From contig CP070692.1 in the NCBI GenBank assembly GCA_020353215.1, positions 318,952 through 352,832 of the forward strand: a stretch of 33,881 nt of DNA. Reading direction: 5' to 3'. The number at the start of each line of letters is the position of its first letter. The first letter of the stretch is position 1. A program made the translations under genes and the position numbers. The notes beneath the pieces were generated by a model, which made no database searches, was not told the DNA's origin, and saw nothing but the letters and a program-made list of their open reading frames with translations. Source of the stretch: Deltaproteobacteria bacterium. GTDB lineage: Bacteria > Desulfobacterota > Syntrophobacteria > BM002. Shown here one piece after another: positions 1 through 33,881 of this stretch.

Positions 1-304
1 CAGCGCCTGGCGTTTCAATTTCTGTCGCTACCGGGGCAGCGGCTGGCTTCACACCGGTCATCACTGACTCGCCGGCCATCCTGTGGGACCGCCCCGCCAG
101 TATGAGCGAGGTAAGCAAGAAAACAATCGCGATCCCCGTTGTCAGTTTACCGAAAAACGTACCGCCCCCGGTGGAACCGAACAAGGTTTGGGAAGAGCCC
201 CCGAAAACTGCACCGATCTCCGACCCCTTTCCCGTCTGCAACAGTACGATGACAATCAGGGCCATACAAACAAGAAGATGCAACACTACAAGGACAAGCT
301 GCAT
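1..304 (-). CDS. secG: SecG, protein-export membrane subunit (partial, C-terminus outside window)
   Basis: SecG is the small accessory subunit of the SecYEG translocon in the inner membrane. I translated the minus strand from the ATG at 304: it begins MQLVLVVLHLLVCMALIVIV, a first membrane helix, followed by the SecG signature LLQTGKGSEIGAVFGGSS (about residues 21-38). The glycine-rich FGSTGGGTFFGKLT follows, then a second helix (IAIVFLLTSLILAG), then an Ala/Pro-rich tail that runs off the left edge without a stop, as usual for SecG. An AGGGAGA Shine-Dalgarno sequence lies about 10 nt upstream. It follows tpiA by 50 bp on the same strand, the common tpiA-secG arrangement. Identification is firm; only the 3' end is missing. 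Confidence 0.93.
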   Translation of the reverse strand, partial: MQLVLVVLHLLVCMALIVIVLLQTGKGSEIGAVFGGSSQTLFGSTGGGTFFGKLTTGIAIVFLLTSLILAGRSHRMAGESVMTGVKPAAAPVATEIETPGA

Positions 305-354
305 GGAACCCACTTTCTCCCTAAGATGATTTGGATCGAGCCATAATAGTCCAT

Positions 355-1116
355 CTAGCCCACGAAATCAACAATGCGCACGAAGGATGCACTTTTCAGG
401 CTCGCTCCTCCCACCAGCGCCCCATCGATATCTGGTTGGGCCATCAACGTATCCACGTTTTCCGGTTTGACGCTGCCACCATACAGTATACGTATCCCGT
501 TTGCAACCTCGTTATTGAAGCGATCCGCAAGCCGATCTCGGATGAAGGCATGAGCCTCCTGCGCCTGCTCCGGGGTCGCTGTATGTCCGGTACCAATTGC
601 CCAAACCGGTTCATAGGCCAGCACCACACGGCCAACCTCTTCATCTTTGAGTCCCTCGAACGCCCCGGTAAGCTGGTCTGCCAAAATTCGAAGTGTCTCC
701 CCGGCTTGGCGCTGTTCCAAGGTTTCACCGACACAGAGAATGGGTACAATCTCCAAAGCCAACAGCGCCACCATCTTGCGATTTATGCTCCCGTCGGTTT
801 CGCCGAAATACTGGCGTCGCTCAGAGTGTCCGACGATAACATAACGGCAGCCCAGATCCTTCAACATGGCGGGGGCAATCTCGCCAGTATAGGCTCCTTG
901 GCTCTCCCAATGACAATTCTGCGCCGCGAGCCGAATGGGGCTACCAGCCAGAGCAGACGCGACTGCACTCAATGCAGTAAAAGGAGGAGCCACCACTACC
1001 TCGCGGTCATCAAAACGGGAAATCCCACCTTTGAGCTCTTCCAGCAGCGCCACTGCTTCACCCACCGTGAAATACATCTTCCAGTTGCCTGCCATGAGGG
1101 GCATTCGACCACTCAT
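355..1116 (-). CDS. tpiA: Triosephosphate isomerase
   Basis: Interconverts dihydroxyacetone phosphate and glyceraldehyde 3-phosphate in the cytoplasm. The 253-residue protein has the family's normal length and all catalytic signatures: AGNWKM with Asn11 and Lys13, VIVGHSERR with the electrophile His97, AYEPVWAIGTG with the catalytic base Glu169, and the phosphate-binding ILYGGSVKPEN and GALVGGASL near the C-terminus. I start at 1116 and not at the upstream ATG at 1137, because AGGAGGT lies 7 nt before 1116 and would fall inside the longer frame. It is downstream of gap and upstream of secG. In many relatives pgk lies between gap and tpiA; here there is only a 285-bp spacer. Confidence 0.96.
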   Translation of the reverse strand: MSGRMPLMAGNWKMYFTVGEAVALLEELKGGISRFDDREVVVAPPFTALSAVASALAGSPIRLAAQNCHWESQGAYTGEIAPAMLKDLGCRYVIVGHSERRQYFGETDGSINRKMVALLALEIVPILCVGETLEQRQAGETLRILADQLTGAFEGLKDEEVGRVVLAYEPVWAIGTGHTATPEQAQEAHAFIRDRLADRFNNEVANGIRILYGGSVKPENVDTLMAQPDIDGALVGGASLKSASFVRIVDFVG

Positions 1117-1352
1117 CCTCTCCACCTCCTTTAGCATCCATTGTTGTCAGAGTTGTCGCCTTGAGATGACTTGGCTGCTTCAATTCACGCCGCAGCTTGT
1201 GGTTCTTGCTGGTTGAGCCGGTTTGCCAGTCTGGATCTGTTCAGTTGCCCAAAACGAGCGTGTCGCACTGCTCATCCGGACTTTGTTACTTATCATCGAC
1301 CCATACCAGGGTGAAAAGATCTCACCGGTCTGACTAGTAAAACGAGCCAAGC

Positions 1353-1372
1353 AGGGCAGACTAGTCTGCCCT
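1353..1372. repeat. Perfect 20-bp palindrome in the gap-tpiA spacer
   Basis: Read directly: AGGGCAGA, CTAG, TCTGCCCT, so each strand can fold into an 8-bp hairpin with a CTAG loop. It starts 30 nt after the gap stop codon in the direction of transcription. There is no adjacent T-run on the minus strand (the first TTTT is about 10 nt further), so it is not a canonical intrinsic terminator. It could be an operator, an RNA stability hairpin at the gap 3' end, or a processing site. The rest of the 1117-1401 spacer shows no coding sequence; in particular I see no remnant of pgk. Confidence 0.6.
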
Positions 1373-1401
1373 CTACAACAGACCGTGAACCTTGGCGACG
1401 A

Positions 1402-2409
1402 TTACAGCCTTTGGCCCATATACACTGCCAAGTCGACCAATCGACTGGCATAACCGAACTCGTTGTCATACCAGCTCAGAACTTTCACGAGTCTGCCTTC
1501 CATTACACTGGTCACGTCTGCATCCACTATGGAAGAATAGGAGCTCGTGTTGAAATCCGAAGAAACCAGTGGCTCGTCGCTGTACGCAAGGATCCCTTTA
1601 AGCCGACTGTTAGCCGCCTCTTTGAAAGCATTGTTCACTTCTTCTTTTGTGACCTCACGGCCTACGCGGCCAACAAAGTCCACCACAGAGACGTTCGGCG
1701 TGGGAACCCGAATCGCCATTCCATCCAGCTTTCCCTTCAGTTCCGGAATGACCAGGGTGACCGCAGCAGCAGCTCCGGTTGTGGTAGGCACCATGGAAAG
1801 GGCCGCTGCTCGTGCCCGACGACGATCCTTGTGCAAACCGTCCAACAGATTCTGACCCATGGTGTAGGCGTGGATGGTAGTCATAAGTCCATGTTCAATG
1901 TTGAATGAGTCGTGGAGAACCCGAACCACGGGCGCGAGACAGTTGGTAGTGCAGGAGGCATTGGAAACCACGTCGTGGCTATCGGGGTCGTAGGTCTGCT
2001 CGTTCACTCCCAATACAAAAGTGGCATCCACATTCTTCCCCGGTGCACTGATGATCACCTTGCGTGCCCCCGCCTTTAAATGTTTAGCGGCAGACTCCTT
2101 ATCCCGGAATAAACCCGTGCACTCCAAAACAACATCCACTCCTAGTTCTCGCCACTGCAGTTCTTCCACGTTTCTGATTTGGGTACAGTGTATTTCTTGG
2201 CCACCCACCACCAGATTGCCCTCTCGGACTTCCACGGGACTCTTAAAACGACCATGCACCGAGTCATAACGGAGCAAATGGGCCAACTCCTCTGGGCTGG
2301 CCAGGTCGTTGATGCCCGCAACCTGTACGTCCATCCCGCCCTCAATGATACTTCGCATCGCCGTCCGACCAATTCGACCAAATCCGTTGATTCCAATCTT
2401 AAGAGCCAT
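1402..2409 (-). CDS. gap: Glyceraldehyde-3-phosphate dehydrogenase, class I
   Basis: Oxidatively phosphorylates glyceraldehyde 3-phosphate with NAD. The 335-residue length is typical. The N-terminal Rossmann motif INGFGRIGR (7-15) and Asp34 in GINDL, which favours NAD, are present. The catalytic Cys153 is in SNASCTTNCLAP and the general-base His is in TTIHAYTMGQ. The C-terminus carries SWYDNEFGYASR. The start is supported by AGGGAGG about 9 nt upstream. It is the first gene of a gap-tpiA-secG run. A weak TTGAAC/CATATT promoter-like pair is present in the 114-bp spacer upstream, but I do not rely on it. The frames on the other strand here are shadows. Confidence 0.97.
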   Translation of the reverse strand: MALKIGINGFGRIGRTAMRSIIEGGMDVQVAGINDLASPEELAHLLRYDSVHGRFKSPVEVREGNLVVGGQEIHCTQIRNVEELQWRELGVDVVLECTGLFRDKESAAKHLKAGARKVIISAPGKNVDATFVLGVNEQTYDPDSHDVVSNASCTTNCLAPVVRVLHDSFNIEHGLMTTIHAYTMGQNLLDGLHKDRRRARAAALSMVPTTTGAAAAVTLVIPELKGKLDGMAIRVPTPNVSVVDFVGRVGREVTKEEVNNAFKEAANSRLKGILAYSDEPLVSSDFNTSSYSSIVDADVTSVMEGRLVKVLSWYDNEFGYASRLVDLAVYMGQRL

Positions 2410-2523
2410 TTCGCTTCCCTCCCTAACAGCTAACAGTTATTCCTGGCAATATGTTTGTCTTCACCCTCCCGGTTCAACAGGCGCGAAAATTTAGGTCTCG
2501 CAAATCCGCTCTGGCTTCTACCG

Positions 2524-3114
2524 CTAGCCACACTGCTGATGCCGCCACGCCCGGCCAAGGCTCAGTTTAAGCACCAGCGCAGCTTCCCTGGATTCGGGAT
2601 AGTAAAAGGGCCTCCCGTGGATGGGAACAAAGCTTAACTTTTCATAGAGTGCCTTTGCTGCCGCGTTCGCCAGACTCACCTCCAGCACCGCCAAACGTGC
2701 ACCCGCCCTGTAGCCCGTTCGGAGGGCATAGAGCACTAATTGCCTCCCAACGCCTCGCCTTCTGTAGTGTATGTGGACCGCCAAATTAGCCATCTGAATC
2801 TCGTCGGCCACTACCCAAAAGCAGATATAGCCGAGCACTTGGCACTTCTTCTCGACCCCCATCAGGCGAGCCACGTACAGGCTGGCGTCAGGTTCTTCTA
2901 TTTCAGCCGCAAAAGATGCTTCACTCCAAAGGCTCGAGAGACCATCCTGTTGTATGATCAACACTTCTGCAAGGTCATTTGGCCTCATAGCCTCTATGAG
3001 AATTGCAGGAGCCGTGGTGGAGTCATTGCGCCAGCGCAGGTCCGGCCCTGAAACGGTCTTCTTGTTGTCCGCTGCTGACCCTCTCGTAAGGTCCATGTCC
3101 TCGTACAATCCCAT
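2524..3114 (-). CDS. GNAT-family N-acetyltransferase, RimI-like
   Basis: A Gcn5-related acetyltransferase using acetyl-CoA. The closest pattern I recognise is RimI, which acetylates the N-terminus of ribosomal protein S18. The core is clear: IQMANLAVHIHYRRRGVGRQL (the acetyl-CoA pyrophosphate-binding R-x-x-G-x-G/A region), then EVSLANAAAKALYEKLSF and the C-terminal FYYPES. The 196-residue reading is longer than RimI (about 150). Its first 40 residues look unconserved and the start is unsure: the ATG at 3114 has no good ribosome site, and the ATG at 3096 has GAGG only 2 nt away. It begins 6 bp after the EIIA stop, so it is probably cotranscribed. Substrate is inference; a different GNAT role is possible. 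Confidence 0.8.
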   Translation of the reverse strand: MGLYEDMDLTRGSAADNKKTVSGPDLRWRNDSTTAPAILIEAMRPNDLAEVLIIQQDGLSSLWSEASFAAEIEEPDASLYVARLMGVEKKCQVLGYICFWVVADEIQMANLAVHIHYRRRGVGRQLVLYALRTGYRAGARLAVLEVSLANAAAKALYEKLSFVPIHGRPFYYPESREAALVLKLSLGRAWRHQQCG

Positions 3115-3120
3115 GGCGAT

Positions 3121-3531
3121 TTATTCATCTACCTCTTGGGTCAGAATCTCGCTTGCCAACGAAATACTTCTCTGCCCGTACTCCTTGACAGCTCGGGCTA
3201 ATTCATCCACCTTCATGTTCTCTCTGGCCTGTGACAACTTGATCAACATGGGGAGATTAACACCGGTCACCACCTCAATGCCAGTCTGATTCAAGTAGCT
3301 CAGACTTATATTTGAGGGCGTGCCACCGAACATGTCCGTAAGTATTATGACTCCGTTCCCTTCATTGACCTGTTGTATCGCTTCGCTAATCTGACGGCGC
3401 AGGTCGTTAACAGACAAGTTGGGGTCGATGGAAAGTCCGATGCAGTTTTGGATCTTTCCCACGATCATCTCGGCAGTGGCCACAAGCTCTTGTGCCAACC
3501 CCCGATGGGCAACAGCCACTATTCCCACCAT
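3121..3531 (-). CDS. PTS EIIA component, mannose/fructose (EIIA-Man) family
   Basis: A phosphotransferase-system EIIA domain of the mannose superfamily; these take phosphate from HPr on an N-terminal histidine. The 136-residue protein is a single EIIA-Man domain with His9 in VAHRGLAQELV as the phosphoacceptor, the conserved ILTDMFGGTPSN loop, and VNLPMLIKL. AAGGAGT lies 7 nt before the ATG. No EIIB, EIIC, EIID, HPr or EI gene is in the window, so it is not part of a complete sugar transporter here. With rapZ and ptsN upstream it resembles the regulatory PTS arrays of many Desulfobacterota, acting by phosphorylation state rather than sugar transport (inference). Confidence 0.9.
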   Translation of the reverse strand: MVGIVAVAHRGLAQELVATAEMIVGKIQNCIGLSIDPNLSVNDLRRQISEAIQQVNEGNGVIILTDMFGGTPSNISLSYLNQTGIEVVTGVNLPMLIKLSQARENMKVDELARAVKEYGQRSISLASEILTQEVDE

Positions 3532-3622
3532 CTATCCACTCCTTAGTCGATTTCCTCTCAGTCAAGCGCCAGCAGATACGTGCCCCTTCCTTTTGCAGGG
3601 CTATCCCTTGATAATCCAGCGG

Positions 3623-4516
3623 TCAAGCCACTGCCACATCTCGATGATCCGTGGTGACGGTGTATCCTTCGCCTGCTAACCGTTCTCTCAACTGTTCGGA
3701 AATGACCACAGATCGATGTCTTCCACCGGTACAGCCAATGGCAATAGTCAGATAACTTTTGCCTTCCTCTCGATAACGCGGCAGGAGATAACTGACCAAA
3801 TCGGTAAACTTCTCCAAGAATAGTTTAGTTTGCTCCTGTTTCAGGACGAAGTCTATTACCGGCTCGTTGGTACCATCCAGATTTCTAAGGTGGTCTAAAA
3901 AGAAAGGATTGGGCAGGAACCTTACGTCCATAACAACGTCAGCCTGAGTTGGCACTCCGTACTTGAAGCCGAAGGAAAGCACATGGATATGCAGAGTCTC
4001 CTGATCCGGAAAGACTGCATACAGACTGTTGATCATCCTCTTCAGTTCGTGCACGTTGGTATTGGATGTATCCAGCACGCGGGTAGCCATTCGCTTTAGG
4101 TCTTTAAGCCTTTCACGCTCCGCGCGAATACCGTCTAGCACGGTACCCGTTCCCGCCATGGGATGTTTGCGCCGCGTCTGACTAAAACGGCGCTGTAAGG
4201 TGTCGTCGGTGGCATCGAGAAAGAGAATCTCCAATTCGATGCCACGGTTCCACAGTTCGTTGAAGATTTTCGGGTAACTGTCCAAAAAGCGACGCTCACG
4301 GATATCCATACCCAGCGCGATATGCCACAGCTCTCCGGAAGATTCCTCGCGAAGATTGAGAAAGTCAGGCAGTAGCAAAACCGGAAGATTGTCCACGCAA
4401 AAAAAATCGAGATCTTCAAACGCCTTTATGGCTGTGCTTTTGCCGGATCCAGAAAGTCCGGTGACCACGACAACCCACTCGTTTTTCTTTGCCTTCTTTC
4501 TCCCCTCACTAGTCAC
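3623..4516 (-). CDS. rapZ: RapZ/YvcJ-type nucleotide-binding protein
   Basis: RapZ family proteins are P-loop nucleotide-binding regulators. In enterobacteria RapZ controls glmS through small RNAs and sits beside ptsN, as here. The 297-residue product shows the N-terminal Walker A GLSGSGKST (20-28), CVDNLPVLLLPDF, and the C-terminal signature GCTGGRHRSVV, with a basic extreme N-terminus. I start at the GTG at 4516, because AGGGAGG is 5 nt before it; the GTG at 4522 would overlap that ribosome site. The EIIA-Man gene follows after 91 bp. Family assignment is firm; whether an RNA target exists in this lineage cannot be seen. Confidence 0.93.
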   Translation of the reverse strand: MTSEGRKKAKKNEWVVVVTGLSGSGKSTAIKAFEDLDFFCVDNLPVLLLPDFLNLREESSGELWHIALGMDIRERRFLDSYPKIFNELWNRGIELEILFLDATDDTLQRRFSQTRRKHPMAGTGTVLDGIRAERERLKDLKRMATRVLDTSNTNVHELKRMINSLYAVFPDQETLHIHVLSFGFKYGVPTQADVVMDVRFLPNPFFLDHLRNLDGTNEPVIDFVLKQEQTKLFLEKFTDLVSYLLPRYREEGKSYLTIAIGCTGGRHRSVVISEQLRERLAGEGYTVTTDHRDVAVA

Positions 4517-4610
4517 GGTCACCTCCCTGATCTGCTATCCCGGCTAACCCCGGTGGTGCATCCGTCGACACGCAGAGTGCCCCTTGAGAAGCAAACGAAT
4601 CTGGCTACCA

Positions 4611-4769
4611 TTATTCACAAAACGGTGTCGCGTGATCGTGTAACCGGGGACCCGCCCCAAAGGGGTGGGGACTGAGCGGAGCCGAGCGAGGGAAAACCCG
4701 AGGACGCCCGGAAGGACGATCATAACCGCAGTCACGCCAGGGCGTGATTCGTGAATTATCCGGGCTAGG
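4611..4769. repeat. Intergenic repeat with inverted ends, copy A (rapZ-ptsN spacer)
   Basis: The 382-bp spacer between ptsN and rapZ (4517-4898) holds no gene I can recognise. It contains a block starting TTATTCACAAAACGG and ending GATTCGTGAATTATCCGGG; the two ends are imperfect inverted repeats of each other. The same left and right edges recur at 5461-5614. Inside are a hairpin at 4651-4669 (CCCGCCCC, AAA, GGGGTGGG) and a second at 4732-4747 (TCACGCC, AG, GGCGTGA). It looks like a non-coding REP/MITE-like unit. Some relatives carry hprK at this position; I see no trace of it. Confidence 0.5.
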
Positions 4770-4898
4770 TTGAGGCAAAATCTTCAGTATACTAGCTCGC
4801 TTCGACCAATCCTGTCCAGTAGCGATCGTTAAAGTGCTCACGTGACGAGAAAAGGCTTTACCGGGGGAGGGCAAGAAGGCTCCAGAGAAAGGTCGGGC

Positions 4899-5360
4899 TC
4901 AAAATTCCTTATCTTCTTCTTGGATGACTCGAAAGATCTCCTCTTTGGTTCCTGCCTCCATGAGTCTCTGGCGGAAGTGGGCACTTTTCAGTAAGCGTGA
5001 TATTTTGGCCAGAGCACGTAGGTGAATACCAGCGGAGTTTTCGGGTGCTATCAGAAGAAAAAAGAGGTGGGTTGGCCGGCCGTCCATCGAATCAAATTCG
5101 ATGCCCCGATCGCTCCGCCCAAAAGATAAAACCAGTTCATCAAGATCCGGAATCTTGCCGTGGGGAATAGCAATACCATCACCGATCCCGGTACTGCCCA
5201 GACGCTCCCGTTCCAGCAAAACTTCCACCAGGGCCTCTTTGTTCAAGTTGCCCTTCGACTTCAACAGAGCTCCGGTGAGTTCTTCCAGAACCTCCCTCTT
5301 GTTCTGAGAGTTAAGCTCCGGAACAATGCAATCCCGGTGCAGGATATCCAATATTTTCAT
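4899..5360 (-). CDS. ptsN: Nitrogen-regulatory PTS protein EIIA-Ntr
   Basis: PtsN accepts phosphate from the nitrogen PTS chain and regulates other proteins rather than transporting sugar. The 153-residue protein is a single PTS EIIA type-2 domain with the phosphoacceptor His67 in GIAIPHGK, preceded by RERLGSTGIGDG. The downstream HLFFLLIAPENSAGIHLRALAKISRLL is characteristic of the family. The ribosome site is weak (GAGAG before CCTAGATG). It lies between hpf and rapZ, the standard order after rpoN. Both flanking spacers are unusually long and carry copies of one repeat. Confidence 0.95.
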   Translation of the reverse strand: MKILDILHRDCIVPELNSQNKREVLEELTGALLKSKGNLNKEALVEVLLERERLGSTGIGDGIAIPHGKIPDLDELVLSFGRSDRGIEFDSMDGRPTHLFFLLIAPENSAGIHLRALAKISRLLKSAHFRQRLMEAGTKEEIFRVIQEEDKEF

Positions 5361-5460
5361 CTAGGCTCTCAGTATCCTTTGTGTGAAACAAGTGATTCCA
5401 GGGTTCTCTCTGAATTGTACAGGCCCACCTGACCCATTATATCGTGCGCTGCCAGCTCGG

Positions 5461-5614
5461 GGCATTCACAAATCGGCTTCGCTCAGGGCTGGCCTTGAGT
5501 CCCCGCGCATCCCGCGGGACAGAGCGTCGTGTCAAGACCCGCAACAAAGAGCTTCATGTTGTTGTGGGTGCTTATTCAGGAATCAGGAAGATTCGCGAAT
5601 AAGCCAGGCTAGGT
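5461..5614. repeat. Intergenic repeat with inverted ends, copy B (ptsN-hpf spacer)
   Basis: Begins GGCATTCACAAATCGGC and ends GATTCGCGAATAAGCC then AGGCTAGG, matching the edges of copy A in the same orientation. The interior differs, but also carries a strong hairpin (5509-5527 region: CCCGCG, CATCC, CGCGGG). The right edge contains the hpf stop codon (TAG on minus at 5611-5609), so the repeat reaches exactly to the end of hpf. Read by eye; the boundaries are approximate. Confidence 0.5.
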
Positions 5615-6151
5615 CACTGGCTCGATGAGGCCGTAGTTTCCGTCCTTACGTCGATAGATGACGTTGATGGTCTGGGTCTTGGCATTAGTGAACACCAGAA
5701 ATTCGCTGTTGACAAGATTCATCTGCATCAGCGCCTCATCCGGATCCATCGGCTTCACATAGACCTGCTTCGTCTTGATGACCTGTGGCTCCTCAGATTC
5801 CTCCAGGTTCTCTCCGGCCAATACATCCCTTCTCATCACCAGATCCTTTGAACTGGCGTCACTTTTGCGCTTTTTAAGCTTTTGTCTGTATCTCTTGATT
5901 TGAGATTCGATCTTGTCTACCGCCATGTCAATGGCCGAGTACATATCTTCGGTCTCTTCTACCCCGTTAAGCCGGAGACCATTGGCATCTACGCTCACCT
6001 CGGCGATATGTCTAAATTTTTCCACCGAAAGCACTACATGGGCATCAATCGGATCCTCCACGTATTTCTTGACGCGATAGAGTTTATCCTCCGCGTAATT
6101 TCTCAACGTGTCCGACGCCTCAATTTTTCTAAACGTAACCGAAACCTGCAT
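5609..6151 (-). CDS. hpf: Ribosome hibernation promoting factor, long form
   Basis: Long HPF binds the 30S decoding region and dimerises ribosomes in slow growth. The 180-residue product has an N-terminal S30AE domain (about 1-105: QVSVTFRKIEASDTLRNYAE, then SAIDMAVDKIESQIKRYRQKLKKRK). A charged acidic linker follows, then the C-terminal dimerisation domain (about 125-180: VYVKPMDPDEALMQMNLVN, FLVFTNAKTQTINVIYRR, GNYGLIEP). AGGGAGG is 6 nt before the ATG. It follows rpoN by 128 bp on the same strand, as in most Proteobacteria. Confidence 0.95.
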   Translation of the reverse strand: MQVSVTFRKIEASDTLRNYAEDKLYRVKKYVEDPIDAHVVLSVEKFRHIAEVSVDANGLRLNGVEETEDMYSAIDMAVDKIESQIKRYRQKLKKRKSDASSKDLVMRRDVLAGENLEESEEPQVIKTKQVYVKPMDPDEALMQMNLVNSEFLVFTNAKTQTINVIYRRKDGNYGLIEPVT

Positions 6152-6279
6152 CCATGTCCTCCCTGCCTGAAGCGCTGTAAGTAATCCTCCGCACTCTTGA
6201 TAATGGTCGGTTATTGTTTCGCCAAGTCACGATAGCTAGAATTCAAGGGATGAAAGCTTGATCGCCACTGCGATGGTTA

Positions 6280-7749
6280 TCAACTGCCTTTTCTTCTTTT
6301 CTTAGTTCCCCAGACTGGCTGTTTTCGCATATTAGAAGGCAGTATGCCTAGCAACTCTCGATACTTGGCCACGGTCCTTCGAGCGATGTCAATGTTCTCT
6401 TCTCGGAGCTTCTCTACGATGGCCTTGTCGCTATATGGCTTGCGAGAATCTTCACTCTGGACAAGTTGGCGGATACGCTCCTTGACACTCTCAGACGCGA
6501 CCGCACCACCCGTTAGGCTGCCTATGGAAGAGTTGAAGAAATATTTGAGTTCAAACACACCTCTCGGCGTGTGCATATACTTGTTCGTTGTGACGCGACT
6601 AATCGTCGACTCGTGCATCTCCAGGTCTTCGGCAACATCGCGAAGAACGAGCGGTCTTAAATGGGTAATGCCTTGTTCAAAAAAATCGCGTTGAAACTTG
6701 ATGATGCTCTCGGCCACCCGATATATGGTGCGCTGCCTCTGATGGATACTCTTAATTAGCCATGCTGCTGAACGAAGCTTGCTCTGGATGTATTCTCTCG
6801 TTTGCTCAGAGACGTTACCGTCCTTACTCAGGGCTTCACGGTAGAAAGGGCTGATCCGCAATTTTGGCATACCGTCCTCGTTAAGGACGATAACAAAATC
6901 GTTGTCCACCTTATAGACGAAGATGTCAGGACTGATATATTGAACTTCCTCCTCGTCGAAGGCCTTTCCAGGTTTGGGCTCCAGCCCGAGGATAATCTCG
7001 ATGGCTTTCTGAATATCTTCCGGGCTCCTGCCGGTGGTTTTTAGGATGGCATGGTAATTTTTGTTTTCCAGATCGTGGAGATGGTTCTCGAGGATCTCCA
7101 CCACGAGCTCATCCTCGAGGCTCAGGGTCTTGACTTGTATGAGGAGGCACTCCTTTAGATTTCTTGCTGCCACACCCACCGGGTCAAATCCTTGAACCAA
7201 GTGAAGGACTTGCTCCACACAATCCTCGTCACATTTTGCCATCTCAGCGATTTCAGTTACAGTGGCCTTCAAGTACCCGTCTCGATCAAGGTTGCCGATG
7301 ATCAGGGTACCCACTTCTTTCTCGACCTCGTCTAGACTTGACAGGTGCAGCTGCCACAACAGATGAGCATCAAAAGAAGGCTTTTTAACTAGACGGTTTT
7401 CAAGCGCTGGCAACTCCGGTGCCTGTTCGCGCTCCACGCGCATCCTGCTCCCGGAACTGTAATCCCCGAGATACTCTTCCCAGTCAATATCCTCTTTGGC
7501 TTTTTCATCAATGGTGACCTCGGGGGTGGGCTCCTCACGTTGCGCGGATTGTCTCTCTTCCGCGAGAGCGTCTTGGTCGGGCGCATCTTCTTGTGTTTCT
7601 TCCAAGAGCGGGTTACTCTGCAGTTCTTGGCTGATAGTATCCAACAGCTCCAGGCGCGACAACTGCAACAGTTTTATCGCCTGTTGCAACTGTGGGGTCA
7701 TGATCAGTTGCTGCGCTAGTTTTAGTTGTTGTCTCAGTTCGATGGCCAT
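6280..7749 (-). CDS. rpoN: RNA polymerase sigma-54 factor
   Basis: Directs core RNA polymerase to -24/-12 promoters and needs AAA+ enhancer-binding activators. At 489 residues it is full length. Region I is glutamine/leucine rich (LRQQLKLAQQLIMTPQLQQA, then IKLLQLSRLELLD, SNPLLEE), followed by an acidic region II (about 50-110) and the core-binding domain. The C-terminal helix-turn-helix (DLEMHESTISRVTTNKYM) precedes the RpoN box ARRTVAKYRE (456-465), which reads the -24 element. It starts 15 bp after lptB. A candidate sigma-54 promoter upstream of lptC, three genes upstream, suggests autoregulation. Confidence 0.98.
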   Translation of the reverse strand: MAIELRQQLKLAQQLIMTPQLQQAIKLLQLSRLELLDTISQELQSNPLLEETQEDAPDQDALAEERQSAQREEPTPEVTIDEKAKEDIDWEEYLGDYSSGSRMRVEREQAPELPALENRLVKKPSFDAHLLWQLHLSSLDEVEKEVGTLIIGNLDRDGYLKATVTEIAEMAKCDEDCVEQVLHLVQGFDPVGVAARNLKECLLIQVKTLSLEDELVVEILENHLHDLENKNYHAILKTTGRSPEDIQKAIEIILGLEPKPGKAFDEEEVQYISPDIFVYKVDNDFVIVLNEDGMPKLRISPFYREALSKDGNVSEQTREYIQSKLRSAAWLIKSIHQRQRTIYRVAESIIKFQRDFFEQGITHLRPLVLRDVAEDLEMHESTISRVTTNKYMHTPRGVFELKYFFNSSIGSLTGGAVASESVKERIRQLVQSEDSRKPYSDKAIVEKLREENIDIARRTVAKYRELLGILPSNMRKQPVWGTKKRRKGS

Positions 7750-7764
7750 GATTCCTGGATACCC

Positions 7765-8493
7765 TTATAATCGGAACTCTTCTCCCAAATAGGTTCGACG
7801 AGCCACGGGGCTCGAAGCAAGCTTGGCAGGATCTCCTTCTTCCAAAATAACACCCTCGTTCAATATATAAGCGCGATCACACACCTTGAGAGTCTCACGT
7901 ACGTTGTGGTCGGAGATCAAAAGGCCTATCCCCTTTTCCTTCAGTTGTTCAAAGACCCTTTGAATATCGACAACAGCCAATGGATCTATCCCGGCAAAAG
8001 GTTCATCCAGTAAGAGGAATCTGGGACAGGTCACTAAAGCTCGGGTTATCTCCACTCGCCTCCTTTCGCCTCCTGACAGGGAATATCCTCGGCTGCCAGC
8101 TAGATGCCCCACGTTCAATTCATCCAAAAGCTCCACAAGCCGCTGTCGCCGTTCCTGCCGACTCAGGTCCAAAGTTTCAAGAATCGCCAGGATGTTCTCT
8201 TCCACCGTCAACTTCCGGAATATGGATGGTTCTTGCGGAAGATAAGTGATCCCTTCCCGCGCTCGGATGTACATGGGTAGCTCAGTGAGGTCTTTCCCGT
8301 TCAGAGAGACCCGGCCGCTGTCCGGACGAATCAAGCCTACGATCATGTAAAAGGTCGTAGTTTTCCCCGCCCCGTTCGGACCTAGCAACCCGATGATCTC
8401 GCCACGATCCACTTCTAAGCTCACTTTGTTCACCACTGAGCGGCGACGATAGATCTTCACCAGGTCCGTGGCGCCGAGTTTACCCACCTTCAT
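7765..8493 (-). CDS. lptB: LPS export ABC transporter ATP-binding protein
   Basis: The ATPase that powers lipopolysaccharide extraction from the inner membrane with LptFG and LptC. The 242-residue form has Walker [10 protein letters not shown] (38-46), the Q-loop [14 protein letters not shown], signature [15 protein letters not shown], Walker [14 protein letters not shown] and the switch His in [11 protein letters not shown] use the ATG at 8493. An open frame continues upstream to 8625 but only by reading through lptA in another frame, and its first 44 residues do not resemble LptB. The chosen start overlaps lptA by 14 bp, which fits translational coupling. No lptF or lptG is in the window. 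Confidence 0.95.
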
Positions 8494-9091
8494 CTCTGTC
8501 TGTTCCGAAACTTCCCTCTTTCTTAACACCGTCCCAGTTGAACGAACCTCCAACCCCGGAACTGAATATCGTGGCTTCCACGGGCCCTGAGGGGCCTCCC
8601 TCGACAACGCTTTTCTCGCTATCAAGATAGAGCGTAATGGAGGTGCCTTGAATAATGTCCGTGTCTCGTCGCACCCGAGGTTCTCCGGTCAGCACTACCT
8701 TGTTGTCAGAGCTATAATAGACCGCTTTCTTCCCGGTGGCCACAGTGTTTTTCTGAGAAATGCGAACATTTCCTTCAACCACGATCCGGTCCACGCGCTG
8801 CGCCAAAGCGTCATCGCTGGCCTCACCGGTGTTGTTCTCCAAATAGAAAATGGTAAGGCGATCGCCCTTTATCGTTAGTTCTCCCTGGGTGGCCACAACG
8901 TGGCCCGAAAAAACCACTTGACGGTCTTGTTGATGCGCTTCGAGTCGATCGCTCACTATGTGGACGACCCCAGGACCCCGAGGCTCAGCATGAGTCAAGC
9001 CGTTTCCGCCGAACAAGAAGCCCAATACCAGCAGGAAGACCAGCAGTTGCATGCGGGATGGCATCTTCTCAAATATGCCACTGCTTATCAC
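8480..9091 (-). CDS. lptA: LPS export periplasmic protein LptA
   Basis: Forms the periplasmic bridge that carries LPS to the outer membrane. A signal peptide ([22 protein letters not shown] core) precedes an OstA/LptA domain: [72 protein letters not shown]. The start is uncertain. The GTG at 9091 has GGAGG 12 nt upstream and gives 203 residues; the ATG at 9064 is the next choice but its only purine run abuts the codon. Starts further upstream would overlap lptC. The gene ends inside lptB and begins just after lptC, giving the conserved lptC-lptA-lptB-rpoN order. Confidence 0.9.
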
Positions 9092-9116
9092 GAATCTTCC
9101 CAACCTCCAGCGTCCA

Positions 9117-9728
9117 CTACGAGGATCTATTGCGCTGCCCATCGAAAGACAGGATTCCCTGCAACGTAGTTTCAATGTGTTTCAAGACGCTCAGTGTCCG
9201 CCCATCCATATCCAAACGCATACCTAGGCCCCTGAGCACGAGGCCCTGCCCTTCAACCAGCACGGCCGCGGGGGTATGAAACAGTCCCCTTTCGCGGTCG
9301 TAAATAAGTCGTTCGGTCACCACCCGGTAGCCGTCTTCTGACTGCAAACGAACGTTGCCGCTGAGCTCCATATTCTTGCTGTCGTTGTGAAGAACCCCTT
9401 CATCTCCCCACAGTTCAACCTTACTACCATCCTCTAGAAAGAATTCGGCCTTCACTGGACGGACAACTGTCTCCTGCCTGTCGTCGAAATAACATGCCAA
9501 GGTCGCCTGAACAGTACACCGGGATTGTCCTTCTCTGACATCACAATAATTGAAGTCGTTGAGGGTGACATCGGCGTCATTGCAGGTCGCTTGAGTGGTG
9601 ACAGCCGCCTGTGACCGTTCCAGCCGCTGCTCCCTCATCCCGACCAAGAAGGCCAGCACCGCAGCCAGCAATACCAGACACAGATACCAGCGGATAAAGC
9701 GTATGCGTTGCCAGATTGGCTTTTGCAT
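9117..9728 (-). CDS. lptC: LPS export protein LptC
   Basis: Bitopic inner-membrane protein that passes LPS from LptBFG to LptA. The 203-residue product has an N-terminal membrane anchor (WYLCLVLLAAVLAFLVGM, about 14-31) and a periplasmic beta-jellyroll with family landmarks: VKAEFFLEDGSKVELWGDEG, MELSGNVRLQSEDGYRVVTE and LIYDRERGLF. Four cysteines cluster at about residues 49-79, in a part of the domain predicted to be periplasmic. I do not recall cysteines there in the family and they could form disulfides. The ribosome site is poor. It heads the lptC-lptA-lptB-rpoN run, with both a sigma-54-like and a sigma-70-like element in the 232-bp region upstream. Confidence 0.88.
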   Translation of the reverse strand: MQKPIWQRIRFIRWYLCLVLLAAVLAFLVGMREQRLERSQAAVTTQATCNDADVTLNDFNYCDVREGQSRCTVQATLACYFDDRQETVVRPVKAEFFLEDGSKVELWGDEGVLHNDSKNMELSGNVRLQSEDGYRVVTERLIYDRERGLFHTPAAVLVEGQGLVLRGLGMRLDMDGRTLSVLKHIETTLQGILSFDGQRNRSS

Positions 9729-9818
9729 AGACGATCAACTCGAGCCCGAAGAAACTTAAAATTCTCAATCATGCAACTTCCATGCACAATTCGACCGACT
9801 TCACCAATTCATTTTTCA

Positions 9819-9848
9819 CCTATACCATAGGCTGTAACATAGTGTAAA
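9819..9848 (-). promoter_or_regulatory. Candidate sigma-70 promoter for lptC
   Basis: On the minus strand TTTACA (9848-9843) and TATAGG (9824-9819) are separated by 18 nt. Both hexamers are partial matches. It lies between the sigma-54-like element and lptC and would give a 5' untranslated region of roughly 85 nt. Confidence 0.35.
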
Positions 9849-9849
9849 G

Positions 9850-9865
9850 GGCAATTTGGTTGCCA
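9850..9865 (-). promoter_or_regulatory. Candidate sigma-54 (-24/-12) promoter upstream of lptC-lptA-lptB-rpoN
   Basis: Minus-strand sequence TGGCAACCAAATTGCC matches the -24/-12 consensus TGGCACGNNNNTTGCW at TGGCA and TTGC, with the invariant GG and GC separated by exactly 10 nt. It lies in the 232-bp kdsC-lptC spacer, about 120 bp before lptC, and points at the operon that encodes sigma-54 itself. Transcription would begin near 9838. No enhancer-binding protein gene is in the window. Confidence 0.5.
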
Positions 9866-9921
9866 CTTCCACCAGAATATAAATGATTTCAGCTTGTTCC
9901 GGAATTTGCCAGGATGACTAT

Positions 9922-9945
9922 CCCCTGGTATTAACCCTCCAGGGG
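9922..9945 (-). other. Hairpin after kdsC
   Basis: A perfect 7-bp stem CCCCTGG/CCAGGGG with a 10-nt loop starts 15 nt after the kdsC stop codon in the direction of transcription. There is no T-run after it, so it is at best a weak or Rho-assisted terminator or an mRNA 3'-end stabiliser separating kdsC from lptC. Confidence 0.4.
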
Positions 9946-9960
9946 AACTGTGAACATGGC

Positions 9961-10509
9961 CTATTTAGCACCAAGGTAAGGAGCAGTAACTTCTTCCCAT
10001 CTCCCCAGAACCTCTAGCAAGAAGTCGCACACCTCACGCACTGCACCCCGGCCACCTCCGATTCGAGTGGTCATGTGGCAATAGAAGTGAACGGGAGTTG
10101 TAGCTTCGGCCACGGCCACAGCTAGGCCAACTCGCCTGAGCACGGGGATATCCACCAGATCGTCGCCAACATAGGCCACTTCGCTATCATCCAGCTGCCG
10201 TTGTGTAAGGATACTCTCATAGGAGGCCAGCTTGTCTTTGCTTCCCTGAATTACCAGTTTGATCCCGAGATCTCTGGCCCGATTAGCCACGACTCGTGAA
10301 CTTCTCCCAGTGAGCAGCGCCACCTCGACTCCCGCCCTCTGCAAAAGGCGAATACCGTGACCATCGTGCACGTGGAATACCTTACTTTCCTGGCCGTTAT
10401 CATGCAATACCAGCCCGCCGTTGGTCAGCACCCCGTCTACGTCCAGAATCACCAGTTTAATCCTGGCAGCTCGTTGTCTGGTCTCTGCCTCACTCCCCCT
10501 GAACTTCAC
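9961..10509 (-). CDS. kdsC: 3-deoxy-D-manno-octulosonate 8-phosphate phosphatase (KdsC, HAD family)
   Basis: Hydrolyses KDO 8-phosphate to KDO in the inner-core LPS pathway. The 182-residue protein is the compact tetrameric HAD type, without a cap domain: nucleophile motif ILDVDGVLTNG (Asp23, Asp25), LLTGRSSRVV (motif II), GSKDKL (Lys of motif III) and YVGDDLVDIPVL (motif IV acids). It starts at the GTG at 10509 with AGGAGA 7 nt upstream, and overlaps the kdsA stop by 4 bp (GTGA). Coupled translation with the enzyme that makes its substrate is therefore likely. Confidence 0.95.
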   Translation of the reverse strand: MKFRGSEAETRQRAARIKLVILDVDGVLTNGGLVLHDNGQESKVFHVHDGHGIRLLQRAGVEVALLTGRSSRVVANRARDLGIKLVIQGSKDKLASYESILTQRQLDDSEVAYVGDDLVDIPVLRRVGLAVAVAEATTPVHFYCHMTTRIGGGRGAVREVCDFLLEVLGRWEEVTAPYLGAK

Positions 10510-11348
10510 ACCCTCGTCTCCTTTTGCTCGTTGATACCAGGTTGCACGGCAGCGTGGATTTTTAGAAGCACTTGCACGATATGGTCCACGTTAGCAAGGG
10601 CAATGGAGTTGGGGCCATCGCAGGGGGCTAGATCCGGCTCCTGGTGGACCTCCATGAAGATCCCGTCCACCCCGGCCGCCACCGCAGCTCGTGCCAAGGT
10701 CTCCACAAAGCGGCGATCTCCCCCGGACCGGTCCCCGGATCCACCCGGCAACTGAACACTGTGGGTAGCATCAAAAACGACCAGTCCGTACTCCTTCATT
10801 AGATTGAGAGAGCGCATATCCACCACCAGATTATTGTACCCAAAGGAGCTACCGCGTTCTGTGAGTAGGACTTTTCGGTTGCCGCCAACATGAATCTTCG
10901 CCACCACGTTAGTCATATCCCAGGGAGCGAGAAACTGGCCTTTCTTGACGTTAATGGGCTTTCCTGTTGCTGCCGCAGCCATAATTAGGTCAGTCTGTCT
11001 ACACAAAAACGCGGGAATTTGGATCAAGTCGAGTACCTCTGCGGCGCGTTCCACCTCTGCAACGGAGTGGACATCTGAAACCACAGGAAGATTGCACTCA
11101 CGCCTAACAGCAGCTAGGATGTCCAGCCCCTCTTCCAGCCCCGGCCCCCGGAAGGAAGAGTAAGAAGTGCGGTTTGCCTTATCGTAGGAACTCTTGAATA
11201 TAAGGGGGAGCTGCCACCGGTCAGCCACCCTCTTGAGTTCTCTGGCCGCTGCCAGGGTCGCCTTGGCACTTTCTATTACGCAAGGACCTGCAATAAGAAA
11301 CAGCCTGTCTTCACCAATAGTACATTGGTCTAACTCAATGGAGTACAT
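10506..11348 (-). CDS. kdsA: 3-deoxy-8-phosphooctulonate synthase
   Basis: Condenses phosphoenolpyruvate and arabinose 5-phosphate to KDO 8-phosphate. The 280-residue TIM-barrel shows LIAGPCVIES, FKSSYDKANRTS, FLCRQTDL, NVKKGQFLAPWDM, TERGSSFGYNNLVVDMRS and FDATHSVQLPGG. Cys23 in GPCVIES stands where metal-dependent enzymes such as that of Aquifex have a metal ligand and E. coli has Asn, so this should be the metal-dependent class (inference from family knowledge). It is 30 bp downstream of pyrG and overlaps kdsC. The ribosome site is weak. Confidence 0.96.
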   Translation of the reverse strand: MYSIELDQCTIGEDRLFLIAGPCVIESAKATLAAARELKRVADRWQLPLIFKSSYDKANRTSYSSFRGPGLEEGLDILAAVRRECNLPVVSDVHSVAEVERAAEVLDLIQIPAFLCRQTDLIMAAAATGKPINVKKGQFLAPWDMTNVVAKIHVGGNRKVLLTERGSSFGYNNLVVDMRSLNLMKEYGLVVFDATHSVQLPGGSGDRSGGDRRFVETLARAAVAAGVDGIFMEVHQEPDLAPCDGPNSIALANVDHIVQVLLKIHAAVQPGINEQKETRV

Positions 11349-11378
11349 CAGTAACCATTCTGGATCGCCTGAGGCGAT

Positions 11379-13212
<1,834 letters not shown>

Positions 13213-13436
13213 TAACTTAACTTGAGCATTTGAAATCTAAGGGATCACAAATCGGGTCGCCCCCCGGATGAGAATCGAAACGGCTCGAATCTTTCCTGCC
13301 GAGTTCCGCGGTTCTTTTCACAACTTTCACTACGTTCCGGTCTTGGTTGACTGAGACCATCGTAATGGGGCTCCGTCATCGAACCTTTCGGCTTGGCTTC
13401 TGTTGAATGGTCCCCGCGTGGTGAGGATACGTTTTC
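13213..13436 (+). other. Long untranslated leader of the CBS-ACT gene
   Basis: I see no open frame with a ribosome site here. It contains CACAAATCGGGTCGCC near 13246, loosely like the left edge of repeats A and B, and several short C/G-rich palindromes. It matches no riboswitch class I can recognise by eye. Either the true promoter is closer to the gene or the leader has a regulatory role. Confidence 0.3.
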
Positions 13437-14042
13437 ATGTTAGTAGCCAGACGCATGTCCAAGAATCCGGTCGCCATTTCTCCCCATGCCTCGATTCAGG
13501 ATGCCTTGGAGCTCATGAAACAGCATTCTATCCGCCACCTGCCAGTGGTGGACAGGGAAGACCACTTGGTGGGCTGGATTACTGACAGCGATCTCCGGGG
13601 CGCACTGATAGCGTCCATGATCGAGGAGTTGAGTGTCGGCGACGTCATGATCTCAGACCCAATTACCGTGTCATCCACAGAAGTACTTGAACAAGCCGCA
13701 CTTCTCATTACTGAGCACAAGATTGGCGGCATGCCGGTTTTGGAAGATGGGAAACTGGTGGGCGTCATCACTGTTGTGGACATTCTGGAAGCTTTTATAG
13801 ACATTATGGGCGTGCTCGAATCGAGTTCGCGTCTTGATGTTCTGCTAAGTGATTGCGGTGAGGCGTTCCAGGAAGTCTCCCGCATTATTCGAGAGCATCA
13901 AGGAGAGATTATCAGTGTCGGCATCCTGAGTGATGAGTCTGCCGACAGAGTGTATTCGTTTCGAGTTGAAAAATGCGATACTGAACCGCTACGTAGGGCC
14001 TTGGAGGAAAGAGGTCACAAGGTCGTTTCCTTGAGTCCTTAG
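13437..14042 (+). CDS. CBS-pair and ACT-like domain protein (AcuB-like)
   Basis: Two tandem CBS motifs (about residues 7-58: MSKNPVAISPHASIQDALELM, then IRHLPVVD and LVGWITDSDLR; and 70-122: VMISDPITVSSTEVLEQA, then IGGMPVLEDGKLVGVITVVDIL) form a Bateman module, which usually binds adenosyl nucleotides. Residues 130-200 resemble an ACT domain (ISVGILSDESADRVYSFRVE). Together this is the CBS-ACT architecture sometimes named AcuB, a sensor of unknown ligand that is common in anaerobic bacteria. GAGGA lies 9 nt before the ATG. It is a single gene with its own promoter, divergent from pyrG and upstream of the CoA ligase; a link to acyl-CoA or energy metabolism is only suggested by position. Confidence 0.85.
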   Translation: MLVARRMSKNPVAISPHASIQDALELMKQHSIRHLPVVDREDHLVGWITDSDLRGALIASMIEELSVGDVMISDPITVSSTEVLEQAALLITEHKIGGMPVLEDGKLVGVITVVDILEAFIDIMGVLESSSRLDVLLSDCGEAFQEVSRIIREHQGEIISVGILSDESADRVYSFRVEKCDTEPLRRALEERGHKVVSLSP

Positions 14043-14402
14043 GATAGGGGTCAAACACAGGCAAGGTTAGCCCGCTGTCTCTTGCGTTTTTCACTCAAAG
14101 GTTTGGATCTAAGATCCTGGACAAAGAGAATGTCTGCCACCAGATGAATCGCCCACGAATAGACTGCTTTCCTTTCTGGGGCCAATGTATGCACATGTAC
14201 AACTGTTTCAATGATTTGACTGGAAAGGAGGTGAGGTTGTCGCCTCTGCCGCCTTGAGACGTGTGCCGAAGCGTTCGAACTGGTGGCATTAAGGCAAAAT
14301 TGGACGATATCGTAAAGTCAAGGGTCATGGCCACTTGGGATCCGCCAGGGGCATGAACCAAATCGTGAGATGTGAGGAACGCGCTAACGGAGGTTTATAC
14401 TT
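14043..14402 (+). other. 360-bp intergenic region before the CoA ligase
   Basis: No convincing gene on either strand. A 13-bp palindrome GGATCT-A-AGATCC lies at 14105-14117. I found no good sigma-70 or sigma-54 promoter for the ligase; the closest are isolated -35-like TTGACT (14216) and TTGAGA boxes without partners. The ligase ribosome site (GGAGG, 9 nt before ATG) closes the region. Confidence 0.4.
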
Positions 14403-16049
14403 ATGGGCAAAATACCTGAAAATTACTTACCACCAAGAGATATGTGGCCTGAGTACTTGGTTCCCGAAGAGTTCGCTGATACTCCCATGGAGCTGAATCT
14501 CGCTGATTTTATGCTTGACCGCCACGTTCGAGAAGGCAGGGGAGACAATCCCGCGATAAAGTTTATGGACAAGACCATTTCTTATGCACAGCTCCAGCAA
14601 CAGGTCAACAGATTCGGGAATTCCCTGAAAGAGGCTGGCGTGGAACCTCAGGATCGCGTCGGCATCCGTTTGGTCAACTCCCCTCAGGCCGTTGTTACCA
14701 TTTTCGCCATCGAGAAGATCGGCGCCATTCCGGTGCCCACATCACCGCTGTGGTCTGGGGAAGAGGTGGCCTTTGTGGCCAATGATGCCGAAATGAAGTA
14801 CTTTGTGGTCAATGCACCGCTAATGGGTCCAGTGGAGCAGGCCAAAGCGAACTTTGAGCACGGCACCAAAGTGATCGTCATCGGCGGTAATCCTGAGGAA
14901 GTCAAGGCTGCAGGAAACATGGTCTTCGAAGAGATGCTCGAGGCAGGATCTGCCGATCTGGATGCCACGATGCTCAAAGCCGACGACATTGGAATTATGC
15001 TCTATACGTCGGGCACAACCGGCATGCCGAAAGGCTGCGTCCACTTTGTCCGGCCGTCGATCATAGAATCCAAGATTGTGAACAAATACGTCTACAAGAT
15101 GCAACCGGGTGACGTACTGGGTGGAGCCGCCCCGGTCTCTTTTGCTGCCGGCTTCGGCACCTTCACCTTGCTCCCCTTCGAGGGAGGAGCGGCCATCTCC
15201 CTCATTCCCAAGTTCACTCCTCCTGACATGTTGGATCTCATCCAGAAGCACAAAATTAGCATCCTCACCGGTCTGCCCACGGGTTATCGGGCCTTGATGA
15301 AGTTCCCTCCTTTCAAGGACTTCGACACTAGCTCGGTGCGCCTTTACACCTCCGGTGGTGATGCCCTGGGCGCCGAGACCTTGAATGGCTGGAAGGCACT
15401 CACCGGCAAGCCCATCTGGGAAGGCCTCGGTGGCACGGAAATGCTCCACTTGGTCACCTCCAATACCATGAATCCGGAACCGGTGGCCGATTCCATCGGT
15501 AAACCCTTGCCCGGCGTCGAGGTGCGTGTCATTGATGAGGCGGGCAACGATTGCAAGGCCAACGAAATTGGCAGCATGATTCTCAAGGGTGCTTCGGGTA
15601 CCCTCTACTGGAAGCCCTATATAGACAATGAACGTTTGCTCAACTCGCAACGCAAAGGCGTGGTCAATGGTTGGAATCAGATGGGTGATGCGGTCTTCAT
15701 GAGAGAAGATGGCAATATCTGCTTTGTCTCTCGAGAAGACGATATGATCAAGAGCTCTGGCTACCGCATCGGACCTGCCGAGGTGGAAGAGGCACTTGAG
15801 AAGCACCCGGCCGTGGCGGAGGCAGGCGTAGTTGGCATTCCCGATCCGGACAAGGGCGCGATCACCAAGGCCTTCGTGGTAATGAAAGAGGGCCAAGAGG
15901 GTGGCGACGAGTTCTTTGAGGACTTGAAGGAGTTCTTGAAGCAGCACATAGCAATCTACAAGCTGCCCAGAGCCATAGAGTACGTGGATTCCCTTCCACG
16001 CACCCCCACCGGCAAGCTCTTGCGCCGTCACCTGCGTCCACCCAAGTAG
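14403..16049 (+). CDS. AMP-forming CoA ligase, benzoate/2-aminobenzoate-CoA ligase-like
   Basis: An acyl-adenylate-forming enzyme that activates a carboxylic acid with ATP and CoA. The 548 residues are typical. The P-loop LYTSGTTGMPKGCVHF (about 198-213), the adenine-binding motif ending GLGGTEMLHLV, DIGK-like SIGKPLPGVEVRV, the hinge region YRIGPAEVEEAL and the C-terminal catalytic Lys in RTPTGKLLRR are all present. The 'GTEMLH' motif and the N-terminus with MWPEY resemble 2-aminobenzoate- and benzoate-CoA ligases more than acetyl-CoA synthetase, so an aromatic or other bulky acid is my best guess for the substrate. It is a single gene with a strong terminator, directly before a LivK-type uptake system. 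Confidence 0.85.
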   Translation: MGKIPENYLPPRDMWPEYLVPEEFADTPMELNLADFMLDRHVREGRGDNPAIKFMDKTISYAQLQQQVNRFGNSLKEAGVEPQDRVGIRLVNSPQAVVTIFAIEKIGAIPVPTSPLWSGEEVAFVANDAEMKYFVVNAPLMGPVEQAKANFEHGTKVIVIGGNPEEVKAAGNMVFEEMLEAGSADLDATMLKADDIGIMLYTSGTTGMPKGCVHFVRPSIIESKIVNKYVYKMQPGDVLGGAAPVSFAAGFGTFTLLPFEGGAAISLIPKFTPPDMLDLIQKHKISILTGLPTGYRALMKFPPFKDFDTSSVRLYTSGGDALGAETLNGWKALTGKPIWEGLGGTEMLHLVTSNTMNPEPVADSIGKPLPGVEVRVIDEAGNDCKANEIGSMILKGASGTLYWKPYIDNERLLNSQRKGVVNGWNQMGDAVFMREDGNICFVSREDDMIKSSGYRIGPAEVEEALEKHPAVAEAGVVGIPDPDKGAITKAFVVMKEGQEGGDEFFEDLKEFLKQHIAIYKLPRAIEYVDSLPRTPTGKLLRRHLRPPK

Positions 16050-16083
16050 GGTGATGTGAGGTCGCAAGCGGTTGTTCACTCTT

Positions 16084-16119
16084 CCCCTCACTCCTTTGCC
16101 GGGGTGAGGGGTTTTTTTT
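16084..16119 (+). terminator. Rho-independent terminator after the CoA ligase
   Basis: An 11-bp stem CCCCTCACTCC/GGGGTGAGGGG with one wobble pair, a 6-nt loop TTTGCC and a run of eight T. It lies 34 bp after the ligase stop codon and separates the ligase from the liv genes. Confidence 0.92.
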
Positions 16120-16275
16120 GCTAGCGAATTCAACTTTGTAGGGATTGACCAGTCCGCCAATTCATTAAGGTCGCCCACGCCGCTGTTTCACTTTGTGCTT
16201 TTTTTCTCTTTCGTCCATTGCCAAAGTTAGGTAAGATGCCCGCAGAGGATTTCACCTCGAGGTGGAGGTAGCTCA

Positions 16276-17481
16276 ATGCTTCTCAATCGTTGGCGTGGTA
16301 TTCCTTGCCTGTTATTGCTCTTCCTCTGGTGCCATCTCCCAACCGCAGCCGCGGTTCCCATCAGAATCGGTGAGATTAATCCTCTATCCGGCAGGCTCGC
16401 CAAGCAGGGATTGGAAATCCACCAGGGGGTGGAGGTTGCAGTGGCTGAAGTGAACGAGACAGGGGGTCTCGAAGGCCGGCAGGTGGAGCTCATCTCACGC
16501 GATGACCAGAGCCAACCAGATGTGGCCATTTCAAGGGCCGAGGAACTGTGTGCGTGGAGAAAAGTGCTTGCCCTTACCGGCGGTTACGTTGATTCGCTGG
16601 TTGGGCCCATCAGTGAGGTCGCTAGAAAGTATAAGGTACCCTATGTAGCCAGCGCCAGTTTGCAGGAAGAACTCACACAACGCAATAACCCGTACTTTTT
16701 CAGGGTTGCCAAACTCCAAGGTTTTGTCAACCCCTTGTGCGCTTTCTTGTCGAAACACTTGATGCCGCAACGGCTCGCCATAATCCATGCCGCCACACCC
16801 GGCGCCACTGAGTTCGCTCGCAATCTCAGGAGCTGTCTCCAGCGCAACTCAATTTCAGTACGGCTGGTTGAAAAATTCCGGCCCGGCACGCCTGACTTTA
16901 CGCCTCTGATCAACAAGCTAGCCAGCCTGAACATTGACGTCATTGTCTCTGGCGGTTTTTTCGCAGATCACCTCCTTTTCGTTCGCCAACTCAAGGAAAC
17001 TAGGGTAACTCCCACAGCCTATATCGGTCCTTTCGGGATAGCATACGAGAGCTTCATTCGTGAGATGGGCGATGATGCTGAGTATCTTTTTAGCACCTGC
17101 GCCTGGAATCCTGGTATCACCCGGCCGGGTACTGAAGAGGCCTCGCAGAAGTTTGTGAACAGGTTCCGCCGTATGTTTGACAGGGAACCGAACACCACCA
17201 ACATGCATGGCTACACCTCTGCCAAGGCCCTGCTTTCAGCCATTGGAGAAGTTTTGCGCCAGGGTAAACCTCTCACCGGACCGAATATCCGCGAGACCTT
17301 GATGGGGCTCAATCTCATCTTTCCCATGGAACAACTGTCTTTCGAACAAAACGGCGACCCGCGTCACTACCAGCATCTGGTTGTCCAGATCCAAAAAGGT
17401 AGACTTGTGGTGGTTTATCCGGAGACTCGCGCCACTGGGTCGGCCATCTACCCCATGCCCAAATGGAGTCAACGAAGATAG
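16276..17481 (+). CDS. ABC transporter substrate-binding protein, LivK-like
   Basis: Periplasmic receptor of a branched-chain amino acid type (HAAT) uptake system. The 401-residue product starts with a signal peptide (basic n-region MLLNRWRG, hydrophobic core CLLLLFLWCHL, likely cleavage after TAAA). The type I periplasmic-binding fold follows: IRIGEINPLSGRLAKQGLEI, GVEVAVAEVNETGGLEGRQVEL, DDQSQPDVAISRAEEL, VPYVASASLQEELT and the C-lobe HGYTSAKALLSAIGEVL. GGAGG is 7 nt before the ATG. Members of this family also bind aromatic acids, amides and urea; the CoA ligase upstream makes an organic acid as plausible as leucine. The permease gene starts 1 nt after its stop. Confidence 0.9.
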   Translation: MLLNRWRGIPCLLLLFLWCHLPTAAAVPIRIGEINPLSGRLAKQGLEIHQGVEVAVAEVNETGGLEGRQVELISRDDQSQPDVAISRAEELCAWRKVLALTGGYVDSLVGPISEVARKYKVPYVASASLQEELTQRNNPYFFRVAKLQGFVNPLCAFLSKHLMPQRLAIIHAATPGATEFARNLRSCLQRNSISVRLVEKFRPGTPDFTPLINKLASLNIDVIVSGGFFADHLLFVRQLKETRVTPTAYIGPFGIAYESFIREMGDDAEYLFSTCAWNPGITRPGTEEASQKFVNRFRRMFDREPNTTNMHGYTSAKALLSAIGEVLRQGKPLTGPNIRETLMGLNLIFPMEQLSFEQNGDPRHYQHLVVQIQKGRLVVVYPETRATGSAIYPMPKWSQRR

Positions 17482-17482
17482 T

Positions 17483-18340
17483 ATGTGGACCTCCGTCTTC
17501 GTGTCCGGGATCGTCCTGGGTTCTTTTTACACCCTCATATCCCTGGGATTCGCCTTGATTTTTGGCGCAACCCACACCTTCAATTTGGCCCACGGTGAAC
17601 TGCTGGTTCTGGCTGGGTATGTGGCGTACTGGCTCTGGAAAGCATTTGGCCTCTCACTCCTGTTTACCTTTCCCGCCGCAGTTGTGGTCGCACTTCTGCT
17701 CTGTTTTGTTTTGCAGCGCCTCTTTTCCTTGCTCAGTGAGCCTCGGGAGTTGAACTCCATAGTTGTGAGCTTCGGCATCGCAATACTTCTACAAAATGGG
17801 ATGCTCTTCTGCTTTTCAGGTGACTACCGCCTCATTCGTGTCCCGGTTCTCAATCAGGGATTCCACTTGCACCAAATCTACCTGAGCTATGGTCAGGTCG
17901 CTCTCCTGGCACTTTCACTGCTCGTCATTGCCCTCCTCTACCTGCTCATGCGTCACACTTACGTGGGTAAAGCCCTGAGAGCCACCATCCAGGATAGAGA
18001 GGCCGCATCCCTTGCGGGTATCAACGTGTCCGGTATGGGAGTTGTCGCTTTCGGCATCGGCGCCGTTCTGATAGGGTTGGCAGGTCCTCTCTACGGCTGC
18101 ATTCACTACCTCTACCCCACCGCCGGTCCTCAAGCCACTCTGCTGGCCATTACCATTACCATTTTTGCCGGAATAGGCCGTCTGCGTGGATTAATTCTGG
18201 GTGGTTGGGTCTTGGGCCTCGCTGAATCCGCAACAGTATTTCTCTGGGGCGCCAGTTGGAGGGAGTTGGTGAGCACAATCATTCTGCTCACAGTGTTGGC
18301 GTTAAGACCCCATGGTATTCTCGGTAGAGACGAAAGATGA
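17483..18340 (+). CDS. livH: Branched-chain-type ABC permease, LivH
   Basis: First membrane permease of the uptake system. The 285-residue form starts MWTSVFVSGIVLGSFYTLIS and shows the LivH hallmarks GFALIFGATHTFNLAHGEL (the N-L-A-H-G motif), LNSIVVSFGIAILLQN, KALRATIQDREAASLAGINV (the cytoplasmic EAA-like loop that contacts the ATPase) and ITIFAGIGRLRGLILGGWVLGLAES, with about eight membrane helices. I start at 17483, one base after the receptor gene's stop; a longer frame from 17381 would overlap that gene by about 100 bp and adds no family sequence. It ends in a 4-bp ATGA overlap with livM. Confidence 0.93.
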   Translation: MWTSVFVSGIVLGSFYTLISLGFALIFGATHTFNLAHGELLVLAGYVAYWLWKAFGLSLLFTFPAAVVVALLLCFVLQRLFSLLSEPRELNSIVVSFGIAILLQNGMLFCFSGDYRLIRVPVLNQGFHLHQIYLSYGQVALLALSLLVIALLYLLMRHTYVGKALRATIQDREAASLAGINVSGMGVVAFGIGAVLIGLAGPLYGCIHYLYPTAGPQATLLAITITIFAGIGRLRGLILGGWVLGLAESATVFLWGASWRELVSTIILLTVLALRPHGILGRDER

Positions 18341-19353
18341 GGGGAACAAAGACCACAAAACGGCGTCACCAAGAGCTGCGCCTTGCGGACTCCATTCTAC
18401 TCTTAGGATTCGTTTTTTTGCTCCTGCTCCCGGTGTTGGCTCGAGACAGTGATTACGTTTTGCAGGTATTCACCCATGCCGTTCTGTTGGCGACCTTGGC
18501 ATTGGCCTGGAATATCCTGGGAGTGAGTGGTTCCATTTCCCTCGGCCATGCCGCCTTTTTTGGGGTCGGCGCCTACGGTTCCGCTCTCCTGAGTCTTAAC
18601 TTTGGCTTTTCGCCTTGGCTAACTGTTCCATTGGGCGGTCTTGTGGCCACTGTGGTTGCAACGCTCATGGGACTTATTTGCCTCCGACTACGAGGAGCTT
18701 ATTTCGCCCTGGCGACTCTAGCCTTTGTGGAGATCCCCAAAGTCATAACCGACAATTGGGACGGCCTCACCAAAGGATCACTTGGACTTGTGGGGCTCCC
18801 TGGTTTCACTGCTCTGCGTCTAGGCAGGTATTCTGTGGACTTCGGTGCAAGCCCGGCCGCGGTTTACTACTTAGTCCTCTGCTCCGCCCTCCTATTGGCA
18901 TCTCTGGTGGCGCTCATCTTCCGGTCCAACCTGGGGCTTGCCCTTCAGGCCATTCGAGAGGAGGAAGTCGCAGCGGAAGCCGTAGGAGTTCAGGTCCAGC
19001 GATACCGTTTACTGTCTTTATTGGTCAGCGGGTTCTTCACCGGAGTTGTAGGCGGTTGTTACGCCCATCTGATTCGCTATATCGAACCCGGCTTGGTCTA
19101 TGGGATCCATTTCTCCGCCGTGCCTATGATTTTCGCAATTTGCGGAGGTAGATTTACCATACTTGGTCCCGCTTTGGCTGCGCTAATCCTGTACCCTGTA
19201 GATCAGTTCATCTTTCATCCCCTGCTTCCGGCGGGCCACCAGTTCCTTTACGGAGCTGTTATCATTGTAGCCGTTCTTTTTATGCCGTCCGGTTTCTGGG
19301 GACACCTGCGAAAGGGACAATTTGCCCTTCTTAAGACTAGAAGTGTTGAGTAA
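18337..19353 (+). CDS. livM: Branched-chain-type ABC permease, LivM
   Basis: Second permease. At 338 residues it is of normal size, with a basic N-terminus (RGTKTTKRRHQ), then membrane helices with the LivM motifs LAWNILGVSGSISLGHAAFFGVGAY, RLRGAYFALATLAFVEI, LALQAIREEEVAAEAVGVQV (the coupling loop) and YGIHFSAVPMIFAICGG, and a final helix (GAVIIVAVLFMPSGFWG). It overlaps livH by 4 bp and the ATPase gene by 32 bp, which implies translational coupling. Confidence 0.93.
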   Translation: MRGTKTTKRRHQELRLADSILLLGFVFLLLLPVLARDSDYVLQVFTHAVLLATLALAWNILGVSGSISLGHAAFFGVGAYGSALLSLNFGFSPWLTVPLGGLVATVVATLMGLICLRLRGAYFALATLAFVEIPKVITDNWDGLTKGSLGLVGLPGFTALRLGRYSVDFGASPAAVYYLVLCSALLLASLVALIFRSNLGLALQAIREEEVAAEAVGVQVQRYRLLSLLVSGFFTGVVGGCYAHLIRYIEPGLVYGIHFSAVPMIFAICGGRFTILGPALAALILYPVDQFIFHPLLPAGHQFLYGAVIIVAVLFMPSGFWGHLRKGQFALLKTRSVE

Positions 19354-20059
19354 GAAATTCGGGGACTTCTGGGCCCTGCGGGAAATCGATTTCAGCATCA
19401 ATGAGGGGGAGATCGTCGGGCTGGTGGGACCAAATGGCGCTGGAAAGACGACCCTGTTTAACCTAATCACCGGCCGCTACAGGCCCAGCCGCGGGAAGGT
19501 TCTATTTCGTGACCAGGAGATCACCTACTGCAAACCACACGAAATCCGAAAACTGGGGATCAGCAGGACGTTCCAGTCCTGTCGTCCATTTGCCAAGATG
19601 ACCACGCTGGAAAATGTGATCGCGGGTCGTGTGTTCAGCGGCAAATTTCGACTCTTCCCACAACGAATAGACATTGACACAGCGGAGGAGCTTTTAGAGC
19701 TTGTAGGTATTGCCCACAAAGCGCAAACCCCGGCTGGTGATCTTACTCTTAGTGAGCAACGCCGGCTGGACCTGGCCCGGGCCTTGGCGACTCAACCCCG
19801 CCTTCTTCTTCTCGACGAAGTGGCCGCCGGTTTCAGTCCAGTTGCGGTGAAACAGGCGGTGGAGCTGGTTCGACGCGTGCAACAAAAAGGGGTTACTCTG
19901 CTTATCATCGATCACTTCCTAACCTTGAGTCTCCGGGTATCCGACCGATTGTTTGCCCTGGATCATGGCGAGAAGGTTGCGGAGGGTACTCCACAGGAGG
20001 TCATGAGAAATCGCGAGGTAATCCGAGCTTACCTGGGTATGCGACACGAGGAACCATAG
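19322..20059 (+). CDS. livG: Branched-chain-type ABC ATPase, LivG
   Basis: Cytoplasmic ATPase of the uptake system. The 245-residue protein has Walker [12 protein letters not shown]-loop SRTFQSCRPFAKMTTLENV, a LivG-type signature that is loosened to LTLSEQRRLDLARAL instead of LSxGQ, Walker B LLLLDEVAAGFSP and the switch His in IIDHFLTLS. The usual Pro after the catalytic Glu is Val. It starts with TTG at 19322, supported by AAGGGA 5-6 nt upstream, and overlaps livM. Unlike many liv operons, livF is not directly downstream but 393 bp away. Confidence 0.92.
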   Translation: MPFLRLEVLSKKFGDFWALREIDFSINEGEIVGLVGPNGAGKTTLFNLITGRYRPSRGKVLFRDQEITYCKPHEIRKLGISRTFQSCRPFAKMTTLENVIAGRVFSGKFRLFPQRIDIDTAEELLELVGIAHKAQTPAGDLTLSEQRRLDLARALATQPRLLLLDEVAAGFSPVAVKQAVELVRRVQQKGVTLLIIDHFLTLSLRVSDRLFALDHGEKVAEGTPQEVMRNREVIRAYLGMRHEEP

Positions 20060-20452
20060 TGTCCGTTGCCAGTGTTGGCTCATGAAATCTGGGCGCATTT
20101 TGCATTCAAGCATCTCGGCCAAGGGCTCCCCCAGTCGGCCGTAGGCGGGGAAGTGGCACAGGCCTCTCGCAGTCACTCTGAAGAGACACCAGAAAAGGCA
20201 TAGGCTGCGAAACAAGAGCATCTGAGCGACCTGCCTTTACTTTCTCAGCCCCGCTTGTCCATGCATGAAGATTTGGTACTTTGTTAAAAGGGACATTTCC
20301 ATAAAATGGCGCGAATTGCTCGATGTGGAGTAGCCTTCCCCTATGCCTGGGCGGCTAGTGACATTTTGGGAAAGCTGTGGCAGTGTGCGCGTAGCGTCGC
20401 ACTGTACGCTGTGCTATTATACTAACGATGGTCATCTGACGACCGAAACCGT
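20060..20452 (+). other. 393-bp spacer between livG and livF
   Basis: No gene supported on either strand; the open frame on minus is short and starts inside livG. No terminator with a T-run after livG. The end of the region contains the extended -10 described separately. Base composition is more even than in the genes, and the region may be a decayed sequence or an insertion between livG and livF. Confidence 0.35.
20412..20420 (+). promoter_or_regulatory. Candidate extended -10 promoter for livF
   Basis: TGC followed by TATTAT (20415-20420) fits a TGn-extended -10 box; no good -35 box is at the right distance. It is 33 bp before the first possible livF start. Confidence 0.35.
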
Positions 20453-21244
20453 ATGCCAACGATAATTGCCCATATCGATGCCATGGGCCGCCCTAGAGTT
20501 AAAGCTCTAGACATGAACATGGAAAAACCGCTTCTGGCTATCCGCAACCTAAGCTACCACTACGGTGATATCCAGGCACTGTTCCGGGCTAACCTGACTG
20601 TGTGCGAAGGTCAGATTGTTTCCATTGTCGGAGCAAATGGCTCGGGAAAAACAACCCTCATGAAAGCGGTGGCCGGCCTCCTGAGACCGGTGCAGGGAGA
20701 AATCCGTTATCAAGCGGAGAGCATCCAAACGCTTCCTGTCCATGAAGTGGTCCGTCGGGGACTCATCTACGTACCGGAAGGCATGAAGACCTTTCCACTA
20801 ATGAGCGTCCTGGAAAATCTGGAGGTGGGTGCGTACGTATCTCGGGACCAGAAAGCCAGTAGACTCTCTTTTGTTTTCGAGCTATTTCCAGTGCTAGCTG
20901 AGAAGCAGAGCCACCTGGCCAAATCGCTCAGTGGTGGCCAGAAGCGTATGCTGACTTTGGCTCGAGGTCTCATGAGCGGTGCCCGCCTCCTCATGCTGGA
21001 TGATCCCTTTTTAGGTCTGTCCCCGCGGGATGTAAACCGTCTGTGCAATACCCTGAGGCAGATTCGTCGCCGTGGACACACTCTGTTTATGGCCGGGCAG
21101 CATGTGCGTAGAATTCTCCGGGTGGCCACACGAGCCTATCTTGTTGAGCAAGGGAGAATTACTCTGTCCGGTACTGGAGACCAACTCCTCGATCATCCCC
21201 ACCTGCAAGAAAGCCTGTTGGGAATAATTGCGGAGGCAGGTTAA
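20453..21244 (+). CDS. livF: Branched-chain-type ABC ATPase, LivF
   Basis: Second ATPase of the system. Walker A IVGANGSGKTTL, IYVPEGMKTFPLMSVLENLEVGAY (the LivF Q-loop region), an intact signature LSGGQKRMLTLARGL and D-loop FLGLSPRDV are all present. The Walker B reads LLMLDDPFLGLSP: the glutamate that activates water in ABC ATPases is Asp here (codon GAT at about 21001), so catalysis may be slow or rely on LivG. The start is unsure; no candidate has a good ribosome site. The ATG at 20519 (MEKPLLAIRNLSYHYG) matches the family N-terminus best, and a 6-bp hairpin lies just before it at 20493-20510. The 22 extra residues from 20453 look non-native. Confidence 0.85.
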   Translation: MPTIIAHIDAMGRPRVKALDMNMEKPLLAIRNLSYHYGDIQALFRANLTVCEGQIVSIVGANGSGKTTLMKAVAGLLRPVQGEIRYQAESIQTLPVHEVVRRGLIYVPEGMKTFPLMSVLENLEVGAYVSRDQKASRLSFVFELFPVLAEKQSHLAKSLSGGQKRMLTLARGLMSGARLLMLDDPFLGLSPRDVNRLCNTLRQIRRRGHTLFMAGQHVRRILRVATRAYLVEQGRITLSGTGDQLLDHPHLQESLLGIIAEAG

Positions 21245-21396
21245 GAAATCCTGACCCGGAGGACCGGGGCATCGAAATCAAGAAAGACAACTTTGCACTT
21301 CCCTTCAGTTGCTTTGCTGACTTTCCACTCCATGGACGTGTCCCGGATTGGACTCGCCCATAACGGACCCCTAAAATGTTGGGCCAGGTTTGGACC

Positions 21397-22170
21397 ATGA
21401 TAGACGCCCACTGTCATCTCTATTCAGACAAATACACTCACGATATCGATGCGGTGATTAAACGTGCCAGGGAAGTGCTGGAGTCCGTCGTGATCTCGGC
21501 AGTGGACGCGGAAAGTCTGTGGAAAAGCATCACCTTGCGGCGACAACATCCCGAATTCCTTTATGTTACGGGAGGCGTACATCCAAGGCATGCTGCACAA
21601 CTCGGAGAAGCAGAGTTGGCGCAGTTGTGGAGAAACATCGAGCGCGCCAAGGAAGAATTAGTTGCGGTGGGAGAGGTAGGCCCTGATTTTCATCGCGTCA
21701 AGGACTCCCGTTTGCGGCAACGTCAGCTCTTGGTTCTCGAAAGCGCCATGACCCGGGCGGAGGCCATGGGCCTTCCTTTGGTGATCCATGCTCGCAACGC
21801 AGAAGCGGCCGCCCTTGAAGTGGTTAGCAGCAGTAGAACGCCGGTATTGTTCCACTGCTTTAACGGAAGCCCTCACATGGCTAAAAGAATCACTCGTCGT
21901 GGCTTCTATCTTTCCTTTTCAGCCACTCTTCTGTTCAATGAACAAGTTCGGAAAGCCGCCATCCAAGTGGATCAAGATCTAATCCTCACCGAAACCGACA
22001 GTCCAGCTCTCTCACCTCGGCGCGGTCGGCCAAGGAATGAACCGGCTTTTCTCAAAATGGTTGTTTCTCATCTGGCCAAACTGCTAGGAATCCACCCAAC
22101 AGAAATCGGTGCAATTACGTCGGCAAACGCCAAGAGGTTTTATCGCCTCTCATCTCAGCCATGTGCATAG
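21397..22170 (+). CDS. TatD-family metal-dependent hydrolase
   Basis: TatD proteins are TIM-barrel metallohydrolases, usually DNA exonucleases. The 257-residue product starts MIDAHCHLYSDKY with the metal-binding H-x-H (His5, His7), followed by TGGVHPRHA, the metal-bridging Glu in VAVGEVGPDFHR (family usually GEIGLDYH), VIHARNAEA, FHCFNGSPHMAKRI and TETDSPAL with the catalytic Asp. I prefer 21397 over the ATG at 21376 because the family starts at this Met and an AGG lies 8 nt upstream. It is the only nucleic-acid enzyme in this stretch and may form its own unit. Exact substrate unknown. Confidence 0.9.
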   Translation: MIDAHCHLYSDKYTHDIDAVIKRAREVLESVVISAVDAESLWKSITLRRQHPEFLYVTGGVHPRHAAQLGEAELAQLWRNIERAKEELVAVGEVGPDFHRVKDSRLRQRQLLVLESAMTRAEAMGLPLVIHARNAEAAALEVVSSSRTPVLFHCFNGSPHMAKRITRRGFYLSFSATLLFNEQVRKAAIQVDQDLILTETDSPALSPRRGRPRNEPAFLKMVVSHLAKLLGIHPTEIGAITSANAKRFYRLSSQPCA

Positions 22171-22279
22171 TGCTTGCTTTTTAAAGATACTTCCTGGTAA
22201 ACTGACGTCCCAGAATTTCTGGAACCTATTGCTTTTGCAGTATTTTTAACTACGTCAGAGTTTTTCCACGCACACGGGA

Positions 22280-22393
22280 TGATGGAATGTTGGAGTAATG
22301 GAATATTGGGTTAACGCGATGGATCATTTCCAGTTTTTATTGGTTTGAATCTTGCGGAAACCAATATTCTACCAATCCGTTATTCCATCAGTC
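22280..22393. repeat. Inverted repeat before the thioesterase gene
   Basis: The left arm (22280-22312: GATGATGGAATGTTGGAG, then TAATGGAATATTGGG) is matched in reverse by the right arm (22358-22393: AAACCAATATTC, then CGTTATTCCATCAGT). The shared cores are TGATGGAAT and GAATATTGG. A smaller TGGTTT/AAACCA stem lies within. The spacer 22171-22501 has no gene; this element takes up its middle. Its purine-rich GGAAT pattern and inverted layout suggest a dispersed intergenic repeat. Confidence 0.55.
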
Positions 22394-22501
22394 CGATTTG
22401 GACGCAGCCCCTGTGTTCATTTATCGCTCACCATTTTCCCCACTTCCTATTTGTGTGACTGACATGGATAGAACGAACACTTGGAAACGGAGGGTTGACC
22501 C

Positions 22502-22903
22502 ATGAGTGAGGAACTGAAAGCAGGCATGACTCATGAGATGGAAAGACAAGTTACGGAGGATCTGTCGGCACAGAAGGTTTTCCCACACGTCCCCAATGTC
22601 TACGCCACCCGCGCCATGGTGGGTCATTTTGAAGAAGTATGTGCCGAGATGGTTCTTCCTTATCTAGGCGAGGGTGAGCAAACAGTAGGGATCGCAATGA
22701 AATTCACCCACACCGCCGCCACCCCGTTGGGAATGAAGGTGCGGTTTAAGGCCAAGTTGGCTGAAGTGGACGGCAAGAAACTCACCTTTGAGGTGGAAGG
22801 TTTTGACGCGGTGGACAAAATCGGCGAGGCCACCCACCAACGCTTCATTATTAACGCCGAAAAGTTTAACAGCAAAATGGCCGAGAAAGCTAAAAAAGCA
22901 TAG
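22502..22903 (+). CDS. Hotdog-fold thioesterase, FlK-like
   Basis: Small acyl-CoA thioesterase-type protein of 133 residues. It resembles fluoroacetyl-CoA thioesterase FlK: residues Thr36 (in VYATRAMVGHFEE), Glu44 and His70 (in KFTHTAATPLGMKV) have exactly the spacing of FlK's catalytic Thr42-Glu50-His76, and the pattern GEQTVGIAMKF, then LTFEVEGFDAVDKIGEATHQR is typical of this family. GGAGG is 8 nt before the ATG. Being between a TatD gene and an ADP-forming acyl-CoA synthetase, it could hydrolyse small or aromatic acyl-CoAs to relieve CoA trapping; fluoroacetate itself need not be the substrate. Confidence 0.85.
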   Translation: MSEELKAGMTHEMERQVTEDLSAQKVFPHVPNVYATRAMVGHFEEVCAEMVLPYLGEGEQTVGIAMKFTHTAATPLGMKVRFKAKLAEVDGKKLTFEVEGFDAVDKIGEATHQRFIINAEKFNSKMAEKAKKA

Positions 22904-22909
22904 CGAAGT

Positions 22910-23144
22910 CCAGCTGACAGCAGGCAGCTAGAGATTCTGCTGGCTAGGGACTAGGCACTAAACTGTAAGCATGACTTGCTATTGTCTGAAAAGTCAGACC
23001 CCGAACGCGATCGGTTAGGATGATAGCCCGAAGACGTTTCAAATTCTCTTCGTTACCAAAGTTTATTCGGGTAGATCACTCACATTTGTCGTGCCTAGTG
23101 TTTGGTGCCTAGAGCCTAGTTGGGGAAACCTGGCTGTCGGCTGG
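22910..23144. repeat. 235-bp element with long imperfect inverted repeats
   Basis: The left arm begins CCAGCTGACAGCAGGCAGC and contains GGGACTAGGCACTAAAC. The reverse complement of the right arm begins CCAGCCGACAGCCAGG and contains CTCTAGGCACCAAAC. The arms are about 54 nt each. The middle (about 22965-23090) has no coding frame. TAGGCAC occurs several times within the arms. The element fills almost the whole spacer before the acyl-CoA synthetase and leaves its ribosome site intact. It resembles a MITE or a foldback element. Confidence 0.6.
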
Positions 23145-23178
23145 ACGATGGCGCTCTGCGCATATAGGAGGTGTCCAG

Positions 23179-25200
23179 ATGGTACCGGACTCAGCAAGTC
23201 AATTAGACGCCATTCTCAGGCCCGAAAGCTTGGCAGTAATTGGAGCCTCCACCAGCCCTGATAAACTGGGCCATGAGATTCTGAAAAACATCTTGGACGG
23301 TGGCTATCAGGGTAAGGTGTTTCCAATCAATCCCAAGGCCGACGCCATCCTCGGCCTTCCCTGCCACGCGAACATCAAGGATGTTCAGGATCCCATCGAT
23401 CTTGCGGTACTCATCATACCAGCCCGCTTCGTGCCTCAAGCTGTGCAGGATTGTGGAGAAAAAGGCGTTAAAGGAGCGGTGATTATTACCGGTGGATTCA
23501 GCGAGTCTGGTGCCGAGGGAGAAGAGTTACAGCAACAGACAGCCGAGATAGCTCGCAATTTCGGGGTGAGGCTCATCGGGCCCAATTGCCAGGGAGTAAA
23601 CAACCCCCATCATCCAATTTGCGCCTCCTGGCCGCTGCTCACCTATCGTGGCAAGGTGGCGGTCATCTCCCAGAGCGGCACAGTTGGGGCTGCAATGATG
23701 GACTGGTTTTCCGAGGAGAAACTGGGAGTCTCAAGCTTTGTGAGTATGGGTAACCGCGCCGATGTTGATGAAACGGACCTCATCGCCTATTTCAACCGCG
23801 ACTCCAACACGGAGGTGATCGCAGCTTACATTGAGGGCATAAAGCGACCTGAGCAGTTCCTGGAAGTGTTGCAGCGAGTGGAGAAACCGCTGGTTGTGCT
23901 CAAGTCCGGCCGAACACCCAAGGGCAAGGTGGCTGCTGAGTCTCACACCAAGGCACTGGCCGGGGCGGATGCGATCTATGACGCGCTGCTTTCCAAACAT
24001 GGTGTGTGTCGCGCCTACACCATTGAGGAATTCTATGATTTCGCCAAAGCATTCGCTTACCTGAAACGACCAACGGGCAATACCATTCTCTTCATTACCA
24101 CATCCGGTGGGGCTGCCATCCTCGCCACCGATCAGGCTGAACAGGAGGGGATCGATGCAGCTCCGCTGCCGGAGGCAGCAGCAGAAGCGATCACCCCCTT
24201 GATTCCGGCCCACGCTATCAAGGCCAATCCCATCGACCTCACCGGAGATGCGACAGCACAGATGTTTGCGGACGTGATACGTGAGACCAGGGGCTACTAT
24301 GATACCTTGGGAGTAATTTTTGGTGATCCGGTGGAAGGGGCTTCCGAAGTCGTGACTCCCGGGGCCAATGAATTGGTGATTTTTCTCGGTGGGGCGGATG
24401 TGGAAAGACAGGAGCGGGAACTCATGCATCTCAAGGGCATACCGGTATTTCCCACTCCAGAACGAGGGGTGAAGGCGTTGGCCCAAGTACTGGACCGCAA
24501 GGCCCTTGCTCCTCGGCAACAACCAACGCTCACTCTTTCGGCTAGCGGGCGCCAGCTCCCACCGCATCAAGCCCTTGCACTCATTGCTGAAAATGGTTTG
24601 CCTTGCGCTGCTTTCGCTCTCGCCGACACCCCGAGCGAAGCCTCCAGAATCGCTGGCGAGCAAGGATTTCCGGTGGCTCTCAAGATTAGTTCTCCCGATA
24701 TTGTCCACAAGAGCGATATTGGTGGTGTGCGTCTAGGTCTAGAGACTCCAGAATCTGTGGAGAAGGTTTTCGACGAACTGATGCAAGTTGCGCGAGAGGC
24801 CTCACCCGAGGCGCAAATTGACGGTGTTCTGGTGAGCAAGATGGCTCCCCCGGGTCAGGAGGTTATCGTAGGCATGAACCGTGATCCTCAATTTGGTCCC
24901 ATTATTCTTTTTGGGCTCGGGGGGGTGCTGGTGGAAATATTTCGGGATGTGGCGCTGCGTCCCCTCCCCTTGACCCGCGCCGAAGCTGGTGCCATGATCC
25001 GCGGAATCAAAGGCTACCCTGTCCTTGCAGGGTATCGAGGCCATTCCAAGGTAGACGAAAACGGACTGGCCGATTGCCTCCTGGCCGTAGCCAGGATCGC
25101 AGAAGAAAATCCACAGATCGTGGAAATTGATCTAAATCCGGTCTTTGCCTATCCGCAGGAGTCTTTGGTAGCGGATGCGAGAATCATCCTCGCTGATTAG
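23179..25200 (+). CDS. Acyl-CoA synthetase, ADP-forming (acetate--CoA ligase, fused subunits)
   Basis: Links acyl-CoA hydrolysis to ATP synthesis (or the reverse) through a phosphohistidine. The 673-residue protein carries, in order, a CoA-binding Rossmann domain (LAVIGASTSPDKLG, FPINPKADAILGLPC), two succinyl-CoA-ligase-like domains with KVAVISQSGTVGAAMMDW and ESHTKALAGAD, where His256 should be the phosphorylated residue, and a C-terminal ATP-grasp domain (from about 450: FPVALKISSPDIVHKSDIGGV, FGPIILFGLGGVLVEIFRDV, EIDLNPV). This is the alpha-beta fusion found in anaerobes. TAGGAGGTG lies 5 nt before the ATG. With the thioesterase and the AMP-forming ligase it suggests acyl-CoA-based energy metabolism; the acyl group cannot be told. 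Confidence 0.93.
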   Translation: MVPDSASQLDAILRPESLAVIGASTSPDKLGHEILKNILDGGYQGKVFPINPKADAILGLPCHANIKDVQDPIDLAVLIIPARFVPQAVQDCGEKGVKGAVIITGGFSESGAEGEELQQQTAEIARNFGVRLIGPNCQGVNNPHHPICASWPLLTYRGKVAVISQSGTVGAAMMDWFSEEKLGVSSFVSMGNRADVDETDLIAYFNRDSNTEVIAAYIEGIKRPEQFLEVLQRVEKPLVVLKSGRTPKGKVAAESHTKALAGADAIYDALLSKHGVCRAYTIEEFYDFAKAFAYLKRPTGNTILFITTSGGAAILATDQAEQEGIDAAPLPEAAAEAITPLIPAHAIKANPIDLTGDATAQMFADVIRETRGYYDTLGVIFGDPVEGASEVVTPGANELVIFLGGADVERQERELMHLKGIPVFPTPERGVKALAQVLDRKALAPRQQPTLTLSASGRQLPPHQALALIAENGLPCAAFALADTPSEASRIAGEQGFPVALKISSPDIVHKSDIGGVRLGLETPESVEKVFDELMQVAREASPEAQIDGVLVSKMAPPGQEVIVGMNRDPQFGPIILFGLGGVLVEIFRDVALRPLPLTRAEAGAMIRGIKGYPVLAGYRGHSKVDENGLADCLLAVARIAEENPQIVEIDLNPVFAYPQESLVADARIILAD

Positions 25201-25369
25201 GATTAACTATTTTCCTGCTCGATTAGGAAAAAATATGGAAATATGCTAAATTGGGGTTTATCGGGGCCAGCAGTTTGCGCTACCATCGATCGTCTGCACT
25301 TAGAATTGTACGAGTCCACAAAGTGATTCCTGCAGCAGTACCGTTCCGGTAGGAGGGATCTAAACAAAG

Positions 25370-26305
25370 ATGAGTGTTCCACATTGGCTCTCCGTACGCC
25401 TCAAAAACCAGTATCCCATGCTGCGGTATCTTACTGACCGAACCTTTGGCGTGGAAATCGAATTCTACGGACTAGAATACGTCCTGATCCCAGGTGATGA
25501 AGGCATCATCAAACCCTACTGTATTTCCTCTAGGGCCAAGGATGGCCGGCACTTCAAACAGCTATGTCTTGACTCCAAGATTGCTGTTGGCACCGATAGA
25601 AACTCGTGGCACTTTGAGGAAGACACGTCGGTCAGAGGTAAACGCCACACCAGATATGGTGCTGAACTCGTCAGCCCGGTTCTGAGCGGCCTCGAAGGGT
25701 TGGTGCAGGCTTACCATGCCTTCCAGTTTCTCAACGAGATCGAAGGTGTGGATATTGACGGATCGTGTGGTTTCCATGTCCATCATGGCGTCGACCGTGG
25801 ATCGTACAGGTGTGACAATCTCAAGCAACTGGTGCGAATCGTACACCCCATGGAAAGTCTTTTCTATCTTCTAATTCCCGGTGAACGTCAGAACGCAAGG
25901 ACTTGTCGCCCCATGGAAATTGACGTGAACGCTTTCCTGCAAGCGTGCGATCCTGTATGTGGACCAAAAGATTGCCGGCTCAGAAGACTCTGGTACTCAC
26001 CCGAGAATCGCTACGACCCCAAGGAAGCCAAAGACCCGCGCTATGACAGGACCCGCTACCACGGCCTGAATCTCCATTCTTACTGGTATCGCTCCACCAT
26101 CGAATTCCGCTACCACTCTGCCATACTCCACCACGTTGACGAAGCCATGCAGTGGATCATTTTCAGCCAGTTTCTCGTTGAAATGAGTCAGGGGGCCATC
26201 CCGAGCATCGCCTTCCATTCCAACGGCAACAAATGGCTGCAAACAATTTACGTGATCTACCATGCACTGGGTCTCTCGGACTGCATCCAGCCTCAGCCGA
26301 ATTGA
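25370..26305 (+). CDS. Putative amidoligase (Amidoligase_2, GCS-like fold)
   Basis: Belongs to the family of predicted ATP-dependent carboxylate-amine ligases related to gamma-glutamylcysteine synthetase; none I know of in this subgroup has a proven product. Seen in the 311 residues: FGVEIEF with acidic ligands Glu29 and Glu31, a Trp80...Asp85 stretch ending ELVSP (Glu99), CGFHVHHG (133-140) with three histidines, and GLNLHSYWYRSTIEFRYHS with Glu245 and Arg247, all in the family's order. The ribosome site AGGAGG is 13-14 nt from the ATG, rather far. The next two genes are class II amidotransferase-like, which fits a ligase that is fed ammonia or whose amide product they process (inference). 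An AT-rich 169-bp spacer with a 7-bp hairpin (25210-25231) separates it from the acyl-CoA synthetase. Confidence 0.85.
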   Translation: MSVPHWLSVRLKNQYPMLRYLTDRTFGVEIEFYGLEYVLIPGDEGIIKPYCISSRAKDGRHFKQLCLDSKIAVGTDRNSWHFEEDTSVRGKRHTRYGAELVSPVLSGLEGLVQAYHAFQFLNEIEGVDIDGSCGFHVHHGVDRGSYRCDNLKQLVRIVHPMESLFYLLIPGERQNARTCRPMEIDVNAFLQACDPVCGPKDCRLRRLWYSPENRYDPKEAKDPRYDRTRYHGLNLHSYWYRSTIEFRYHSAILHHVDEAMQWIIFSQFLVEMSQGAIPSIAFHSNGNKWLQTIYVIYHALGLSDCIQPQPN

Positions 26306-26338
26306 CCGGCCACGCGGGATCAGAATATCGCTGAAACT

Positions 26339-26359
26339 GCCGGGATTTTTGATCCGGGC
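26339..26359 (+). other. Hairpin between the amidoligase and the first amidotransferase-like gene
   Basis: An 8-bp stem with one mismatch (GCCGGGAT/ATCCGGGC) and a TTTTG loop in the 99-bp spacer. No T-run follows, so readthrough into 26405 is likely; it could tune mRNA stability or partial termination. Confidence 0.4.
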
Positions 26360-26404
26360 CTGACCTCGGTGGTCATGCCGGATATTTGAAAAGTAGGCAC
26401 GATC

Positions 26405-27145
26405 ATGTGTGACATTCTTGCCGTTTCCGCAGGCTACAACTACGTTGCCCAGGAATACATGCCCATTTTCGCTGAAAAGGCCAAGCAAAACATGAGTGGT
26501 TGGGGCATCGGGTTCTTTCGCAATGGCAAGGCGTTCGTGGAAAGATCATCCGAGCGGGTTTTTGCGGACGATCAGGTGCACGAAGGCTTCCAGAGGTTGG
26601 CACGAATCATAGACAGCAGGATCATCGTATCCCATATCAGCTGTCCCTTGAGCAGTGGTAGCCATAGTGCGCACAACAATCCGTTCGTGCTCCCCTTTCT
26701 GGACCACGTTTGGCTCTTTGTCAATGTCGGCAAGGACCAGGATATTGAAACGTACCAGACCTCCAACGAACCACGACTTGAAGCCGATGTGAAGGCGGCC
26801 AGAGTCTTTGAGTACCTGAGAGATCAACTGACATCGCGTGCCAAGAGTTATCCGTACACGAGTCTCTACGGATCTCTGCGAGACAGTATCAGAGACCTTC
26901 TCACCGAACATCCCGGCCGTTACACTTTTCTGCTAGCCAACGAATCGGTTCTCTTCGCCTTTTCCAACTTCCGGCAACTTCTCCTGCTCAGGAAATCTGA
27001 AACCCTTGGTGACGTTCTGCTCGTGACCTCGGTTGGTGAACGTTTGAGCCCGGAAGACTGGCTCCCCATTCAACCTGCAGAGGACTCCCCTGGCAAGCTC
27101 CTGGTGATCGCCGGTCCGGATGTATTGTATCTTGGGGATGTTTAG
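26405..27145 (+). CDS. Class II glutamine amidotransferase-like protein with degenerate active site
   Basis: An Ntn-hydrolase-type glutaminase homologue of 246 residues. It begins Met-Cys, so Cys2 would become the N-terminal nucleophile, and keeps NMSGWGIGFF. Against its neighbour at 27319 it aligns without gaps for the first 140 residues (63 identical by my count). It differs at the residues that bind glutamine in GlmS-type enzymes: Arg79 is Ser, the HNG oxyanion Asn108 is Val (FVNVG), and Asp130 is Lys (VKAARVFEYL). Gly109 is kept. It is therefore probably unable to hydrolyse glutamine and may act as a partner or bind another amide. The ribosome site is weak (AGTAGG). No frameshift: the frame is open to the same length as its paralogue. 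Confidence 0.85.
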   Translation: MCDILAVSAGYNYVAQEYMPIFAEKAKQNMSGWGIGFFRNGKAFVERSSERVFADDQVHEGFQRLARIIDSRIIVSHISCPLSSGSHSAHNNPFVLPFLDHVWLFVNVGKDQDIETYQTSNEPRLEADVKAARVFEYLRDQLTSRAKSYPYTSLYGSLRDSIRDLLTEHPGRYTFLLANESVLFAFSNFRQLLLLRKSETLGDVLLVTSVGERLSPEDWLPIQPAEDSPGKLLVIAGPDVLYLGDV

Positions 27146-27170
27146 TGTTTTTGGTGTTGTGGTCCGTCGG

Positions 27171-27245
27171 CTGTGGTCAGCTATCGAAAGAGGGTGGCTC
27201 CGGGGTCGGTCGCGGATACACCCAAAGACGGGCAACTGACCACAG
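27171..27245. repeat. Perfect 10-bp inverted repeat in the spacer between the two amidotransferase-like genes
   Basis: CTGTGGTCAG (27171-27180) and CTGACCACAG (27236-27245) are exact reverse complements with 55 nt between them, in the 173-bp spacer. Possible operator pair or long-range RNA stem. Confidence 0.5.
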
Positions 27246-27264
27246 TCTTCAACGTGTCTGCGCA

Positions 27265-27293
27265 GCTCGGAAATTCAGCGTCAATTTCCGAGC
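27265..27293 (+). promoter_or_regulatory. Strong leader hairpin before the second amidotransferase gene
   Basis: GCTCGGAAATT and AATTTCCGAGC form a perfect 11-bp stem around the 7-nt loop CAGCGTC, ending 25 nt before the ATG at 27319. That start has no recognisable Shine-Dalgarno sequence, so the hairpin may take part in translational control or ribosome placement. No T-run, so it is not a terminator. Confidence 0.5.
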
Positions 27294-27318
27294 CATCACC
27301 TTTATGACCTGACTCGCC

Positions 27319-28065
27319 ATGTGTGATCTGTTCGTGCTCTCGGCCGGGAAGAACTACTCTGCTCCCAAATCTTTGCCCCTTTTCGCAGAGCGGGCCAGCA
27401 AAAACATGGATGGCTGGGGCATAGGCTATTTCAAGAAGCACACTGTCCATGTGGAAAAGTCGGCGGAGAGTGCTTATGTTGCCGGCCAGATTCACGACAG
27501 CTTTCAGCGACTGGCCCGACTGGTGAATAGCAGGATTATTCTCTGCCATCTCCGGTTTAGAACCAGCGGCCCTGTCGATGAATGCCATGCTCACCCATTT
27601 ATTCTCAAATTCTTGGGTCACGAATGGCTTTTTGTCCACAACGGCAGGGCACCTGCAGTAGAGTCCTATAAGTCCGTCGGCCCTGAGATTGAAGGGGCGC
27701 GTAGCGATTCGGCCAGGACCTTTGAATATCTTCGAGACAAGTTGAGTGATCGGTTCCAAAGCCCATCCCCAAATCTGCCCTCTCTTTTCGAAACCCTCCA
27801 CCAGAGTACCACGCAGCTTATTTATGAGTATCCGGGAGACTATAACTACGTGCTAACCAACGGCTGGGTTTTGTTTGCCTTCACCAATCATCGGCAGTTC
27901 ATGCTCCTGAAGGGAAGCAACCAGTTGGAAGGTGGTCTGTTGCTCACCACTTTGAACCGCGGCTTGAGCAATGAGACCTGGGTGAGGATTGCAAAGAGCA
28001 CCAATAAGAAAGGTCTCCTGCTGATGATCTCCGGAACTGATATTATTCTACAGCAGGCCCTATAG
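27319..28065 (+). CDS. Class II glutamine amidotransferase (YafJ-like)
   Basis: Predicted glutaminase of the Ntn-hydrolase fold: after removal of Met1, Cys2 is the nucleophile. All expected pieces are present in the 248 residues: NMDGWGIGYF (30-39), CHLRFRTSG with Arg79, HAHPF (90-94), FVHNG with oxyanion Asn108-Gly109, and RSDSARTFEYL with Asp130; these match Arg73, Asn98, Gly99 and Asp123 of GlmS. There is no synthase domain, so the ammonia must go to a partner protein or the protein acts on a different gamma-glutamyl amide. The amidoligase two genes upstream is the obvious partner. It is a tandem paralogue of 26405 and lacks a visible ribosome site. Confidence 0.88.
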   Translation: MCDLFVLSAGKNYSAPKSLPLFAERASKNMDGWGIGYFKKHTVHVEKSAESAYVAGQIHDSFQRLARLVNSRIILCHLRFRTSGPVDECHAHPFILKFLGHEWLFVHNGRAPAVESYKSVGPEIEGARSDSARTFEYLRDKLSDRFQSPSPNLPSLFETLHQSTTQLIYEYPGDYNYVLTNGWVLFAFTNHRQFMLLKGSNQLEGGLLLTTLNRGLSNETWVRIAKSTNKKGLLLMISGTDIILQQAL

Positions 28066-28192
28066 TGGATCGGGGAGCTAGTTCTATGGCTACAGGCGCG
28101 GCATATTGGCAGCTTCTTGAAGCAAGCCCAGCTGGGGAAAACGCACAAACCCGGACCAGGTCAGAACTGAAAGGCCAAACAGCGTAACCACG

Positions 28193-29062
28193 CTAATGCT
28201 TGAAATAGTTCACTGCGTTTCGAAAGATCTGAATGCCACCACCTTCTGTGGGGTAGGGTTTCCGTTTGCGGCGATAGTGCTCTTTTTGACGGGTCCACTC
28301 CGGGTGGTTCGTCCAGTGATTGAAGGCCTCGGGGTGGGGCATTAAGCCGAAGACCCTCCCCGTTGAATCGCAAATGCCGGCAATGTCTTCCAGTGAACCA
28401 TTGGGGTTTTCAGGAAAACGACCCTTGGCGGGATTCCCCTCCTTGTCTGCATAACGGAGCACTACCTGGTTTTCTTCCAGGATACGCTTGATAATCGGCT
28501 CCTCGGCATAGAATTTCCCTTCTCCATGACGAACAGCGAGTTCTAAGCGTTCCAGACCTCGGGTGAACACACAACGAGAATCTTCGTTCACGCGCAAATG
28601 AACCCACTGGTCTCGGAAGTTCCCGCAGTCGTTCCAGATGAGAGCCACCCGGCGGGAGCGATAATCACCGTCGAAACCAGGGAGTAATCCCAAGTTGACC
28701 AACGCCTGAAAGCCGTTACAGATACCAATTACCAATTTGCCTGCTTCAATAAAGGCGAGCATTTCCTCGCCGATGTTGTATAACAGCTTGGTGGCCAGAA
28801 GGACGCCGGCTCCGTGGTCATCACCCCAAGAGAAACCGCCGATGAAGGCGACGATCTCGTAGTCTTCCAGCCGGACGATCTCACCGATTGATTCACCAAT
28901 GATCAGCTGATTGATATGGACCCTATGAGCCTCGGCGCCAGCCAACTCAAATGCATGGGTAGTTTCCAGGTCGCAGTTCAGACCATAGCCAGTCAGAACG
29001 AGGGCCCTAGGAGAGCGGGGAATGTGGAATGATGAAGCGCTGACCTTACCATTTCCCTTCAT
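28193..29062 (-). CDS. purQ: Phosphoribosylformylglycinamidine synthase, glutaminase subunit PurQ
   Basis: Supplies ammonia to PurL in the fourth step of purine synthesis. A class I (triad) amidotransferase of 289 residues: VLTGYGLNCDLETTHAF, FIGGFSWGDDHGAGVLLA, the nucleophile Cys115 in IGICNGFQALV, RHGEGKFYAEE, and the His in GLMPHPEAFNHW. It is longer than the roughly 225-residue PurQ of Bacillus and resembles the glutaminase domain at the C-terminus of single-chain PurL. It follows purL by 60 bp. It is convergent with the amidotransferase gene, with 127 bp between them and no clear terminator. Confidence 0.95.
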   Translation of the reverse strand: MKGNGKVSASSFHIPRSPRALVLTGYGLNCDLETTHAFELAGAEAHRVHINQLIIGESIGEIVRLEDYEIVAFIGGFSWGDDHGAGVLLATKLLYNIGEEMLAFIEAGKLVIGICNGFQALVNLGLLPGFDGDYRSRRVALIWNDCGNFRDQWVHLRVNEDSRCVFTRGLERLELAVRHGEGKFYAEEPIIKRILEENQVVLRYADKEGNPAKGRFPENPNGSLEDIAGICDSTGRVFGLMPHPEAFNHWTNHPEWTRQKEHYRRKRKPYPTEGGGIQIFRNAVNYFKH

Positions 29063-29122
29063 AACTGTTGGTTTCCCTGTTTAGTCCGTTTCGTCGGTTT
29101 GGCCAGTTTAGCAATTGACTCC

Positions 29123-32100
29123 TTAGAGGTTACCAAAAGGCTTTTTCCAGGCGGATCGACACCGTTGGAGTCCAGCGCCAAACAGGATATTCCCATTCAG
29201 ATCGTTGACCGTGAGTTTGTCATTTTCTGTTACCTTGCCCACCTTGGCGCAACGCAATCCTCTGAATCGCGCCTCAAAATCGCTCTGGTCCTCAGGGGCC
29301 ACAGTCACGATGAACCGGCCAGCTGACTCGGAATAAAGGAGGGTGTCTTCACGCGTTACCCCCTCCGTTGGTACCAGGGCTAGATCAACTTCCAAGCCGA
29401 ACCCACCAGCCATGGCCACCAGAGCCAAGTGAACTCCCAGCCCCCCCCGGTAGATACCGTGCACCGAGGCCACAAGTTCAGCGCCAATGGCTTCCTCCAA
29501 AGCCCGATAGAGGGGAAGCACTTCCTCCAACCTCACCTGCGGCACATGGAGTCCGGTGTAGTTGAACAGATCGTAGTACTCGGAACCTCCCAACTCGTCT
29601 CGAGTCAACCCCAGGACATAGAGGAAGTCCCCTGCCATCTTTACGTCCATGGTCACGCAGCGACGCACGTCATCGATTACGCTTGTTCCGGTAAACTGAA
29701 GAGTTTCGAGACCGGAGACCTTGTGCCGCTCACCGAAACTACCTTCCAGGTTGCCGTCCACATACATACTGTCCTTGCCGGAGAGCAACGGAATCCCGAA
29801 TCCGATACAGTAGTCTCTCAGGGCCCAGTTTGCCCGGACCAATTGTGCCGCCTTGAACTTGCCGTCCGGGTTGCTCTGCGGATGGTACTGGATGTTTGGC
29901 CAACAGAAGTTATCCACTCCTGCGAGGTGCTCGAAGGTGCCTCCAACGGCCAGCAGTCGCCTCACCGTCTCGTCGATGGTGCTGGCCACCATGTGATAGG
30001 CGTCAACGCGGGAATAAGTTGGGTTGAGCGCCTGGGTGATGGCTAGACCCCGGGGCGAGTCGAGATGTGGTCGCTGGACCACCGCGTCGCTGGGTACATC
30101 CTGGTGTACGCCTACCAGGTGCTTGATCACACTGCTCCCCTGGACTTCATGATCATATTGCCGAACAATCCACTCCTTGGAGCAAATGTTTGGTTGACTC
30201 AGCATGGTGAGCAGGATCTGGCGATGATCTTCGGGAGACCCAAGCACCGGCTCGCTGAAACCTCTGTATCTGGGCGGTAACCACTCAGCCTCGAATTCCC
30301 ACTGTGGAAAACCAGATTCAAGCAGATCCAAGTCCACATAGGCACACGTCTCACCTTTGTAAGTCAGGTGCAATTTCCCACTGTCTGTATAACGACCGAT
30401 CACGGTGGACTCAACCTCGTGCTTCCGGGAAAGCTGCATGAAGCGCTCCAGATGGTGCAGTTTCACCGCCACGGTCATTCGTTCTTGGCTTTCGGAAACC
30501 CAGATCTCCCACACGTCAAGACCCTCGTATTTAAGCGGAACTTTTTCCAGCTCAACCATTGCACCCCCGGAAAACAGAGCCGACTCCCCTATGGATGAGG
30601 ACAGCCCTCCGCCCCCATTGTCTGTGAGGAAGGCAATTAAACCCTCGTCCCGAGCTTCCAGGAGAAAATCGAGCATTTTCTTTTGAGTGTAGGGATCGCC
30701 GATTTGTACGTGGCCGGCCGGAGTGTGTTCGCTATAAATCTCGCTGGAAGCGGTTACTCCATGAATACCGTCCTTGCCCACTCGACCGCCACACATGAGT
30801 ATCAGATCAGCATCAGTAGTGGTTTTTTCCTCGCAAGGAGTGTCGGCGACTTGGGCCGGCATCATACCAACGGCTGTGACGAAAACCAGACACTTACCCA
30901 TGTAACCGTGGTCGAAGAAGACCTGACCATAGGGAGTGGGAATACCGCTCTTGTTGCCTCCGTCGCGCACTCCCTCAATAACGCCGTCCAGCAACCGTCG
31001 AGGATGCAGGTGCGGCCTCAGGGGTCCGCTGTAATCCCGAAAGCCAACGCAATAGCCATACGTGCCAGCAATCAGTCGAGAGCCCTTACCCGTTCCCATC
31101 GGATCTCGATAGACACCGACGATGCCGGTGAGCGCACCCCCGTACGCCTCCATGTTGGAGGGACTGTTGTGGGTCTCCCCGGTAATAACGTAGTAGTTGT
31201 CCTGATCGAAGCGGGCCACACCGGCATTGTCCCACAGCACTGAAATGACCCAATCCTTCTTCTTTTGCAGATCCAAGGTGGGCGCTTCTATGCAGGTCTT
31301 GAACAGGTTGTCGACCACTTCCGTCTCGCCGGTGTTCAGGTCTCGGTAGAAGAATTTTCCTCGAAAGGTATTATGGTTGCAGTGGTCGCTTCTTGCCTGC
31401 GATATGTATTCAAGTTCCACATCTGTGGGATCGGACAGGCCCATGTCCCGGCGGGCGGCACGCACCTCGGCCCTGAGAAAGTAGGAACGAATTACTGGAA
31501 TGTCCCTAGGGTGCAAAGCCAGGTTGCGTTGGTGGCTCAAGCGCTGCAATTCCTCGTCACTGTCAATGGAAAAAGTATCTACAGTAGGCTGATGGGCCAG
31601 CCTTACCTTGGGGATGACAATACCGATGCCCTGCTCCGGGTCCCACTCCTCGGCAGAATAGACCCGCCATTGCTGGATGAGGTCATTTGCCAACAGCTCC
31701 TTGGCAATGGACTCCGCTATCCGGCGACCCTTGCCTCTCTTTCTTAATCGCTCGCCTCGGAGAAGATAAAGACGAGAAGTGTAGACTGCTTCTCCAGGCT
31801 GAAATCGAACTTTGAGCAAGTCCTCCATGGCCTCCACGGCGGTGCTCCCGGCGTTATCCCTCACCCCTGGACGGAGGCCGACCCAGATCGCCCAGTCAAA
31901 AGTCGTGGCCAAGGGTTCGAAAGAGGATATTTGTGACACCGGATTGGTAAAGATACGGTGGCGAGCAGACTCTATCTGCTCGCGAGTAAGGTCGGCGTCG
32001 ATGGTGAGGACGTGGATGGTGCGAACCTCCTCCAGGTAGATGTTGAAGTAGTCCCTGGCCTTCCGCCTGATGGCCTCACCCTCGGCATCGAACAGTTCGG

Positions 32101-32131
32101 GCTTGAGGGTAATCTCTAGTCTGACGCCCAC
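29123..32131 (-). CDS. purL: Phosphoribosylformylglycinamidine synthase, large subunit PurL
   Basis: ATP-dependent amidation of FGAR to FGAM in the cytoplasm. 1002 residues. The first 180 contain two PurS-like units (VRLEITLKPELFDAEGEAIR to RHRIFTNPVSQI; YTSRLYLLRGERLRKRGKGR to IAKELLANDLIQQW), so no separate purS is needed. The two AIR-synthase-like halves follow, with ARSDHCNHNTFRG, GETHNSPSNMEAYGGALTG, DNGGGGLSSSIGE, DNFCWPN and LLSGKDSMYVDG. The C-terminal glutaminase of the enterobacterial single-chain enzyme is absent; PurQ replaces it. I start at the GTG at 32131, where AGGGAGC is 6 nt upstream; 66 more codons are open upstream but match nothing. Confidence 0.95.
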   Translation of the reverse strand: MGVRLEITLKPELFDAEGEAIRRKARDYFNIYLEEVRTIHVLTIDADLTREQIESARHRIFTNPVSQISSFEPLATTFDWAIWVGLRPGVRDNAGSTAVEAMEDLLKVRFQPGEAVYTSRLYLLRGERLRKRGKGRRIAESIAKELLANDLIQQWRVYSAEEWDPEQGIGIVIPKVRLAHQPTVDTFSIDSDEELQRLSHQRNLALHPRDIPVIRSYFLRAEVRAARRDMGLSDPTDVELEYISQARSDHCNHNTFRGKFFYRDLNTGETEVVDNLFKTCIEAPTLDLQKKKDWVISVLWDNAGVARFDQDNYYVITGETHNSPSNMEAYGGALTGIVGVYRDPMGTGKGSRLIAGTYGYCVGFRDYSGPLRPHLHPRRLLDGVIEGVRDGGNKSGIPTPYGQVFFDHGYMGKCLVFVTAVGMMPAQVADTPCEEKTTTDADLILMCGGRVGKDGIHGVTASSEIYSEHTPAGHVQIGDPYTQKKMLDFLLEARDEGLIAFLTDNGGGGLSSSIGESALFSGGAMVELEKVPLKYEGLDVWEIWVSESQERMTVAVKLHHLERFMQLSRKHEVESTVIGRYTDSGKLHLTYKGETCAYVDLDLLESGFPQWEFEAEWLPPRYRGFSEPVLGSPEDHRQILLTMLSQPNICSKEWIVRQYDHEVQGSSVIKHLVGVHQDVPSDAVVQRPHLDSPRGLAITQALNPTYSRVDAYHMVASTIDETVRRLLAVGGTFEHLAGVDNFCWPNIQYHPQSNPDGKFKAAQLVRANWALRDYCIGFGIPLLSGKDSMYVDGNLEGSFGERHKVSGLETLQFTGTSVIDDVRRCVTMDVKMAGDFLYVLGLTRDELGGSEYYDLFNYTGLHVPQVRLEEVLPLYRALEEAIGAELVASVHGIYRGGLGVHLALVAMAGGFGLEVDLALVPTEGVTREDTLLYSESAGRFIVTVAPEDQSDFEARFRGLRCAKVGKVTENDKLTVNDLNGNILFGAGLQRCRSAWKKPFGNL

Positions 32132-32502
32132 TTGTAGCTCCCTTGCTCTCACGAATTCACCGGCCAAAAGTAGCAGATTTATTTTAACCCAGTCAACTGA
32201 ATCCCACCTTCGTGACTTACCCCATTTCTTCTCACCTTTGAACCACCTGTAAGAACCTCCTCTCCCCTTGTCGAAGATCTGGCCCTTTGGCGAAAAGCGC
32301 GTAGGAACAAGGTGATCAGCCAAAGCCAACCGCTGATCACGTTGACAACAAGAGGCTTCAGTAAAGAATCCGGATCCATCGAAGATCCCGCTGTGCGGGG
32401 GAGGACCAGGTTTTCGATGCTAAATGAATTGGCGCAAAGTTCAGTATAAACATTTGATTGTAATCCCGACTGCTTGGACCAAATACGGGCCCTACCTCTC
32501 TC

Positions 32503-32531
32503 TTGACAATAATCCCGTTTGACATTAGATT
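32503..32531 (+). promoter_or_regulatory. Candidate sigma-70 promoter toward htpX
   Basis: TTGACA (32503-32508), a 17-nt spacer and TAGATT (32526-32531) on the plus strand. If used, the htpX mRNA leader would contain the whole inverted-end repeat at 32549-32745. The 704-bp stretch between purL and htpX (32132-32835) contains no gene I can support; 32132-32500 shows nothing notable apart from open frame upstream of purL. Confidence 0.5.
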
Positions 32532-32548
32532 TTCTATGGCTTTGTTGA

Positions 32549-32745
32549 TCCTAACGTTGCAAAGCTGTACCAAGGAAAAGCGCTCCAGGGTGCGCCAGAT
32601 GTGGCCTCGCGCAGTCTCGCGTAGGTCAAAGCGTACTTGACCGTACCTGAGATCCTGCCCGAGGCAAGCAAGTCCGTCCCGCCAAGGGCGGTACCCTAGT
32701 GCGATTTTATCGGTCTTGGCCGGTAGCAGGTTTGCAACGTTAGGG
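32549..32745. repeat. About 197-bp intergenic element with terminal inverted repeats, copy 1 (upstream of htpX)
   Basis: Left end CCTAACGTTGCAAAGCTG (32550 on); the reverse complement of the right end (32745-32728) is CCCTAACGTTGCAAACCTGC. That is a terminal inverted repeat of about 20 bp. Internal blocks GCGCTCCAGGGTG, GGCCTCGCGCAGTCTCG and GAGATCCTGCCCGAG recur in the same order in copy 2 beyond htpX. A CCCGCC/GGCGGT hairpin lies near 32677. No coding capacity, so it would be a non-autonomous, MITE-like element. Confidence 0.75.
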
Positions 32746-32835
32746 TTAACAGTTGTCGGGGTTGGCTCGGGAGTTTTTGCTGGTGATTCCCATCTTTCAG
32801 CCCCAAACAAAAAGATTCTACAGGAGGTATGGCTT

Positions 32836-33693
32836 ATGATCGGCAACCAGCTCAAAACCACGGTCTTGCTGGCAGCCCTTACTGTTCTCATCGTGCTTAT
32901 AGGCAGGATGTTCGGTGGCAATCAGGGAATGATGATCGCCTTTGTGTTCGCCATGATAATGAACTTCGGCAGCTATTGGTTTTCAGACAAGATCGTCCTA
33001 ACCATGTATCGTGCTCAGGAACTGACTCCAAGTGAGGCTCCGGAAATTCACCGGATGGTGGAAGATTTGGCGCAACGCGGCGGTTTGCCAAAACCCCGAA
33101 TCTATATGATTCCCTCTGAAACCCCCAATGCGTTTGCCACCGGCCGTAATCCGGAACATGCGGTGGTGGCAGTAACCCACGGTATCATACGCTTGCTAGA
33201 GCCAGATGAACTAAGAGGCGTTTTGGCCCACGAACTTGCACATGTGAAGAATCGTGACATTCTCATTGGATCCATCGCCGCTACACTTGCCGGTGTAGTG
33301 ATGATGTTGGCCAGTATGGCCCGCTTTGCCGCCATTTTCGGGTTTGGGGGCCGGGACGATGATAACGGCGGGGGCAATATTCTCGCTCTCATTGCCCTGT
33401 CCATATTGGGTCCAATAGCTGCCATGCTCATCCAGATGGCCATCTCTCGCTCTCGTGAGTATCTGGCTGATGCCACGGGAGCCAAGCTGTCGGGCCACCC
33501 CAGGAGCTTGGCCAGTGCTCTGGAAAAGCTTGCCTCCGCTTCCCAGCGGATGCCCATGCAGCAAGCTACTCCGGCTACGGCGCATATATTTACTGTGAGT
33601 CCACTTAGCGGCGGAGGCATCGCTACTTTGTTCAGTACCCACCCACCTATTGAAGAGCGTGTTCGCCGCTTGCGTGAGATGGCAGTGGCCTGA
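32836..33693 (+). CDS. htpX: Membrane zinc metalloprotease HtpX
   Basis: Inner-membrane M48 protease that degrades misfolded membrane proteins. 285 residues: two N-terminal membrane helices (about 8-24 and 31-48), then [25 protein letters not shown], the zinc motif HELAH (132-136), a helical hairpin ([38 protein letters not shown]), the third ligand Glu in [11 protein letters not shown], and [17 protein letters not shown] at the C-terminus. AGGAGG is 8 nt before the ATG at 32836; the frame is open further upstream into the repeat but has no start signal. It stands alone between two copies of the same repeat. Confidence 0.96.
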
Positions 33694-33715
33694 TCTCTGT
33701 CCACGGACTCAATTT

Positions 33716-33881
33716 ACCCTAACGTTGCGAACCTGCACCGAGAAAAAACGCTCCAGGGTGTCCCGCCAACGGCGGGATGGCCTCGCGCAGTCTCGGGTAG
33801 GTTTGACCGTACATGAGATCCTGCCCGAGACGAGCAAGGGTCCGCCTCTGGCCGACTTACGCTGGTGCGAGTTTAGCGGTT
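33716..33881. repeat. Same intergenic element, copy 2 (downstream of htpX, cut by window end)
   Basis: Starts CCCTAACGTTGCGAACCTGC 24 bp after htpX and follows copy 1 in direct orientation: CGCTCCAGGGTG, TGGCCTCGCGCAGTCTCG, TTGACCGTAC and GAGATCCTGCCCGAG. It differs by an inserted perfect hairpin TCCCGCC-AAC-GGCGGGA (33761-33777), absent at that place in copy 1, and by a roughly 10-nt gap. The right terminus is outside the window. Confidence 0.75.

Follow-up and report, generated by a model that had tools for sequence, protein, structure and literature searches.

In the ergothioneine pathway, EgtA, a GCS-like ligase, adds a gamma-Glu group and EgtC, a class II Ntn enzyme, removes it by cleaving the gamma-glutamyl amide; we know of no degenerate EgtC sister in this pathway. 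MurT-GatD likewise forms amides by means of a ligase and a separate glutaminase, although it combines a Mur-ligase fold with a class I glutaminase and is not homologous to the genes considered here. Ligases of the GS fold use free ammonia or amines and, to our knowledge, have no need for a class II glutaminase. In phages, a gene pair encoding an amidoligase and a class II amidotransferase (GATase) was reportedly predicted by Iyer et al. in 2009; the pair occurs in LUZ24-like phages, OM43 phages, and phiEco32, where, as in the cassette described below, an Amidoligase_2 gene has a class II GATase gene nearby on the same strand. A role in altering the cell surface has been proposed for the phage amidoligase and GATase (PMC10580990). 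Our literature search returned no Amidoligase_2 enzyme with a demonstrated reaction, common though the family is in phages.

The window analyzed here, a 33,881-nucleotide stretch of a Desulfobacterota genome, carries three genes on the + strand, designated AMDL (25370..26305, 311 aa), GATa (26405..27145, 246 aa), and GATb (27319..28065, 248 aa), exactly as the initial annotation had placed and sized them. GATa and GATb both begin Met-Cys-Asp and are tandem GATase_4 paralogues with 42% identity to each other. Promoters and terminators around the three genes were not clearly commoner than in shuffled sequence. The family assignments of all three products lie far beyond chance. AMDL, a predicted GS/GCS-fold carboxylate-amine ligase, matched PF12224 (Amidoligase_2) with an E-value of 3.5e-28 and a score of 99.6 bits (cut-off 22), over profile positions 2-242 of 245, so that the profile search proposed earlier bore out the amidoligase family, as did, weakly, the predicted fold. 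In the model (pLDDT 83.5), the best PDB fold matches were YbdK-type ligases (1r8g, 1tt4) and glutamine synthetases, which indicate the likely fold and ligase class of AMDL although the matches were weak (E-values of 1e-4 and weaker, TM-scores of about 0.2-0.4) and a sequence search of the PDB gave no match with a meaningful E-value. Across 30 aligned relatives (alignment A4), which take in mobile-element members of only 26-27% identity, the residues invariant in 30/30 were E29 and E31 (FGVEIEF), W80, D85, E99 (ELVSP), C133, H136, and H138 (CGFHVHHG), R229, H231, N234, and H236 (RYHGLNLH), and R241 and E245 (RSTIEF).

Both amidotransferase-like proteins matched PF13230 (GATase_4), in agreement with the class II family membership first assigned to them, but the full set of class II motifs that had been read in both was found in GATb only. 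GATb (E-value 3.3e-25, 89 bits, cut-off 23) retained every class II residue examined (N-terminal Cys, H-x-R, HNG, and (S/T)DS), and its pocket of Cys2, Arg79 (HLR), His107-Asn108-Gly109 (27637..27645), and Ser129-Asp130-Ser131 was invariant across 24 aligned sequences, the HNG motif being shared with ordinary GATase_4 proteins. Its best PDB sequence match by phmmer was 1te5 (E-value 6.9e-9), a YafJ-type GATase_4 of the same Pfam family that also has an N-terminal Cys, and EgtC was a weaker match. To judge from these residues, an ordinary glutaminase would look the same. The chief rival of the gamma-glutamyl reading that we favor below starts from this point: GATb would hydrolyse glutamine, GATa would serve as a non-catalytic scaffold, and the ammonia would be channelled to AMDL to give a primary amide, in a MurT-GatD-like complex with a class II glutaminase. 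The complete residue set of GATb is consistent with such a glutamine-dependent complex, which we regard as possible but somewhat unlikely; the capacity of GS-fold ligases to use free ammonia and amines by themselves argues against it.

GATa gave a lower score against PF13230 (E-value 1.5e-11, 44 bits, cut-off 23), and all 28 members of its alignment (A2) matched that family and no other. It has HIS in place of H-x-R, NVG in place of HNG, and no SDS; the positions concerned are occupied here by S79 for Arg, V108 (26726..26728) for the Asn of HNG, and K130 for Asp. Neither the Asn of HNG nor the Asp of (S/T)DS occurred in any of the 34 GATa sequences, and nearly all lacked the Arg, whereas the Asn was present in every GATb row and in ordinary GATase_4 proteins. 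In class II enzymes this Asn forms the oxyanion hole. Because both residues are absent throughout, GATa is, by its sequence, a class II amidotransferase homologue that is not predicted to be a glutaminase, and the original suggestion of two ammonia-supplying glutaminases fails for GATa, in which the glutamine-binding residues are consistently lacking and the loss itself is conserved. GATa could nevertheless still be catalytic, because Cys2 was retained in every copy.

Other features of GATa are conserved in their own right. Cys80 (26642..26644) occurred in 34/34 GATa sequences, the same position holding F, L, M, Y, or H in GATb and R or L in ordinary GATase_4 proteins; Glu180 was conserved as a clade-specific residue and His101 was conserved in GATa only. 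The 34 GATa rows formed one clade (support 100/99), and GATa and GATb together formed a group apart from ordinary GATase_4 proteins (support 100/100) and thus separate from the YafJ type, whose glutamine-binding residues GATa lacks. Values of dN/dS for GATa were 0.06-0.28, indicating purifying selection as strong as that on GATb, and together with the clade-wide invariance they rule out a decaying pseudogene. A further explanation, which we consider unlikely, is that GATa has been neofunctionalised into an Ntn hydrolase whose own substrate is not glutamine, so that two hydrolases of differing specificity would process what AMDL makes together with a related compound. The invariant Cys2, the new Cys80 with the GATa-specific Glu180 and His101, the low dN/dS, and the single clade all point that way; the loss of the oxyanion-hole Asn in every copy speaks against it.

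The predicted model of GATa (pLDDT only 71) has the class II (Ntn) amidotransferase fold, its best solved-structure match being EgtC (E-value 4e-10, TM-score about 0.63), with further matches to PurF (TM-score up to 0.73), GlmS, and 1te5. The EgtC match, a TIGR03442 (EgtC) match to GATb with an E-value of 6.9e-9, and an EgtD-like methyltransferase in this genome would suit a pathway of the ergothioneine type in which AMDL takes the part of EgtA and GATb that of EgtC; EgtA/EgtC likewise combines a ligase with a class II Ntn enzyme. AMDL, however, belongs to Amidoligase_2 and not to the EgtA family; the TIGR03442 scores were 35.4 (GATb) and 24.3 bits against a cut-off of 218.65; and the distribution of EgtD does not track the cassette, a strong match being found in only 1/7 cassette genomes (this one) and in many genomes that have no cassette. 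The score and the EgtD distribution rule out an EgtC identity, and we give an ergothioneine pathway almost no credence.

The three genes recurred with the same order and strand in 18/25 related loci, with two further loci cut by contig ends, and close AMDL relatives and the GAT pair were found in identical sets of 7/297 genomes of the phylum; the genome-collection scan, made with a single-protein query, picks up close relatives only. Among 31 genomes of the class, 17 had both, 13 had neither, none had AMDL only, and the sole genome with GAT only was an 80%-complete MAG. Since the composition-scored gene caller miscalled some genes in the f10 genomes, the genes of the cassette were in every case identified from tblastn or HMM matches. 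Co-occurrence persisted without linkage: AMDL was unlinked from GATa-GATb in the f10 genomes and G299, and GATb was unlinked from AMDL-GATa in f97. The recurrence across Desulfobacterota that had been proposed as a check was thus found, and chance pairing of AMDL with the GATs is ruled out by the co-occurrence; AMDL, GATa, and GATb are a conserved set of sulfate-reducing-type bacteria and probably a real enzyme system. Strict co-occurrence also fits ammonia channelling, and AMDL adjoined GATa even where GATb had moved away, as a scaffold role for GATa would predict.

The neighboring genes are less informative. The region upstream of the cassette (19322-25200) encodes, on the same strand, a LivFG-type ABC transporter, an FlK-type thioesterase, and an ADP-forming acyl-CoA synthetase, so the initial remark that no transporter adjoins the three genes was loose, although the transporter stays with the cassette only in close relatives; because all these genes accompany it in close relatives only, they are poor evidence of function. 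A metabolic role deduced from them was rejected, as were roles deduced from PurQ/PurL, PLP decarboxylase, NlpC/P60, and beta-lactamase-fold neighbors, all of which are found beside the cassette or AMDL in certain clades and not in others. None of the neighbors identified at cassette loci was a mobile-element gene. This result weighs against a phage-derived or defence-related module, a view favored by the abundance of the amidoligase family in phages and mobile elements and by the cell-surface role proposed for the phage pair. PADLOC models of known anti-phage defence systems gave no match, and cellular relatives with the GAT pair were far closer to AMDL (about 45-82% identity) than any phage protein (about 30%; viral amidoligases overall, about 24-32%); we judge such a module highly improbable.

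The initial annotation knew of no description of this three-gene arrangement. An amidoligase with one class II GATase is already known from phages, and we found the two nearby on the same strand in 22/80 loci from IMG/VR and also in Desulfobacterota, at six loci that resemble mobile elements; the literature searched described no chromosomal amidoligase with a paired, degenerate second GATase and gave no biochemical data on any member of the AMDL/GATa/GATb set. The phage pair differs from the cassette in having one GATase only, mostly of the GATase_6 family (Pfam) and with HNG, and in that a gamma-glutamyl cyclotransferase often takes the place of the GATase. Phage and mobile-element GATs were single copies with HNG in 28/28, which speaks for an ammonia-channelling complex, and these single-GATase systems need not share a substrate with the chromosomal set. 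Across 51 dereplicated viral amidoligase loci, the cyclotransferase was present in 37 (a count that leaves out seed L142, not a cyclotransferase), a class II GATase in 11, and both in 3 (Fisher p 5e-4), an exclusivity that may partly be a phage-lineage effect. The two enzymes are unrelated, and their common property is action on gamma-glutamyl amides. A cyclotransferase cannot yield ammonia from glutamine in like manner, and it is the commoner partner of phage amidoligases, with both together rare. Because of this exchange, gamma-glutamyl chemistry is favored over simple ammonia supply.

The explanation that we prefer, tentatively and at somewhat less than even confidence, is that AMDL, GATa, and GATb form a conserved chromosomal module that both makes and cleaves a gamma-glutamyl (or related) amide, with GATa as a non-glutaminase partner. 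From the families, the folds (weak for AMDL), the conserved residues, the recurrence, the co-occurrence, and the selection described above, we infer the following chemistry, cycle, complex, and role for GATa. AMDL would use ATP to activate a carboxylate, most likely the gamma-carboxylate of glutamate, and join it to an amine, giving the gamma-glutamyl amide of a small molecule or peptide. The Arg/Asp/HNG pocket of GATb would recognise such an amide and its N-terminal Cys would cleave it in an EgtC-like manner, so that the two enzymes would constitute an attach/remove cycle; in support, the solved structure that best matches GATa is EgtC, itself an enzyme acting on a gamma-glutamyl amide. GATa would be a tandem duplicate that no longer binds glutamine canonically and persists as an obligatory partner. 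It could play a structural or regulatory part as a subunit in a complex with AMDL and GATb, or it could be a hydrolase re-specialised through the retained Cys2 and the new Cys80/Glu180. A bolder and more doubtful proposal is that the set constitutes a previously undescribed three-subunit Desulfobacterota enzyme, in which Amidoligase_2 would act with a heteromeric class II Ntn pair (one catalytic subunit and one obligate pseudo-glutaminase with a new invariant Cys80/Glu180 site) to make a new gamma-glutamyl or amidated metabolite.

Desulfoferrobacter suflitae DRH4, a named strain, carries the cassette (locus L037), and this chromosomal Amidoligase_2 with its tightly co-inherited partners is tractable material for working out which reaction the family catalyses. 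As a pair of Ntn enzyme and pseudoenzyme, an active-looking class II glutaminase with a degenerate, strictly conserved neighbor would be unusual, and the pairing yields a specific claim, namely that GATa is unable to use glutamine.

The three open reading frames that the initial annotation had placed in the window are present on its forward strand at the stated positions: AMDL (25370-26305), GATa (26405-27145) and GATb (27319-28065). The assignment of AMDL as an amidoligase held up in a profile search, in which it matched Pfam Amidoligase_2 (PF12224) with 99.6 bits against a cut-off of 22, and GATa and GATb matched GATase_4 (PF13230) with 44 and 89 bits, respectively, against a cut-off of 23. 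Pairwise comparison showed GATa and GATb to be 42% identical along their full length, and they are therefore tandem paralogues. AMDL was the only PF12224 protein in the window's genome, and PF13230 was found there in GATa, GATb and one more weak match located far from them. A separate PurQ-like gene (28193-29062) adjoins a reverse-strand PurL gene (29123-32329) with PurS-like stretches at its N-terminus, a PurS-PurL fusion; a FlK-type gene (fluoroacetyl-CoA thioesterase family, 22502-22903) lies beside an ADP-forming acyl-CoA synthetase-like gene (23179-25200), and both are conserved jointly with LivFG in close relatives.

A single AMDL protein was used as the query against 84,980 species genomes, and the titles of the 25 loci recovered were all Desulfobacterota or former Deltaproteobacteria. 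AMDL, GATa and GATb were consecutive on one strand in 18 of these loci, confirming the proposed recurrence of an amidoligase with paired amidotransferase-like genes in other genomes, and in 2 more the contig stops after GATa. Among the five exceptions, L027 and L031 are additional AMDL copies, their genomes having the full cassette as well (L080 and L081), the genome of L028 has a GATa-GATb pair elsewhere (L082), and L041 holds a truncated extra AMDL copy in the genome of L018; the sole exception without a close GAT pair, L026, comes from a 3.0 Mb MAG. Linked cassette genes range from an 8-base overlap to a 394-base gap, and this short spacing makes co-transcription plausible; no clear promoter excess was seen around them. 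Flanking gene content on either side varies from clade to clade, and the linkage is therefore most simply explained by selection on the three genes, not by shared descent of the whole region.

Several variant loci were observed. A second AMDL subclade (L027:2712-8037, L031:3132-7664) has as neighbors a tyrosine-decarboxylase-type PLP decarboxylase and a 493-aa protein that is Pfam-negative and very weakly similar to M3 peptidases; a relative of the 493-aa protein is also present in L026 (1-2856). This subclade may represent a form of the system that uses amines. In MAG bin435, where an intact cassette is also present at L018, an in-frame fusion (L041:5980-7266) joins the first half of AMDL to the C-terminal portion of an IMS (Y) family DNA polymerase, through rearrangement or assembly error. 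In f10 genomes (L043-L046), a ribosomal protein cluster (S4, L17) has AMDL at its end, with an NlpC/P60 protein directly upstream of AMDL in L045, the locus scanned, and homologues upstream in the other three. The amidoligases of mobile-element-like loci from several Desulfobacterota families (L048-L053) are closely related and share their loci with a GATase_6-type gene; L051 was scanned and has a DUF5049 protein between the two genes and an HTH protein after them.

In searches of one set of 297 phylum genomes for close AMDL relatives (E below 1e-78) and for GATa/GATb, both were confined to an identical set of 7; the raw chance of two identical sets of seven is ~3e-14, a figure that, like the other co-occurrence figures, takes no account of phylogeny. 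Among 31 genomes of the class, AMDL and a GAT were found together in 17, neither in 13, and a GAT alone in 1, an 80%-complete MAG in which the match lies close to the contig start; in two of the 17 (G317 and G320) GATa was the only GAT seen, at the beginning of a short contig. The cassette genes remain together in genomes when unlinked: in f10, AMDL and GATa-GATb are on separate contigs, and in f97 AMDL and GATa are adjacent with GATb on a different contig, yet all are co-resident. Presence is patchy inside families (one of the genomes sampled from f3 and one of those from f4), so the cassette was probably gained or lost jointly more than once. The window's genome also encodes a strong EgtD-like histidine methyltransferase (C1:3965102-3966001, reverse strand; E 1.6e-104); among the seven cassette genomes in the phylum sample, such a strong match is confined to this one. 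A place in the ergothioneine pathway, contradicted by the scores against the EgtC profile and by distribution, is highly improbable. Function as a defence module was without support and is very unlikely.

Class II glutaminases such as GlmS, PurF and EgtC use conserved residues as nucleophile, in alpha-carboxylate binding, in the oxyanion hole and in alpha-amino binding. In GATb these residues, Cys2, His77-x-Arg79, His107-Asn108-Gly109 and Ser129-Asp130-Ser131, were invariant in the alignment. GATa retained Cys2; none of its 34 sequences has the Asn of the His-Asn-Gly motif (HNG) or the Asp, and the Arg survives in just the four f10 sequences and L224. Since the outgroup of ordinary GATase_4 proteins keeps the whole set, the lack of these residues in GATa is a derived loss. 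Cys80 was present in every GATa copy and Glu180 in 97%, positions at which GATb and the ordinary family carry other residues; GATa could itself be a re-specialized hydrolase, which we consider rather improbable. All conserved acidic, His and Arg residues checked in AMDL are retained. The AMDL model (pLDDT 83.5) gave modest best matches to YbdK ligases and glutamine synthetases (E 1e-4, TM ~0.2-0.4), and that of GATa (pLDDT 71) matched EgtC, 1te5, PurF and GlmS with E down to 4e-10. In a maximum-likelihood tree, GATa and GATb split from ordinary GATase_4 with support of 100/100 and all GATa formed one clade (100/99); GATb was the paraphyletic remainder and long branches were flagged, so the inner branching order should not be pressed. 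For the closest pairs, dN/dS was 0.06-0.28 in GATa and 0.06-0.30 in GATb; GATa is therefore being maintained and is not in decay.

A phage amidoligase-GATase pair has already been noted and ascribed to cell-wall modification or secondary metabolism, partly after Iyer et al. 2009 (PMC10580990, PMC3890496); amidoligase and gamma-glutamyl cyclotransferase genes are listed within the same prophages (PMC11318856), and another phage has an amidoligase, amidotransferase, glutathione synthase and cyclotransferase together (PMC10945688). The papers searched contained no biochemical study of the amidoligase family and no description of a chromosomal set with two GATase_4 paralogues, and the original 2009 survey may mention one such set. 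At 80 viral amidoligase loci, a single class II GATase, always with HNG, was nearby on the same strand in 22, two were never seen, and gamma-glutamyl cyclotransferase (Pfam GGACT) was the most frequent downstream neighbor. After removal of near-copies by dereplication at 80% identity, the sole lineage correction, GGACT occurred anywhere in the fetched stretch in 37 of 51 loci, a GATase in 11, and both in 3 (Fisher p 5e-4). GGACT and class II GATases are unrelated, and the property they share is action on a gamma-glutamyl amide. No GGACT was found among the cellular cassette loci examined.

GATb might supply ammonia to AMDL inside a GATa-scaffolded complex; we regard this as unlikely, although a serious candidate, and prefer gamma-glutamyl chemistry mainly because both phage partner types would point to it by acting on gamma-glutamyl amides. 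In the reading that we tentatively favor, at somewhat less than even confidence, AMDL would make a gamma-glutamyl amide and GATb would cleave it, with GATa serving as an obligate partner that has no glutaminase role.
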